A DNA stretch of 55,113 nucleotides from Acidimicrobiales bacterium (lineage in GTDB: Bacteria > Actinomycetota > Acidimicrobiia > Acidimicrobiales > Iamiaceae): positions 137,938 through 193,050 of the forward strand of contig JAUJNP010000003.1 of assembly GCA_030448105.1 (NCBI GenBank). Direction: 5' to 3'. A program made the position numbers and the translations under genes. The notes below the pieces were generated by a model. That model was not told the origin of the DNA. It was given only the letters and a program-made list of their open reading frames with translations, and did not search any database. This document shows positions 1 through 55,113 of this stretch, one piece after another; position 1 is the stretch's first letter, and the number at the start of each line of letters is the position of its first letter.

Positions 1-1
1 C

Positions 2-55
2 GGCTCGGGCGGCACCGTGGCCATCACCGGCCCCTGGCACAAGGGCGCCCTCTAG
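2..55 (+). CDS. C-terminal end of a gene cut by the window edge
   Basis: Seventeen codons are open from the left edge to a TAG at 53-55 and end in ITGPWHKGAL. The codon use is G/C-rich at third positions like the neighbouring genes. The fragment is too short to assign to a family, and a function is not proposed. Confidence 0.4.
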   Translation, partial: GSGGTVAITGPWHKGAL

Positions 56-132
56 GGATTGGGTGGGTGGTCGGCCACCGGCCGCGGCCGGTTGCGTGAG
101 CGTGGCGTCACGGAGCCGCCGTAGCGGAGGGC

Positions 133-651
133 GTGGCCGGGCCATCTGAAGAGCGACGATTCGAGAGGTTCGGCTTGGTGCCGAGCGCCGCGGGTGGGTG
201 GGCTGCCGTCGCCACGGCGTTGGCTCGCAAGGCCGATTCGTTGGCCAGGGACGATCGGTGGTGGCACTTGATCCTCAGCGCGGCGACGCCCGAGCTCGCC
301 TACTTGCAGCTCGGCGTGCACCGCGCCCGTGTCGTAGCCGAGGTGAGTTCCGAGGTCCCGGCCGAAGGCGCAGGGAGCCCGCTCCTCGATGACCGGGCCA
401 GCGCGGCAACGGTTGGCTGGTTGCCCGAAGGCACGGAAGGGATCCCGGCGTACTGGCGCTCGGAGTGGAGTGCCCCCTACGACCTCGATCTGATCTGCCA
501 CGAGCTGATGCTGTGCTTCACCACCGGCTTCCGCCTCACCGACGATGTGGCCGCCACCCTGGATGTGTTCCCGGGAAGCCGACACCCGTGGGGGCTCACT
601 GAATCTGGCGCTCCCTGCCCTGCCAATAGGGAGCCCGGATCTCCCGCTTGA
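133..651 (+). CDS. Hypothetical protein, possibly TY-Chap/YbjN-like fold
   Basis: The 172-residue frame begins at a GTG. It has the alternating hydrophobic pattern of small alpha/beta proteins resembling actinobacterial TY-Chap (YbjN-type, chaperone-like) domains: a beta segment ending in YLQLGV near residue 58, a GW pair near residue 95 and a long amphipathic C-terminal helix. This family link is pattern recognition only. The gene is convergent with the acyl-CoA ligase and its last 56 bp overlap the 3' end of that gene. No signal peptide or membrane segment is seen. The opposite-strand frame over the same DNA lacks any family resemblance. Confidence 0.5.
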   Translation: MAGPSEERRFERFGLVPSAAGGWAAVATALARKADSLARDDRWWHLILSAATPELAYLQLGVHRARVVAEVSSEVPAEGAGSPLLDDRASAATVGWLPEGTEGIPAYWRSEWSAPYDLDLICHELMLCFTTGFRLTDDVAATLDVFPGSRHPWGLTESGAPCPANREPGSPA

Positions 652-2143
652 GGAGCTTGCCTGACGGGTTGCGGGGCAGCTCGGTGGCGAAGTCGATCGA
701 CTTGGGGAGCTTGTAGCCGGCCAGGCTCTGGCGGGTATCGGCGATCAGCTCCTCGGCGGTGACCTCGCTGCCGGGTCGGCGCACCACCACCGCCTTGACC
801 GCCTCGCCCCACTTCTCGTCGGGCACGCCGATCACGGCCACGTCGGCCACGTCGGGGTGGCGGGCCAGCACGTTCTCGATCTCGGCCGGGTAGATGTTCT
901 CGCCGCCCGACACGATCATGTCCTTGATCCGGTCGTGCAGGAAGATGAAGCCCTCGGCGTTGCGGTAGCCGGCGTCACCGGTCTTGAAGAACCCGTCGTC
1001 GGTCATCGCCGCCCGGGTGGCCTCGGAGTTGTTCCAGTAGCCCTTCATGTTCTGCGGTGAGCGGGTCCACAGCTCACCGACCTCGCCCTCCGCCACGTCG
1101 TCGCCGGTCTCGGGGTCGATGAGGCGGATCTCCACCCACTCGTAGGGCTTCCCGCAGGAGCGGAGCAGCTCGGGCCGGTGGTCCTCGCCGTCGAGCTGGG
1201 TGATGGCCCCGGTGGTCTCGGTGAGCCCGTACACCTGGATGAACTCGCAACCGAAGGTCTCCACCGCCTTGGTCAGCACTGTCTCGGTGATGGGGGCGGC
1301 GCCGTAGACGATGGCCCGCAGGCTGGACAGGTCGGCCTCCTCGATCCCCGGGGTCATCAGCAGGAACTGGATGACGGCAGGCACGATGAAGGCGTTGGTC
1401 ACGCCGAACTCGGCGATGAGCTTCAGCATGAGGGCTGGGTCGACGTCACGCACGAGCACGGTGCGACACCCATGGAAGAGCCCCACCATCGCCCAGCCCG
1501 AGCCGGCGATGTGGAACATGGGCATGACGGCGATGTTCACCGAGTCGGGGGTGAACCGCCATGACTCGGTGACCTTGATGGCGCCGCCGAAGAAGTTGTC
1601 GTTGGTGAGCATCACGCCCTTGGGCAGGCCGGTCGTGCCCGAGGTGTAGAGCTGGAAGGCCACGTCTTCACCGGTCGGCTCGGCGCCGGGGTCCTCGGCC
1701 GGGTGGGCGCTGATGAGCTCCTCGTAGTCCACCCATTCGCCGTGGCCGCCGATGGCCACGATGGTGGTGACCGTCTTCAGCTCGTCCTCGATCTTCTCGA
1801 CGTGGTCGACGAAGTCGGGGCCGACGAAGACGACCTTGGCGGTGGAGTCGTCGAGGATCTGGGCGATCTCGGCCGGGGCGAGGCGCCAGTTGACGGCCAC
1901 GTTGACCGCGTTGAGCTTGCCGAGGGCGAACGACACCTCGAAGTACTCCGGGCCGTTCTTCTCGAGGAACGCCACCCGGTCGTCGGCGCCCACGCCGAGC
2001 GACGCCAGCGCGGTGGCGAGCTGGCTCGAGCGGGAGTGGAGCTCGCCGAAGCTGATCGACCGGCCCTGGTACTCGATGGCGGGGTCGTCGGGGCGGTCGG
2101 CGCCGTAGGTGCGGATGATCTCGGGGATGCTGGAGATGGCCAT
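596..2143 (-). CDS. Acyl-CoA synthetase (FadD-like AMP-forming ligase)
   Basis: This 515-residue adenylate-forming enzyme should activate a carboxylic acid, probably a fatty acid, to its CoA thioester via an acyl-adenylate. The phosphate-binding loop YTSGTTGLPKGVML lies near residue 165, the YGLTETTG motif near 300, the GDAGY and DRIKDMIVSGGENIYP hinge region near 400, and the catalytic lysine in NPSGKLLKREI near 500. Length and motif order are normal for the family. The ATG at 2143 starts MAISSIPEIIRTYGA, a typical N-terminus. It is divergent from the WS/DGAT at 2231, with 87 bp between starts, which suggests linked acyl-CoA supply and storage-lipid synthesis. The substrate chain length cannot be read from the sequence. 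Confidence 0.92.
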   Translation of the reverse strand: MAISSIPEIIRTYGADRPDDPAIEYQGRSISFGELHSRSSQLATALASLGVGADDRVAFLEKNGPEYFEVSFALGKLNAVNVAVNWRLAPAEIAQILDDSTAKVVFVGPDFVDHVEKIEDELKTVTTIVAIGGHGEWVDYEELISAHPAEDPGAEPTGEDVAFQLYTSGTTGLPKGVMLTNDNFFGGAIKVTESWRFTPDSVNIAVMPMFHIAGSGWAMVGLFHGCRTVLVRDVDPALMLKLIAEFGVTNAFIVPAVIQFLLMTPGIEEADLSSLRAIVYGAAPITETVLTKAVETFGCEFIQVYGLTETTGAITQLDGEDHRPELLRSCGKPYEWVEIRLIDPETGDDVAEGEVGELWTRSPQNMKGYWNNSEATRAAMTDDGFFKTGDAGYRNAEGFIFLHDRIKDMIVSGGENIYPAEIENVLARHPDVADVAVIGVPDEKWGEAVKAVVVRRPGSEVTAEELIADTRQSLAGYKLPKSIDFATELPRNPSGKLLKREIRAPYWQGRERQIQ

Positions 2144-2230
2144 GGGCCCGATTGTTGCCTACTGCGCTCGGGTGTGCCCGATGGCACGTCGGTCGCTACG
2201 GTTGCCCACCCACGACGATGGAGGTGGAGC

Positions 2231-3637
2231 ATGGCCGACCGGATGAGTCCGCTGGACGCCTCGTTCCTGCACATCGAGGACGACGTGAGCCACATGCACA
2301 TCGGCTCCATCGGGATCTTCGAGGGCCCGAGCCCGGGCTACGACAAGGTCGTCTCGATGGTGACCGGGAAGCTGCCGCTGGTGCCCCGGTACCGGCAGGT
2401 GGTGCGGTTCGTGCCCTTCGATCTGGGCCGGCCGGTGTGGTCCGACGACCCCCACTTCAACGCCGAGTACCACGTGCGCCACACCGCCCTGCCCAGCCCG
2501 GGAGGCGAGCCGGAGCTGCGCCGCCTGGTCGGTCGGGTGATGTCCCAGCAGCTCGACCGCACCAAGCCGCTGTGGGAGATCTGGATGGTGGAGGGCCTCG
2601 AGGACGGCCGCTGGGCCATGGTGTCGAAGACCCACCACTGCATGGTCGACGGCGTGTCCGGCACCGACCTGCTGTCGGTGATCATGGACACCTCGCCCAA
2701 GGCGTCGAAGCCGCTGCCCGACGAGTGGGTGCCCGAGCCGGCCCTGCCCCGCTCCCAGCTGGCCGTCGAGGCCGTGCTCGACATGGCCCGCAGCCCGTAC
2801 GAGCAGATGCGCTCGGTGCGGGCCGCCACCCGCGTGCCCCGCCAGGCCGTCGGCCAGGCGGGGGAGCTCGTCCAGGGCCTGCGCTCCATGGCTGGCCTGG
2901 TGCGGCGCACGCCGCCGTCCACTCTGAACGGTCCCATCGGCCCCCACCGCCGCTACGCCTGGGCGTCCACGTCGGTCGACGACATCAAGACCGTGCGCAA
3001 GGGCGTGGGCGGCACGTTCAACGACGTGGTGCTGGCCGCCGTCACCCGCGGCTTCCGGGACCTGCTGCTGGAGCGGGGCGAGTCCACCGACCGGGTGGTG
3101 CGCACCCTGGTGCCGGTGTCGGTGCGGGGCCGCGACGCCTCCGGCCGCGCGGTGGGCGACGGCACCTACGAGAACAAGGTGTCGGCCATGTTCGCCGAGC
3201 TGCCCGTCGGGCTCGAGGACCCGGCCGAGCGGTTGCAGGCCATTTCCGAGCAGATGGACGGGCTCAAGGAATCGAAGCAGGCCGTGGCCGGCGAGGCCCT
3301 CACCTCTCTGGGCGGCTTCGCCCCGCCGATGCTGCTGGCGTTGGGCACCCGGCTGGCCACCAGGGCCCCCCAGCGCAACGTCAACACCGTGACCACCAAC
3401 GTCCCCGGCCCCCAGACCGCCCTGTTCGCCGGCGGCCGCAGGATGCTGAAGGCCTACCCCTACGTGCCCCTCGCCGGTCAGATGCGGGTGGGCGTGGCCA
3501 TCTTCTCCTACGACGGCCAGGTCAACTTCGGCGTCACCGGCGACTACGACTCCGCCCCCGACATCGACGTGCTCTGCGAAGGCATCGAGGCCGGGATGGA
3601 CGAGTTCCTGGTGCTGGCGGACAAGGGCAAGCGGTAG
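2231..3637 (+). CDS. WS/DGAT family O-acyltransferase (wax ester/triacylglycerol synthase)
   Basis: At 468 residues this matches the bifunctional wax ester synthase/acyl-CoA:diacylglycerol acyltransferase family, which makes storage neutral lipids at the cytoplasmic membrane. The catalytic HHxxxDG motif is HHCMVDG at residues 135-141. The N-terminal MSPLDASFLHIED, the NDVVLA segment and the late NVPGP motif are all present. The ATG at 2231 follows GAGGTGGAG, a good ribosome binding site. An open frame continues far upstream, but that stretch is the antisense of the ligase gene and has no family match. It is one of three paralogues in this window (others at 38504 and 41231). Confidence 0.93.
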   Translation: MADRMSPLDASFLHIEDDVSHMHIGSIGIFEGPSPGYDKVVSMVTGKLPLVPRYRQVVRFVPFDLGRPVWSDDPHFNAEYHVRHTALPSPGGEPELRRLVGRVMSQQLDRTKPLWEIWMVEGLEDGRWAMVSKTHHCMVDGVSGTDLLSVIMDTSPKASKPLPDEWVPEPALPRSQLAVEAVLDMARSPYEQMRSVRAATRVPRQAVGQAGELVQGLRSMAGLVRRTPPSTLNGPIGPHRRYAWASTSVDDIKTVRKGVGGTFNDVVLAAVTRGFRDLLLERGESTDRVVRTLVPVSVRGRDASGRAVGDGTYENKVSAMFAELPVGLEDPAERLQAISEQMDGLKESKQAVAGEALTSLGGFAPPMLLALGTRLATRAPQRNVNTVTTNVPGPQTALFAGGRRMLKAYPYVPLAGQMRVGVAIFSYDGQVNFGVTGDYDSAPDIDVLCEGIEAGMDEFLVLADKGKR

Positions 3638-3663
3638 GCGCGACGAGCCGCATCAGCTGAACC

Positions 3664-3961
3664 GTGGCCCACCAGGTGCTCGACCGCCCGATCTTGTTCT
3701 ACGACGACCTCTGACGGTACTAACGGCACCAAGCGGCCCTGGTCAGGGCCGGTTACGACGACGAGCCGCTCTCTCGAGTTGATGGCCCTCTCGCCGGCGA
3801 CCCCCTGGCAGGCCCGGGCGGCTCGGCTGTGGCCGCCCCTGCGCCGCCAGATCTACCTGGAGTACCGACGGCTGGCCGACCGCCGGGAGGAGCTGTCGGG
3901 CCGGCTGCCGGATACGCCCCCGACCGTCGTCGGCCCCGGGTGGGTGCGGCTGCCGGCCTAG
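3664..3961 (+). pseudogene. Degenerate copy of the DCC-family (DUF393) oxidoreductase at 9388
   Basis: The GTG at 3664 opens VAHQVLDRPILFYDDL, identical in protein to the copy at 9388. It is then interrupted by TGA (3712-3714) and TAA (3721-3723) at the two positions of the family CxxC. The hairpin GGCCCTGGTCAGGGCC after the second stop is preserved. About 127 bp of the central coding region is missing relative to the other copy, shifting the frame. The C-terminal part continues from about 3779 as ALSPATPWQARAA through RRLADRREELSGRLPD to a TAG at 3961. The TATCAT box found before the other copy is CATCAG here. This copy therefore looks inactive, and it preserves the first TGA of the shared ancestor. 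Confidence 0.8.
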
Positions 3962-4084
3962 GACTGAAACCGGGGCCGGCGTCGCCCGGTGGCGCTGCGC
4001 TCATCGGCCGCGCCGGCGGTGAGTTCCTGGCCGTCGCGTCGTCTACCGCGACGACACCACGCTGACGTCGGGGAAGGGCCAACC

Positions 4085-4801
4085 ATGGGGATCACGTTTC
4101 CGGGAGAGTCGACGGCGTACCGGGCCGCACGCGATCGACTGGTCGAGCGGGAGATCGAGCTGAGTAGGGCCACGGAGAGCGTGGCGGCCGCCAGGCGTGC
4201 GCTGCCCCCAGGGGGGATCGTGCCCGAGGACTACCGGTTCCAGGGTGCGGGTACCGAGGTGCGCTTGTCGGAGCTGTTCGCGCCCGGCCGGGACTCGCTC
4301 GTGATCTACACGATGATGTTCCCCCGCGCCCCAGAGGATGATCGGCCGGGGCCGGCGGAGGGCGAGTCGGCGCTCCTGCCGCTCGCCGAGAGCCCGTGCC
4401 CGTCGTGCACGGCCCTACTCGATCAGCTCGAGGGCGCCGCCGAGCACGCCTCCCAACGGATCAACCTCGTGGCGGTGGCGAAGTCGCCGCTGCCACGGAT
4501 GGTCACCTTCGCCCGGGAGCGGGGCTGGCGACGACTGCGGCTCGTGTCTTCGCTCGGCACCACCTACAACCGCGACTACCACGGCGAGACCCCCGAGGGA
4601 CACCAGATGCCGATGCTGAATGTGTTCCACCGCGAGGGCGGGACGATCCGCCACACGTGGGGCTCGGAGCTCCACTACGCCCCCACCGACCCCGGGCAGG
4701 ACCCCCGCCACGTCGGCACCATCGAGCCGGTCTGGAACCTGTTCGACCTGACGCCCGGTGGCCGCGCGCCCGACTGGGACGAGCAGCTCAGCTACCCCTG
4801 A
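4085..4801 (+). CDS. DUF899 family thioredoxin-like protein
   Basis: The 238-residue protein resembles DUF899 proteins, which are predicted thioredoxin-fold proteins of unknown substrate. Seen directly: an N-terminal helix with the ARRALPPGGIVPEDYRF segment, then LVIYTMMFPR, a cysteine pair in PCPSCTALLDQL near residue 106, and a C-terminal segment ending LFDLTPGGR. The ATG at 4085 is preceded by GGGGAAGGG. The redox role is inferred from the fold. It lies just downstream of the broken DCC copy, so two thiol-redox families are neighbours here. No signal peptide is seen, so it is probably cytoplasmic. Confidence 0.8.
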   Translation: MGITFPGESTAYRAARDRLVEREIELSRATESVAAARRALPPGGIVPEDYRFQGAGTEVRLSELFAPGRDSLVIYTMMFPRAPEDDRPGPAEGESALLPLAESPCPSCTALLDQLEGAAEHASQRINLVAVAKSPLPRMVTFARERGWRRLRLVSSLGTTYNRDYHGETPEGHQMPMLNVFHREGGTIRHTWGSELHYAPTDPGQDPRHVGTIEPVWNLFDLTPGGRAPDWDEQLSYP

Positions 4802-4851
4802 AGTCAGGCCGAGCCCGACCGGCCTCGCTGATCCGCGCAGATCACGCCATC

Positions 4852-5616
4852 TCAGGCGTAGGTGCGGACCAGCTCGAGGACGGCGGCGGCGTCGGGCCCG
4901 CGACCGACGAGGGCGGAGTCGGCGGGGGACACCCGGCGGGCCGCCACCAGGCACAGGTCCACGCCGGGGCCGGTGATGATCGTGGCCGCCGGCTCGTCGG
5001 GCACGAAATCCCAGGTTTCGCCAGAAGGCCCGAGCAGGTGGAACGCCACCGGGCCGGGGACGGGGCGGCCGGCGCGGGCGAAGGCGTAGGGCAGGGTCCG
5101 CCAGGCCAGGCGGGCGACATGGCGGAGATGGGCGGTCGGCTCGACGACGCCGCCGAGGGCGTCGGCCACGTCGCCGGTGTGGATCCAGGTCTCGGCCAGG
5201 CGGGTGGTGGCGAGGGTCCGTATGGACAGCTCGCCCGCCACCCAGTTGACCCGCTGGTGGGGATCGGCCGCCAGCAGAACGCGGCGCAGCTCGTCGGCTC
5301 CGTCTTGCCACCGGGCGAGGAGGTCGGCGGTCGGTGCGCCCCGCTGGCGAGCGACCATCAGGGCGGCCCCCTCGTCCACGTCGCTCGCCGGTCCGGTGCC
5401 GGCGGTGAGGTCGTCGAGCACGGAGGCCAAGCGGCCGGTGGCGCTCCCCACCGCCAGCTCGTTCGTCTGGACCAGGTGGAGCACGACGTCGGCCACCTCC
5501 CAGCCTTCGCAGCGGGTCGGCCGTCGCCACCCCTCTTCGTCGAGCGGCTCGAGCAGGCCAACCAGGGCGCGGTGTTGGTGCTCGAGCCCCTCCACGACGT
5601 CGGCCACACCCTCCAT
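4852..5616 (-). CDS. DinB/maleylpyruvate isomerase-like protein (TIGR03084-type)
   Basis: This 254-residue protein starts VVEGLEHQHRALVGLLEPLDEEGW and contains CEGWEVADVVLHLVQTNE, the usual first metal/thiol-site helix of mycothiol-dependent maleylpyruvate isomerase-like proteins. ETWIHTGDVADALG near residue 145 supplies further potential metal ligands. A C-terminal alpha/beta domain follows, as in the TIGR03084 group. Family members are mycothiol-dependent or of unknown function, and the substrate here is unknown. It is convergent with the DUF899 gene, with 50 bp between stops. Confidence 0.8.
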   Translation of the reverse strand: MEGVADVVEGLEHQHRALVGLLEPLDEEGWRRPTRCEGWEVADVVLHLVQTNELAVGSATGRLASVLDDLTAGTGPASDVDEGAALMVARQRGAPTADLLARWQDGADELRRVLLAADPHQRVNWVAGELSIRTLATTRLAETWIHTGDVADALGGVVEPTAHLRHVARLAWRTLPYAFARAGRPVPGPVAFHLLGPSGETWDFVPDEPAATIITGPGVDLCLVAARRVSPADSALVGRGPDAAAVLELVRTYA

Positions 5617-5819
5617 GGCCCGACGATATGACGTGACTCCGGGCGGGCTCCGAATGTCCCTTGCCCTCGCCGGACCGGCGGCGCCAGCATGATCCCGTGA
5701 CGACCTCCGAGCGGTTCATCGCTCGTCGCTGCTCGCACTGCTGGCAGCCAGGACTCGCTCGGTAGGCCGCGCCCCGACGTCCGTGTCGACGTGGCTTGCC
5801 TCTCGCAGGAGGACAAGTC

Positions 5820-6530
5820 ATGTTCCACGGACCACTCAAGCGCCGGGAGATCGCGCGTTCGGTTCTTCCGTCGACGCGGCGCAAGTTCGCCCGCCACCAC
5901 CTCGCTGCTCTTCGCCGCCGCAATCGCCGAGCCATCGGTCGAGATCTGCGGGCCATCGCCCGGGCGAGCCGCTCCGCCGCCGTCGTCGACGTTTTCGACG
6001 ACGCGCTGGTAGATCTGCGGGCCTACCCGGACAGCGACATCGGCATGGCCGTTTGGAACCGGCGCGACGGCGACAAGCTTGGGCCGTTGTTGCGATGGGG
6101 ACGGGCCAGGACCCGCAACCTCCCGCTCGATGAGCGCCTCGAGGCTGTTCGGCGCCTGTTCGACGACAACCTCATCGGCCGTCACGCCCTCAGCCATCTC
6201 GAGTGGGACCCTCACTTCCGGGTCGTCCACGAACACGAGCGCTACTGGTCGCTCGATTCCGATCGGCTCCGCCGCTCCTGCGATGACGACCACCGTGCGT
6301 CCGCTCTGCGTGCCCTCGTCGGGGAGGCGCTCGAGCACGGCGACCACGCCGCCCTCAACCGGTGGATGAGGGCCAATCCCACGGCCAAGGGAACGGTCCG
6401 AGTGCTGGCCGGCCTCCACGACGTCGACGCCTTCGTCGCCGAATGCATCCGGTGTGGCGCGTGGCGTCGTGGCCTCGAGGCCTTCCCCCTGCCCGCAAGG
6501 CCCAGCGGGCGGAGGCGGCCAAGCGCGTAG
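5820..6530 (+). CDS. Hypothetical protein, Arg-rich N-terminus
   Basis: I do not recognise this 236-residue protein. The ATG at 5820 has a strong ribosome binding site, AGGAGGAC, about 6 bases upstream. The first 60 residues are very basic (KRREIARSVLPSTRRKF and RRRNRRAIGRDLRAI), then a mixed alpha/beta region contains DDALVDLRAYPDSDIGMAVW and a WDPHFRVVHEHERYW segment. No transmembrane helix or signal peptide is evident. It stands alone between the DinB-like gene and the TetR gene. About 200 bp upstream (5617-5819) hold no gene I can support. Confidence 0.6.
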   Translation: MFHGPLKRREIARSVLPSTRRKFARHHLAALRRRNRRAIGRDLRAIARASRSAAVVDVFDDALVDLRAYPDSDIGMAVWNRRDGDKLGPLLRWGRARTRNLPLDERLEAVRRLFDDNLIGRHALSHLEWDPHFRVVHEHERYWSLDSDRLRRSCDDDHRASALRALVGEALEHGDHAALNRWMRANPTAKGTVRVLAGLHDVDAFVAECIRCGAWRRGLEAFPLPARPSGRRRPSA

Positions 6531-6581
6531 AGCCGGCGCCTGGCCCTCCACCAGCAGACTCCGGTCGAAGACCTCGGCCCA

Positions 6582-7192
6582 CTACGCCGAGGACCGGCGG
6601 GCCGCACCGGAGCGCCCGGCCCGGCGGCGGGTGGGCAGGCGCCCGCCCAGGACGTCGTCGACCAGGCGCTCCACGTCGCCCCCGGTGTACGGCTCCTGGA
6701 CCACGAGGTGGCGGTAGAACACCGGGCCGGCCAGGCGGTCGACGAGGCGCTCGGCGTCGAGGTCGGCGGGCAGCTCGCCCCGCTCCAAGCCCCGGCGGAT
6801 GGCGTCGAGGAGGGCTGGCGGCGCTCGGCGACGAAGTCCCGGTGGACCTCCCGCATCGACGGCGCGCTGGGTCATGTCGAGCATGGCCGGAAGGGCTCGC
6901 CCGGCGCAGGTCTGCGTGAACCCCACCGCGAGGGACGTGTAGAGCGCCACCAGGTCGTCGCGGACCGAGCCGGTGTCGGCCTGGGATGGAGGCCGTGGCC
7001 CATGGCGCGGAAGGTGTCGTGGACGAGGGCGCAGAGGTCGGGCCAGTGCCGGTAGATCGTGGTGCGGGCCACGCCCGAGCGACGGGCGACGGCGTCGATC
7101 GAGAACCCTCCCGACCCTCCTCGGCGATGAGCTCACCGGCGACGGCCAGGACGTGGGCCTTGGTGCGGGCCGCGGGGGTCGTCGGGCGGCAT
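6582..7192 (-). CDS. TetR family regulator, frame interrupted by several indels
   Basis: Pieces of one TetR protein lie in different frames. The DNA-binding part reads AARTKAHVLAVAGELIAEEG, then GFSIDAVARRSGVARTTIYR (helix-turn-helix). The ligand domain continues with DTGSVRDDLVALYTSLAVGF, then MREVHRDFVAERRQ, then ALLDAIRRGLERGELPADLD to the stop at 6582. Joining them needs about five single-base changes, most in runs of C or G. The ATG at 7190-7192 overlaps the stop of the MFS gene as ATGA, so the two form an operon and the TetR probably controls the transporter. Whether the breaks are real or consensus errors cannot be decided from one sequence. Confidence 0.75.
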
Positions 7193-8585
7193 CAGTGGTC
7201 CTTGGACGGGAGCTGGTCGGGGATGACCCGGGAGATGACCAGCCCGGCGACCACGGCCACCACCGCCAGCATGGCAAAGGCGACCTGGGTGCCGTCGCTG
7301 AAGGCGTCGGCGGCGGCGGCGACCAGCGAGTCGAACTGGGTCTGCTCGATGAAGCCCTTCTCGAGGGCGGTGCGGGCCACGCCGAAGGCCTGCCCCACCG
7401 ACTCGCCGGCGATCTCGCGGGCGCCGGCGGCGGGGATGGCGGCCTCGAAGTCGCTGCCCCGGAAGATGGTGGCCACCACCGAGCCGCTGATGGCGATGCC
7501 GAGGGCGCCGCCGAGCTCGCGGGTGACGTCGTTGACTGCGGAGCCCACGCCCGCCTTCGCCCTCGGCAGCGAGCCGACGATGTGCTGGCTGGCCGCGGGC
7601 ATGAGCAGGGCCATGCCGCAGCCGGTGCAGGCCAGGGCGGCCATCACCAGGATGTCGGGCGACGAGTGGGTGGCGGTGGCGAGCAGGGCGAAGGCGAGGG
7701 CGGTGAGCAGGAAGCCCGTGCGCAGGACCCGGCGCACACCGAAGCGGGCGGCGATGCGGGGCGCCTGGGGGCGATCACGATCATCGCCACCGCGTTGGGC
7801 AGCACCCGCAGGCCGGCGCCGAGCGGGCTGTAGCCCTTCACGAACTGGAGGTACTGGGTCAGGAGGAAGAACATCGAGAACATCGAGAAGAAGGCGAGGG
7901 TGACCGCCGCCGATCCGCCGGCGAAGCCGGGCAGCCGGAACAACCGGGGGTCGAGCATCGGGGTGTCGTGGTGCAGCTCCCAACGGACGAAGGCCACGAG
8001 CAGCACGACGGCGATGGCGAACGCACCCACCGTGATGGGATCGGTCCAGCCCTTCTCCGGACCCTCGATGATGGCGAACACCAGGGACACCACGCCGGCC
8101 ATGGCCAGGCCGGCGCCAACCAGGTCGAGGGGGTGGCCCGAGGGGTCCTTGGACGTGGGGACGATGCGCCAGGTGAGCAGGAGCAGGAGGACGACGAGCG
8201 GCACGTTGATGAAGAAGATCGACCCCCACCAGAAGTGCTCGAGGAGGAGGCCCGAGGAGATGGGGCCGAGCGCCCCACCGACGCCGGCGAAGCCGGCCCA
8301 CATGGCGATGGCCTTGGGGCGCTCGTGGAACGGGAACGAGTGGATGATGATCGACAGGGTGGACGGCATGATGAAGGCGGCGCCGACGCCCATGACCACC
8401 CGCGCGGCGATGAGCTGGGAGGGATCGTCGGCGGCGCTGGCCGCCAGCACAGCGAGCCCGAACACGACCAGGCCGAACTGCAACGCCCCCGGCGCCCGAA
8501 CCGGTCCCCGAGGGCACCGGCGGCGAGCAGCACGCCGGCGAAGACGAGGGCGTAGGCGTCGATCAGCCACGACAGCTCGGTCGTC
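7192..8585 (-). CDS. DHA2-type MFS efflux transporter, 5'-truncated and frameshifted
   Basis: The protein resembles 14-helix EmrB/QacA-type drug:proton antiporters of the cytoplasmic membrane. The N-terminal part reads TTELSWLIDAYALVFAGV followed by ALGDRFGRRG, the loop 2-3 MFS signature. Middle and C-terminal helices are intact to IPDQLPSKDH. Two single-base indels, near 8493 in a GGGGG run and near 7768 in a C run, split it into three frames. The roughly 45 residues that normally precede TTELSW (helix 1 with the LDxTIVNVALP region) are absent, because the sequence changes at about 8585 into the protease gene. No start codon remains. Confidence 0.8.
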
Positions 8586-9325
8586 TCCTCCTCCTGGCCG
8601 CGCTGGTGGCAGGCACGCTGGCGGTCACCGCGCCGGCGGCGGCCATCATCAACGGCACGGCCGACGGCAACCGCCATCCCAACGTGGGTGGCCTTTTGTC
8701 GCCCACCCAGTACTCCGACGGCACCTGGATCTACTGCTCCGGCACGCTGATCTCGCCGACCGTGTTCCTGACCGCAGCCCACTGCGCCGGGGACGGGCGC
8801 GTGGGCGTCACCTTCGACACCGCCTACGAGGCCGGCGACAAGGTGTACTACGGCACCTTCCGGTCCGACCCCCTCTACAGCCAGCGGCAGAACGACCCGC
8901 ACGACATCGCTGTCGTGGTGTTCGACAAGGCGATCAAGGGCATCACCCCGGCCCGGCTGCCCGAGGCCGCTTCGCTCTCGAACCTCTCCAAGACGCAGAA
9001 GTTCACATCCGTCGGCTACGGCGCCTACGAGGTGACGAACTCGCCCGGCGGTCACCGGTACCTCTACAACGACGTGCGCATGTTCGGCGTCGGCACGCTG
9101 AACGCCACCAACCGGTCCTGGCTCCGGATCTCGATGAACCCCGCCACCGGCAACGCCGGCACCTGCTACGGCGATTCGGGCGGACCGAACTTCCTCGGCA
9201 CCACCAACATCGTGGCCGCCATCACGATCACGGGCGACGCCGTCTGCCGCGCGACCAACGTCACCTACCGCCTCGACACAGAGTCGGCGAGAACCTTCCT
9301 GGCGCAGTACGTCACCGTGCCCTGA
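8582..9325 (+). CDS. Secreted trypsin-like serine protease, start codon missing
   Basis: From 8582 the frame gives R-LLLLAALVAGTLAVTAPAAA, a Sec signal peptide with a cleavage site after AAA, then the mature start IINGTADGN. The chymotrypsin triad is visible: His in LTAAHC, Asp in HDIAVVVF and Ser in CYGDSGGP. The rest matches S1 proteases to the stop at 9325. The hydrophobic core of the signal peptide begins exactly where MFS sequence ends on the other strand, and no credible ATG/GTG with ribosome binding site precedes it. An internal GTG at 8606 would delete half the signal peptide. The family is certain; the gene's 5' end is not. Confidence 0.85.
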   Translation, partial: RLLLLAALVAGTLAVTAPAAAIINGTADGNRHPNVGGLLSPTQYSDGTWIYCSGTLISPTVFLTAAHCAGDGRVGVTFDTAYEAGDKVYYGTFRSDPLYSQRQNDPHDIAVVVFDKAIKGITPARLPEAASLSNLSKTQKFTSVGYGAYEVTNSPGGHRYLYNDVRMFGVGTLNATNRSWLRISMNPATGNAGTCYGDSGGPNFLGTTNIVAAITITGDAVCRATNVTYRLDTESARTFLAQYVTVP

Positions 9326-9374
9326 CCCCGGTGGAACCCCCTGGAGCGGAGATGGGGCCGCGTACTACGAGCCT

Positions 9375-9380
9375 TATCAT
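9375..9380 (+). promoter_or_regulatory. Candidate -10 box TATCAT for a leaderless transcript
   Basis: TATCAT lies 7 bases before the GTG at 9388. This is the spacing expected if transcription begins at the first base of the start codon, a common arrangement in actinobacteria. No Shine-Dalgarno sequence precedes the GTG. No clear -35 box is visible. The degenerate copy at 3664 has CATCAG at the same place. Confidence 0.5.
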
Positions 9381-9387
9381 CTGAACC

Positions 9388-9840
9388 GTGGCCCACCAGG
9401 TGCTCGACCGCCCGATCCTGTTCTACGACGACCTCTGACGGTACTGACGGCACCAAGCGGCCCTGGTCAGGGCCCGTTACGAAGGCAAGCCGCTCTCCAT
9501 CCTGCCGTTCTCCGACCCGCTGTTCGAGGTGCTGCTGGCGTCGGTGCCCGAGGCGGAGCGGCGGGCCAGCATGCACGTGGTTCGCCCCGACGGCTCGGTG
9601 GCCAGCGCCGGAGCCGGGGTGATCGAGCTGTTGGCCCTCTCGGCTCGCACCCGCTGGGTGGCCTGGGCGGCGCGGCGGTTGCCGCCGTTGCGTCGCAGGA
9701 TCGAGCGGGAGTACCGCCGGGTTGCCGATAGACGGGGCGAGCTGTCGGCTCGCGTGCCGGATGCGCCGCCCACGGTCGTCCGGCCGGGTTGGGTCCATCT
9801 GCCGGGTCACGGCGGAGGAGACGCTCCTGTAACCTCCTGA
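9388..9840 (+). CDS. Candidate selenoprotein: DCC-family (DUF393) thiol-disulfide oxidoreductase with UxxU motif
   Basis: The frame from GTG 9388 to TGA 9838-9840 encodes 150 residues if two internal TGA codons (9436-9438 and 9445-9447, residues 17 and 20) are read through. Before them is RPILFYDDL; between them Arg-Tyr; after them RHQAALVRARYEGKPLSI, then SMHVVRPDGSVASAGAGV and REYRRVADRRGELSARVPD. This is the standard DCC layout, whose signature is Y-D-x-x-C-x-x-C, and both TGA codons fall exactly on the two cysteines. No other stop interrupts the frame. A SECIS-like hairpin follows at 9459-9474. An in-frame TGA at 9382 sets the upstream limit, so GTG 9388 is the first possible start. Family members are predicted redox proteins of uncertain substrate. 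Alternative: a pseudogene with two coincident nonsense changes, which I think much less likely. It lies 22 bp upstream of an antitoxin gene. Confidence 0.72.
9459..9474 (+). promoter_or_regulatory. SECIS-like hairpin inside the DCC gene
   Basis: GGCCCTGGTCAGGGCC forms a perfect 6-bp stem with a GGTC loop. The loop begins 17 nt after the second in-frame TGA and 26 nt after the first, within the range for bacterial SECIS elements. The E. coli fdhF element, from memory, also presents GGUC in its loop about 18 nt after UGA. A SelB homologue would bind it in the mRNA. The same 16 bases occur in the degenerate copy at 3735-3750. Confidence 0.6.
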
Positions 9841-9858
9841 CAGGAGCGATTAGGAGGT
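9823..9858 (+). repeat. Interleaved inverted repeats covering the antitoxin ribosome binding site
   Basis: Two inverted repeats interleave in order A-B-A'-B'. GCTCCTG (9823-9829) pairs with CAGGAGC (9841-9847), and ACCTCCT (9832-9838) pairs with AGGAGGT (9852-9858). The last element is the Shine-Dalgarno sequence of the antitoxin gene, and the DCC stop codon lies between. The two stems could exclude each other or form a pseudoknot in RNA, or the block could be a DNA operator for the antitoxin. Confidence 0.45.
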
Positions 9859-9862
9859 CACC

Positions 9863-10450
9863 ATGGCGATGCCACTGCACGACGTGCTCGAGCGCAGGTT
9901 CGGCGTCGACGAGGAGGAGTTCGCCGCCGCCCTGGTCGAGTTCGCCGATCGAGCTGGTCCCCTCGCGGTGACCGACATCCGTCCCGCCGACTACTTCGCC
10001 GACGCCCAGCAGGCCACGTTGGCCAAGCTGGGCGCCTCGCTCCGGCCGTTGCGGCCCAACGACCTCGGCCCCGTCGCCGGTCTGGCCGCGGCCCACGCCG
10101 AGCTGGTGAAGCACTCCGTCAGCGTTGCCATCGTGGCCAAGCGCTTGGGCGTCGACCCCAGCCGGGTACGGCAGCGCATCTATGCCCGCTCGCTCTACGC
10201 CTTCAAGCCGCGTGGTGCCTGGCTGGTTCCGGCCTTCCAGCTCGCCCGCCGCAAGCTGGTGCCCGGCCTCGACCGTGTGGTCGCCGAACTGTCGCCGATG
10301 CTCCATCCCGTGGCCGTCAGCCGATGGTTCACCACCCCGAACGTGGACCTGGTCCTCGGTGACCAGGCCGTCTCGCCCATGCAATGGCTGTCGTCGGGCG
10401 GTCCGCCCGACCTGGTGGCGTCGTTGGCAGGCAACATCGATCAGCGTTAG
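9863..10450 (+). CDS. Antitoxin of the MbcA/ParS/Xre-RES type
   Basis: The 195-residue protein has a central helix-turn-helix-like segment, VAIVAKRLGVDPSRVRQRIY. Its C-terminus, ending WFTTPNVDLVLGDQAVSPMQ then WLSSGGPPDLVASLAG, matches the toxin-binding domain of antitoxins paired with RES toxins (W...P...L.G..SP..WL..GG). The ATG at 9863 follows AGGAGG at 5 bases. It is followed 103 bp later by a RES toxin gene, the usual order. It should neutralise the toxin and repress the operon, possibly through the repeats at 9823-9858. Confidence 0.85.
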   Translation: MAMPLHDVLERRFGVDEEEFAAALVEFADRAGPLAVTDIRPADYFADAQQATLAKLGASLRPLRPNDLGPVAGLAAAHAELVKHSVSVAIVAKRLGVDPSRVRQRIYARSLYAFKPRGAWLVPAFQLARRKLVPGLDRVVAELSPMLHPVAVSRWFTTPNVDLVLGDQAVSPMQWLSSGGPPDLVASLAGNIDQR

Positions 10451-10553
10451 GAGCCGAGCCGATAGGCGAGGCGACCCACCCAGCACGGCGCCTGTTGCGG
10501 CGCAGCCGCACCGCTTGCCCGGACAACGGCTCGACCTTTCCGCGACGTCCTTA

Positions 10554-11171
10554 GTGCCCAAGTTCCCATGGCCGCCGGCAGCCGACGAGCTCGGGCGGCT
10601 CCCAGCCACGCACCACACGCTGCGGGCCGGCACGCCGATCGCCCGCATCTACGCACGGGGCGGGCGGCATCCGACGACGTGGCGCGCCCTCCGCTTCGAC
10701 GGCCCGTTCGCCGGCGCCCGCTTCGACCACCACGTCAGCGGTGACCGCCGGGGGGTCATGTACGCCGCCCGCCACCTGATCACCTGCGTGGCCGAGGTGT
10801 TCCAGGACTCCCGCGTCGTCGATCGCTTCGCTGACGACCGGTTCCTCGCGGCGTTCCGCCTCACGAGATCGGTGCGGCTGCTCGATCTGACCGGTGACTG
10901 GCCGACGCGCGCCGGCGCCAGCCAGGCCATCTCATCCGGCCATCGTCCGAAGGCGCAGGCGTGGGCGCGGGCGATCTACGAGGCGTACCCCAAAGTGGAA
11001 GGGCTCTGGTACCCGTCGTCGATGCACGGCGGGCACCCTGCCCTCGTCCTGTTCGAGCGTGCCGAAGGCGCCCTCGCCACCGGCACCGACCTCGACGTCC
11101 CACTGTCGCACCCGGGCCTGCTCCCCGATCTCGTCCGCGCCGCCGGTTCCCTCGGCTACCTCCTCCGCTGA
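10554..11171 (+). CDS. RES domain toxin (NAD+-degrading family)
   Basis: The 205-residue protein has the RES layout: RAGTPIARIYARGGRHPTTW, then RFDGPFAGARFDHH, then MYAARHLITCVAEVFQDS, and a C-terminal region ending HPGLLPDLVRAAGSLGYLLR. RES toxins such as MbcT phosphorolyse or hydrolyse NAD+ and are held by the upstream antitoxin. The GTG at 10554 gives the family's usual length. The open frame extends upstream through the antitoxin in another frame without family resemblance. The ribosome binding site is weak, which would favour antitoxin over toxin. Only the family and partner are inferred; the activity is not visible. Confidence 0.85.
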   Translation: MPKFPWPPAADELGRLPATHHTLRAGTPIARIYARGGRHPTTWRALRFDGPFAGARFDHHVSGDRRGVMYAARHLITCVAEVFQDSRVVDRFADDRFLAAFRLTRSVRLLDLTGDWPTRAGASQAISSGHRPKAQAWARAIYEAYPKVEGLWYPSSMHGGHPALVLFERAEGALATGTDLDVPLSHPGLLPDLVRAAGSLGYLLR

Positions 11172-11183
11172 CAACCTGGCGCG

Positions 11184-11402
11184 ATGGCGTCGGATCGAGG
11201 GGTCCACGAACCACACCCCGCCCGGCTCGCCCCTTACGACCCGTGGCGGGAGGCGATCCTCGAGGCGCACGCCGCCGCCGTAGGGGCCGGCGACCCCGGC
11301 TACCTCGACCCCCGCACCGGTCTGTACGTTCTCACCGCCGCCGAGCTGACCGCCCGCGGCGCCTGCTGCGACCAGGGCTGCCGCCACTGCCCCTACCTGT
11401 GA
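11184..11402 (+). CDS. DUF5522 family small protein
   Basis: The 72-residue protein ends RGACCDQGCRHCPYL, the cysteine-rich tail typical of DUF5522 proteins, preceded by PGYLDPRTGLYVLTAAEL. The CC-x(3)-C-x(2)-C pattern suggests metal or Fe-S binding, but the function is unknown. The ATG at 11184 lies 12 bp after the toxin stop, so it may be cotranscribed, although the family is usually independent of toxin-antitoxin pairs. Confidence 0.85.
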   Translation: MASDRGVHEPHPARLAPYDPWREAILEAHAAAVGAGDPGYLDPRTGLYVLTAAELTARGACCDQGCRHCPYL

Positions 11403-11526
11403 GCGGAAGCGCCCCGCCCGTCTACCCTGATCCGTGCCCACCTACCGGAGGCGGGCGTGTCGATGGTCGGGCGCCACCGCCAAGCGCGCCACCCATGACT
11501 AGAGCAAGGGGCTGCGCCTCGGCCCG

Positions 11527-12045
11527 ATGACGGCCGGTCCGAAGTCCCGGTCCCGTGACATCCGGCGGTCCCGCCGCCGACGCCAGCACGGGTGCTGGAA
11601 CCACCTGATCGCCGCTCCGCTCTGGGTGGCCTACGGCGCCAACCTTGGAACCCTTCTGCGGACCTGCGACGCGGTGGGCGCGTGCATGGCGGTGCCCAGG
11701 ACGGACCACTACCGGGACGCCCTCGATCACGGCGACACGCTCGAGCGCCGACCGCACATCCACTGGCTCGATCGATCGAAGCTGGCCTGGATCGAGGACC
11801 AGCGCGCCCGGGGTTCCACGGTCGTGGCGGTGGAGCTGGCCGAGGATGCCGTGCCCCTCACCCGCCTGGAGCCGGCCCGGCAGACGACCATCGTGCTCCT
11901 CGGACACGAGCGCCGCGGCGTGCCCGAGGAGGCGTGGCCGCTGGTCGATGAAGTGGTCGAGATCCCGATGGTGGGGCGCGGTGCGAGCCTCAACGTCGCC
12001 GTCGCCGGCTCGCTGGTGCTCTATCGCCTGGCAGGGTTGGCCTGA
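11527..12045 (+). CDS. SPOUT (TrmH/SpoU) family RNA 2'-O-methyltransferase
   Basis: The 172-residue protein shows all three SpoU motifs: NLGTLLRTCDAVG (motif 1), LLGHERRGVPEEA (motif 2) and EIPMVGRGASLNVAVAGSLVL (motif 3, forming the SAM-binding trefoil knot). It should methylate a ribose 2'-OH in tRNA or rRNA. The N-terminus is short and Arg-rich, with no separate RNA-binding domain, resembling compact TrmL/TrmH-like enzymes. The tRNA-Arg gene lies 79 bp downstream on the opposite strand. Confidence 0.88.
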   Translation: MTAGPKSRSRDIRRSRRRRQHGCWNHLIAAPLWVAYGANLGTLLRTCDAVGACMAVPRTDHYRDALDHGDTLERRPHIHWLDRSKLAWIEDQRARGSTVVAVELAEDAVPLTRLEPARQTTIVLLGHERRGVPEEAWPLVDEVVEIPMVGRGASLNVAVAGSLVLYRLAGLA

Positions 12046-12124
12046 TCGAGCCGTCGTCTGTGGCTGGCGGCGTCATGCGAACCGATAACCACCGCCGCGC
12101 CGGATCTCGACGGCTTGCAGCTCG

Positions 12125-12197
12125 CGCCCCCGGCAGGATTCGAACCTGCGACGCACGGTTTAGGAAACCGATGCTCTATCCCCTGAGCTACGAGGGC
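12125..12197 (-). tRNA. tRNA-Arg (anticodon CCT)
   Basis: On the minus strand the 73-nt cloverleaf begins GCCCTCG and its acceptor partner is CGGGGGC with G at the discriminator position. The D arm contains AGCTCAGGGGATAGAGC. The anticodon loop is TTCCTAA with CCT at positions 34-36, reading AGG codons. The T arm contains GGTTCGAATCC. CCA is not encoded. One mismatch is present at the base of the anticodon stem. It is not a selenocysteine tRNA. Confidence 0.95.
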
Positions 12198-12395
12198 TTG
12201 CGGCGCAACATGCATGTGGGCCTCAATCTTCGCCTCATCTTGCCCACAGTGCTACGCCGGCCGGAGCCGCGGCGGCCCACCGCGTTCAGCATGTCAGCGT
12301 GACGCCTTGTCATGGAGCCAAGAGGCATACATCGCTGCCAGCCTCAGCTTGATCTCACGCCCCCTCGAGGCTGGCCTCCCTGTTCCCGAGGCGCC

Positions 12396-13121
12396 TCAGC
12401 GGGCGGGCTTCCGTCGCCCCTTCACCGCCGGCGGCGAGGGCCCCGTCCTCGCTGGCGCCTTTCTCCTCGAAGGGTTCAGCCGGCGCTCCAGCCCGAGCAG
12501 CAGGAGGTCGAGCCCGTGGTGGAACAGCTCGTCGCCCTCGACGACCGCCAGCTCGGTCGCGCATGTGGTCACAGCGGGGAACTGGGACGTGTCGAGGGCC
12601 TCGTACCGTGCCCGCAGGACGGGCTCGACCGGTCCACCCACTCGTTCCCGGATACCGAGCTCCAGCAGCACGTAGCCGAGTGTGAACCCGGTGAGGGTAC
12701 GGAAGGCGAAGGCTGCCTCACGCGGCGAGAAGCCCGCTTCGAGCAGGGCCGCCATGCCGGCTTCGGTCGCGTGCAGGGTGTTGTCCCCGCCGTGGGGCCG
12801 GCGGGCCACGAGCGTCGCGATGGACGGGTGGGCGAGTAGCGCCGTCCGATAGCCAGCGGCGGCGGACCGCGCTCGTTGCCGCCAGTCACCGTCGGAGCCG
12901 ATCGGGGCGATGGTGTCGGCGAGCACGGCGTCGGCCAGCGCGTCCAGGAGCTCTTCCTTGTTCTTGAAGTGGCGGTACAACGCCATCGGGTCGACGCCGA
13001 GAGCGGCACCGAGCGCTCGCATGGTGAACGCGGCGGCTCCCTGAGACTCAGCGAGACCGATCGCCGCCTCGACGATCACTGTCCGGCTCAGGCGGCCGCG
13101 CGGCTGTTGCCTACCCGCCAT
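12396..13121 (-). CDS. TetR family regulator (TetR_C-type)
   Basis: The 241-residue protein starts at ATG 13121 (MAGRQQPRGRLSRTVIVEA). Its helix-turn-helix is FTMRALGAALGVDPMALYRH followed by FKNKEELLDALADAV, and the ligand-binding domain resembles tetracycline-repressor C-terminal domains. The C-terminus is basic (RRKAPARTGP to KGRRKPAR). A perfect 15-bp palindrome lies 86 bp upstream at 13207-13221, between this gene and the divergent SDR remnant. The same palindrome recurs at 15977 and 20232, so this regulator is the likely master of a small local regulon. Confidence 0.85.
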   Translation of the reverse strand: MAGRQQPRGRLSRTVIVEAAIGLAESQGAAAFTMRALGAALGVDPMALYRHFKNKEELLDALADAVLADTIAPIGSDGDWRQRARSAAAGYRTALLAHPSIATLVARRPHGGDNTLHATEAGMAALLEAGFSPREAAFAFRTLTGFTLGYVLLELGIRERVGGPVEPVLRARYEALDTSQFPAVTTCATELAVVEGDELFHHGLDLLLLGLERRLNPSRRKAPARTGPSPPAVKGRRKPAR

Positions 13122-13206
13122 GACGACTGCCGGCGCGGCGCATGGCGGTGACCTCTCCCGCAGCGGCGGGACGGCACGCACCGGTTCCACCGGACGATCG
13201 GCGACG

Positions 13207-13221
13207 GTCTACCGTGTAGAC
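13207..13221. promoter_or_regulatory. TetR-type operator, GTCTACCGTGTAGAC
   Basis: Perfect inverted repeat with 6-bp arms GTCTAC/GTAGAC and a 3-bp centre, located between the divergent TetR gene (start 13121) and the SDR remnant. It is the best conserved of three similar sites in the window. Confidence 0.65.
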
Positions 13222-13242
13222 GTAACGACACCGGGGGGGTGC

Positions 13243-13671
13243 GTGGCGGGAAGGCCTGACGGCAAGGTCGCCTTGACCACAGGAGCGACGAGCGGGATCG
13301 GCGAGGCTACCGCTCGCGTCTTCGCTCGAGAGGGGGCCTCCCTGGTGGGTCCCGGTCGCGCGGGAGCGGTTCGGGCGGATCGACTGCCTCGTGAACAACG
13401 CCGCGGCTCCCACTTTCGTCTCTGTCGAGGAGGTGACTCCATCCAACTTTCGCTCGGCCTGCGACTCCTCGTGGAAAGTGTCCTGCTCGGCATCAAGCAT
13501 GTCCTGCCGGGGATGCGCGTGCGGGGAGGGGCAGCGTCCCCAACACCTCGAGCATCGCAGCCCACCGCACGGCCACGCGTCTTGGCCTCAGAGGAGGGCA
13601 GCTTCGTGAACGGTCATGACCTTGTCGTCGACGGCGGCTGGATGTGGGCCTCCAACGAGAGAAGCCAGTGA
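13243..13671 (+). pseudogene. Decayed short-chain dehydrogenase/reductase (SDR)
   Basis: The N-terminal nucleotide-binding motif is present (GKVALTTGATSGIGEATARV, then FAREGASLV), but the following 40-odd residues are missing. The frame then changes to RIDCLVNNAAAPTFVSVEEV with the NNAA motif, and later pieces include NTSSIAAH. The catalytic YxxxK region is gone, and the original frame resumes with GSFVNGHDLVVDGGWM at the C-terminus. Multiple larger deletions make this a genuine pseudogene rather than a sequencing slip. Its stop overlaps the start of the next gene as GTGA, showing a former operon. Confidence 0.8.
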
Positions 13672-14540
13672 CCCGGCAGCGATGGAGCGTCGGCGACATC
13701 GAGGTGAACGCCGTGGTAGAGGACGAGTACCGCGGCATACCGCCCGAGATGTTCTTCCCCTCGGGGTCGGCCGAGCGGGTACGGGCGCAGCAGTGGTTGA
13801 TGCCGACGTACGCGAACGCGGCCGGTCTCGTGGGGCTGCGGGTTCAGGCGTTTCTCCTGAGAGTCGCGGCGCAGTGGGTGCTGGTCGATCCCTGTGTCGG
13901 GAACGGAAAGCGACGCTCGTTCCCTCCCTGGAACGACCTGTCGTCGCGGTGGCTCGAGGACCTCCGAGCGTCGGGCTGCGACCCCGAGGCGGTCGACCTC
14001 GTCGTCCACACCCACCTCCACCCCGACCACGTCGGCTGGGACACCACCTTCCACCGCGGCTCGTGGATGGTGACGTTCCCCTCGGCGCGGCACGTGTACG
14101 TGCGAGAGGAGTACGACCACTGGCGGATGCACCCGTCCGGCGACGCCGACGCGGTGTTCGCCGACTCTGTCGAGCCCGTCCTCGCCTCAGGTCTCGCATC
14201 GTTCGTCGCTGCCGACGCCGAAATCGCGACGGGCGTCAGGCTGATCCCCACGCCGGGCCACACGCCCGGCCACGCCTCCCTCGAGGTCACCAGCGGGACC
14301 CACCGGGCGGTCATCACCGGCGACCTCGTCCATCATCCCGCGCAGCTCGCGTACCCGGGGTGGGAGGAGATCGGCGACGTCGACGTGGACCTGGCGAGGC
14401 AGACGCGCCGCCGGTTCTTCGAGCGGTACGCGGACACCGACGTCCTCGTCCTGGGCACACACTTCCCGGCCGAGCCCGGGGGGCGGATCCGCCGCCGTGG
14501 AGATGCCTGGTACTTCGAACCCGTTGTCGGCGAGACGTGA
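13668..14540 (+). CDS. MBL-fold metallo-hydrolase
   Basis: The 290-residue protein carries HTHLHPDHVGW (HxHxDH) near residue 115, the zinc-binding motif of the metallo-beta-lactamase fold. Further ligands are in TPGHTPGH near residue 195 and ITGDLVHHP near 215, with a late VLGTHFP. This is close to quorum-quenching lactonase-like or general hydrolase groups; the substrate is unknown. The GTG at 13668 overlaps the SDR stop. An upstream ATG at 13644 lies inside the SDR frame and is less likely. The HIT gene follows after 1 bp, indicating one transcript. Confidence 0.88.
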   Translation: MTRQRWSVGDIEVNAVVEDEYRGIPPEMFFPSGSAERVRAQQWLMPTYANAAGLVGLRVQAFLLRVAAQWVLVDPCVGNGKRRSFPPWNDLSSRWLEDLRASGCDPEAVDLVVHTHLHPDHVGWDTTFHRGSWMVTFPSARHVYVREEYDHWRMHPSGDADAVFADSVEPVLASGLASFVAADAEIATGVRLIPTPGHTPGHASLEVTSGTHRAVITGDLVHHPAQLAYPGWEEIGDVDVDLARQTRRRFFERYADTDVLVLGTHFPAEPGGRIRRRGDAWYFEPVVGET

Positions 14541-14541
14541 C

Positions 14542-15030
14542 ATGAACAGCGGCAGCGCATCGACCAGCCACGCGCCGGACAGGTATGACTGCCCCGTGTG
14601 CGCCGCCCTGGCGGGCCGGACCATCAGCGTGGGCGACCTTGCCTTCGGGCGCGACGCCGTCCCCAAGGACTACGGCGACGTCGCGATCGTCATGAACCCC
14701 CTCTGGTGGCCGCGCAATCCCGGGTCGGTGATCGTCGTGCCGACCCGCCACTACGAAAACGTCTTTGATCTGCCCACCCGGCTCGGCGGCGACCTGCAGC
14801 TCGCCGTCCACGATGCGGCCACCGCGCTCCGTGCGACGGAGGGGTGCGCGGGCGTCACCGTCCGGCAGAACAACGAGCCGGGCGGCGACCAGGAGGTCTG
14901 GCACTTTCACATCCACGTCATCCCCCGGCACGGTGGCGACGGGCTCCGGTCTCCGCGACCGGCCCCCGCGCCGGCACACGAGTTCGGCACTCGCGCCTCG
15001 CGCCTCAAGGAAGCACTGCGTGGCGCCTGA
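14542..15030 (+). CDS. HIT family protein (histidine triad hydrolase)
   Basis: The 162-residue protein has the histidine triad HFHIHVIPRH near residue 122 and an N-terminal CPVCAAL zinc-type pair. HIT proteins hydrolyse or transfer nucleotidyl groups from nucleotide conjugates. The ATG at 14542 lies directly after the MBL stop, so the two are probably translated from one mRNA. The segment GSVIVVPTRHYENVFDLP is typical of the family. Confidence 0.9.
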   Translation: MNSGSASTSHAPDRYDCPVCAALAGRTISVGDLAFGRDAVPKDYGDVAIVMNPLWWPRNPGSVIVVPTRHYENVFDLPTRLGGDLQLAVHDAATALRATEGCAGVTVRQNNEPGGDQEVWHFHIHVIPRHGGDGLRSPRPAPAPAHEFGTRASRLKEALRGA

Positions 15031-15149
15031 CCTGACCCAGGCAGGTGAAGCCGAGCCCGTTCACTTCGCCGACGTCGAGCCGCCGGACCCGAGGCTTCTC
15101 GCCGACGTCTTTCCGCGTCCGGCGCGCCCGTCACGTGGCGGCACCCTCG

Positions 15150-15911
15150 CTACACGGTGAAGACCAGGAGCCTGAGCGTGGTGTCGCTCCGGACGCCGCC
15201 ATCCTCGGTGCAGGTGTCCATCACCCTCTCGATGCCCTGCTCGACCTCGCGGTCGTCCAGCCCCTGAAGGAGCGAGTCGGTCGACCTCACGGCCCTTACC
15301 CGTTCGATCCAGACCCGAGCGTCGGCTCGCCACGGCTCGACGACGTCCTCGATGCCGACGCCACGACAGCCGGCCGCGGCAAACGCCCGTCGAACGACCT
15401 CCGTGGACGGAAACCGTGTGGCGGCGCGCTCGATGCCGGGGAAGGCGCCGAAGGCCCCGGTGATCGGGACGTCGGAGAAGAAGCCGCGAATCAGCAGCGA
15501 CCCACCAGCGCACGTCACCCGCCGGACCTCGGCCGCGACCGCGGCAAGGTCGTCGAACTGGTGCACGGCGGCCGAGATCCAAACCGCCTCGAACCGGGCT
15601 GGGGCGAAGGGCAACGCCTCTGCCACTCCGGCGACATACGGGCATCGCGCCGCCACGCCTGCGTCACGGGCCTCGTCACGCATGGCTGACGATGGTTCGA
15701 CGGCGACGACCGAGCCCGGCTCACCCCACGACGACAGTGCATCCACGAAGGTGCCCGGGCCTGCTGCGAGATCGAGGACCCTTGTCGCGCCTGACAACCG
15801 CGGCGCGACGACACGGTCCCAGCAAGCCAGGAGGGCCGGCGGAAGCCCGCGCGCACGCCGGTAGCCGGCGGCCGCGCCGCTGTAGTCAACCCGGACCACA
15901 AAGCGCCTCAT
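15150..15911 (-). CDS. Class I SAM-dependent methyltransferase
   Basis: The 253-residue protein has motif I in VLDLAAGPGTFVDAL near residue 45, an acidic end of strand 2 in VVAVEPSSAM, and FEAVWISAAVHQFDD (motif IV) followed by VTCAGGSLLIRGFF. This matches UbiE/Methyltransf_11-type enzymes; the acceptor is unknown. The start at 15911 is divergent from the DUF6817 gene. The TetR-type palindrome at 15977-15991 lies in the 103-bp intergenic space and could control both genes. Confidence 0.85.
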   Translation of the reverse strand: MRRFVVRVDYSGAAAGYRRARGLPPALLACWDRVVAPRLSGATRVLDLAAGPGTFVDALSSWGEPGSVVAVEPSSAMRDEARDAGVAARCPYVAGVAEALPFAPARFEAVWISAAVHQFDDLAAVAAEVRRVTCAGGSLLIRGFFSDVPITGAFGAFPGIERAATRFPSTEVVRRAFAAAGCRGVGIEDVVEPWRADARVWIERVRAVRSTDSLLQGLDDREVEQGIERVMDTCTEDGGVRSDTTLRLLVFTV

Positions 15912-15976
15912 GCCGGACCCGGCGTCGGCGCCGCCCAGACCAAAGGGCCGGCGGTGTGTCTGCCCACATGACGAAG

Positions 15977-15991
15977 GTCTACACTGTAGAT
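15977..15991. promoter_or_regulatory. TetR-type operator, GTCTACACTGTAGAT
   Basis: Inverted repeat matching the site at 13207, with one arm base changed (GTCTAC/GTAGAT). It lies between the divergent methyltransferase and DUF6817 genes. The following bases TGACTTG are also similar to those after the third site at 20232. Confidence 0.6.
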
Positions 15992-16014
15992 GACTTGCAC
16001 AGGGAGCGCAGGCT

Positions 16015-16608
16015 ATGGACGCGATCGTCGAGTGGTTGCGCAGCCGTGGTGCGGCGACGATCGAACATCCTGGTGGTCGCCTGCTCGAGCACCTCCAGAG
16101 GACGGGATCGATCCTCGATCGATGGGGCTCGCGGCCCGCCCTCGTCGTGGCCGGACTGGCGCACGCGACCTACGGGACCGACGGGTTCGGGCTGGGGCTC
16201 CTGCCGGTCGAGCGCCGGGCCGACCTCGCAGGGCTCGTCGGTGACGAGGCCGAACGGATCGTCTACACCTACGCCAGCTGCGACCGGAAGTACACCTACC
16301 CGCAGGTCGGCGGCGAGGCAGCGAGGCGCTTTCGAGATCGATTCACGGGCGCGGAGTTGGACCTGCACGCGCGCGACGCCACCGACTTCGTGACCCTGAC
16401 CCTCGCCAACGAGCTGGACGTGCTTGCCCACAGCGACGAGCTGCGGGAGAAGCACGGACGCAGCCTCGTCACGTCGTTCGCGGGCTGGTCAGCGTTCGTG
16501 ACCGCTCGCGCCTGGCAGGAGTTCGTGGCCGTCGCTACCGGGGCACAGTCGCCGGTTGAGCACACCGCTCCCGGCTCCGATGGGCGCTCGTCGGCGCGGG
16601 AACGGTGA
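16015..16608 (+). CDS. DUF6817 domain protein
   Basis: The 197-residue protein matches the DUF6817 pattern: LLEHLQRTGSILDRWGS, then VVAGLAHATYGTDGFGLGLL, then GLVGDEAERIVYTYASCDR. The spaced His and Asp residues recall HD-type metal sites, but no enzymatic activity is known to me. The C-terminal 30 residues are low-complexity. The ATG at 16015 lies 23 bp after the palindrome at 15977, so repression by a TetR protein is likely. Confidence 0.75.
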   Translation: MDAIVEWLRSRGAATIEHPGGRLLEHLQRTGSILDRWGSRPALVVAGLAHATYGTDGFGLGLLPVERRADLAGLVGDEAERIVYTYASCDRKYTYPQVGGEAARRFRDRFTGAELDLHARDATDFVTLTLANELDVLAHSDELREKHGRSLVTSFAGWSAFVTARAWQEFVAVATGAQSPVEHTAPGSDGRSSARER

Positions 16609-16680
16609 CAGCCCGCTGGCGGCAGCTCGATGCGGCGCGCCCGCCGCCGACCGCCGCCGTGTCGCGCGTCCTCCCATGCG

Positions 16681-17691
16681 CTACCGGACGAAGACGGTCT
16701 TGCCCCGAAGGTTGGCCCACGCGGGCTGTGCATCGTCCCACGGGACCGTGAGCGCGGTGAACTGTTCGGGATGCAGCCGCCCGGCAGCGACGAGTTCGAG
16801 AATCTCGGGAATGGCAACTCGCACGTTCGCACGCCCGGTGACGAAGGTCAGCGAGATGCCGTACATCGACAGCATCGGCATCGGCAGCGCGTCGTCCCAG
16901 TAGATGCCCACGGACGTGCAGACTCCGCCCGGCGCCGTCGACCTCACCGCCGCGTGAAGAGCGTCGGTCTCGGCCGTCGCGTTGACCGTGATGTCGGCGG
17001 GGCCGTAGTGCCGTTGCCATGGCCCTTCGATGACATCGGCGCCGACCGACGCAGCGAGCTCGCGGCGATGCGCGTCGGGATCGACGTAGGTGACCCGCTC
17101 GGCGCCCAGCGCAGCGGCAGCGTCGGCGGCGTAGAGCCCGATGGTGGACGCGCTGAGGATGAGCACTGAACGGTCGGTGCGCCCGGCCAGGTGAGGCGCC
17201 ACCGTCCGCCAACCGTCGGCCACGTTGTCGCTGACACTGGCGACAGCCGCGGGCGACACGCCGGCGGGCAGACGGACGAGCATGCGGGCGGCGAAGGGAA
17301 CCCGGACCCGATCCGCCATCGCGCCGTCCCAACTGCCGCCGCCAGCACCGAACCCGAACATCGAGCGCCGCGGCACGCGTTCGCAGTTCGCGGTGATGCC
17401 CGACGTGCACCGTCGACAGGCGCCACACGAGATCTGGAACGGGACGACGACGAGATCTCCCTCCCGAACCTGCTCGACATCGTCACCCAGGTCGACCACC
17501 CGGGCGACGAACTCGTGCCCGAGCGTGAAGGGCGGCGGGAACATCGGAAGGCCGGTGACAAGCGCGGCGTCGAGGTCGCACGATGCAACCGCCACCGGCT
17601 CGACGATCACATCCCCATCGGAAGCGAGTGTCGGCGGCGGGATGTCATCCCACTCGACCCTGCCGGCGGCCACGTACTGCAACGCCCTCAT
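16681..17691 (-). CDS. Zinc-dependent alcohol dehydrogenase-like (MDR) oxidoreductase
   Basis: The 336-residue protein has the GHE motif in FTLGHEFVARVV near residue 60. The structural zinc cysteines appear in CGACRRCTSGITANC near residue 93. The Rossmann fold region reads VLILSASTIGLYAADAAAAL, where the usual GxGxxG is SASTIG, so nucleotide binding may be atypical. The catalytic first ligand is Cys in VAVASCDLD. It should oxidise or reduce an alcohol/carbonyl with NAD(P). It is divergent from the hydrolase at 17761, sharing the operator at 17738-17757. Confidence 0.88.
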   Translation of the reverse strand: MRALQYVAAGRVEWDDIPPPTLASDGDVIVEPVAVASCDLDAALVTGLPMFPPPFTLGHEFVARVVDLGDDVEQVREGDLVVVPFQISCGACRRCTSGITANCERVPRRSMFGFGAGGGSWDGAMADRVRVPFAARMLVRLPAGVSPAAVASVSDNVADGWRTVAPHLAGRTDRSVLILSASTIGLYAADAAAALGAERVTYVDPDAHRRELAASVGADVIEGPWQRHYGPADITVNATAETDALHAAVRSTAPGGVCTSVGIYWDDALPMPMLSMYGISLTFVTGRANVRVAIPEILELVAAGRLHPEQFTALTVPWDDAQPAWANLRGKTVFVR

Positions 17692-17737
17692 CGTGATCCC
17701 CTCTGTGTGACGTCGCCCAAGCTTCCGTAACCAGGGA

Positions 17738-17757
17738 TACTGAGGGTAGTCTCAGTA
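17738..17757. promoter_or_regulatory. Operator palindrome between divergent MDR and hydrolase genes
   Basis: TACTGAG (17738-17744) and CTCAGTA (17751-17757) form a perfect 7-bp inverted repeat with a 6-bp centre. It ends 3 bp before the GTG of the hydrolase and lies 47 bp from the MDR start. The TetR gene at 18693 is the last gene of the hydrolase operon and is the natural candidate to bind here. Confidence 0.65.
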
Positions 17758-17760
17758 GTC

Positions 17761-18696
17761 GTGTCCTGCACAACCGGCGCATCCGAAGTCGAGCACCTCT
17801 CGCGTGCGGCCTCGATCGCGGGTGTCGACGGTGAGGTCGCACTCCCAACGAGTCGTCACCTCGTCGCCGAGGGCCTGCGGATCCATCTTCTCGACTGGGG
17901 ACGACCCGAGGCGGACCCGATCGTCCTGCTGCACGGCGGTGGCCTCACCGCGCACACGTGGGACCTGACCTGCCTGGCGCTGAGCGGGTCGCATCGATGC
18001 ATCGCGGTGGATCTCCGGGGCCACGGGGACAGCGAATGGTCACCGGCGATGCACTATGACGTGGAGGATCACCTCGCCGACACGTGGTCGGTGATCACGT
18101 CGCTCGGGCTCGGCCGCTCCATCGTCGTCGGCCACTCCCTCGGCGGCATGGTCGGCCTGGCGCTCGCGGCGCGGCACCCGGATGCCGTCCGCGGGCTGGT
18201 GCTCGTCGATGTCGCCGTCGACGTCCCGAGCCGTGCGGTCGTCTCGATCCGCGACTTCATGCTGTCGATGGCGGACGCGATGCCCTTCGACCGCTTCGTC
18301 GAGGCCGCGCACGGGTTCAACCCACGACGTTCCGAGGACATGCTCCGACACAGCCTGAAGCACAACCTTCGCCGCACGCGGGACGGGCTCTGGACGTGGA
18401 AGTACGACCGGCGCCACCTCGATTCGGCCGAGTTCGAGCGCCTGCGCGCACAGTTCACGCAGCTGTCGACGTCCCTCGAGAAGGTCGAGTGCCCGGTGCT
18501 CGTCGCTCGCGGCGCCGAGAGCGAGGCGCTCTCGGCGTCGCACGCTGCGCGGTTCGCGGCACGGTTCCGCTCCGCCGAGTGGACGACGGTCGAGAGCGCT
18601 GGGCACACGGTGCAGGCCGACAACCCGCAAAGATTCATCCGAGAGTTGCGGAGCTTCCTCGCGCGCGTCGACAAGAGTGAACCGGCGCGCGCATGA
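17761..18696 (+). CDS. Alpha/beta hydrolase
   Basis: The 311-residue protein has the oxyanion segment VLLHGGGLTAHTWD, the conserved DLRGHGDS, the nucleophile elbow VVGHSLGGMVGLALA near residue 125, and a late VESAGHTVQADNP with the catalytic His. These are features of esterase/epoxide-hydrolase-like enzymes; no substrate is evident. The GTG at 17761 directly follows the palindrome, so translation may be leaderless or use a later start such as a GTG inside the first 25 residues. It overlaps the TetR gene by 4 bp. Confidence 0.88.
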   Translation: MSCTTGASEVEHLSRAASIAGVDGEVALPTSRHLVAEGLRIHLLDWGRPEADPIVLLHGGGLTAHTWDLTCLALSGSHRCIAVDLRGHGDSEWSPAMHYDVEDHLADTWSVITSLGLGRSIVVGHSLGGMVGLALAARHPDAVRGLVLVDVAVDVPSRAVVSIRDFMLSMADAMPFDRFVEAAHGFNPRRSEDMLRHSLKHNLRRTRDGLWTWKYDRRHLDSAEFERLRAQFTQLSTSLEKVECPVLVARGAESEALSASHAARFAARFRSAEWTTVESAGHTVQADNPQRFIRELRSFLARVDKSEPARA

Positions 18697-19325
18697 GCGA
18701 CGGCGGTGGCAAGCGCCGACGGCGCTCGGTCGAAGATGCGAAGCGGGAGATCCTGGAGACCGCTGAGCGTGTCCTCCGGGAGAGCGGGCCCGATGCGGTT
18801 CGGGTCCAGGTCGTGGCCCGCGAGCTCGGCATCTCCGACGCCGCCGTCCACTACCACTTCGGCAGTCGCGATGCCCTGATGGAAGCGCTCCTCCGCGACG
18901 TCGGGCGGCGCATGAAGCGCGAGCTCCAACTCGTGATCGACAGCTGGGACCCCGACCAGTTCGACGTCCGCTCGCTGGTCAGCCTGCTCGATGACAGCTA
19001 TCGACAGCGCGGCTACGGACGGCTGGCGGCGTGGATGCAGCTGACCGGCTGGCGTTCGAAGGGATCCGGCATGTTCCGCTCCCATGCGGAAGCCATCCAC
19101 GCCGCTCGGCTCGACCGGGCGCGCCAGTTGCACGCGACCCCGCCGCCGATGGAGGACTCGCTCCACCTAGTGGTGCTGCTCAACCTCGTCACGTGGGCCG
19201 ACGCCGTAGTCGGCGGCGAGTGGCGACGCAGCGTCGGACTGCCAGCAACGGCGGACGGCGCGGCGGAGTTCCGCGACTGGTTCGCCTCGCTCCTCGAACA
19301 GCATCTGGGCGGCGACCTCGTCTGA
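18693..19325 (+). CDS. TetR family regulator
   Basis: The 210-residue protein starts with ATG overlapping the hydrolase stop (ATGA). Its N-terminus is basic (GGGKRRRRSVEDAKREILET) and the helix-turn-helix is VRVQVVARELGISDAAVHYH. The C-terminal ligand domain is all-helical. As the promoter-distal gene of the hydrolase operon it probably autoregulates through the palindrome at 17738 and controls the divergent MDR gene. Confidence 0.9.
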   Translation: MSDGGGKRRRRSVEDAKREILETAERVLRESGPDAVRVQVVARELGISDAAVHYHFGSRDALMEALLRDVGRRMKRELQLVIDSWDPDQFDVRSLVSLLDDSYRQRGYGRLAAWMQLTGWRSKGSGMFRSHAEAIHAARLDRARQLHATPPPMEDSLHLVVLLNLVTWADAVVGGEWRRSVGLPATADGAAEFRDWFASLLEQHLGGDLV

Positions 19326-19379
19326 TCCGCCACGTCCATCGGATTCGCCCTCGGCGAAGTTGGTCACCATGCCGGGAAA

Positions 19380-19533
19380 TCACCACGTTGACCGTCGTCG
19401 GGTCGAGGAGTCGGATGGCTCATGGACTGCGACGAGCCGGCCGGCCGCATCGAGAAGCTCGACCCCCGCGTGCACGTCTTCCTGCACCGCGAACTCGGCG
19501 TAGACCGTCGCGGCGACCCCCTCTCGCGGACCC
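19380..19533 (-). other. Possible short gene or gene remnant
   Basis: Downstream of the SRPBCC gene on the minus strand a frame reads GVAATVYAEFAVQEDVHAGV then ELLDAAGRLVAVHEPSDSS to a TGA at 19380-19382. The amino-acid pattern looks protein-like, but no start codon precedes it outside the SRPBCC gene. It may be the tail of a broken gene. I do not recognise a family. Confidence 0.25.
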
Positions 19534-20028
19534 TCAGCTCTCGGCCAGCGCCTTTATGCCATCGAGGTTGCGCTGCATGTTCGTGCGGTGCTCGCCGAGG
19601 CGGCGCTCGACGATCTGCTCCTCGTGCTCGGGATCGAGGTCGATCTCGTAGGACACGCCGGACGGGCCGGGGCCGAGGCGGGCTCGTTGCCGCACTCGGG
19701 TACCGGTGCCGGCAGGCTCCAGTTCGAAGCACCACGACGACCCCGGGTTGTCGACGTCGCTCACCGCCCAGGCGATGCGGCGCCCGGGTTCGAAATCGGT
19801 GATCGTCGACGTCGTGTGCCACTCGCCGATCAGCGGGTGGTAGTTGCGGCCCCGGAACCTGGCTCCGACCGCTGGCCCAACGGCTCCGTCGAGCCACTCG
19901 GCCGCCTGGAACTCGTCGGAGAACCGACCGGGCAGGTTCACGTCCGAGACGAGCTCCCACACCTTGGCGACCGGTGCGTCGACCACGATCGACACCTCAA
20001 CGCCTGGACCGTCGGCGTACCGGGTCAT
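19534..20028 (-). CDS. SRPBCC (START-like) family protein
   Basis: The 164-residue protein starts MTRYADGPGVEVSIVVDAPV, continues AKVWELVSDVNLPGRFSDEF, and later reads WHTTSTITDFEPGRRIAWAV, the usual polyketide-cyclase/SRPBCC layout with a hydrophobic ligand cavity and a long C-terminal helix ending GIKALAES. Members bind or transform hydrophobic ligands; the ligand here is unknown. It sits downstream of a small frameshifted gene on the same strand. Confidence 0.85.
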   Translation of the reverse strand: MTRYADGPGVEVSIVVDAPVAKVWELVSDVNLPGRFSDEFQAAEWLDGAVGPAVGARFRGRNYHPLIGEWHTTSTITDFEPGRRIAWAVSDVDNPGSSWCFELEPAGTGTRVRQRARLGPGPSGVSYEIDLDPEHEEQIVERRLGEHRTNMQRNLDGIKALAES

Positions 20029-20230
20029 CGTGCACCTCGAACCCGTGGAGCGGGCGGCCGCCCTCGGCCCCGACGCTCAGCAGCGCCGCGCCCGGCCTGG
20101 CGGCACGGACGACGAACCGCGCCACCTCGCTGAGGGCACCGACCACGTGGGCGCCGCCTGTGCATCCTTACCGAGCGCACCAAGCTGACGATGGTCGCGC
20201 GTCCCCGCGACGAGGACGTTGTCGGCTCAT
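19997..20230 (-). CDS. Small unrecognised protein, apparently frameshifted
   Basis: On the minus strand, pieces in two frames read DNVLVAGTRDHRQLGALGKD then AQAA, and HVVGALSEVARFVVRAARPG, AALLSVGAEGGRPLHGFEVH, DDPV, ending at a TGA at 19997-19999. With one base removed near 20224 and one near 20165, they join to an ATG at 20230 to make about 75 residues. The ATG lies 1 bp from the operator palindrome at 20232, implying a very short leader and tight TetR control. The gene overlaps the start of the SRPBCC gene. I do not know the family. Confidence 0.4.
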
Positions 20231-20231
20231 T

Positions 20232-20246
20232 GTCTACAGCGTAGAT
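20232..20246. promoter_or_regulatory. TetR-type operator, GTCTACAGCGTAGAT
   Basis: Third copy of the palindrome seen at 13207 and 15977, with the same arms as the second. It directly precedes the small minus-strand gene starting at 20230. The 285 bp from here to the SDR gene at 20532 contain no gene I can support. An 18-codon frame beginning MRVGFVDHP (ATG preceded by GGGAGGG) runs into the SDR start and may only be a leader. Confidence 0.55.
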
Positions 20247-20531
20247 GACCTGGCGGCGCCACACTCCTTCGACCAATCGAAAGGCCCGCCCGCGGCCGAC
20301 GACCGTGCCGTCGTCTGCTGGTGGATACATGCCCGACGGCATCTATGGCATCAGCTCGGGACGATGCTCCTACTCTGCTCCGACGCTGGATCTTGATGAA
20401 CGGCCAGACGATCAAGTCGAAGGCGGATGGATCATGCGGCTCTGGAGCCGATAGCGCCGGTCAAGAGGGAGGGATCAGATGCGGGTCGGTTTCGTTGATC
20501 ACCCACGGACAGACGCCACCGGGGACCAGCG

Positions 20532-21230
20532 GTGAGCGGCGCGGCCGTCGTCGTCGGCGGTGCCTCCGGCATCGGTGCAGCTGTCGTCGACCGCCAGCGG
20601 GCCGCCGGCGTCGAGGTGGTCGTATGGGACCGGGCCGGGGGTGCAGACATCGTCTGCGACATCGCCGACCCGGACCAGGTGGATGCAGCCACGGCCGAGA
20701 CGCTCGATCTGGTCGGAGCGCCGGCGCTGGTCACCGTCACCGCCGGCATCGGTCACGGGGGCCTGTTGGCCGACGTAACGGTCGAGGACTGGGACCGCGT
20801 GTTTCGGAGTCAACGCCCGTGGCGTGTGGCTGGCCATGCGCGCCCTGGCGGCGCCGATGGCAACACAAGGCGGGTCCCTGGTCGTTGTCAGCAGCGTGAG
20901 CGGGCGCTTGGTCGACCAGGGCATGGGCCTCTACTGCGCATCGAAGGCGGCCCTCGACATGATCGTGCGAGTCACTGCGCTCGAATGGGCTCCGAGCGTT
21001 CGGGTCAACGCAGTCGCACCGGGAGTCACCGACACCCCGATGCTCGGTCGCGGGCCCCGCGAGGGGGCTGGTTCGACAAGGTGGCTCAGCGGACGGCGCT
21101 CGGGCGGCTCGGTCGTCCTGATGACATCGCCGAGGCGATTCTCGGGTTGCACGGCATGGACTGGGTGACGGGTCAGGTGCTCGAGTGCGACGGCGGCCTC
21201 GGCTCGGCCAGCCCGATCATGGGCTTCTGA
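20532..21230 (+). CDS. Short-chain dehydrogenase/reductase, two frameshifts
   Basis: The frame starts SGAAVVVGGASGIGAAVVDR (TGxxxGIG-like cofactor motif) and reads to about 20808. After a one-base insertion in GTGTTTCGGAG it continues in another frame as VNARGVWLAMRALAAPMATQ, SLVVVSSVSGRLVDQGMGLY then CASKAALDM, giving the catalytic Ser and YxxxK. It then returns near 21065 to AQRTALGRLGRPDDIAEAIL and VLECDGGL. All catalytic elements exist, so single-base errors are the likely cause. It should be an NAD(P)-dependent oxidoreductase, first in a row with VOC and monooxygenase genes. Confidence 0.8.
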   Translation: MSGAAVVVGGASGIGAAVVDRQRAAGVEVVVWDRAGGADIVCDIADPDQVDAATAETLDLVGAPALVTVTAGIGHGGLLADVTVEDWDRVFRSQRPWRVAGHARPGGADGNTRRVPGRCQQRERALGRPGHGPLLRIEGGPRHDRASHCARMGSERSGQRSRTGSHRHPDARSRAPRGGWFDKVAQRTALGRLGRPDDIAEAILGLHGMDWVTGQVLECDGGLGSASPIMGF

Positions 21231-21245
21231 CCGCGAGGGTGAGCG

Positions 21246-21701
21246 ATGCCGGTGGTGCACCACACAGCGATCTGCACGCGCGACGTCGAGGCGAGCCTTC
21301 GCTTCTGCGCGCGACGGGATGGGGTTCACGGTAATGATGGACAAGCAGTTCGAGGGCGACTGGCCGACTCTGTTGCGCGGCCCACAGACGTCGCTGCGCT
21401 CCATCTTCCTCGGCGACCCGGCCGCTTCTACGGCGGGCATCGTCGAGTTGGTAGACCTCGGCCCCGTCGAAGACCGAGGGCCGCAGCCGCCGCCCGTCGG
21501 AACCGGGTTCCTCCTCGTGTCGGTCATGGCCGACGTGGAGGACTCCTTGGCTCGCTTGTCCTCGTTGGGGCTGGGGGCACACCTCGCCGGATCGAGACGT
21601 TCGGCGTCGCCATGAGCACGGTGGTCGACCCCAACGGCGTCGTCGTCGAGCTCATAGACACCTCGGCGGCCGCAGGCGTCGACCGCATGCGGGACCGGTG
21701 A
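21246..21701 (+). CDS. VOC (glyoxalase/dioxygenase-like) family protein, two frameshifts
   Basis: The start VVHHTAICTRDVEASLRFCA is a typical VOC strand-helix with a metal-ligand His. After an extra base near 21313 the protein continues as MGFTVMMDKQFEGDWPTLLR and VGTGFLLVSVMADVEDSLAR. Near 21585 it shifts back to TPRRIETFGVAMSTVVDPNG and VVVELIDTS. The combined length is about 150 residues, normal for the family. The stop overlaps the next start as GTGA. The reaction is unknown; neighbours suggest ketone or steroid-type catabolism. Confidence 0.8.
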   Translation: MPVVHHTAICTRDVEASLRFCARRDGVHGNDGQAVRGRLADSVARPTDVAALHLPRRPGRFYGGHRRVGRPRPRRRPRAAAAARRNRVPPRVGHGRRGGLLGSLVLVGAGGTPRRIETFGVAMSTVVDPNGVVVELIDTSAAAGVDRMRDR

Positions 21702-23142
21702 AGCCCAAGCAGACCGTCGCCGTCCTCGGCGCCGGCGCAGGCGGCATCGCCATGGGGATCCGCCTCAAGCGAGCCGGTTACGACTTCACGATCTACGAGC
21801 GGTCCGACGGGGTCGGCGGGACCTGGCGGGACAACACCTATCCCGGAGCGGCGTGCGACGTGCCATCGCACCTCTACTCGTATTCGTTCGAGCTCAACCC
21901 CTGGTGGTCCCGCACGTACGCCACCCAGCCCGAAATCCTCGCCTACCTCGAGCGCTGCACGGACCAGTACGGCGTGCGCCCCCACGTCCGTACCGGCACC
22001 GCCATCGACGAAGCCCGGTGGGACGAGAACGAGCGACGTTGGACCCTCGCCGCCCGCTCCGGCGAGCAGTTCACCGCCGATGTGCTGGTGAGCGGGCTCG
22101 GCATGCTCAACGTCCCGGTCATCCCGGACATCCCCGGCGCCGAGCGGTTCCAAGGTCGTTCGTTCCACTCCTCCCGGTGGGACCACAGCAAATCGGTGGC
22201 CGGTGAGCGGGTGGCCTCGATCGGCACCGGAGCCAGCGCAGTGCAGTACGTCCCAGCTATCGCTCCCGACGTCGAGCAGCTCACCGTGTTCCAACGCAGC
22301 CCCATCTGGATCACCCCCCGAAACGACGCGCCATACACCAAGGAGCAACAGCGCCGCTTCGCCCGAGTGCCGCTGGCCGCCCGCCGCCACCGTGCCCAGA
22401 TCTGGCTCACCTACCAACGGGCGAACTTCGAGACGACCTCGGACCTCACGGTGCTGCAGACAGAGTTCGCCCGGTCGTACCTCGAACGCAAGATCGAGGA
22501 TCCGGCCCTGCGAGCGAAGCTCACGCCCGACTACCCCGTTGGCTGCAAGCGCCCGCTGATCTCGCGGAGTGGTTTCCCACCCTTACCCGTGACAACGTCC
22601 GCCTGGTCACCGAGCCGATCGTGGAGATCACCGAGTCAGGCCTACGCACCGCCGACGGCGAGCATCACGAGGTCGACACGATCGTGTACGGCACCGGCTT
22701 CAAGGCCAACGAGTTCCTCTCGACGGTGGACATCTACGGGTCCGGGGGCCGCCGGTTGCACGACGACTGGGCCGACGGAGCCGAAGCGTTCCTCGGGCTG
22801 TCCGTCGCCGGATATCCCAACCTCTTCCTGCTCTACGGGCCGAACACGAACGGCGTGAACTCGATCATCTTCTTCCACGAAGCTCAGAGTCACTACGTGC
22901 TCCAGGCGTTGCGGACGATGCGCCGGATCGGCGTGCGGTCAGTCGACGTCCGGCGCACCGTGATGGATAGATACAACCGTCGCCTCCAAGCGGCCATGAA
23001 GAGCACAGTCTGGGTAGCGGGGTGCCACAACTACTTCCGCGCTCCGTCGGGCAAGGTCGTCACCCAGCTCCCGTTCAGCGGCGGCCGCTACTGGGCCCGG
23101 ACTCGAATCTTTCCTGCCTGGAAGTACCGGCTGCATCGCTGA
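21698..23142 (+). CDS. Flavin-containing (Baeyer-Villiger type) monooxygenase, one frameshift
   Basis: The N-terminal FAD motif is VAVLGAGAGGIAMGIRL, followed by GVGGTWRDNTYPGAACDVPS. The Baeyer-Villiger fingerprint FxGxxxHxxxW appears as FQGRSFHSSRW near residue 150, and a second Rossmann motif ASIGTGASAVQ near 170. At about 22568 the expected CGGGAGTGG is CGGAGTGG, dropping one G and shifting the frame. The remainder, from EPIVEITESGLRTADGEHHE through VYGTGFKANEFLS and YGPNTNGVN to KYRLHR, is intact to 23142. It should insert oxygen into a ketone or hydroxylate a substrate using NADPH. Confidence 0.88.
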
Positions 23143-23200
23143 CCTCCTGGCTGACAACGACGGCCGCACCACTCGCCATGGTGTCGGGCGGTGAAGTCCG

Positions 23201-23578
23201 TCAGACGCGCAGCAGCGGGATCCGTCGTCCACCTGCCGAGACGATCGGTTCCAGGTCGTCCTGGTCGGATGTGACAACGCCGAGGCCGCGACGTTGTGCC
23301 ACGAGCACGACGTGCACGTCGACGACGTCGCTCGCCCCGGCCTTGCCTGCCAGCGTGCCGACCTCGTGTGCCTGCTCGCCGAGGAACGAGACGACCTCGC
23401 AACCGCGCAGGAAGCGTCTCAGATGCACCTGCCTAGCCGAGCGGCTGGCCTCGGCGATCACAGGCGCGGTCGTGACCGGGACGAGTCCAAGCTCCAACCG
23501 AGCGCGGTGCTCCGCCCACAGTTCCCGATTCGACCGTTCGGCGGCGATCAACGCGCCAGCGTCGTAGACAACGGTCAT
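23201..23578 (-). CDS. PIN domain toxin (VapC-like ribonuclease)
   Basis: The 125-residue protein starts MTVVYDAGALIAAERSNREL, with the first PIN Asp in YDAGALIAAE. Later acidic residues are in APVIAEASR, ASDVVDVHVV and VVTSDQDDL, giving the metal-binding quartet of PIN RNases. The start overlaps the stop of the upstream antitoxin gene as ATGA, the classic toxin-antitoxin arrangement. The target RNA is unknown. The longer frame to 23746 is the antitoxin read in another frame. Confidence 0.88.
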   Translation of the reverse strand: MTVVYDAGALIAAERSNRELWAEHRARLELGLVPVTTAPVIAEASRSARQVHLRRFLRGCEVVSFLGEQAHEVGTLAGKAGASDVVDVHVVLVAQRRGLGVVTSDQDDLEPIVSAGGRRIPLLRV

Positions 23579-23850
23579 GCCGAACGGCGTCGCCGCGACG
23601 GCCGCTTCGTGATCTGGGCGCGAACCCTCTCCCGGGCCGCGGAGACCTCTGGCTCCGTCAGGGCACCTTCCTCCCGCTCCCACTCGGCAACTGCGGCGAG
23701 GCCGTCGCGAACAAGGAGTGCACGCCGCGCCGCGCCGGTCATCCATGCCGACACGCTGACGCCGTCCTGCGCGGCGGCGTTCAGGACCCGGGCGTGAACA
23801 TCGGCATCGACGGTGATCGCGAGCTTGGGGGAGGGCTTCCCTCTCGGCAT
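23575..23850 (-). CDS. Ribbon-helix-helix type antitoxin
   Basis: The 91-residue protein starts MPRGKPSPKLAITVDADVHA and continues RVLNAAAQDGVSVSAWM, resembling a ribbon-helix-helix DNA-binding region (basic N-terminus, short beta strand, two helices). The acidic middle (EWEREEGALTEPEVSAARER) would contact the toxin. It is translationally coupled to the PIN toxin. The palindrome at 23859-23875 lies 8 bp before its start and is a likely autoregulatory site. Confidence 0.85.
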   Translation of the reverse strand: MPRGKPSPKLAITVDADVHARVLNAAAQDGVSVSAWMTGAARRALLVRDGLAAVAEWEREEGALTEPEVSAARERVRAQITKRPSRRRRSA

Positions 23851-23858
23851 GCCAAAAC

Positions 23859-23875
23859 CCTACTACTACAGTAGG
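23859..23875. promoter_or_regulatory. Operator-like palindrome upstream of the RHH/PIN pair
   Basis: CCTACT (23859-23864) and AGTAGG (23870-23875) form a perfect 6-bp inverted repeat with a 5-bp centre. It lies immediately upstream of the antitoxin start and is AT-richer than its surroundings. Repression by the antitoxin or toxin-antitoxin complex is inferred from the family. Confidence 0.5.
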
Positions 23876-23949
23876 AGGAGTTGCGCCCGTGGCCGGGTCA
23901 CGGAGGAAACGGCTGGCTTCGATTGGCGAAAGGGCGTCAGTGTGCAGGT

Positions 23950-24531
23950 GTGCTCGAGAACCACTTCGGCGAGGGTGACAGGTACAACCCGACGGACGGG
24001 CTGACCATCCGCCCCGAGAGTCCGGATGACCGGGAGGTGATCGGGCAGGTGGTCTCGGCCGCCTTCGGCTCGGACGCGGAGGCGCGGCTGGTCGAGGCCA
24101 TCCGCGGCTCGGTCAACTTCATCCCCGAGCTGTCCCTGGTGGCCGAGCTCGAAGGGCAGGTCGTGGGGCACGTCATGATCAGCCACGTGGGCCTCGAGGA
24201 CAGCAGCGGCCACCGCCGACGCGTGGCCAGCCTCTCCCCGCTCGCCGTCGCACCTGCCGTGCAGCGGCGGGGGATCGGCTCCGCCCTCGTGCGAGCGGCC
24301 TGTGCGGAGGCTGATCGTCGTGGTGAACCGCTGATCGTCCTGGAGGGAGATCCCGGCTACTACGGCCGTCTCGGGTTCGAGCACTCGGTACCACACCGAA
24401 TCACCATCACCCTGCCGTCGTGGGCACCGCCCGAGGCCGCGCAGGTGCTTCGGCTGGCGAGCTACGACCCGTCCCTCGAAGGCCATGTCGTGTACCCGTC
24501 CGCCTTCGACGAGGTAACCCACACGTCCTAG
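23950..24531 (+). CDS. GNAT family N-acetyltransferase
   Basis: The core reads LTIRPESPDDREVIGQVV at the N-terminus, VAELEGQVVGHVMISHV in the middle, and the acetyl-CoA loop LAVAPAVQRRGIGSALVRAA (Q-R-x-G-I-G) near residue 110, followed by VLEGDPGYYGRLGFEHS. This is the YhbS-like predicted acetyltransferase pattern; the substrate is unknown. The GTG at 23950 (VLENHFGEGD) is chosen. The frame is open to a TTG at 23881, but that part is Arg/Gly-rich and overlaps the promoter of the divergent antitoxin. Confidence 0.82.
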   Translation: MLENHFGEGDRYNPTDGLTIRPESPDDREVIGQVVSAAFGSDAEARLVEAIRGSVNFIPELSLVAELEGQVVGHVMISHVGLEDSSGHRRRVASLSPLAVAPAVQRRGIGSALVRAACAEADRRGEPLIVLEGDPGYYGRLGFEHSVPHRITITLPSWAPPEAAQVLRLASYDPSLEGHVVYPSAFDEVTHTS

Positions 24532-24602
24532 GCGGCGCTGACCGGCAGCCTTCGTGCCCCGACGTGCTGGCCCACCGTGGGCGGCCGGGTAGCTTCCTGC
24601 CG

Positions 24603-25766
24603 ATGCCCAACTTCGGTGACTTCCAGACCGGCGTGTACGTCGAGGGCATGTTCACCGGCACGACCTCGGCGCTCACCACGAACATGGTCCGCCTCGAGGA
24701 GCACGCTCGTGAGGTGCTGACCGCCGAGGCCATGGGCTACATCGTCCCCAGCGCTGGTGACGGGGCCACCGCCCGGGCCAATCGTGAGGCCTTCGAGCGC
24801 TGGCGGATCGTGCCGCGCATGATGCGGGGCGCGGTCGAGCGGGACCTGTCGTGCACGGTGCTCGGTACCTCCATGCCGGCGCCGGTGATGCTCGCCCCCA
24901 TCGGCGTGCAGACCCTGGCCCACGCCGACGGTGAGCTCGCCACCGCCCGGGCCGCCGCTGCCCTCGGCATCCCCTACATCCACTCGACCGCCGCCGCCCA
25001 CAGCTTCGAGGAGGTGGCCGAAGCCAGCGGCGACGGACCGCGGTGGTACCAGCTCTACTACCCGACCGACCTCGACGTCTGCCAGAGCTTCCTCGAGCGG
25101 GCCAGGGCCAGCGGGTTCACCACCCTTGTCGTCACCGTCGACACCACGATGCTGGGCTGGCGACCGGCCGACCTCGACCGTGGCTTCCTGCCGTTCCTCC
25201 AGAACGTGGGCGTGGCCAACTACCTGACCGACCCGGCATTCCTCGCCAAGCTGGCCAAGCCGGTCGAGGAGGACCCCGCGGCGGCCACGTTCCACTGGGC
25301 GGGCATGTTCCCGAACCCCGGCCTGAGCTGGGCGGATCTTCCGTTCCTGCGCGACCACTGGGACGGGCCGATCGTGCTCAAAGGGGTCGTCGCCGTCGAA
25401 GACGCCGTCCTCGCCGTCGAGCACGGCATGGACGGCATCGTCGTGTCGAACCATGGGGGCCGCCAGGTCGACGGGGCGATCGCCTCCCTCGACGCCTTGC
25501 CGGCGATCGCCGAGGCGGTCGGCCACCAGACGACGATCCTGTTCGACTCCGGCGTCCGCACCGGGACCGACGTCATCAAGGCGCTCGCCCTCGGAGCAGA
25601 CGCCGTGCTGGTGGGCCGGCCGTTCCTTTACGGACTGGCCCTCGCGGGCCAGGGAGGCGTCGAGCACGTGCTGCGATGCCTGCTCGCCGAGCTCGATCTG
25701 GCCCTCACGCTTTCGGGCCATCCCGATCCGGCCGCCTTGACCCCCGACGCGCTTTCACGGTTCTGA
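24603..25766 (+). CDS. FMN-dependent alpha-hydroxy-acid oxidizing protein
   Basis: The 387-residue protein resembles lactate monooxygenase/glycolate oxidase-type enzymes. The N-terminal FMN region is MPAPVMLAPIGVQTLAHADG, phosphate contacts are in LFDSGVRTGTDVIKALALGA, and the catalytic His and substrate Arg are in VVSNHGGRQVDGAIASLDAL near residue 285. The conserved Lys is in IVLKGVVAVEDA. It should oxidise an L-2-hydroxy acid to a 2-oxo acid with electrons going to O2 or a carrier. The ATG at 24603 begins MPNFGDFQTGVYV. The frame stays open further upstream without resemblance. Confidence 0.9.
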   Translation: MPNFGDFQTGVYVEGMFTGTTSALTTNMVRLEEHAREVLTAEAMGYIVPSAGDGATARANREAFERWRIVPRMMRGAVERDLSCTVLGTSMPAPVMLAPIGVQTLAHADGELATARAAAALGIPYIHSTAAAHSFEEVAEASGDGPRWYQLYYPTDLDVCQSFLERARASGFTTLVVTVDTTMLGWRPADLDRGFLPFLQNVGVANYLTDPAFLAKLAKPVEEDPAAATFHWAGMFPNPGLSWADLPFLRDHWDGPIVLKGVVAVEDAVLAVEHGMDGIVVSNHGGRQVDGAIASLDALPAIAEAVGHQTTILFDSGVRTGTDVIKALALGADAVLVGRPFLYGLALAGQGGVEHVLRCLLAELDLALTLSGHPDPAALTPDALSRF

Positions 25767-25876
25767 CCGAACACCTTCCGCGCAGGCCGACGGCGTCGCC
25801 TTCTGGGCCGCGGGAACGAACTCGCTTGTCCAGGCCGGCGGCCCACCTCTAGAACGGCCGGCGGGAGGCGCGGACC

Positions 25877-26809
25877 GTGCTCGAGGTGGAAGACCTGCAC
25901 AAGACGTACGGCGAGGTGGTGGCGCTCGACGGCGTTGACCTCAGCGTGGCCGCCGGCGACATCGTCGGGTTGCTCGGCCCCAACGGCGCGGGCAAGACGA
26001 CCCTGGTGTCGATCGTGGCGGGACTGCGGCGGGCCGACCGCGGCGTGGTGCGCGTCGACGGCCGCAATGTCGCCGTCGCGCCCTACGAGACGCGACGGCG
26101 CATCGGCCTGGCGCCCCAGGACCTCGGCATCTATCCCGTCCTCAGCGTGCGGGACAACCTCCTCTACTTCGGCGAGCTGGCCGAGCTCAGTGGCCGTGAA
26201 CTGACAGGCCGCATCGAAGAGGTGGCCGACGCCCTCGAGCTCACCCACCTGCTCGACCGCCCGGCGCGCACGTTGTCGGGGGGCGAGAAGCGGCGGCTCC
26301 ACACGGCCATGGCCATGCTGCACCGCCCGCCGTTGCTCCTGCTCGACGAGCCGACGACGGGTGTCGACGTTGCCACCCGGTCTCGCCTGCTCGAGGTGGT
26401 GCGCGCCCGGGCCGCGGATGGCACGGCCGTCTGCTACTCGACCCACTACCTGCCCGAGGTGGAGTCGCTGGGTGCGTCGGTCGCCATCCTCGATCAAGGT
26501 CGGGTGGCGGCACGGGGAGCGCTGCACGATCTCGTGCACGCCCATGGGCAGTGCTACGTGGAGCTGAGCTTCGACGGTGAGGCGCCCGATGTGCCCGGGC
26601 TGGAGGGCGCCGAGCGGTCGGGGTCGGGGCTGCGCCTGCCCACGGCCGATCCGGCTGGCGAGACCGCACGCGTCCTGTCCGCTCTGGGCCCGGTCGCGCC
26701 GCGGTTGCGAACGGTCGAGATCCTGCGGCCGAGCCTCGAATCGGTCTTCTTGGCCGTCACCGGCCGGCGCTACGAGGAGGAGGTGGGCACCGGTGTCGGT
26801 GCGTCGTAG
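25877..26809 (+). CDS. ABC transporter ATP-binding protein
   Basis: The 310-residue ATPase has Walker A GPNGAGKTTLV near residue 37, Q-loop LAPQDLG, the signature LSGGEKRRLH near 135 and Walker B LLLLDEPTTGVD near 155, then the switch His in CYSTHYLPE. The C-terminal 90 residues form the regulatory extension common in drug/lipid exporter ATPases. The GTG at 25877 is the start. It overlaps the permease gene by 17 bp, so the two form an ABC-2 type exporter whose cargo is unknown. Confidence 0.92.
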   Translation: MLEVEDLHKTYGEVVALDGVDLSVAAGDIVGLLGPNGAGKTTLVSIVAGLRRADRGVVRVDGRNVAVAPYETRRRIGLAPQDLGIYPVLSVRDNLLYFGELAELSGRELTGRIEEVADALELTHLLDRPARTLSGGEKRRLHTAMAMLHRPPLLLLDEPTTGVDVATRSRLLEVVRARAADGTAVCYSTHYLPEVESLGASVAILDQGRVAARGALHDLVHAHGQCYVELSFDGEAPDVPGLEGAERSGSGLRLPTADPAGETARVLSALGPVAPRLRTVEILRPSLESVFLAVTGRRYEEEVGTGVGAS

Positions 26810-27566
26810 CCTCGCCGTGGCCCGTCACGAGCTCCGTCTGCTGCGGCGGGACCCGGCACCGGTGGTCATCCTCATAGCCATGCCGTTGGTGCTCATGGCG
26901 TTCAACCGTCCCGCCTTCCGGGCGGCGCTGACCGAGGCCGGCTACGCCGACGTGAACGGGGCCGAGCACGTCGTGCCCGGCACGGCGGTGATGTTCGCCT
27001 TCTTCCTCGTCGGCAACGTCGGGTTCGCCTTCTTCCGTGAGCACGGCTGGCAGACCTGGGAACGCCTCCGGGCCACCTCTACCCGCCCCGTCGAGGTGAT
27101 GGTGGGCAAGGCCATCACCCCCCTGGTCGTCTCGGCCGTCCAGCTCTTCGTCCTCTTCGGTCTCGGCGGGCTGCTCTTCGGGTTACGGGTCCGGGGGGCG
27201 ATCCTCGGCCTCGTGCTGGTCGGGGCATCCCTCGGGATCTGCCTGGTGGCCTTCGGCTTCCTCCTCACGGCGGTGTGCCGGACGATCATGCAGCTCAACG
27301 CGGTGGCCAACATCGGTGCTCTCGTCTTCGCCGGCATCGGCGGCGCGCTCACTCCGTTGTCGACCTTGCCCGGCTGGGCCCGGGCGGTGGCGCCGGCCAC
27401 CCCGAGCTACTGGGCCATGCGCGGGTTCCGGTCGATCATCCTCGACGGGGCGTCGGTCGGCGCGGTGCTGTTGCCCTGCGCCATCCTCCTGCTGTTCGGC
27501 GTCGGCTTCGGCCTGGTGGCCGCGCGTCGGTTCCGGTTCGCCGAGACGAAGACCTCCTGGGCCTGA
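26793..27566 (+). CDS. ABC-2 type transporter permease
   Basis: The 257-residue protein has about six hydrophobic segments, among them PVVILIAMPLVLMAF, AVMFAFFLVGNVGFAFF, LVVSAVQLFVLFGLGGLLFG, AILGLVLVGASLGICLVAF and VLLPCAILLLFGVGFGLV. The motif WERLRATSTRPVEVMVGK is typical of ABC-2 permeases. The GTG at 26793 has a strong AGGAGGAGG 9 bases upstream, inside the ATPase gene. With the ATPase it should form a homodimeric exporter in the cytoplasmic membrane. Confidence 0.88.
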   Translation: MSVRRSLAVARHELRLLRRDPAPVVILIAMPLVLMAFNRPAFRAALTEAGYADVNGAEHVVPGTAVMFAFFLVGNVGFAFFREHGWQTWERLRATSTRPVEVMVGKAITPLVVSAVQLFVLFGLGGLLFGLRVRGAILGLVLVGASLGICLVAFGFLLTAVCRTIMQLNAVANIGALVFAGIGGALTPLSTLPGWARAVAPATPSYWAMRGFRSIILDGASVGAVLLPCAILLLFGVGFGLVAARRFRFAETKTSWA

Positions 27567-27635
27567 GCTTCGCCGCTGGCGCGGAAGGGCGCCGCCGGTA
27601 GGTCCCGGCGACGCCCTCCGGAGCGTCCGGCTCGG

Positions 27636-29405
27636 TCAGCTCACCGCCCTGAGGGCGTTGACGATGCCGTGGCCGTAGAAGCCGTTGAACTCCGTGGTGC
27701 CCTCGCAGCGAGCCGTGAAGGACTCGTCGCGGCCCACGTCGGTGTAGCTCTGCACGCCGCCGGGCGGGCAGGGGTGGGGGACGGCGGACTCGTACAGCCT
27801 GGCCTCCACCGCCGCCGGCGCCATGGTGATGCCGCCCCGGACGGCGTCGACGGTGCCGAACTGGCTGATGATCAAGGCCACCACGCCGGTGGCGTGGGGC
27901 GCGGCCATGGACGTGCCCTGGATGTACTGGTAGTACGCGCAGGGCCCACCGGCCTTGGCGCAGTCACGCAGCACGAACGGGTTGTTGGGCACGCCGCCGC
28001 CCTTGGTGATCTCACCGTTGGCGCGGGCGACACCCTCGGGGTAGGCGGCGAGGATCATGTTCTCCGCGGTCCGGAAGTACTTGGTGCCGAGGTTGTCCCG
28101 GTACCAGCCGCCGGGGGCGGCGACCGCGGCCTGCTCCAGCCCGTAGTTGGAGTAGTCCGCCTTGCGGCCGGACGGGCCCACCGACGTGACCGAGATGGCG
28201 TGGGAGCCCTCGGTGGGCAGGTCGAGGCAGGCGTTGCTCACGATCCGGTGGCGCTCGGCGCCGGGCGGGTAGTCGGGGCTGGTCTCGTCGACCTTCGGGT
28301 TGGCACCGAGGTCCTCGTGGCCGTTGCCGGCCGCGCTGACGAGGGTGACGCCGTGCTCCCAGGCGTACTGGAGCGCCCGCTGGGTGGCCTCGATGATCGC
28401 CTGCTGCTCGGCCTGCTCGGCGGGGGAGTCGGCCGGCCTCATGCCCTTGGATGGGTCCGCAGGGTCGACCCAGGTCATCGCGGGGGCGCCCGCCGGGCAG
28501 TTGTAGAGCCAGGGGTCGATGTAGAAGGACATGTTGACCACGTCGATGCCGGCGTCGCCGGCGTACATCAGCGCATCGACCGAGGGCTGCAGGAAGAAGT
28601 AGCCCGAGTCCTGGCCGGCCCGCACGTTGACCAGCTTGACGTTGGGGGCCACACCGGCGATGCCGAGGTTGTTGATGGGCGAGGCGATGGTGCTGGCGAC
28701 GTGGGTGCCGTGACCGTCCTCGTCGACGTGGGGCGGGTCGGTGCAGGAGCCGTCGGGGTCGGTGGCGCACGCGCCGTCGATGAGGGGGATGTCGGTGGTG
28801 AAGTTGCGGCTCCGGGCGAAGTCGAAGTTGGGCTTGATGTCAGGGTGGTTGCCGTCGACGCCGGTGTCGATGACCCCGACCAGAACCTGCCGGCTGCCCA
28901 GCTGGCGGGCGTAGGACCCGGTGGGCGTGGCGCCGATCATGCGCATGTCCCACTGGCGGTCGGCGAACGGCTCCTCCAGCGGGCTCGACTTCGACGATTC
29001 GCTGTGCGACGGCGGCCGGCTGTTGACCACCGGGTTGGCGTTGCGGCCTTCCTTCTCGACGGTGTCGCGCTTCTTGGCCGCCCGCTGGCCGGACGAGCCG
29101 ATGACGCCATCGCGGGCGGCGCCGACGATGCCCTTCTTGCCCACCAGCGCCTGCTGGAACTTGGCGTTGCGGGTCTTGACCGTGGCCACGCCGATGCTGC
29201 GCTCCTTGACGATCGTGCCACCAGCGGCCTTGATGGCCGCCCGGGCACTCGTCGTCTGGCCCTTCTTGTAGACGACGACGTATCGGGTCTCGGCACCCAC
29301 CGCGGTGGCGGTGGTCGAGCGTGAAGCGGCGGTGGCCGCACTCGCGGCGGTCGTCACCGCCATCACCAGGACCGCGACCACCGCCAGACTTGACCACTTC
29401 CGCAT
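27636..29405 (-). CDS. Secreted subtilisin-like serine protease (S8) with I9-type propeptide
   Basis: The 589-residue protein begins MRKWSSLAVVAVLVMAVTTA followed by an Ala-rich stretch, a Sec signal peptide. An inhibitor_I9-like propeptide follows (RYVVVYKKGQTTSARAAIKA to about residue 110). The triad is visible: Asp in VGVIDTGVDG near residue 180, His in DGHGTHVAS near 230, and Ser in GTSMAAPHATGVVAL near 500. Several Cys in the mature domain suggest disulfides. The ATG at 29405 follows GGGAGA. A longer upstream frame reads through the preceding promoter region and is not credible. It is convergent with the ABC permease. Confidence 0.92.
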   Translation of the reverse strand: MRKWSSLAVVAVLVMAVTTAASAATAASRSTTATAVGAETRYVVVYKKGQTTSARAAIKAAGGTIVKERSIGVATVKTRNAKFQQALVGKKGIVGAARDGVIGSSGQRAAKKRDTVEKEGRNANPVVNSRPPSHSESSKSSPLEEPFADRQWDMRMIGATPTGSYARQLGSRQVLVGVIDTGVDGNHPDIKPNFDFARSRNFTTDIPLIDGACATDPDGSCTDPPHVDEDGHGTHVASTIASPINNLGIAGVAPNVKLVNVRAGQDSGYFFLQPSVDALMYAGDAGIDVVNMSFYIDPWLYNCPAGAPAMTWVDPADPSKGMRPADSPAEQAEQQAIIEATQRALQYAWEHGVTLVSAAGNGHEDLGANPKVDETSPDYPPGAERHRIVSNACLDLPTEGSHAISVTSVGPSGRKADYSNYGLEQAAVAAPGGWYRDNLGTKYFRTAENMILAAYPEGVARANGEITKGGGVPNNPFVLRDCAKAGGPCAYYQYIQGTSMAAPHATGVVALIISQFGTVDAVRGGITMAPAAVEARLYESAVPHPCPPGGVQSYTDVGRDESFTARCEGTTEFNGFYGHGIVNALRAVS

Positions 29406-29530
29406 GAGATCTCCCGCCGTTCGGCCGCCCGCGGGGGCAACGTAGCACCAGCACAATCGGGCAAGTAGGGACGAAGTTGAGCATTCTGCCAACCGGCCGC
29501 CACGTGTCCCACCGTGGGGTGTGGCGCGGG

Positions 29531-30409
29531 TCAGGCCGGGTTGCCGTCGAACTCGCCGGACACCTCCGCCATGAGCTCGGGGTTCTCGCCCCGGGGGCGG
29601 CGGCGGTGGGGCCAGTGCTCGCCCACCCGGCCTCGGGCGTGCACGGCCGGGAACAGCCAGTGCTCCCACCCTGGCTGCACGTCGAGGTCACCGGCGCCGT
29701 AGCGGAGGGTGAGGCCCGCTCGGCGCCGGTCCGAGGTGTTGGCCCGCGAGCCGTGGAGCAACAGGTCCGAGTGCAAGGACACCTGGCCCGCTCGCAGCTC
29801 GTTGACGACACGCCGATCCTCGTACTGGCCGGCACCGCTCACCCCACGACCCAGCACCCGGGTGCCGTCGAGCTCGAGCTCCTCGTGGTCCAGCGGCCCC
29901 CACCGGTGGCTCCCGGGCACGAAGTGCATCGCCGCGTTCTCGTCGTCGACGTCGTCGATGGCCAGCCACACCGTCACGGACCGGGTGGAGGTGAAGGGCC
30001 AGTAGAGGGCGTCCTGGTGCAGCGGCACCTCCATGCCGTCGTGGGGCAGCTTGCAGAAGAGGTGACCGCCCCAGCAGACGAGATCGGGGCCGAGGATGTC
30101 CTCGACCAGGTCGAGGATGCGGGGCTCGAGGTTGAGGTCGTACAGGCCTTGGCAGACGAGGTGGTAGGCGTTGATCGAGTAGCTGTTGCGCCGGTCGTCG
30201 GCGCTGACCACGGCCTGGATCAAGTCATCGAAGTAGGCCCGGATGTAGGCCGCTTCGTCGGCGTCGAACACGTCGACCGGTGAGACGAAGCCACGCTCGT
30301 TGTACGCGACGACGTCGTCGCCGCTGAGGGTCCGGGCCCGCTCCGGGTCGGCGGGCAGGAAGGAGAGGTCGCGCTCGCCCAGAGCGGCGGGTTGGTAGGC
30401 CTTGGCCAT
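29531..30409 (-). CDS. Phytanoyl-CoA dioxygenase (PhyH) family protein
   Basis: The 292-residue protein is a predicted Fe(II)/2-oxoglutarate oxygenase. The HxD iron motif is LHQDALYWPF near residue 140, the distal His is in LLLHGSRANTSDRRRAGLTL near 235, and Arg in RRAGL would bind 2-oxoglutarate. FVPGSHRWGP is also characteristic. Substrates range from acyl-CoAs to small metabolites and cannot be read here. The ATG at 30409 starts MAKAYQPAALGERDLSFLP and is preceded by GAAGG. Confidence 0.9.
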   Translation of the reverse strand: MAKAYQPAALGERDLSFLPADPERARTLSGDDVVAYNERGFVSPVDVFDADEAAYIRAYFDDLIQAVVSADDRRNSYSINAYHLVCQGLYDLNLEPRILDLVEDILGPDLVCWGGHLFCKLPHDGMEVPLHQDALYWPFTSTRSVTVWLAIDDVDDENAAMHFVPGSHRWGPLDHEELELDGTRVLGRGVSGAGQYEDRRVVNELRAGQVSLHSDLLLHGSRANTSDRRRAGLTLRYGAGDLDVQPGWEHWLFPAVHARGRVGEHWPHRRRPRGENPELMAEVSGEFDGNPA

Positions 30410-30462
30410 GGTCACCTTCCTTCGAGCCGATCGGTGCGCTCTCCTACTGCTGGCACCAGAAG

Positions 30463-30948
30463 CTACGCATCCTCGTGGGCGCCGACTGGTGGTGCCAGTG
30501 GTGGGACGCCGTCCCCTGCGACTCCTGAGGTCGGGCCTCGGCGGAGGCCGGCGACCAACACCGCCACCCCGATGGCCGCCGCGAGGAACAGGCCGCCGAT
30601 GGACACGGCCTGGTCGCCGGCGGAGCCGATGAGGTCGGCGTGGCGGGCGTGGTAGATGGCGTGGGGCAGGGCCAGCACCGTCATCGCCGCGCCGGCGGTG
30701 ATCACGACCGGCCGGGACAGCGTCCACAGCGCCACCGCCAGCACCACGGCCATGCCAAGGCTCCACGCGCCGACGTCGCGGATGAGGTGCTCGTTGTAGG
30801 GCCCGTCGACCGCCACCCACGTCCGCCCGCCGCCCGGGAAGTCGTCGTAGAAGCCCCGTGGCGACACCGTCGCCCAGATGCCGACGCTGGCGTTGACGTA
30901 CAGCAAGTAGAGGAGGCCGGCGCTGAGCAGGACCGGGCGGCGCTTCAT
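30463..30948 (-). CDS. Four-helix membrane protein of unknown function
   Basis: The 161-residue protein has four hydrophobic segments: VLLSAGLLYLLYVNASVGIW, GAWSLGMAVVLAVALW, VVITAGAAMTVLALPHAIYH and AVSIGGLFLAAAIGVAVLVA. A conserved-looking loop, RGFYDDFPGGGRTW, lies between helices 1 and 2, and HAIYHARHADL follows helix 3. The start overlaps the stop of the epimerase gene as ATGA, so it is the third gene of an Rrf2-epimerase-membrane protein operon. The function is not known. Confidence 0.8.
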   Translation of the reverse strand: MKRRPVLLSAGLLYLLYVNASVGIWATVSPRGFYDDFPGGGRTWVAVDGPYNEHLIRDVGAWSLGMAVVLAVALWTLSRPVVITAGAAMTVLALPHAIYHARHADLIGSAGDQAVSIGGLFLAAAIGVAVLVAGLRRGPTSGVAGDGVPPLAPPVGAHEDA

Positions 30949-31910
30949 GGCTGGGACTCCCGGTGGGCGGCGGCGACGGCCTTCAGGCCGACCACCGCGT
31001 CGGGGTACTGCGGCGCCCAGCCGGTGGCGTCGCGGAAGCGTTGTGACGACACCCGGCGGCTGCCGGCCAGCACGTCGGCCTTCGCGCCCCCTGCCTTCAA
31101 GGCCACCTTCGGCGTGGCCCGGGGCTTGCGGGTGATGCCGAAGGCGTCGAAGAAGGCGGCGTTCCACTCGCCCTTGGTGATGGGCTCGTCGGCCACGTTG
31201 TAGTAGCCGCCGGGCGCTTCGAGGGCGGCGACGACGGCGGCGCCGGCATCGTCGACGTGGATCGACGGCTGGTAGGCGTCGGGCCGGCCGATCATGGGCC
31301 CCGTGCCGAACCTGGCCATGGACAGGCCCTCGGTGAGGGCGCGGGCATCGGCGCTGTAGAAGAGGCCGAAGCGCAGGGCGACCCCGACCCGGCCGCCGCC
31401 GTCGCCCCGGTCACCGTCACCATCGCCCCGGGCACCGTCGCCGAAACCGACGGCCGCGTCCTCGGCGCCCAGGGTCGCCTCGCCGAACTCGTTTCGGGTG
31501 ATCGGGCTGTCCTCGTCGATCCAGGCGTCGCCCTGGGGGACGTAGAAGAAGCACACCGACTCCTTCACGAACCGCTGCACTCCCGAGGCGCGGGCGGCGT
31601 CGACGAGGATGGGCGTCGCCTCGCGGCGCAGGCGGTCGTTCATGGCCCAGGCCTTGGCCCGCCACGCCTTGGAGACGGGCGGGATGTTGGTGGCCATGTG
31701 CACCACCGCGTCGGCGCCCTCCACCGCGCCCCGCACGGCGGCGGGGTCGAACAGGTCGAGGCCCTCCACCGGTTCGGCGCCCGCCGCCCTCAGCCGGGCC
31801 GCCTTCTCCGGAGACCGGGCCACGCCCCGCACCTCGTGGCCGGCGGCCACCAGCCGGGGCACCGTCGCCCGTCCCAGCACGCCGGTGGCTCCGGCGATGA
31901 AGACCTTCAT
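30945..31910 (-). CDS. NAD(P)-dependent epimerase/atypical SDR
   Basis: The 321-residue protein starts [20 protein letters not shown] (GxxGxxG) and contains VVHMATNIPP, VKESVCFFYV and IHVDDAGAAVVAALEAPGGY, the usual layout of extended/atypical SDRs. A short Gly-Asp repeat (GDGARGDGDGDRGDGGG near residues 160-176) interrupts the fold where other members are shorter. It lies between the Rrf2 regulator and the small membrane protein, with 4-bp overlaps on both sides, so it is probably controlled by the regulator. Confidence 0.85.
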   Translation of the reverse strand: MKVFIAGATGVLGRATVPRLVAAGHEVRGVARSPEKAARLRAAGAEPVEGLDLFDPAAVRGAVEGADAVVHMATNIPPVSKAWRAKAWAMNDRLRREATPILVDAARASGVQRFVKESVCFFYVPQGDAWIDEDSPITRNEFGEATLGAEDAAVGFGDGARGDGDGDRGDGGGRVGVALRFGLFYSADARALTEGLSMARFGTGPMIGRPDAYQPSIHVDDAGAAVVAALEAPGGYYNVADEPITKGEWNAAFFDAFGITRKPRATPKVALKAGGAKADVLAGSRRVSSQRFRDATGWAPQYPDAVVGLKAVAAAHRESQP

Positions 31911-32424
31911 CGCTTTCCTCCTCGTATCGAGACCTGTTGGAACCACGCCGCAGCCTTCACCGCGGTCTCGGGGGGCACGGTGGCGGCCACGTGCAACGCC
32001 AGGTCGCCGATGGTCATGGCCGCCAGCTCGGCCCGCCAGGCGGCGTCGGCGCGGTCCATGAGCACGTGGATGCCGCACGGCTTTGCGCGCGCGCCGGAAG
32101 GCCGCCCGCCGGGCCTCGGCGGCGGATCTCGGTGCACGTGAACGCCGGCCGGCGGCCGTCGATGGCCTCGACCACCTCGGCCACGGTGATCTCCCCGGCC
32201 GGCCGGGCCAGGCGGAACCCGCCCTTGGGCCCCGGGACGCTGTCGAGCACCCCCGCCCGCGTCAGAGCCTGGAGGTGCTTGACCAGGTAGGGGCCGGGCA
32301 CGCCGTGGAACTCGGCCAACCGGGCGCCGGGCAGGCACACCCCCTGGGGGAGGGTGGCCAGCAGCGTGCAGCAGTGCACCGTCCACTCCACGCCCTCCGA
32401 CAACCGCACACCTGGATACTGCAT
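31907..32424 (-). CDS. Rrf2 family regulator, one frameshift
   Basis: The N-terminal winged helix reads [40 protein letters not shown] and [20 protein letters not shown], the Rrf2 pattern. The conserved cysteine region begins [10 protein letters not shown]. Within a GCGCGCGCGC run near 32088-32095 the frame shifts, and the remainder ([31 protein letters not shown]) continues in another frame to the stop at 31907. Rrf2 proteins often carry an Fe-S cluster or sense thiol or nitrosative stress. Just upstream, CTGGATA occurs twice (32412-32418, 32426-32432), a possible binding site. Confidence 0.82.
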
Positions 32425-32475
32425 CCTGGATATGCGGTGTCAAGGATAGGCGGGGCTGCCCCGCCCCAAGAGCGG

Positions 32476-33490
32476 CTAGTCGAGCGGCGAGTCGGTCTCG
32501 AGGGCCACCTCGTCGGAGGGGCGGCGGTGGTGGTGGGGATGCGGCCGAGCCGGCCGGCGTGGAAGTCGTCCATGGCCTGCTGGAGCTCGGCCCTGGTGTT
32601 CATCACGAAGGGCCCCATCCAGGCCACCGGCTCGCCGATGGGTCGGCCGCCGAGCAGCAGTAGCTCCAGCGACGACGTCGGGCCCTGCTGGCGGGGGCGG
32701 CGTGGACCTCGATCGAGTCCCCGTCGCCGAGCACGGTGAGCTGGCCCACCTCCGCCGGCCGGCGCTCCGGGCCGACCAGGGCGTTGCCGGCCAGCACGTA
32801 GGCCAATGCGTTGAAGTCCCGCGGCCACGGCACCACCAGCTGGGCGCTGGGGGCGACGGTGGCGTGCACCATGGTCATCGGCGAGTGCGTCGAGCCGGGG
32901 CCGCGGACCCCTCCGAGGTCGCCGGCGATGAGGCGCACGAGGGCACCGCCGTCGTCGCTGGCCAGCAGGGCGACGGCGTCGGGGCCGAGGTCCTGGTAGC
33001 GGGGGTCCACCCACTTCTGGCGGGCGGGGAGGTTCACCCACAGCTGGAGGCCGTGGAAGCGCCCGCCGGCGGCCACCACGTCGTCGGGCGGGGTCTCGAT
33101 GTGGAGGATGCCCTTGCCCGCCGTCATCCACTGGGTGGCGCCGTCGGAGATCACGCCGCCCCCGCCGGTGGAGTCCTCGTGGCGGAGCACGCCGTCCATC
33201 ATGTAGGTGACCGTCTCGAAGCCCCGGTGGGGGTGCCACGGCGTGCCCTTCGGCTCGCCGGGGGCGTAGTCCACCTCGCCGATCTGGTCGAGGTGGATGA
33301 ACGGGTCGAGGTCGGCGAGGTCGACGCCGGCGAAGGCCCGCCGCACCGGGAACCCTTCACCCTCGAAGCCCGCCGGAGCGGTGGACACCTGACGCACCGG
33401 GCGGGACCGAACCGGTACATCAGGAGCGGTGGCCGACGGGGTGGGGACCGGCGCAAGGGTGCTGAGGTCGTCCACGGTGACGGCGGGCAT
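32476..33490 (-). CDS. Pirin family protein, two frameshifts
   Basis: The cupin motifs of pirin are intact: [40 protein letters not shown] with His-x-His and His ligands, then [16 protein letters not shown] and [20 protein letters not shown]. Near 32693 the frame shifts, and the end continues as [20 protein letters not shown] and [21 protein letters not shown] second shift near 32525 leads to [13 protein letters not shown] and a TAG at 32476. Pirins are Fe-binding cupins with quercetinase-like or regulatory roles. The complete length is about 335 residues. Confidence 0.85.
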
Positions 33491-33496
33491 GGAGGA

Positions 33497-34765
33497 TCAG
33501 CCGCCGTGGGCGTGATCGCAGAGGTGCTCCTCACCCGGCTTCACCTGGCCCGCCCCAACCCCCTCGAGTGCGGCGAAGGGGCCGCAGGGGTGGCGGGTGA
33601 TCCACACGTGGATCATGGGCACGGGCGTGAACTTCTGGAGGTTCGGCGGGCAGTCGCCCCCGATCTTGCGCAGGCCCGCCACCTTGGGCGCCTCAGGGTC
33701 CTTGCTGAAGCACAGGTCGTCGTGGACGTGCCACTGCGTGAGCTTGCCGCCCACGTCGGGCACGTCGTCCAGCGTCGCGCCTTCGCGGAGGATGAACATG
33801 GCCGAGACCAGCTTCCGGCCGCCACCGGTGGTGTCGTACACGAGCGCCTCGGGGAAGTCCGGGTTCAGGATCTTGTCGTCGTTGATGTAGTCCCAGTTGA
33901 TGAGGTGCTCGTGGCCGGTGCCGCCGTCGCCGATGGAGTGGTAGCCGGCCTTCTCGGCCACGGCGGAGTCGGCGAACTGGGGCAGCCGGATCAGGGTGAT
34001 GGCGATGAGATTTTCGGCCCGGGCCTGCTGCTCCGGCGTGACGCCGGGGACGCCCCCGAGGTCGATGGGCTTGGTGGGGTCGTAGGTCTTGGGCGGGACG
34101 GCGGCCGCCGGCTGGGCGTCGCCCTTCGCGGCGGCGTCGCCCTTCCCGGCGGCGTGGCTGGCCGCCTTCTCGTGGCCGTGGCCGGCGGCGGCCTCGGTGC
34201 CCCGGCCGTCAGCCGCTCCGCCGGCAGTGTGCTCGTCACCGTGGCCAACGTGGTTGTGGGAACCGGCCAGCACCATCCCGAGGAGGGAGATGGCGGCCAC
34301 GCCGGTGCCGAGCCCGCTGAGGGGGCCCTTGCCCAGCCGGTGGTGGATCGGGCGGCCGGCGAGCAGGCCCCCGACCACGGCGAGGACCGCCACCGCGGCC
34401 AGGCCGGCGGCGAGGCCGTCGGCCCACTGGAGGCGCTCCTTCAGCTCCATGCCGTCGATGAAGTCGATGCCGGCCGTCTTGGCCAGGACCCAACCGCCGA
34501 GGGCGGCCAGGTTCACGGCCGCGCCGGCGAGGGCCAGCACCCGGCTCGACCGGAAGAGGGCGAGAGCACCGAAGCCGAGCTGCAGGGCGGCGACCACGGT
34601 GAAGGCGATCACCGCCTGGCGGTGCTCGCTGTGCACCCCGATGGCGGCGGCGTGGATGGCGCCGGCGCCGAGCGAGGTGAAACCGGCGACCGAGAGGGCG
34701 CCGAAGTCGGGGACGGTGACGACCGGTTCGGCGGTCGTACGAGCGGGTGGTGTGACGGCAGTCAT
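33497..34765 (-). CDS. Membrane protein with His-rich loop, unknown function
   Basis: The 422-residue protein has about five N-terminal hydrophobic segments (VAGFTSLGAGAIHAAAIGVH, AVIAFTVVAALQLGFGALAL, VLALAGAAVNLAALGGWVLA, AAGLAAVAVLAVVGGLLAGR, GVAAISLLGMVLAGS). A His/Gly/Ala/Lys-rich linker follows (SHNHVGHGDEHTAGG to AGKGDAAAKGD). The extracytoplasmic domain contains YDTTGGGRKLVSAMFILREG, QWHVHDDLCF, GGDCPPNLQKF and HVWITRHPCGPFAALEG. Several His and three Cys suggest metal binding. I recognise no named family. It ends 7 bp before the pirin start, in the same orientation. Confidence 0.8.
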   Translation of the reverse strand: MTAVTPPARTTAEPVVTVPDFGALSVAGFTSLGAGAIHAAAIGVHSEHRQAVIAFTVVAALQLGFGALALFRSSRVLALAGAAVNLAALGGWVLAKTAGIDFIDGMELKERLQWADGLAAGLAAVAVLAVVGGLLAGRPIHHRLGKGPLSGLGTGVAAISLLGMVLAGSHNHVGHGDEHTAGGAADGRGTEAAAGHGHEKAASHAAGKGDAAAKGDAQPAAAVPPKTYDPTKPIDLGGVPGVTPEQQARAENLIAITLIRLPQFADSAVAEKAGYHSIGDGGTGHEHLINWDYINDDKILNPDFPEALVYDTTGGGRKLVSAMFILREGATLDDVPDVGGKLTQWHVHDDLCFSKDPEAPKVAGLRKIGGDCPPNLQKFTPVPMIHVWITRHPCGPFAALEGVGAGQVKPGEEHLCDHAHGG

Positions 34766-34862
34766 CGTCTCTTCTCGCAGAGGGGGTGCAGGGAGCTTAC
34801 CGTCGGTAGCACCGCCGGCTCAATGTCGGCCCGCCCTAGGCTCGGACCTTCCGATGGGAGCC

Positions 34863-35393
34863 ATGCCGAATGAGCAGCGTTCCTCACCTCTCGTGAAGCG
34901 TCGGCGCTGGGTGGTCCTGGCCGGTGTGGCCGCCGCGGGCGTGGTCGTGGGTGTCATCGCGGTCGCCCTGGCGGAGGAGGACGGCCCCTCGCGGCAGGAG
35001 GTCGTCGCCGAGCGCGGTGCCTCGGTGATGCCCTTCGACCTCGAGGCCACCAGCCACGTCTTCCATCCCACCCGCACCGGAGGCGTGCAGACCGTCGTCG
35101 CCGACGATCGCGCCGACCGGGACCAGGTCACCCGCGTGCGCGCCCACCTACGGGAGGAGGCCAAGCGGTTTCACGAAGGCGACTTCGGTGACCCGGCCGC
35201 CATCCACGGCCACGATATGCCGGGCCTCGACGTTCTCGAAGAGGCGGGCGGGGCCCTCGAGATCACCTACCGCGACGTCACTGGTGGAGCCGAGCTCACC
35301 TTCCGTTCCGAGGACCCCACTGTCGTCGCCGCCTTGCACAACTGGTTCGAGGCGCAGCTCTCCGATCACGGCGAACACGCTCGTCCCCGGTAG
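34863..35393 (+). CDS. Membrane-anchored hypothetical protein
   Basis: The 176-residue protein has a basic N-terminus (SSPLVKRRRW) and one hydrophobic helix (VVLAGVAAAGVVVGVIAVAL). The extracytoplasmic domain contains MPFDLEATSHVFHPTRTGGV, REEAKRFHEGDFGDPAAIHG and ALHNWFEAQLSDHGEHA. Similar actinobacterial proteins are, as I recall, often labelled aspartate carbamoyltransferase, but no ATCase motif (STRTR, HPTQ) is present and I do not accept that label. The regular His residues suggest metal or ligand binding. It is divergent from the His-rich membrane protein gene. Confidence 0.75.
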   Translation: MPNEQRSSPLVKRRRWVVLAGVAAAGVVVGVIAVALAEEDGPSRQEVVAERGASVMPFDLEATSHVFHPTRTGGVQTVVADDRADRDQVTRVRAHLREEAKRFHEGDFGDPAAIHGHDMPGLDVLEEAGGALEITYRDVTGGAELTFRSEDPTVVAALHNWFEAQLSDHGEHARPR

Positions 35394-35405
35394 GACCGAC
35401 CGCCC

Positions 35406-36191
35406 TCAACGCGCCGGCGCAGGCCACCGGGCGATGGTCAGGGCGGCGCACTCGTCGCGCAGCAGGTTGCGCAGGCGGCCCCACTCGCTCTGGTCCATGG
35501 CCAGCTCCCAGCGGGCCTTGATCGCGATCCAGTCACCGACGAAGCGGCACCGGTCGGCGGGTCGCGGCGGCAGCCAGTTGGACGGGTCCTTGTCGCCCTT
35601 GGACTGGTTCACCGAATCGGTGGCCACCACGAGGGTGCGGCGGTCGGTCGTGTCGTTGGCGTAGGCGATGCGACGGGCCTCGTCCCAGGCGTGGGCGCCG
35701 GAGTCCCACGCCTCCTTCAGGGCCACCACGTGGTCGATGTCCACGTCGGCGGGTGACTCCCAGGTCGCCCCGTCGTAGGGCGACCGCCAGTCGCCTGCGA
35801 CCACCTGGCAGCCGACCGGGTCGACCTGGGCCGGCGTGATCGAGTCGCGCCGCAACACCTGGTTGCGGGTGTCGCACCCGTCGCCGTCCACGTCGAGCCA
35901 CTGCGGGAACAGCTCGCGCCGGTAGCCGGCCGGCTGCTCCTTGCGGACCGGGATGCGCTCGAGCACGGTGGCGGCGCCGACCGAGCCCGGCGCTGGCTCC
36001 CCAGCGCTGGTCACGGTGGTCGTGGACTCGGTGGTCGTGGACCCGGTGGTCGGGGGTACGACCCGCTCGCCGGCTCGGGGCCCGGGCAGCCGGGCGAGGG
36101 CGACGGCGCCGGCGGCCAGCACGACGAGGACCAGCAGGGATCCAACGCACCCTCGTCGTGCGCCGCCTCGCTCGCTGTCGCGCCGGTCCAT
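35406..36191 (-). CDS. Secreted HNH (DUF1524-like) nuclease
   Basis: The 261-residue protein has an N-terminal hydrophobic helix (CVGSLLVLVVLAAGAVALAR), a Thr/Ser-rich linker (TTGSTTTESTTTVTS), then a nuclease domain. The active-site region is ADVDIDHVVALKEAWDSGA near residue 155, with DH and the later Asn/Lys in VATDSVNQSKGDKDPSNWLP. DGDGCDTRNQVL precedes it. Extracellular members probably degrade environmental DNA. It is anchored or secreted. Its stop lies 12 bp from that of the convergent neighbour. Confidence 0.88.
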   Translation of the reverse strand: MDRRDSERGGARRGCVGSLLVLVVLAAGAVALARLPGPRAGERVVPPTTGSTTTESTTTVTSAGEPAPGSVGAATVLERIPVRKEQPAGYRRELFPQWLDVDGDGCDTRNQVLRRDSITPAQVDPVGCQVVAGDWRSPYDGATWESPADVDIDHVVALKEAWDSGAHAWDEARRIAYANDTTDRRTLVVATDSVNQSKGDKDPSNWLPPRPADRCRFVGDWIAIKARWELAMDQSEWGRLRNLLRDECAALTIARWPAPAR

Positions 36192-36289
36192 GTGAGGGGT
36201 CTAGCGCCGACGGCGGGAGAAGGTCCTCGCGCACGGGCGCAGCGCGCGAAGGTGTCCAACGACGCCGACGCCTTCCGCGGAGCGACCTG

Positions 36290-36727
36290 ATGGATGCGGC
36301 CCAGGTTCCCGCCGTGCTGCTCACCGGCGCGCTGTTCGGCCACGAGCTGGGGACCCTGTCGGTGCACATAGCGCTCTTCCGGCTGCCCGCCGTCGAACAC
36401 CTCGACGCCGAGCAGAAGATCAACGCCATCCTCACGAGGGTCATGCCGGTGTTCATGGTCGCCACGTTCGTCGCGGTGGCCGCGGCCGCCCTGGCGGGTG
36501 AAGGCGATGTCCGGCGCTTCGACCTGGCGGCCGCGGCCGCCATCGCCGCCATGTTGGGGATCACCTTCGTGGGCAACATCCCGATCAACATCCGCACCAT
36601 GGCCCTCGGTCCCGACCTGGATGCGGACGAGTGGCGGGCGATGCGCACCCGCTGGAACCGCTTCCACATGATGCGCATCGCGCTGGACGCGGCGGCGTTC
36701 GTGCTCGTCACGCTGGCCGCCCGCTGA
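36290..36727 (+). CDS. DUF1772 family membrane protein
   Basis: The 145-residue protein has four predicted helices (VPAVLLTGALFGHELGTLSV, VMPVFMVATFVAVAAAALAG, AAAAIAAMLGITFVGNIPIN and MRIALDAAAFVLVTLAA). The motif NIPINIRTM followed by WNRFHMMR is the DUF1772 (anthrone-oxygenase-like) signature. The function in bacteria is unknown. The ATG at 36290 starts MDAAQVPAVLL; the upstream ribosome binding site is weak. Confidence 0.82.
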   Translation: MDAAQVPAVLLTGALFGHELGTLSVHIALFRLPAVEHLDAEQKINAILTRVMPVFMVATFVAVAAAALAGEGDVRRFDLAAAAAIAAMLGITFVGNIPINIRTMALGPDLDADEWRAMRTRWNRFHMMRIALDAAAFVLVTLAAR

Positions 36728-36735
36728 CCCTGGGG

Positions 36736-37488
36736 TCAGGTGAGGGCAGCGGTGACGATGCGCACGCCGACGTCGAGGGCGGGCGTGCGGCGCAGGTGGC
36801 CGTGGCGCTCGTCCCAGCGGCCGGTGGCGAGATCATCGGCCAAGTGGCCGACGATCCGCTCGACCACCTCGCCGGGAAGCTGGTGCCAGACGGAGCTGGC
36901 CGCCCGCACGGCCGGGTCGAGGTGGGCCTCGGGCCGGGACCACAGGGCGGCGAGGAAGCCGTCGGTGCAGTCGGCCGGCACCGGCCAGGCGGTCACCCGG
37001 GCCCGGGGGAGGTGCCCGCACAGCTCGGCCATGGTGGGCATGGCCGAGCGGTGCGCGCTGAGCATCTCGGGCGCGTAGTCCTGCATCATCCAGTGGCCGG
37101 CGACGACGTCGTCGTCGATGGTGACCACGACGACCCGGCGGCGGGCCACCCGCACCATCTCCGCCAGACCGGCCCCGAGGTCGCTCCAGTGGTGGACGCT
37201 GATCACCGCCAGCGCGGCGTCCACCCCGTCAGTGGCCACGGGCAGGTGCTCGGCCACACCCCGCACCGCAGGCCCGGCCGTCGGCGGCCGCTGGGCCAGC
37301 ATCACCCCCGAGGGCTCCACCGCCACCACCCGGCGGTCGGCCGGCTCGTAGGACCCGGCCCCGGCGCCCACGTTCACCAGCGACGTGCCCGCACCGAGCG
37401 CCTCTTCGATGGCAGCTGCCAGTCGGGGGTCAGGGCGTCGGACCGGCGCGTAGCCCTGGCCCATCGTGTCGTACGCCGCCTCAGCCAT
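36736..37488 (-). CDS. Class I SAM-dependent methyltransferase
   Basis: The 250-residue protein starts MAEAAYDTMGQGYAPVRRPD, the usual entry of Methyltransf_11 enzymes. Motif I is SLVNVGAGAGSYEP near residue 38, the acidic strand-2 end is VVAVEPSGVM, and motif IV is VDAALAVISVHHWSDL followed by RRRVVVVTIDDD. The substrate is unknown. It is 9 bp upstream of the F420-type oxidoreductase stop on the same strand and so lies downstream of that gene in the likely operon. Confidence 0.87.
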   Translation of the reverse strand: MAEAAYDTMGQGYAPVRRPDPRLAAAIEEALGAGTSLVNVGAGAGSYEPADRRVVAVEPSGVMLAQRPPTAGPAVRGVAEHLPVATDGVDAALAVISVHHWSDLGAGLAEMVRVARRRVVVVTIDDDVVAGHWMMQDYAPEMLSAHRSAMPTMAELCGHLPRARVTAWPVPADCTDGFLAALWSRPEAHLDPAVRAASSVWHQLPGEVVERIVGHLADDLATGRWDERHGHLRRTPALDVGVRIVTAALT

Positions 37489-37497
37489 CGTCGGGCC

Positions 37498-38454
37498 TCA
37501 GAGGCTGAGGCGGGGAATGACCTCGTCACGGTAGAAGCGGAGGAACTTCTCCTGGTCCTGGCCGATCTGGTGGACGTACACCTCGTCGACGCCCGCCTCG
37601 AGGTACTCGGTGACCGACGCGGCGTGGACCTCGGGGTCGGGCCCGAGCGCCATCGACCCGACGGCGTCCTCCTCCTTCACCAGCTGGCACGCCTGCTCGA
37701 AGTGGGTGGGCGTGGCCAGCTCCTGGGCCAGCTCGCCGGGAAGTCCGGAGTTGGGCCACAGCTCGAAGGCGGTGCGCCGGGCGGTGGCCTCGTCGGTGGC
37801 CCAGCACGCCTTGGAGCCGGCCAGCACCGGCCCGCTGCCGCCCTCCTTCCGGTACTGCGAGATGACCTCGGTGTCGGGCGAGGTGGTGACCAGCCCGTCG
37901 CCGATGCGGGCGGCCAGGGAGCACGCCTTCGGACCGAAGGCGGACACGTAGATCGGCGGCGGCTCGTCCGGCAGGCTGTAGAGGCGGGCGTTCTCCACCG
38001 TGTAGTGGCGGCCGCGGTGGCTCTGGTTGCCGCCCTTCCAGAGCAGCCGCATCACCTCCATGGCCTCCTCGAGCATCTCGAGGCGTTCGTCGGTGGCGGG
38101 CCAGCGGTCACCCAGGATGTGCTCGTTGAGGTTCTCCCCCGACCCGACGCCGAGGAAGAACCCGCCGCCGGCCATGGCCGCCGACGTGGCGGCCGCCTGG
38201 GCGATGATCGCCGGGTGGATGCGGATGGTGGGACAGGTCACCCCCGTGCCGAGGCGGGCGCCCGGGGCGGCGGCGGCGATGCCGCCCACCACCGACCATA
38301 CGAACGGGCTCTCGCCCTGCGCGTCCACCCAGGGGTGGAAGTGGTCGGACACCCAGATGTCGGAGAACCCGTGGTCGGCGGCCATCGACGCGTACTGCAC
38401 CAGCTCGCGTGGACCGTGCTCTTCGGACGACAGGCTGAACCCGATCTTGGTCAT
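37498..38454 (-). CDS. LLM-class F420-dependent oxidoreductase (TIGR03557-like)
   Basis: The 318-residue TIM-barrel protein starts MTKIGFSLSSEEHGPRELVQ. It contains FSDIWVSDHFHPWVDAQGES (the His/Asp of F420-dependent enzymes), GARLGTGVTCPTIRIHPAII, GGFFLGVGSGENLNEHILGD and IYVSAFGPKACSLAARIGDG. These match the FGD-related group that uses coenzyme F420. The substrate may be a sugar phosphate or another alcohol. Its presence implies F420 synthesis in this organism. It is likely cotranscribed with the methyltransferase gene downstream. Confidence 0.9.
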   Translation of the reverse strand: MTKIGFSLSSEEHGPRELVQYASMAADHGFSDIWVSDHFHPWVDAQGESPFVWSVVGGIAAAAPGARLGTGVTCPTIRIHPAIIAQAAATSAAMAGGGFFLGVGSGENLNEHILGDRWPATDERLEMLEEAMEVMRLLWKGGNQSHRGRHYTVENARLYSLPDEPPPIYVSAFGPKACSLAARIGDGLVTTSPDTEVISQYRKEGGSGPVLAGSKACWATDEATARRTAFELWPNSGLPGELAQELATPTHFEQACQLVKEEDAVGSMALGPDPEVHAASVTEYLEAGVDEVYVHQIGQDQEKFLRFYRDEVIPRLSL

Positions 38455-38503
38455 GCCCGCCGCCTACCCGCCCGTCCGTCCCGAAAACCGGCCGATTGGC
38501 GGG

Positions 38504-39958
38504 TCAGCTCGGCTCGAGCTCGGCCTGGGCCTCCCGGGCCCGCTCGGCGGTGAGGAAGTCCCCGGCCGCGTCGACCAGCTCGGCCAGCGCCCCGGGCAGC
38601 CGGTCGGTGAGGGCGTGCAGGTTCGGCACCTGCTCGCGGCAGGCGAGGGCGGCGAAGCTCATGCGGTCGAGGTAGCTCCACACCGTGACGTTGAGGCCGA
38701 TGCCCTCGATGATCGGCCCGACCGAGTAGATCTCCTGCAGCCGGGCGCCGGCCACGTAGAACGGCGTGCGCGGGCCGGGCACGTTCGACACCACCAGGTT
38801 GATGGGCGGCCGGTGCCGGTCGGCCAGGGAGAAGCGCGAGTACTGGCGCATGAAGAAGGCGAACGGGCGGGGCGGCGTGTACTCCACCCAGCTCTCCATC
38901 AGGTCGGCGCCTAGCAGGTTGTGCACCGTCTTGGCCGACCGGGTCACCTCGCTGATGGCCCGCAGCCGCTCCACCGGGTCGGCGATGTCGTCACGGAGCG
39001 AGGCGAACATGTTGGAGACCTTGTTGCCGCTGAGCCGGGGGGCGTCGTCGGGCCGGTCGCTCGACACCGGGATCCCGGCCACGAGGGGCCGGTCGGGCAC
39101 CTCGCCCCGCTCGGCCAGGTAGGCCCGCAGCGCCCCCGCCACCACCGCCAGCACCACGTCGTTGACGGTGACCCCGAACACCGACTTCACCGTCTTGAAG
39201 TCCTCCAGCGCCAGCGACGTCGTCGCGAAGGAGCGGTTGGGGGTGAGCGACGCGTTGAACGACGTGGTGGGAACGTCGACGATGGGCCGGGGCGGGGACA
39301 CCTCCGATCGCCGTCGGTGGCGGCCCACCTCGCGCACGCCTCGCACGGTGCGGCCCACCAGCGCGGGCAGGAAGCGCATGCGGGCCAGCCCGTCGACCAC
39401 GGCGTGGACCACCAGCCGCCACGCCGGCGGGACCGGCTCGGGCGTCCACCGCTCCACCGGCGGGGGTGGGTGGGCCTCGTCGGGCGCGGTGGTCATCACG
39501 TTGGCGAGCATGGCGGCGGCGGCCACGCCGTCGGCGAGGGAGTGGTGGATCTTGGTGACAAAGGCGACGGTGCCGTCCTCGAGCCCGTCCAGCACCCGGA
39601 TCTCCCACAGCGGCCGGCCGCGGTCGAGCGGGTGCCCGGCGATCTCGGCGATGGCGTCGTCCATCTGCACCCGCGTGCCGGGGGCGGGCACGCGGTGCTG
39701 GTGCACGTGGTGGTCGAGGTCGAAGTCGGGATCCTCGATCCACACCGGGTGGTTGAGCCCGAAGGGCACCTCGACGATTCGCCGCCGGAACGGCGGGAGC
39801 AGGTGCAGGCGGGCGGCGAGCTCCTGGCGGAAGCGCTCGAAGCTGTACCCGCCCGCCATGGTGGAGGGGTCGAGCAGCGCCACCTTCAGGGTGTGCATGT
39901 GCAGCGTCGAGGTCTCCATGTAGAGGTACCCGGCGTCGATGCCCGGAAGGCGCTCCAT
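38504..39958 (-). CDS. WS/DGAT family O-acyltransferase
   Basis: The 484-residue protein has the catalytic HHSLADG with His at residues 138-139, plus LPGIDAGYLYMETSTLHMHT at the start, WIEDPDFDLDHHVH, VNDVVLAVVAGALRAYLAER, and NLVVSNVPGPRTPFYVAGAR near the end. It should make triacylglycerol or wax esters. The ATG at 39958 is the first Met of the family-like region; the longer upstream frame overlaps the divergent hydrolase gene. The divergent gene begins 26 bp away. It is the second of three paralogues here. Confidence 0.93.
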   Translation of the reverse strand: MERLPGIDAGYLYMETSTLHMHTLKVALLDPSTMAGGYSFERFRQELAARLHLLPPFRRRIVEVPFGLNHPVWIEDPDFDLDHHVHQHRVPAPGTRVQMDDAIAEIAGHPLDRGRPLWEIRVLDGLEDGTVAFVTKIHHSLADGVAAAAMLANVMTTAPDEAHPPPPVERWTPEPVPPAWRLVVHAVVDGLARMRFLPALVGRTVRGVREVGRHRRRSEVSPPRPIVDVPTTSFNASLTPNRSFATTSLALEDFKTVKSVFGVTVNDVVLAVVAGALRAYLAERGEVPDRPLVAGIPVSSDRPDDAPRLSGNKVSNMFASLRDDIADPVERLRAISEVTRSAKTVHNLLGADLMESWVEYTPPRPFAFFMRQYSRFSLADRHRPPINLVVSNVPGPRTPFYVAGARLQEIYSVGPIIEGIGLNVTVWSYLDRMSFAALACREQVPNLHALTDRLPGALAELVDAAGDFLTAERAREAQAELEPS

Positions 39959-39983
39959 GCCCGGGCGAGGGTACCGTCCGGCG

Positions 39984-41192
39984 ATGGCCCTGACCCATGA
40001 GACCGCTGACCCCGCCGAGCTGGGCATCGAAGCCGACGCCCTCGACGACCTGATCGCCCGGGCCCGGCGCGAGGTCGACGCCGGCCTGCTTCCCTCCTGC
40101 CAGCTGGCCCTGGCCCGGTCCGGGCAACTGGTGGCCGACGTGACCCTCGGCGACGCCACCGCCGGCTCCCGCTACGTGCTGTTCTCCTGCACCAAGGCGC
40201 TCATCGCCGGCGCTGTGTGGCTGCTCATGGCCGAGGGCCGGCTCGACGTTGGCCAGCGGGTGGGCGAGCTGGTGCCCGAGTTCGCCACCAACGGCAAGGA
40301 CGTGGTCACCGTCGAGCAGCTCCTCACCCACACCTCGGGGTTCCCCAATGCGCCTCTCGGCCCCCCCGACTGGGCCGACCGGGCCCGCCGGCTGGAGCGG
40401 TTCGGCCGCTGGCGGCTCACGTGGGAGCCGGGCACCCGCTTCGAGTACCACCCCACCTCGGCCCACTGGGTGCTGGCCGAGGTGATCGAGCGGGTGAGCG
40501 GCACGGACTTCCGCCGCTTCGTGCACGAGCGCGTGCTCGAGCCGCTCGGCTTGGCGGGGCTCCGCCTGGGCGTGCCCATGGAGGAGCAGGGCGACATCGC
40601 CCCGCTGGTGGCGGTGGGTGAGCCGGCCACCCCCGAGGAGTTGGAGGAGGCGCTCGGCATCCCCGGCGTCGACGTGGGGGAGGTCACCATCGACGCCCTG
40701 CTGACCCTTGGGGGGGCCGAGGCCCGAGCCGTCGGTGTGCCCGGCGGGGGCGGCGTGGGCCGAGCCGCCGACCTCGCCCTCTACTACCAGGCGCTGCTCC
40801 GCGACCCGGCGGGCCAGTGGAGGAGGGATCTGCTGGCCGACGCGGCCGGCGGGATCCGCTGCACCCTGCCCGACCCCATGACGGGAGCCCCCTCCAACCG
40901 CAGCCTCGGCCTGGTGGTGGCGGGCGACGATGGTCTCTCGCACCTGCGGTCCAACCTCGGGCGTACCGTGTCGCCCCGGGCCTTCGGCCACGCCGGCGCC
41001 GGCGGCCAGATCGCCTGGGCCGACCCCGCCACCGGCCTGTCCTTCGCCTACCTGACCAACGGGCTCGACGCCCACATGCTCCGAGAGGGCCGCCGGGCCG
41101 TCGCCCTGTCCAGCCGGGCCGCCGTCTGCGCCGGCACCCCCGACGCCGGCGCGAGCTCCGTCTCCCAGACGGGATCTGACGGGCCGTCATAA
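39984..41192 (+). CDS. Serine hydrolase (class C beta-lactamase/EstB-like)
   Basis: The 402-residue protein carries the SxxK motif in [16 protein letters not shown] near residue 67. A YxS/N equivalent is in [15 protein letters not shown] near residue 155, and [11 protein letters not shown] stands in for the KTG/HxG motif near residue 333. [12 protein letters not shown] is also typical. Such enzymes act as esterases, including on lipids and beta-lactams. Its position between two WS/DGAT genes suggests lipid ester turnover, which is an inference. No signal peptide is visible, so it is probably cytoplasmic. Confidence 0.9.
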
Positions 41193-41230
41193 GCTCCGCC
41201 GGTGAGCTCCGTTACCGGGGGAGGAGGCTC

Positions 41231-42856
41231 GTGAAGCGACTGGCCGGGATGGACGCGTCCTTCTACTACCTGGAGACGCCGACCACGCCCATGCAGGTGG
41301 TGGGCTGCCTCGTGCTCGATCCCACCGAGGCGGCGTCGGAGTACTCCTTCGAGCGGGTGCGCCACACCCTCTCCAGTCGCCTCCACCTGCTCGAGCCGTT
41401 CCGCCGCCGGCTCGTTCCGGTGCCGTTCGACCTCGACCACCCGATGTGGATCGAGGACCCGGACTTCTCCCTCGACGACCACCTGCACCGGGTGGCCGCC
41501 CCCGCCCCCGGCACCCTGCGGGAGCTGGCCGAGCTGGTGGCCGATGTCGCCGGCCGCCCCCTCGACCGCACTCAGCCGCTCTGGGAGATGTGGGTGGTGG
41601 AGGGCATGGCCGGGGGACGGGTGGCCCTGGTCACCAAGATGCACCACGCCGCCATGGACGGCGTCACCGGCGCCGACCTGATGGTCCACCTGTTCGACTT
41701 CGAGCCCGACCCCTCCGAGCCCGAACCCCCGACCGAGCCGTGGCGACCCGACGAGGTCCCCTCGCCCGCTGCCCTCGTGACCGACGCCCTCCAGGGCCGG
41801 GTCGGCGATCCCCTCCGCACGCTGCGGGTGCTGTCGCGCACCGGCCGGTCCATGCTGCAGAGCGCCGGCGCCATGCTTCCCGCGCTCAGGGGTGGCGACG
41901 GGCCGCAGGTCGTGCGCCCGTTCTCCGCGCCCCGCACGCCGTTCAACGGGGCGCTCAGCTCCGAGCGGGCCATCGCCTTCGCCACCGCGCCGCTCGACGA
42001 CCTCCGCTTCGTGAAGTCGGTGTTCGTCACCACCGTGAACGACGTGGTGCTGGCGGCGTGCGCCGCCAGCTTGCGGGCCTGGCTCGAGGCCAACGGGGGC
42101 GTGCCCGACGAGCCACTGGTGGCCAGCGTTCCGGTGTCGCTGCGGGCCGACGGCGGGGGGAGCAGCGACGTCACCAACCAGGTGAGCGCCATGCTCGTCA
42201 ACCTGCCCACCCACCTGGTCGGGCCGGTGGAGCAGCTCCGGGCGGTGCACGCCGCCACCACCGCCGCCAAGGAGATGCAGCAGGCCATTGGGGCCGAGAT
42301 GCTCCAGGACATGGCCGAGCTGATGCCCGGCGCCCTGTTCAACCGGGCCACCCGGCTCTACTCCAGCCTGCGCCTCGCCGACCGTCACCCCCCGGCCCAC
42401 AACCTGGTGATCTCCAACATCCCCGGCCCGCCCATCCCCCTCTACAGCGCCGGGGCGAGGGTTGTCGGGGTCTACCCGTTCGGACCGCTGCTGGAGGGCG
42501 CCGGCCTCAACATCACGGTGCTGTCGAACATGGCGAACATGGACGTCGGCGTCATCGCCGACCGCCAGTTGGTGCCCGACCCCTGGACCATCGCCGACGG
42601 CTTCGTCGACGCCGTCGCCACTCTCCGCTCGGCGGCCGACGCCGCCGCCCCTCGGCCGGCGAAGAAGCCGCCGTCCAAGAAGGCGCCGACCAGGAAGGCG
42701 ACGGCCAACAAGGCGCGGGCCAGGAAGGCGACGGCCAGGAAGGCGACGGCCAGGAAGGTGACGGCCAGGAAGGTGACGGCCAGGAAGGTGACGGCCAGGA
42801 AGGCGACGGCCAAGAGGGCGACGGCCAAGAAGGGGCCGGTCAAGAAGGGCGGCTGA
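41231..42856 (+). CDS. WS/DGAT acyltransferase with histone-like Lys/Ala-rich tail
   Basis: The 541-residue protein has a complete WS/DGAT domain: [19 protein letters not shown] at the start, the catalytic HHAAMDG at residues 138-144, [20 protein letters not shown], and [20 protein letters not shown]. From about residue 476 it carries 66 residues made of Lys, Arg, Ala, Thr and Val, mainly five-residue units [AV]TA[RK][KR], like histone H1 and mycobacterial HupB tails. Ordinary members end near residue 475. The GTG at 41231 follows GGAGGAGG. The basic tail might bind DNA or acidic lipids. The 3' end overlaps the convergent gene by 17 bp. Confidence 0.92.
42683..42832 (+). repeat. 15-bp tandem repeat coding the basic tail of the WS/DGAT
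   Basis: About ten consecutive 15-bp units, mostly GCCAGGAAGGCGACG or GCCAGGAAGGTGACG in rotated phase, encode the five-residue repeat [AV]TARK at residues 485-534. The length is a multiple of three per unit, so unit gain or loss would lengthen or shorten the tail without frameshift. Confidence 0.85.
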
Positions 42857-43553
42857 GGGGGTCGTCGGTGGCGTCCTCGCCGAGGCGGCCGGCGAACGCG
42901 GGCAGGCCCTCGCCTCCCAGCTCGGTGAGGGCGTGGCGCCGGCCGAGGAGGGCGAGCAGGAGCGCCTCCCCCGGGCCGGTGACCTCGGGCCCGTCGCCCC
43001 AGGAGAAGTCGACGTCGGTGGCCCGGAACGACAGCCCCCTGGCCCTTCGCCTGGCCCCGAACACCGACCCGAGCTTCGGGGTGGCGGGCAGGACGGCAAG
43101 GAGCCGCTCGGCGCGCACCTGGCGGGGGTGACCGAGGGGGCGGCGGATGTCCTGGTGGTGCACGAGGCGGTCGAGCAGCGTGAGGCGGGGCGGGAACACC
43201 CGGCAGGTGCCGGCCCAGGGGTCGCGCCGGTCGAAGGCGTCGAGCAGCTCGTCAGGGCAGCGACCCTCGGCCCGCCGGATGGAGTAGTGGTGCCCGGAGC
43301 GGTCGGAGCTGAACCCGAACCGGGCCAGGCGGACGGGCAGGGTGCTGAGACGCATCTCGTTGCCGTAGAGGATGTGGCCGACCACGTCGCGCACCCGCCA
43401 ACCCGTGCACAACGATGGCCGGTTCCAGTCCTCGGGGGCGAGGGTGTGGAGGTAGGCGGAGAAGTCGGCGTTCTCCGCGTCGTGCAGCTCTCTGTAGGAC
43501 GACGACGGGGCCCGGGAACTTTCCGGTGGGTCTGACGGGTAGGTGGGCGCCAT
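42840..43553 (-). CDS. DinB/maleylpyruvate isomerase-like protein (TIGR03083-type)
   Basis: The 237-residue protein has [20 protein letters not shown], then [20 protein letters not shown] (the conserved C-GW and His), then [17 protein letters not shown], the usual mycothiol/metal-site pattern. The C-terminal part includes [20 protein letters not shown], like the SCP2-type tail in this group. The start at 43553 follows GAGGAGGA 7 bases upstream. The substrate is unknown. The longer frame upstream is the antisense of small genes and is discarded. Confidence 0.85.
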
Positions 43554-43641
43554 GATCAGAATCCTCCTCATCATCCTCGTCATCGTCATCATCCTCGCCG
43601 TCGTCGGTGGCACCCGCGCTCGCGGCCGCCGGGGCCTGTAG
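43552..43641 (+). CDS. Small single-helix membrane protein
   Basis: The 29-residue frame reads [20 protein letters not shown] followed by a basic end (TRARGRRGL), a typical small membrane protein with positive-inside tail. The ATG shares bases with the divergent DinB-like start (CATG). A weak AGGTGGG precedes it. The hydrophobic run comes from low-complexity ATC/CTC/GTC codons, so it could be chance. The next small frame follows 8 bp later. Confidence 0.4.
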
Positions 43642-43649
43642 GAGCGATC

Positions 43650-43832
43650 GTGGCTGATGCCGACGACGAGACCGAGCAGGACCGGGTTGAGGACGACGAG
43701 GGGGGCGACGGTGTCCTCGAGCGCATGCGGGGCACCGGGGTAGGGGTCGAGGACCCGAACATCGTCGGCGACGTCGGCCCCACCGATGTCGCCCCCGGCT
43801 CCGACCCCGACGGAGGCGTCGAACCGGAGTGA
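43650..43832 (+). CDS. Small acidic protein of unknown function
   Basis: The 60-residue frame starts with GTG (VADADDETEQDRVEDDEGGD) and contains MRGTGVGVEDPNIVGDVGPT. It is strongly acidic and probably disordered. GGAG lies 6 bases upstream of the start, just after the stop of the small membrane protein. I know no family; third-position G/C and the ribosome binding site support coding. Confidence 0.45.
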   Translation: MADADDETEQDRVEDDEGGDGVLERMRGTGVGVEDPNIVGDVGPTDVAPGSDPDGGVEPE

Positions 43833-43858
43833 CTCACGCCCCGCCAGCAGCGGCCGCG

Positions 43859-44617
43859 CTAGCGGTGCTCGGGGTTCTCGAAGTCGAAGCGGCATCCTGC
43901 ATCCCACAACGTGCGCTGGTTGCCGTGGGCCGGGAACCCACCGGCGTCCTTCAGCATCCTCGCAAGGTGCAGCAGGTTCCAGGCCATGAAGGTGGCGTTG
44001 CGGTTGGTGAAGTCGTTGGCGGGCCCGCCTGAGCCCTCGTCGAGGTAGGAGGGACCGGGGCCGGCCTCGCCCACCCAGGCGGCGTCGCCCTGCGGCGGCA
44101 CGCAGTACCCGAGGTGCTGGAGCGAGTAGAGGATGTTCATGGCGCAGTGCTTGGCGCCGTCCTCGTTGCCGGTCACGATGCAGCCGCCCACCCGGCCGTA
44201 GTAGGCGTACTGGCCCTCGTCGTTCAGCTCCGCCGAGTTGCCGTACAGGCGCTCGATGAGCCGGGTGCACACCGAAGACTTGTCACCCAGCCAGATCGGG
44301 GTGCCCACCACCAGGATGTCGGCCGCCATCACCCGCTCGAAGAGGGCCGGCCACCCGTCGGTGTCGGCGCCGTGCTCCCGCATGTCCGGGTAGACGCCGG
44401 GCGGGAGGTCGAGGTCGACGGCCCTCACCCGGTCGACGGCCACCCCGTTGGCCGCCATGATCGCCGCCCCGACGTCGATGAGCCCGTCGGTGTGGGACCG
44501 CTCCGGTGAGCGCTTGAGGGTGCAGTTGACCATCAGGGCGCGAAGGTCGGAGTAGTCCGCAGGACTGGTGTCGCAGAGCTCGCGTTGGAGGTCGTTGAGG
44601 GGAATGTCGGTGGTCAT
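43859..44617 (-). CDS. Flavodoxin-like FMN reductase family protein
   Basis: The 252-residue protein contains LRALMVNCTLKRSPERSHTD (phosphate-binding loop of FMN), then ADILVVGTPIWLGDKSSVCT, then AYYGRVGGCIVTGNEDGAKH. This is the NADPH-dependent FMN reductase/flavodoxin pattern, with the CAMNILYSLQHLGY helix after it. It should bind FMN and transfer electrons; partners are unknown. The ATG at 44617 gives MTTDIPLNDLQRELCDT. It stands alone. Confidence 0.88.
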   Translation of the reverse strand: MTTDIPLNDLQRELCDTSPADYSDLRALMVNCTLKRSPERSHTDGLIDVGAAIMAANGVAVDRVRAVDLDLPPGVYPDMREHGADTDGWPALFERVMAADILVVGTPIWLGDKSSVCTRLIERLYGNSAELNDEGQYAYYGRVGGCIVTGNEDGAKHCAMNILYSLQHLGYCVPPQGDAAWVGEAGPGPSYLDEGSGGPANDFTNRNATFMAWNLLHLARMLKDAGGFPAHGNQRTLWDAGCRFDFENPEHR

Positions 44618-44721
44618 TGCCGCACGGTAGGTGGACGCGCCTGGGGGCGTGGGAGGGATGCGACGGCCCTCGACCGCCTTGGCCCTGTCGGTGGACGGGG
44701 GCGGTCGTCGATGCTGCGCCC

Positions 44722-44853
44722 ATGGACCATCGCATCACGACCGCGCCCTCGGCTGTCCTCGACCCCGGCGTCGCCGAACCAGCGGAGGCGGCCGAGCGCT
44801 TCGTCCGCCGGCTCCGAACCGAGACGCATCCCTCGGACGTGCTGGCGCGGTGA
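44722..44853 (+). other. Possible short gene or gene remnant
   Basis: A 43-residue frame reads MDHRITTAPSAVLDPGVAEP followed by AEAAERFVRRLRTETHPSDV and LAR. It looks like the start of a longer protein cut short, and has no convincing ribosome binding site. The 290 bp between the flavodoxin-like gene and the HAD gene otherwise show nothing I can support. Confidence 0.2.
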
Positions 44854-44910
44854 AGGGCTCCCCGTGGCGCACCGGGCCGGAACCGGGCTCCTCGGCCCCA
44901 ACACCCCGTC

Positions 44911-45636
44911 CTAGGTGGGAGGAGGCGGAGCCGGTTCCATGGCGCGCGCCGCCCGGTGGACCCGGGCGAGGGTGGCCAGGTCCACGCCCTCGAGGGTGTC
45001 GAGGACGGCATCGGCCTCGGACAGGTCGGCGTGGCGGGTGATGGTGTTGGGCACGGCCACGCACACCAGCCCGGCCGCCCTGGCGGCGCGGACCCCGGGG
45101 GGCGAGTCCTCCAGGGCCAACATCCGGGCCGGCTCGGTCCCCAGCTCGGCGGCGAGCACGGCGTAGACGTCGGGCGCAGGTTTGCGGGCCTCCACCACGT
45201 CGCCCCCCACGGTCAGGTCGACCATGCCGGCGATGCCGAACTGCTCGAGGTGCTCGTTGACCCAGATGCTCGACGAGCTCGACGCCACGCCGACGGCCAG
45301 GCCCTCGTGGCGGATCTCGGCCATGAGCGCCACCACCCCGGGGTTCGGCGTGAGGTGGGCGCGGCACTCGGCATCGAGGTCGCGCCGCAGCGCCACCAGC
45401 TCGTCGCGGTCGAGCTCGTGACCGAGGAGCGCCTCCAGCGGACCGAGCCAGTCGTCCTCGCCCGCTCGACCCACCGAGCCCGCCCACTCCTCGAGCCCGA
45501 TCTCCACGCCGTGGAGGCGGTACACCTCGGCAGTGGCGGAGAACGAGCAGCCCTCGGTGTCGCAGATCAGCCCGTCGAAGCCGAAGGCGACCGCGGTGAG
45601 GGCGCCGTCGACGAGGGCAGGGTCGTCGGCGGGCAC
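44911..45636 (-). CDS. HAD-IA family protein lacking the nucleophile Asp
   Basis: The 241-residue protein is a beta-phosphoglucomutase-like HAD. Motif I, expected as F-D-x-D-G, reads AFGFDGLICDTE near residue 15, with Gly in place of the catalytic nucleophile (codon GGC for GAC). Motif II Ser is in VGVASSSSSIWVNEHLEQFG, the Lys is in VEARKPAPDVYAVLA, and motif IV is ALEDSPPGVRAARAAG. The protein may therefore bind but not turn over a phosphate, unless the base is wrong. The GTG at 45636 lies 11 bp after the TetR stop on the same strand. Confidence 0.87.
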   Translation of the reverse strand: MPADDPALVDGALTAVAFGFDGLICDTEGCSFSATAEVYRLHGVEIGLEEWAGSVGRAGEDDWLGPLEALLGHELDRDELVALRRDLDAECRAHLTPNPGVVALMAEIRHEGLAVGVASSSSSIWVNEHLEQFGIAGMVDLTVGGDVVEARKPAPDVYAVLAAELGTEPARMLALEDSPPGVRAARAAGLVCVAVPNTITRHADLSEADAVLDTLEGVDLATLARVHRAARAMEPAPPPPT

Positions 45637-45647
45637 GGGCGCCGACG

Positions 45648-46268
45648 CTAGCGAGTCGGCTCGTTGCGGGTGTCGAGGGCTCCGAGGCCCTCCCAGACGA
45701 GGGCGACGAGGTAGTCGACGAGGGTGTCGCGGGCGATGGTGCGGCGGTCCACCCACCAGTCGCCGGCCAGGTTGACCATGCCGACGATGGCATAGGCCCA
45801 CGGTTCAGCCGCGCCCGAGTCGGCGCCGATGGCGCGCAGGCGGTCGCCCATCACCACCGCCACCAGGCGCGACACCTCGTGCACCAACCCGGGGATGGGC
45901 CGGTCGGGTGAGCTGGCCAACCGCTCGGTGAGGAAGCGGTACAGCTGGGGGTCGCGCTCGATGAGGCCGACGTAGGCGTCGATGGTCGCCCGGACGACGC
46001 CGCGTGGGTCCTCCCAACCGACGGGGGCGCCCCCGAGCGCGGTGGTGAGCACGTCGGTGAGCTCGGTGGCGAAGCGCTCCCCGAGGGCGTGCAGGAGCCC
46101 GTCGCGATCTCCGAAGACCCGGTAGAGGATCGGCTTGGTGACCCCGGCCTCCTTGGCCATCGACTCCATGGACGCGCCGGGGCCCTCACGGCGCACCACC
46201 GCGATGGCGGCGTCGAGGAACGCCTCACGGCGCTCGAGCACCTCGTGTGACGAACGCCGCCGGCCCAT
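45648..46268 (-). CDS. TetR family regulator
   Basis: The 206-residue protein starts MGRRRSSHEVLERREAFLDA. The helix-turn-helix is MESMAKEAGVTKPILYRVFG followed by DRDGLLHALGERFATELTDV. The ligand domain resembles AcrR-type regulators of lipid genes. It is divergent from the diiron oxygenase gene at 46353, and the palindrome TGTTACC-GAT-GGTAACA lies between them. It likely represses both genes. The longer upstream frame crosses this operator and is rejected. Confidence 0.9.
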   Translation of the reverse strand: MGRRRSSHEVLERREAFLDAAIAVVRREGPGASMESMAKEAGVTKPILYRVFGDRDGLLHALGERFATELTDVLTTALGGAPVGWEDPRGVVRATIDAYVGLIERDPQLYRFLTERLASSPDRPIPGLVHEVSRLVAVVMGDRLRAIGADSGAAEPWAYAIVGMVNLAGDWWVDRRTIARDTLVDYLVALVWEGLGALDTRNEPTR

Positions 46269-46304
46269 CCGGACAGTTTGGCGTTGACGGGGGAAACAAG
46301 ATTG

Positions 46305-46321
46305 TGTTACCGATGGTAACA
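46305..46321. promoter_or_regulatory. TetR operator with overlapping promoter, TGTTACCGATGGTAACA
   Basis: A perfect 7-bp inverted repeat with a 3-bp centre. TTGACG at 46284-46289, a good -35 box, is placed so that the -10 region (about 46307-46312) of the rightward promoter lies inside the palindrome. TetR binding would block transcription of the diiron oxygenase. Confidence 0.7.
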
Positions 46322-46352
46322 ACAAACGACCACCGACCGGAGGTCATGACCC

Positions 46353-47318
46353 ATGACCATCACCGAACCCTCTGCTCGCCCTTCGGCGCCCGGCAGCGCT
46401 CCCCTCGAGGTCGATCGCGCCGCCGTCGCCGCCAAGGTGCGCCGCCTCTCCTCGGCCGCCGCCAAGCGGGTCATCGAGCCCGACGTCGACGTGCCCGGGC
46501 ACGTGGGCGACGGCCAGCTCCTGCCCGACGACCTGCTCAGCGTCTCCGGCCTCGACCTCGACCTCACCGCCGAGCAGCGCAGGGTCCTCTCCCGCGAGGA
46601 GGTCGGCTCCATCACCAACTCCGGCATCGCCTTCGAGGCGGTGCTGGAGGCGGGCTTCGCCCTCGAGATCGCCTACCGCTCGGACATGACCGATCCCCGG
46701 GTGGAGTTCCTGCTCCACGAGATCGGCGAGGAGACCCGTCACCAGCGCCTCTTCATCCGGATGCTGCACGACATCCGCCCCCAGGCCCAGCACCCGCTGG
46801 ACAAGCGGCTGTTCCGGTTCTTCGAGCGCCTGGGCGTGGGCCAGGTCATCCGGCGGCCGGCGGTGCTCTACGCCCTCGTGCTCGGCGGCGAGGAGATCCC
46901 CGACCTGTTCCAGAAGCGGGCGTCCGAGCACCCCGACACCGACCCCTTCGTGAAGGCCGTCAACCGCTACCACCGCCAGGAGGAGGCCCGCCACCTCTCC
47001 TACGCCCGGGCGGTGCTGCCCGAGGTGTGGGAGAACGCCCCGGCCGTGGATCGGTTCGCGGTGCGCCGCATCGTCCCCCGCATCATCCAGGGCATGTTCG
47101 ACCTGATCGTGCACCCCGGCGTCTACGAGGTGATCGGGCTGCCCGGCTGGGACACCTGGAAGCAGGCCAAGGCGTCGCCCAACCGGGTGGCGCTGCGCCA
47201 CGAGGCCACCCGCCCGGTCCTCGGTGCCCTGATCGACGCCGGCGCCATCCGCAAGGGCCGCGTCCCCCGGCCCTGGCGCCAGCTCTGCGGCGTCGACGCC
47301 CACGGCGAGCAGCGTTGA
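46353..47318 (+). CDS. AurF-like diiron oxygenase family protein
   Basis: The 321-residue helical protein has the paired diiron motifs FLLHEIGEETRHQRLFIRML near residue 125 and VNRYHRQEEARHLSYARAVL near residue 205 (ExxRH twice), with an earlier Glu in AGFALEIAYRSDM. These match p-aminobenzoate N-oxygenase AurF-type proteins. Substrates of chromosomal paralogues are unknown and may be lipids or aromatics. The ATG at 46353 begins MTITEPSARPSAPG. It is probably controlled by the divergent TetR through the operator at 46305. Confidence 0.87.
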   Translation: MTITEPSARPSAPGSAPLEVDRAAVAAKVRRLSSAAAKRVIEPDVDVPGHVGDGQLLPDDLLSVSGLDLDLTAEQRRVLSREEVGSITNSGIAFEAVLEAGFALEIAYRSDMTDPRVEFLLHEIGEETRHQRLFIRMLHDIRPQAQHPLDKRLFRFFERLGVGQVIRRPAVLYALVLGGEEIPDLFQKRASEHPDTDPFVKAVNRYHRQEEARHLSYARAVLPEVWENAPAVDRFAVRRIVPRIIQGMFDLIVHPGVYEVIGLPGWDTWKQAKASPNRVALRHEATRPVLGALIDAGAIRKGRVPRPWRQLCGVDAHGEQR

Positions 47319-47392
47319 TGGCGACCGCTCGCGGGGCTTCGCGCCGGTGACCCGCACCTGACCTGACCTGCCCGCCGTTAGCATCGCTGACC

Positions 47393-48520
47393 GTGCCCGA
47401 CTCGCCGGTGGAACGCGCCCGTCGCATCGCCGCGGAGGTGCTCATCCCCGCCGCCGAGGCCACCGACCAGGCCGACCTGGTGCCGACCACGCACCTGGCC
47501 CGCCTGGCCGACGCCGGGCTGTTCGCCGTCTACGGTCCCGCCACCCACGGCGGCACGCCCGCCCCGGGTCCACAGGTGCGGGCCGTGCACCGGGTGCTGG
47601 GCGGCGCGTGCGGCGTCACCTACTTCGTGTGGGCCCAGCACCAGGGCCCGGTGATGCTCCTGGCATCGAGCCCCAACGCCGAGCTGCGCGACCGCTGGCT
47701 GCCCCGCCTGTGCCGGGGCGAGGTGGTCGGCGGCACCGCCTTCGCCCACCTCCGCCGGCCCGGCCCGCCGGCGGTGCTGGCCACGCCGAGCGACGGCGGG
47801 TGGCGCCTCGACGGCGAGGCGCCGTGGGCCAGCTCTTGGGGCCGGGCCGGGGTGTACTCGGTCGCCGCCTTCACGCCCGATGGCGACGTGCTCTGGGTGC
47901 TGGTCGAGGGCCACCCCCAGCCGGGTCTGTCGGCGTCTGCGCCGCTGGCGCTGGCGGTGATGCAGGCCACCGGTACGGTGCGGTTGCGCTTCGAGCGGTT
48001 CGAGGTCCCCGCCGACCAGGTGATCCTGCAACTGCCACCCGACCTGTGGTGGGCGATCGACGACGGCATCTCCGCCCGGCTCAACCCGGCCGTGCTCGGC
48101 GTCGCCGACCGGGCGCTCGCCCTGCTGGGGGAGCGGACTGCAGAGGAGCGCGGGGCGGGCGTCGACCTGGGGGAGGCGCTGGGTGCCGAGCTGGGCGCCT
48201 GCGCAACGCGCAACGAGGCGCTGGCGGCCGACGCCGACGCCGGGTCGGTCGACCTCGACGCCCTCGCCGACGGGCGGGCGTGGGGCATCGACCTGGCCCA
48301 GCGAGCTGCCCTGGCGCTGCTCACCGCCACCGGCGGGCGCGGGGTCGAGCTCGCCTCTCCCCCGCAACGCCTTGTGCGGGAAGCGGCCTTCTACGCCATC
48401 CAGGCCCAGACCCGGCCCGGCCGGGACGCGTCGCTGCGACGGGCGGCTCAAGCCGGCAGCGCGCCGGAGGAGGGACCACCGCCGGCCACCGAGGCCAGTG
48501 TGGCCGTCATCGGCGGCTGA
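47393..48520 (+). CDS. Acyl-CoA dehydrogenase-like flavoprotein
   Basis: The 375-residue protein follows the acyl-CoA dehydrogenase fold: an N-terminal helical domain (THLARLADAGLFAVYGPATH), a middle beta region (AFAHLRRPGPPAVLATPSDG, WRLDGEAPWASSWGRAGVYS) and a C-terminal helical domain (LALLTATGGRGVELASPPQR). The usual catalytic Glu is not obvious, so it may act as a monooxygenase or a structural member. The GTG at 47393 (VPDSPVERARRIAAEVL) is the start. The next gene begins 26 bp later. Confidence 0.82.
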   Translation: MPDSPVERARRIAAEVLIPAAEATDQADLVPTTHLARLADAGLFAVYGPATHGGTPAPGPQVRAVHRVLGGACGVTYFVWAQHQGPVMLLASSPNAELRDRWLPRLCRGEVVGGTAFAHLRRPGPPAVLATPSDGGWRLDGEAPWASSWGRAGVYSVAAFTPDGDVLWVLVEGHPQPGLSASAPLALAVMQATGTVRLRFERFEVPADQVILQLPPDLWWAIDDGISARLNPAVLGVADRALALLGERTAEERGAGVDLGEALGAELGACATRNEALAADADAGSVDLDALADGRAWGIDLAQRAALALLTATGGRGVELASPPQRLVREAAFYAIQAQTRPGRDASLRRAAQAGSAPEEGPPPATEASVAVIGG

Positions 48521-48546
48521 GCACCCCACCCCGAGACCGAACCCCG

Positions 48547-49026
48547 GTGAGCACCCCTAGGACCCCCGCCGCCGAGCCTCGCCGCGACGTCCGCCTGCTC
48601 GGCCTCCCCGTCGCCGAGTTCCTCGGCCTCCAGGTGCACTTCGACGACGTGGTCCGGGAGCTCCAGCTCATCGAGGTGGGGCGGAGCCAGGGGCTGACGA
48701 CCTCGGGCGCCCTCCGGGCGCTGGCGGTGGAGGTTCAGCACGACATCTCCGGCGACCGGCGCCGCATCCACGAGCAGGCGCTTGCCGCCCAAGCGAGCGG
48801 TGACGACACCGTCGACGTGGTCATCGACCTGGGCCCACGGGCCGTGGCCGACGTCGGCCGCCTGGTCGGGCTGGTGGAGGAGGTCGACGCCCAGAGCCGG
48901 GCGGGGAACCTGTTGACCCCGCCCGCGCCTCCGCGGCTTCTCGACCTGCTGCGCTGGTTGGCCGACGAGGTGGCGGGCCAGCTCCGGGACGGGCGTCCGC
49001 CCCGCCCCTACGCCCGCTCCACCTGA
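48547..49026 (+). CDS. Hypothetical protein
   Basis: The 159-residue protein starts with GTG and contains VRLLGLPVAEFLGLQVHFDD followed by VVRELQLIEVG, a pattern I associate with small proteins found beside sensor ATPases or phosphatases in actinobacteria. The middle is TVDVVIDLGPRAVADVGRLV. No motif gives a function and no membrane segment is seen. A long open frame covering both this gene and the end of the preceding one is a shadow upstream of 48547. Confidence 0.65.
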   Translation: MSTPRTPAAEPRRDVRLLGLPVAEFLGLQVHFDDVVRELQLIEVGRSQGLTTSGALRALAVEVQHDISGDRRRIHEQALAAQASGDDTVDVVIDLGPRAVADVGRLVGLVEEVDAQSRAGNLLTPPAPPRLLDLLRWLADEVAGQLRDGRPPRPYARST

Positions 49027-49068
49027 GCCTCGGCCGGCCCGTGGTCTCAGCCGGTCAGGCCCCGCCGG

Positions 49069-49770
49069 TCAGGCGCCCGGCTGGCTCACGCCGGCCACGT
49101 CGTCCTCCAACGTGGCCAGGACGTGGCCGATCAACTGTGAGCGGGCCACCTCCTTGGTCCGGGCGTAGGCGCCGGCCCGCAGCTCTCCGAGGCGGGCGGC
49201 CTCGGCCACCGCCTCGTCCACCACGTCGCCGGCCGGCACCACCCGGTCGAGGTACCCGGCGGCGACCGCGCCGGCGGGGTCGTAGATGTGGGCGCCCATG
49301 GTGGCGGGGCCGAAGTGGGCGGGGGCCAGCCGGGCCCGGGCCAGCTCCACCGCGAACACGGGCAGGGCCATGCCGATGGCCACCTCGTTGAGGCCGATCT
49401 TCGCCGTCCCCTCGGCACCGATGCGATGGTCGCAGACCAGGAGCAGGAGGGCGCCGGCGGCGATGGCGTGGCCGGTGCCCGCCGCCACCGTGGGCAGGCC
49501 CAGCCCGTAGAGCCGCATCATCAGGCGGGCGCCGGGGACCACCAGGCTCCGCATGCTGTCGGTGCCGGCGGTCATGGCGGCTAGGTCGAAGCCGGCGCTG
49601 AACCGGCCGTCCCGGCCCGCCAGCACCAGCGCCCGGGCCTCGGCCTCGGCCCGGTCGAGGGCGGCGTCGAGCTGTTCGAGGGTGGCGTGGGAGATGGCGT
49701 TGGCCTTGCCGTCGTCCAGGGTCAGGACGGCGACTCCGTCGTCGAGGCGGTAGGAGAGCACGTCGGTCAT
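49069..49770 (-). CDS. Enoyl-CoA hydratase/isomerase family protein
   Basis: The 233-residue protein starts MTDVLSYRLDDGVAVLTLDD and contains GRFSAGFDLAAM (first oxyanion loop) and AAGTGHAIAAGALLLLVCDH with RIGAEGTAKIGLNEVAIGMA (second oxyanion and catalytic region). This is the crotonase fold, acting on acyl-CoA thioesters. The catalytic Glu pair is only partly conserved, so the exact reaction is open. The ATG at 49770 is preferred over a GTG 3 bp upstream. Its stop is 42 bp from that of the convergent hypothetical gene. Confidence 0.9.
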   Translation of the reverse strand: MTDVLSYRLDDGVAVLTLDDGKANAISHATLEQLDAALDRAEAEARALVLAGRDGRFSAGFDLAAMTAGTDSMRSLVVPGARLMMRLYGLGLPTVAAGTGHAIAAGALLLLVCDHRIGAEGTAKIGLNEVAIGMALPVFAVELARARLAPAHFGPATMGAHIYDPAGAVAAGYLDRVVPAGDVVDEAVAEAARLGELRAGAYARTKEVARSQLIGHVLATLEDDVAGVSQPGA

Positions 49771-49838
49771 CACCGCACGCTACGGGCCGGGGGAGCCCTC
49801 CCCAGCGTGGCCGGCGCCGGCCGGGGTACATCGCGCCC

Positions 49839-50474
49839 ATGGCACAGCCCGGTCCACCGCCGCCGTGGGGCAACGTCGCCCAGCGCCCACCGAAGCCGCT
49901 CCCGAAGTGGCCGTTCGTCCTCGGAGGCGGGATCCTCCTCTTCGCCGTGACCGCGTTCGCGCTGATCTTCATCGTGCCCTTCGCCATCATGGGCAAGGTC
50001 TTCACCGACCTCGACCGGGCCAGCACCTCGGCCAAGCTCGACCGGGCCGCCCGCACGCGGGTGGCCGAGGCGGTGGGGCCACCGGCCGGCTACGTCGAGG
50101 CCGGGCGGGTCGAGGACCGGGCGTGCATCACCGACTGCGCCGGCGTGAAGCTGGTGTTCCTGCCGGCGAGCGGCACCGCGCCGGAGGACCTGCGCTCCGT
50201 GCTCGGGCAGTGGGTGGAGGCCAGCGGCGTGGCGCTGGCCGACCGCCGCCGCACCGAGGACTTCCTCCGGTGCGCCGAGTCGCGGGCCACCTCGGGCGGG
50301 GGCGACTGCCGCCTGAGCGGTCGCAAGCATGGCCAGCCGGTGACGTTCGTGACCACCGACGCGGCCGACGTCGATCACCCGGCCTGGTCCGGGCGCGAGC
50401 GGGTGGAGCTGGTGGTGGGGCCGGAGCCCTCAGCTGGGAGCGGCCACCCCGGCACCACCCCGACCACCCGCTGA
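49839..50474 (+). CDS. Membrane-anchored hypothetical protein
   Basis: The 211-residue protein has a Pro-rich N-terminus (MAQPGPPPPWGNVAQRPPKP), one hydrophobic helix (FVLGGGILLFAVTAFALIFI), then an extracytoplasmic domain with cysteines in DRACITDCAGVKLVF and FLRCAESRATSGGGDCRL that could form disulfides. No family is recognised. Its last 45 bp overlap the end of the convergent site-2 protease gene. Confidence 0.75.
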   Translation: MAQPGPPPPWGNVAQRPPKPLPKWPFVLGGGILLFAVTAFALIFIVPFAIMGKVFTDLDRASTSAKLDRAARTRVAEAVGPPAGYVEAGRVEDRACITDCAGVKLVFLPASGTAPEDLRSVLGQWVEASGVALADRRRTEDFLRCAESRATSGGGDCRLSGRKHGQPVTFVTTDAADVDHPAWSGRERVELVVGPEPSAGSGHPGTTPTTR

Positions 50475-51608
50475 GCGCTGCATCGCCCGCTCGCCCGACT
50501 CGGGCCCCACGACGCCGGCGACCCGGCCGTCGGGCTGGAGGACGAGCACCCGATCGGTGGCGCCGGAGCGGGCCCGCTGCAGGGTGGACAGCACCGGGTC
50601 GTCCACCGAGGCCGTTTGCACCCGGGCGATGGGGAAGGCCAGGTCGCTGAGGCGCAGCGTGTTCCACAGTCGGGGGTCGCTGGCCCGCACCACCTCGGCG
50701 GTGAGCAGGCCGGTGATGCGCCCGTCGAGGCCCTGCACCGGGAAGGCGGTGTGGGGGGCGTAGGCACCCGCGCCCGTCACCAGGTCGCCGACGGTCATCC
50801 ACTCGGGCAGCACCGGTGGGTCGGCGTCCATGACCTCGCCCAGGCGCACCCCCCGCAGCACGCCGAGCGAGGCCGAGGACCGCAGCTCGCTGCTGGCGCT
50901 GGCGAAGATGTAGCCGCCCACGAACAGCAGCCAGATGCCGTTGTCGCCGCCCCCGTCGCCGCCGAGGCCACCGCGGCCGAAGGTCAACATGGCGCCGACG
51001 GCAAGCAGGACGGCGCCGAGCACCTGGCCCACCCGGGCGGCGGCCCGTTGGGCCCGGGTCTGGTCGCCGCTCTGCAGCCAGAGCAGGGCGCCCAGCACCC
51101 GGCCGCCGTCGAGGGGCGCGCCCGGCAGCAGGTTGAACGCCGCCAGCAACAGGTTGATGAGGGCCAGCCAACCGAACAGGTTGGCGGCCAGCTCGACGGC
51201 CCCGCCGGCGCCGTCCAACGCCCGGTGCAGGAGGTAGAACCCGGCGCCGACGGCCGCGCTGGTGAGAGGGCCCACGCCGGCGATGCGCAGCTCCGCACCG
51301 GCGGTGCGGGCCTCGTGCTCGAGCTTGGCCAGCCCCCCGAGCAGCCACAGGCTGATGCCTTGGACGCCAATCCCCTCACGCCGGGCCACGAGGGCGTGAC
51401 CCACCTCGTGGGCCAGGAGCGACCCGAAGAACAGCAACGCCCCACCGAGGCCGGCCGCCCAGTAGGCAGCGGTGGACTGGCCGGGGACCTCGAAGGGGAA
51501 GCGGTTCTCGGCCAGGGTGACGGCGTAGAGCAGGCCGATCAGCGGCACGAGCCAGCTCATCCCCACCCGGATGCCGGCGATGCGGCCGAGGGGGATGTCG
51601 CGACCCAC
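50430..51608 (-). CDS. Site-2 protease (M50) family membrane metalloprotease
   Basis: The 392-residue protein has the zinc motif HEVGH in GSLLAHEVGHALVARREGIG near residue 65 and the third ligand region FNLLPGAPLDGGRVLGALLW near residue 160. Transmembrane segments surround both, and a C-terminal CBS-like regulatory part follows (VLPEWMTVGDLVTGAGAYAP, DPVLSTLQRARSGATDRVLV). It should cut transmembrane substrates such as anti-sigma factors in the membrane. The GTG at 51608 gives GRDIPLGRIAGIRVGMSW, the usual N-terminus of the SpoIVFB/Rip-like group. Confidence 0.92.
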   Translation of the reverse strand: MGRDIPLGRIAGIRVGMSWLVPLIGLLYAVTLAENRFPFEVPGQSTAAYWAAGLGGALLFFGSLLAHEVGHALVARREGIGVQGISLWLLGGLAKLEHEARTAGAELRIAGVGPLTSAAVGAGFYLLHRALDGAGGAVELAANLFGWLALINLLLAAFNLLPGAPLDGGRVLGALLWLQSGDQTRAQRAAARVGQVLGAVLLAVGAMLTFGRGGLGGDGGGDNGIWLLFVGGYIFASASSELRSSASLGVLRGVRLGEVMDADPPVLPEWMTVGDLVTGAGAYAPHTAFPVQGLDGRITGLLTAEVVRASDPRLWNTLRLSDLAFPIARVQTASVDDPVLSTLQRARSGATDRVLVLQPDGRVAGVVGPESGERAMQRSAGGRGGAGVAAPS

Positions 51609-51702
51609 CTCGGCAGGCTAGCTGTGCTCCTGGCCGTGCTACTGGGCGAGCACCTGCGGCGCTCGCGTGGCGGCTGCTCGCGTGGCGCTCGCGACGCCGC
51701 CT

Positions 51703-51719
51703 TCAGGGCTTCGCCCTGA
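51703..51719 (-). terminator. Hairpin downstream of the GTPase operon
   Basis: TCAGGGC-TTC-GCCCTGA is a perfect 7-bp inverted repeat with a 3-base loop, 63 bp after the GTPase stop on the minus strand. There is no U-tract, so termination is only suggested by position. The rest of 51609-51781 shows direct repeats of GCTCGCGTGGCG and no gene. Confidence 0.4.
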
Positions 51720-51781
51720 TCGACGCCCGCAGTGCGACCGTCCTGCAACTAGAAGCGGTCGGCGGAGGTGGTGACCGGCGG

Positions 51782-53407
51782 TCAGGGGCGGGCGGCGACC
51801 TGGAGGGATTCGCACAGCTCGTGGATGTCTTCGAGCTCCTGGCGCAGCGGCGCCAGCACCCGGTCTTCGGCCACCGCCTCCACGGCCGCCAGCAGCCGCC
51901 GGCGCGCCACCGTGGCCCGGCGGCGCGACGCCGAGCGGGCGATCAGGCGGCTGAGCCCGGCCAGGAACAGGCCGGCGCCGAGCCCGCCGACCAGCAGGAG
52001 GGTGGGCAGCGGCACTCGGCCCACGTCGGGCGTGGGTGGCTCAGGCAGGCGGAGGTAGCCGAAGACGGCCAGCACCACCAGCCAGACGGCGCCGGCGAGC
52101 ATGGTGGCCGCCAGCGCCTTCTGCAGCCACGCCACCAGCGCCCACCAGCGGGGGCGGCGGGCGGCTCCGAGGTCGGTGCCGGCCACGGCGCGGTCGAGGT
52201 CGTCGGGGAGGCGCTCCTCGGAGCGGATGGCGGCATCGCGCACCAGCGCCGGCCATGGCGCGGGCAGGTCGCCGGCGGCGGCGTCGGCCGCCCCCCGCAG
52301 GGCCCGGCTGACCATGGCCCGGGAGGCGGCGCTGGCCGGCGGTAGCGACGTGTGGGCACCGCTGCCCCCCGACGCCTGGAGGTGCAGGCGCCGCAGGGGG
52401 TTGGGCCGGATCCGGCGGGCCCAGCGGGTGAAGGGCCAGCCGGTGGCCCCCGCCGCCTGCTGGCGGTGCTGGCGGGCCACGGCCGCGGTCACGACATCGA
52501 CTCCGGCCGCCCCCGCCAGCGCGTCGAGCAGGCGGCCCCGCTCGGCCCGCCCGACCGACCCGCTCCGGGGGAGGTGCTCGCACGGCTGGGCCAGGCGACC
52601 GGCGGCCGAGGCCACGTCGGCGGTGAGGCGGGCGACCGCGGCGCGGCGGGCGGCGACCCGCTCGAGGATGTTGTCGTGCAGCTCGTCGAGGCCTTGGCCA
52701 CTGCGGGCCGACACGGCCAGGATCGGCACGTCGGTCACCCCGTCGTCGGCGAGGAGCCGGCGCAGGTCGGCGAGGCAGGCGGCGGTGGCGCGGGGGTCGA
52801 GGAGGTCGGCCTGGTTCAGGGCGAAGAGCATCACCTCGCGGTGGCCGGCGAGGGGCCGCAGGTAACGGTCGTGCAGGACGGCGTCGGCGTACTTCTGGGG
52901 GTCGAGCACCCACACCAGCAGGTCGACCACCGCCACCAGCCGGTCCACCACCAGCCGGTGCTCGGCCGCGGTGGAGTCGAAGTCGGGCAGGTCCAACAGG
53001 ACGAGGCCGTCGGCGGCGGCATCGACCACGGCGGTAGCGGCGGCCGGGTCAGGTGAGCGGGCGAGGTGGCGGCGGCCCACGCCCAGCCAGTCGAGCAGCG
53101 GCCCGGCGTCGGCGTCGCCCCACACGCAGGCGTGGGTCTCGGCGGTGGTGGGCCGGCGGGCGGCCACCGCCGAGAGGTCGAGCCCGGAGAGGGCGTTGAA
53201 CAACGACGACTTGCCGCTGCCGGTGGCACCGGCCAGGGCCACGACGGTGTGCTCGAGCCCGTGGCCGAGGCGCTGATCGACGTGCAGCGACACGGCCCGG
53301 GCGGCGGCGACGTCGCCCGCCGGCAGGCGGCCGTCGGCCAGCTCCACCGCCCGGCGCACGGCGGCGACGCGGTCGTCGAGGTCGGGGCCTTGGCGGCGTC
53401 GGGTCAC
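51782..53407 (-). CDS. Dynamin-like/era-type GTPase with C-terminal membrane helices
   Basis: The 541-residue protein has the P-loop ALAGATGSGKSSLFNALSGL near residue 55, switch II in LLDLPDFDSTAAEH near 120, and the guanine-specificity NQAD in FALNQADLLDPRAT near 175, then VSARSGQGLDEL. Two hydrophobic segments near the C-terminus (LAATMLAGAVWLVVLAVFGY, LLLVGGLGAGLFLAGLSRLI) anchor it to the membrane. The GTG at 53407 overlaps the stop of the upstream GTPase as GTGA, so the pair probably works together. Such tandem GTPases in actinobacteria resemble the IniA/dynamin-like group; this is inference. Confidence 0.87.
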   Translation of the reverse strand: MTRRRQGPDLDDRVAAVRRAVELADGRLPAGDVAAARAVSLHVDQRLGHGLEHTVVALAGATGSGKSSLFNALSGLDLSAVAARRPTTAETHACVWGDADAGPLLDWLGVGRRHLARSPDPAAATAVVDAAADGLVLLDLPDFDSTAAEHRLVVDRLVAVVDLLVWVLDPQKYADAVLHDRYLRPLAGHREVMLFALNQADLLDPRATAACLADLRRLLADDGVTDVPILAVSARSGQGLDELHDNILERVAARRAAVARLTADVASAAGRLAQPCEHLPRSGSVGRAERGRLLDALAGAAGVDVVTAAVARQHRQQAAGATGWPFTRWARRIRPNPLRRLHLQASGGSGAHTSLPPASAASRAMVSRALRGAADAAAGDLPAPWPALVRDAAIRSEERLPDDLDRAVAGTDLGAARRPRWWALVAWLQKALAATMLAGAVWLVVLAVFGYLRLPEPPTPDVGRVPLPTLLLVGGLGAGLFLAGLSRLIARSASRRRATVARRRLLAAVEAVAEDRVLAPLRQELEDIHELCESLQVAARP

Positions 53408-55113
53408 CCGGCGGCCCGGGCCTGCTGGACCGCGGCCGACGCCGCCCGCAACGCCTCGGCGGTGCCCCTCTCGGGCACCCGCTCGATCAGCAAGGCGTGG
53501 AAGCGGGCCCGCTCGGCCGCCAGCAGGTGGTCGACCCGGGCGAGCAGCTCGTCGCGGGCCCGCACCGCCAGGCTGCGCACGGCCTGGTCGCCGAACACGG
53601 CGGCCAGCACCGTCTGCTGGAGGGTGGCGGCCCCGCCCGCCACCGCCACCTCGGCCCCGGTGAGCCCGCCGGTGTTGGCGAAGATGCCCACCATCACCGC
53701 CACCGCACCGGCGTTGACGCCGGTGGACACGACCCGGGCGGTGGTCCGCCGGGCGGCGCCCTCCTCGGCCACCAGGGCGAGCACGTAGCGCTCCCAGTCG
53801 CGCACCGTCGCCGCTGCCTGCTCGGCCAGCGAGCCCGATGCCCGGTCGAGGCCCCGGCCCGCTTCGGAGAGGAGAGTCCGACCGCCGGGAGCGGTGTCCC
53901 AGGCCCGCACCGCCCGCTCGGCGGCCCGGTCGGCGGCCGCCAGCACCAGGGCGGTGATGCTGTCCTCCAGCGCCGCCTGCACCATCGGTCTCCACCGGCG
54001 GTCGACCGGTGATGAAGCCGAACACCCGGTCGCGCAGGCGCCCGACACCGCTCTGGAACGAGCGCATGAGCTCGCCGGTGCCGACGAACTCCTGCCACCG
54101 GGCCAGCACCTCGCCCCGCAGCAGCGTGCCGCTGTCGAGACCGGCCTGCACCTCCGCCCGGGCGTCGACGTATTGGACGTCGCACACCCGGACCAGCTCG
54201 TTGGCCACGGCCGCCTGGCTGTCGAGGTGGGCGGCCACCCGCTCGACCCGCACGGCCAGGCTGTCGAGCGCCCCCGCGAGGGTGGTCCGCACGACCTCGG
54301 ACCGGGCCCCGGCATCGGCGGCCAACCGGTCGAGCCAGCTCCGCACGGGCTCCACCGCCCAAGCCGGCAGCTGGCCGCCGGCCAGGCCGGTCTCGGGGAC
54401 GGGGAACAGGGGGGCGTCCGTGAGCCCGGCGGTGAGCAGCATCTCGGCCAGGTGGGTGGCCACCTCCGTGGCGGCCTCGGGCGGCACCCGGTTCAGCACC
54501 ACGGCCAGGGCGGTGCTGCGCTCGCGGGCGTCGCGTAGGTAGTCCCACGGCACGGCGTCGGCGTAGCGGGCGGCGGTGGTGACGAAGATCCAGAGGTCGC
54601 CGGCGGCCAGCAGCTGGGCGGCCAGCTCCCGGTTGGAGGCGACCACGGAGTCGATGTCGGGCGCGTCGAGGAGGGCCAGCCCGGGCCGCAGCACCTCCGA
54701 GTTGACCAGTTGCACCACGCCGCCCCCGGCTGAGGGTGCGCCGGTGACCCTGGCCAGGCCGGGGAGCACGCGGTCGTCGGCGAACCAGCGCCGGTCGCTG
54801 GGGCTGCATACCAGCACCGGCGCCCGGGTGGTGGGGCGCAGCACGCCGGCCTCGGACACCTCGGCGCCGACCAGGCTGTTGACCAGCGTGGACTTGCCCG
54901 CACCGGTCGATCCACCCACCACCGCCAGCAGCGGTGCGTCGAGCGAGCGCAGCCGGGGCAGCAGGTAGTCGTCGATCTGACCGGCCACCTGGGCCTGCTC
55001 CCGCTTCGCTTCGTCGGCGCCGGCCAGGTCGAGGCCGACGGGGAGCGACGCCAGCCAGGCCCGCAGCGTGGACAGGGCCGCCAGCAGCGCCTCGGGGTTC
55101 GAGCCGTCGTCCA
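53404..55113 (-). CDS. Dynamin-like GTPase, first of a pair, cut by the window edge, one frameshift
   Basis: The gene enters at the right edge (DDGSNPEALLAALSTLRAWL). The P-loop is VVGGSTGAGKSTLVNSLVGA, switch II is LLDAPDIDSVVASN, and VVLNRVPPEA replaces the usual NKxD. Helical segments follow to GFITGRPPVE. At about 53995 the frame shifts by one base, and the rest continues as MVQAALEDSITALVLAAADR, VVSTGVNAGAVAVMVGIFAN and ARFHALLIERVPERG to the stop at 53404. The hydrophobic GVNAGAVAVMVGIFANTGG segment could insert in the membrane. It overlaps the second GTPase by 4 bp. The start is outside the window. Confidence 0.85.

Follow-up and report, generated by a model that had tools for sequence, protein, structure and literature searches.

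DCC1-like proteins (PF04134; DUF393/YuxK-type) adopt a thioredoxin-like fold in which the redox motif lies where helix 1 begins. Selenoproteins carrying two selenocysteines (Sec, U) as Sec-x-x-Sec (UxxU) are described in other families: Table 1 of PMC13188914 has a Prx-like thiol:disulfide oxidoreductase (PF00578), a mercuric-reductase-like metal-binding protein (NF041115) and an FmdB-type protein (TIGR02605), and a Prx-like one appears in PMC2398784. The motif is rare, with these three entries in a table of 119 selenoprotein families. That table, dated 2026, holds no entry under DCC, PF04134, DUF393 or YuxK, and the accessible parts of PMC2398784, PMC9312934 and PMC1794560 name no DCC selenoprotein. 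A search of the open-licence PMC literature returned no report of a DCC selenoprotein or of a two-UGA bacterial SECIS arrangement. The suggestion that a UxxU DCC protein was undescribed thus agrees with what is in print there, the motif itself being known from other selenoproteins.

The window analyzed here is a 55,113-nucleotide stretch of an Acidimicrobiales genome. At positions 9388–9840 of its forward strand lies the gene DCC-U (150 codons, start GTG, stop TGA), which encodes a thiol-disulfide oxidoreductase of the DCC1-like family, its motif predicted to be Sec-x-x-Sec. The start codon at 9388 was assigned by alignment with the relatives P0003–P0005. The product begins VAHQVLDRPILFYDDL-U-RY-U-RHQAALVRA..., and the frame ends with TGA at 9838–9840. 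Before that end, in-frame TGA occurs solely at codon 17 (9436–9438, forward strand) and codon 20 (9445–9447, forward strand), exactly the two interruptions the original prediction had named. Both are predicted Sec codons, at the first and second redox-Cys sites, respectively: P0003, P0004, P0005 and P0016 have an aligned Cys at each, and both sites are also Cys columns in a comparison with 65 Cys genes. For two random stops in 150 codons, the chance of hitting exactly codons 17 and 20 is 1 in 11,175. This value, and the recurrence of the same placement in other genomes, bear out the argument that chance would hardly put both stops on redox cysteines. Family membership was also borne out; when Cys was substituted at both TGA codons, the translation scored 42.8 bits against PF04134 (Pfam DCC1-like), above the gathering cut-off of 27.8. 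The CxxC by which PF04134 is recognized is absent as such from DCC-U, where TGA codons encode both redox positions, making it a Sec variant.

G+C content by codon position in the DCC-U frame is 0.76/0.55/0.85. This composition is coding-like and similar to that of the neighbors at 8606–9325 (0.56/0.53/0.94) and 9863–10450 (0.74/0.47/0.88). Two opposite-strand ORFs overlapping DCC-U (9467–10648 and 9265–9810) were considered and rejected, neither having a Pfam match; the composition of the latter (0.81/0.55/0.75) would by itself be compatible with coding. TGA serves as the terminal stop of both DCC-U and the trypsin gene (9323–9325), which rules out general TGA recoding in the window, as had been argued. 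A sequence search of solved structures with the DCC protein gave no credible relative, the best match (E 0.0045) being to uteroglobin fusions. Immediately downstream (9863–11171), a gene that weakly matches Rv2175c-like wHTH is accompanied by a RES-domain gene; the two may form an antitoxin-toxin pair.

The source genome (3.29 Mb in 49 contigs, 94% complete, 3.7% contaminated) contains the Sec machinery that the prediction implied. Genes selA, selB and selD scored above their family cut-offs, selB narrowly (246.8 versus 242.25 bits), and two tRNA-Sec genes with anticodon tca were identified by ARAGORN and Rfam (L001 1497–1592 on contig C31; L002 1497–1592 on contig C19). Among 75 genomes, two tRNA-Sec matches of at least 60 bits were found in the source genome and G091 alone, and both have a UxxU gene. 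The two tRNA-Sec genes of G091 (L234 708–808, L235 637–732; anticodon tca) likewise differ from each other. The intact selA-selB pair of the source genome resides on a 7.2 kb contig (C41). An apparent second selA-selB locus on C19 was discarded as the same stretch with many small indels (L210 315–4717 versus L211 1–4360; 98.0% identity over 4,411 columns, 59 gap positions, 28 mismatches); given this identity, it is taken as an assembly duplicate of C41. Since the C19 copy is broken by these indels, frameshifts in this assembly need care. The source genome also has an ordinary CxxC DCC1-like domain (YDEQCELC; L209 1501–1863, contig C30) within a longer open frame.

The protein search with the DCC-U product returned 28 relatives. 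Four (P0003, P0004, P0005 and P0016) are full length with CxxC at both sites and are up to 66% identical; the other 24 are short (83–116 residues). All 16 short relatives inspected start past residue 20, the remaining eight being known by length only. Such starts are as expected where gene callers stop at TGA, and they suggest that the genes of the short proteins carry TGA. None of seven TGA proteins scored above NCBIfam cut-offs, with one weak TrbB/TraF match (E 0.015).

Genome searches for DCC relatives, reading through stop codons, yielded 19 TGA-bearing DCC genes including DCC-U: 15 UxxU (one a fragment), four UxxC and no CxxU. The 18 further genomes with such genes belong to the same phylum, 14 of them having a two-TGA gene (one a broken fragment) and four a one-TGA gene. 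Across the 96 codons scanned in each of the 19 genes, the only further in-frame stop was a TAG in the G062 fragment. Relatives carry either Cys-x-x-Cys or TGA at exactly these two positions, an outcome in favor of the original prediction, and the decay that would have spoken against it was seen solely in the G062 fragment and in another copy of the gene within the window (3643–3956).

Within the order of the source genome, 18 of 298 genomes matched the DCC-U protein and 33 of 397 matched the alignment; a whole gene with two TGA codons was found in the source genome, G036 and G091, while G062 has two TGA codons in a fragment ending in TAG. Phylum-wide, 48 of 396 genomes matched, with UxxU, besides DCC-U, in G679 and G761, and UxxC in G709 and G474. 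Every copy detected in the order of G709 has TGA: the gene occurs in 12 of 39 genomes (10 UxxU, two UxxC, no CxxC). Only G474 itself has the gene among the 24 genomes of its class. In the order of G679, 11 of 138 genomes matched, with TGA confined to G679 and G831, the latter UxxC. Single TGA codons in G626, G592 and G209 were set aside, being sited at the C-terminal end of genes that are themselves CxxC.

Searching 84,980 species with the pattern FYDxxUxxUR..A produced 102 stretches, of which three are DCC genes (L064, L140 and L144); because this pattern requires FYD, variants like FDG escape it, and the source genome's own records may be missing from the set searched. Inspection by eye ruled out DCC for the remaining 99 (for L047, Pfam did so too), many being out-of-frame Acinetobacter matches. 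The motif LURYURH is also present in a separate record, JACCXE010000009.1 (L144). For gene neighborhoods, the stretches around 14 TGA genes and DCC-U were taken; that of G036 had no ORF under the composition filter, and no conserved partner emerged from the comparison of 13 TGA genes with DCC-U. Neighbor matches were mostly between sister species, and the wider ones looked up belonged to large families: ABC transporter ATPases (G519, G474, G679) and AMP-binding enzymes (DCC-U, G460).

Sec machinery was surveyed in eight TGA-form and 67 Cys-only genomes; G831 and the other ten TGA genomes from the order of G709 lay outside this set. Above-cut-off selA was found in 6/8 TGA-form versus 39/67 Cys-only genomes, and tRNA-Sec of at least 60 bits in 7/8 versus 35/67. 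G062, whose DCC gene is a fragment, has neither selA nor tRNA-Sec, and G761 (60% complete) has no selA. The association between machinery and TGA form (p = 0.06; p = 0.015 without G062) is weak because many Cys-form genomes have tRNA-Sec and selA as well. In G474, about 2 kb separate the UxxC gene from a tRNA-Sec gene that shares its contig, and selA is some 15 kb off (L240 734–825, L194 1501–1878).

A tree of 87 DCC rows (14 UxxU, four UxxC and 69 CxxC, with G062 left out), built on few columns, required at least five label changes for UxxU and two for UxxC. DCC-U adjoins the CxxC proteins P0003–P0005 with starred support. Sec and Cys forms are intermixed, which places Sec in distant parts of the family and points to exchange between the two forms, to which the tree assigns no direction.

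The second copy of DCC-U in the window (3643–3956, forward strand) is decayed. It retains the first TGA (3712–3714) and the hairpin (3735–3750), has TAA at the second site (3721–3723) and lacks 125 bases. Identity to the DCC-U gene is 93% over the first 131 bases of this copy and 75% over the last 183; given this contrast, the two copies may have exchanged their front part. The copy sits behind a WS/DGAT gene.

A candidate SECIS hairpin, GGCCCUGGUCAGGGCC, occupies positions 9459–9474 of the forward strand, with a 6 bp stem and the loop GGUC, 17 nt past the second TGA and 26 nt past the first. The bacterial SECIS rules stated in the accessible part of PMC13188914 comprise a loop of 3–9 nt, a stem of 4–16 bp, a G within the first two nucleotides of the loop, a distance of 16–37 nt from the UGA and an energy of −7.5 kcal/mol or lower. 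With a loop of 4 nt opening on G, a 6 bp stem, distances of 17 and 26 nt and an energy of −10.1, the DCC-U hairpin falls within these rules for both UGAs. SECIS-like hairpins were likewise found downstream of the TGA sites in related genes. Under the full rules as given there, 15 of 18 TGA genes passed at the first UGA and 11 of 15 at the second; in the same loose search, 20/55 and 18/55 Cys genes passed at the first and second site, respectively. The hairpins of G036 and G558 were too weak, G748 had no such hairpin, and G618 passed at the first UGA only, with another hairpin. In 11 of 15 UxxU genes, a single hairpin at or below −7.5 kcal/mol suits both UGAs.

The two forms were also compared at a fixed place (loop 25–27 nt past site 1), which was chosen after the first four genes had been seen, those four being among the 18 counted. 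There, a G-loop hairpin of −5.5 kcal/mol or lower was present in 16/18 TGA versus 6/65 Cys genes, and one of −7.5 kcal/mol or lower in 13/18 versus 4/65. The mean energy of the 24-nt stretch was −10.3 in TGA genes versus −5.0 in Cys genes. Compared with synonymous recoding, this stretch had z < 0 in all 18 TGA genes (mean −1.35 versus −0.14 in 55 Cys genes); taken singly, five of the 18 beat recoding at the 5% level, and DCC-U (p = 0.11) was not among them. Longer DCC-U stretches folded no better than shuffles (z = −0.27 and −0.37). In order mates, the GGUC loop is kept and the stems have changed yet remain paired. G036, with 36% GC, retains CTG GTC AGG against its own codon usage (chance ~5 × 10−4). 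In the single-UGA genes G474 and G831, the hairpin lies at 22 and 21 nt; that of G831 (loop GGUCU, −7.5) was folded alone, outside the hairpin statistics.

Taken together, DCC-U is likely translated as a Sec-x-x-Sec selenoprotein, with one downstream SECIS hairpin probably directing the decoding of first one UGA and then the other, a reading to which we assign a probability of roughly 0.92 on genomic evidence. Sec at both TGA sites, as originally proposed, is supported by the machinery, by homologs with TGA or Cys there and by the SECIS-like hairpin. SelB, bound to the hairpin at 9459–9474, would deliver Sec-tRNA-Sec at UGA 17 and then, nine bases on, at UGA 20. The product is predicted to be a thioredoxin-like domain whose two Sec residues sit where the first helix begins, and to act as a thiol/disulfide oxidoreductase cycling between a diselenide and two selenols. 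That a single hairpin programs both insertions, SelB and Sec-tRNA-Sec being used twice and the 26/17 nt placement being a compromise that keeps both UGAs in range (in contrast to the 22 and 21 nt of the single-UGA genes G474 and G831), is a proposal we hold at slightly better than even odds.

The strongest competitor, itself improbable, is that Sec enters at one UGA only or that each UGA has its own RNA element, with the second UGA mostly terminating. Inserting Sec twice within nine bases should be inefficient, and the four UxxC genes have TGA at the first site alone. However, TGA is kept at both sites in 15 genes, the two UGAs are just six bases apart, and each lies within reach of the hairpin; in 11 of 15, a single hairpin at or below −7.5 kcal/mol serves the pair. 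DCC-U could also be a pseudogene, a former CxxC gene whose two Cys codons turned into stops, as the decay of the window copy (3643–3956) and of the G062 fragment and the closeness of Cys relatives on the tree might suggest. This is very unlikely, since the same two TGA codons recur in other genomes with no further stop, a whole gene never has TAA or TAG there, and the DCC-U frame keeps its coding composition and conserved hairpin.

The frame would stay open whatever residue TGA encodes, so a suppressor or changed code inserting Trp, Cys or another residue instead of Sec would fit in this respect. Against it, TGA terminates DCC-U and the trypsin gene, both in-frame TGA codons fall on Cys columns, and both tca tRNA genes found are tRNA-Sec by ARAGORN and Rfam; we give this reading very little credence. 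Least probable of all, to the point of being negligible, is a sequencing or assembly error at both codons. Over 4,411 columns, the overlapping selA-selB contigs do differ, with 59 gap positions and 28 mismatches, but those errors are mainly indels, and LURYURH also occurs in the separate record JACCXE010000009.1.

On a Sec-x-x-Sec reading of DCC-U, the selenoproteome of actinobacteria, most of them uncultured, would gain a family. Such genes would be shortened by gene callers that treat every TGA as a stop, which would explain truncated DCC proteins in databases. With two UGAs and one candidate SECIS in a short gene, double Sec insertion is directly testable; if one SECIS does serve both, these genes would offer a small, naturally occurring model of how two Sec residues are built into a diselenide redox enzyme.

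Compared with known systems, DCC-U belongs with the DCC1-like/DUF393/YuxK-type proteins (PF04134) over the whole domain: its redox motif occupies the same position, and its closest CxxC relative is 66% identical. It differs from them in encoding both redox cysteines by TGA, followed by a SECIS-like hairpin. With the UxxU selenoproteins of PMC13188914 it would share Sec-x-x-Sec and two Sec per protein; the entries tabulated there belong to other families, none of them PF04134. The UxxC thioredoxin-fold selenoproteins of that source (thioredoxin, glutaredoxin, DsbA-like) resemble it in the predicted location of Sec, where the first helix begins, and in the four UxxC DCC genes Sec would occupy the first site, just as in those proteins. 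In our reading, the DCC selenoproteins would constitute a new selenoprotein family built on an already known UxxU motif, with one SECIS for two UGAs possibly a new arrangement.
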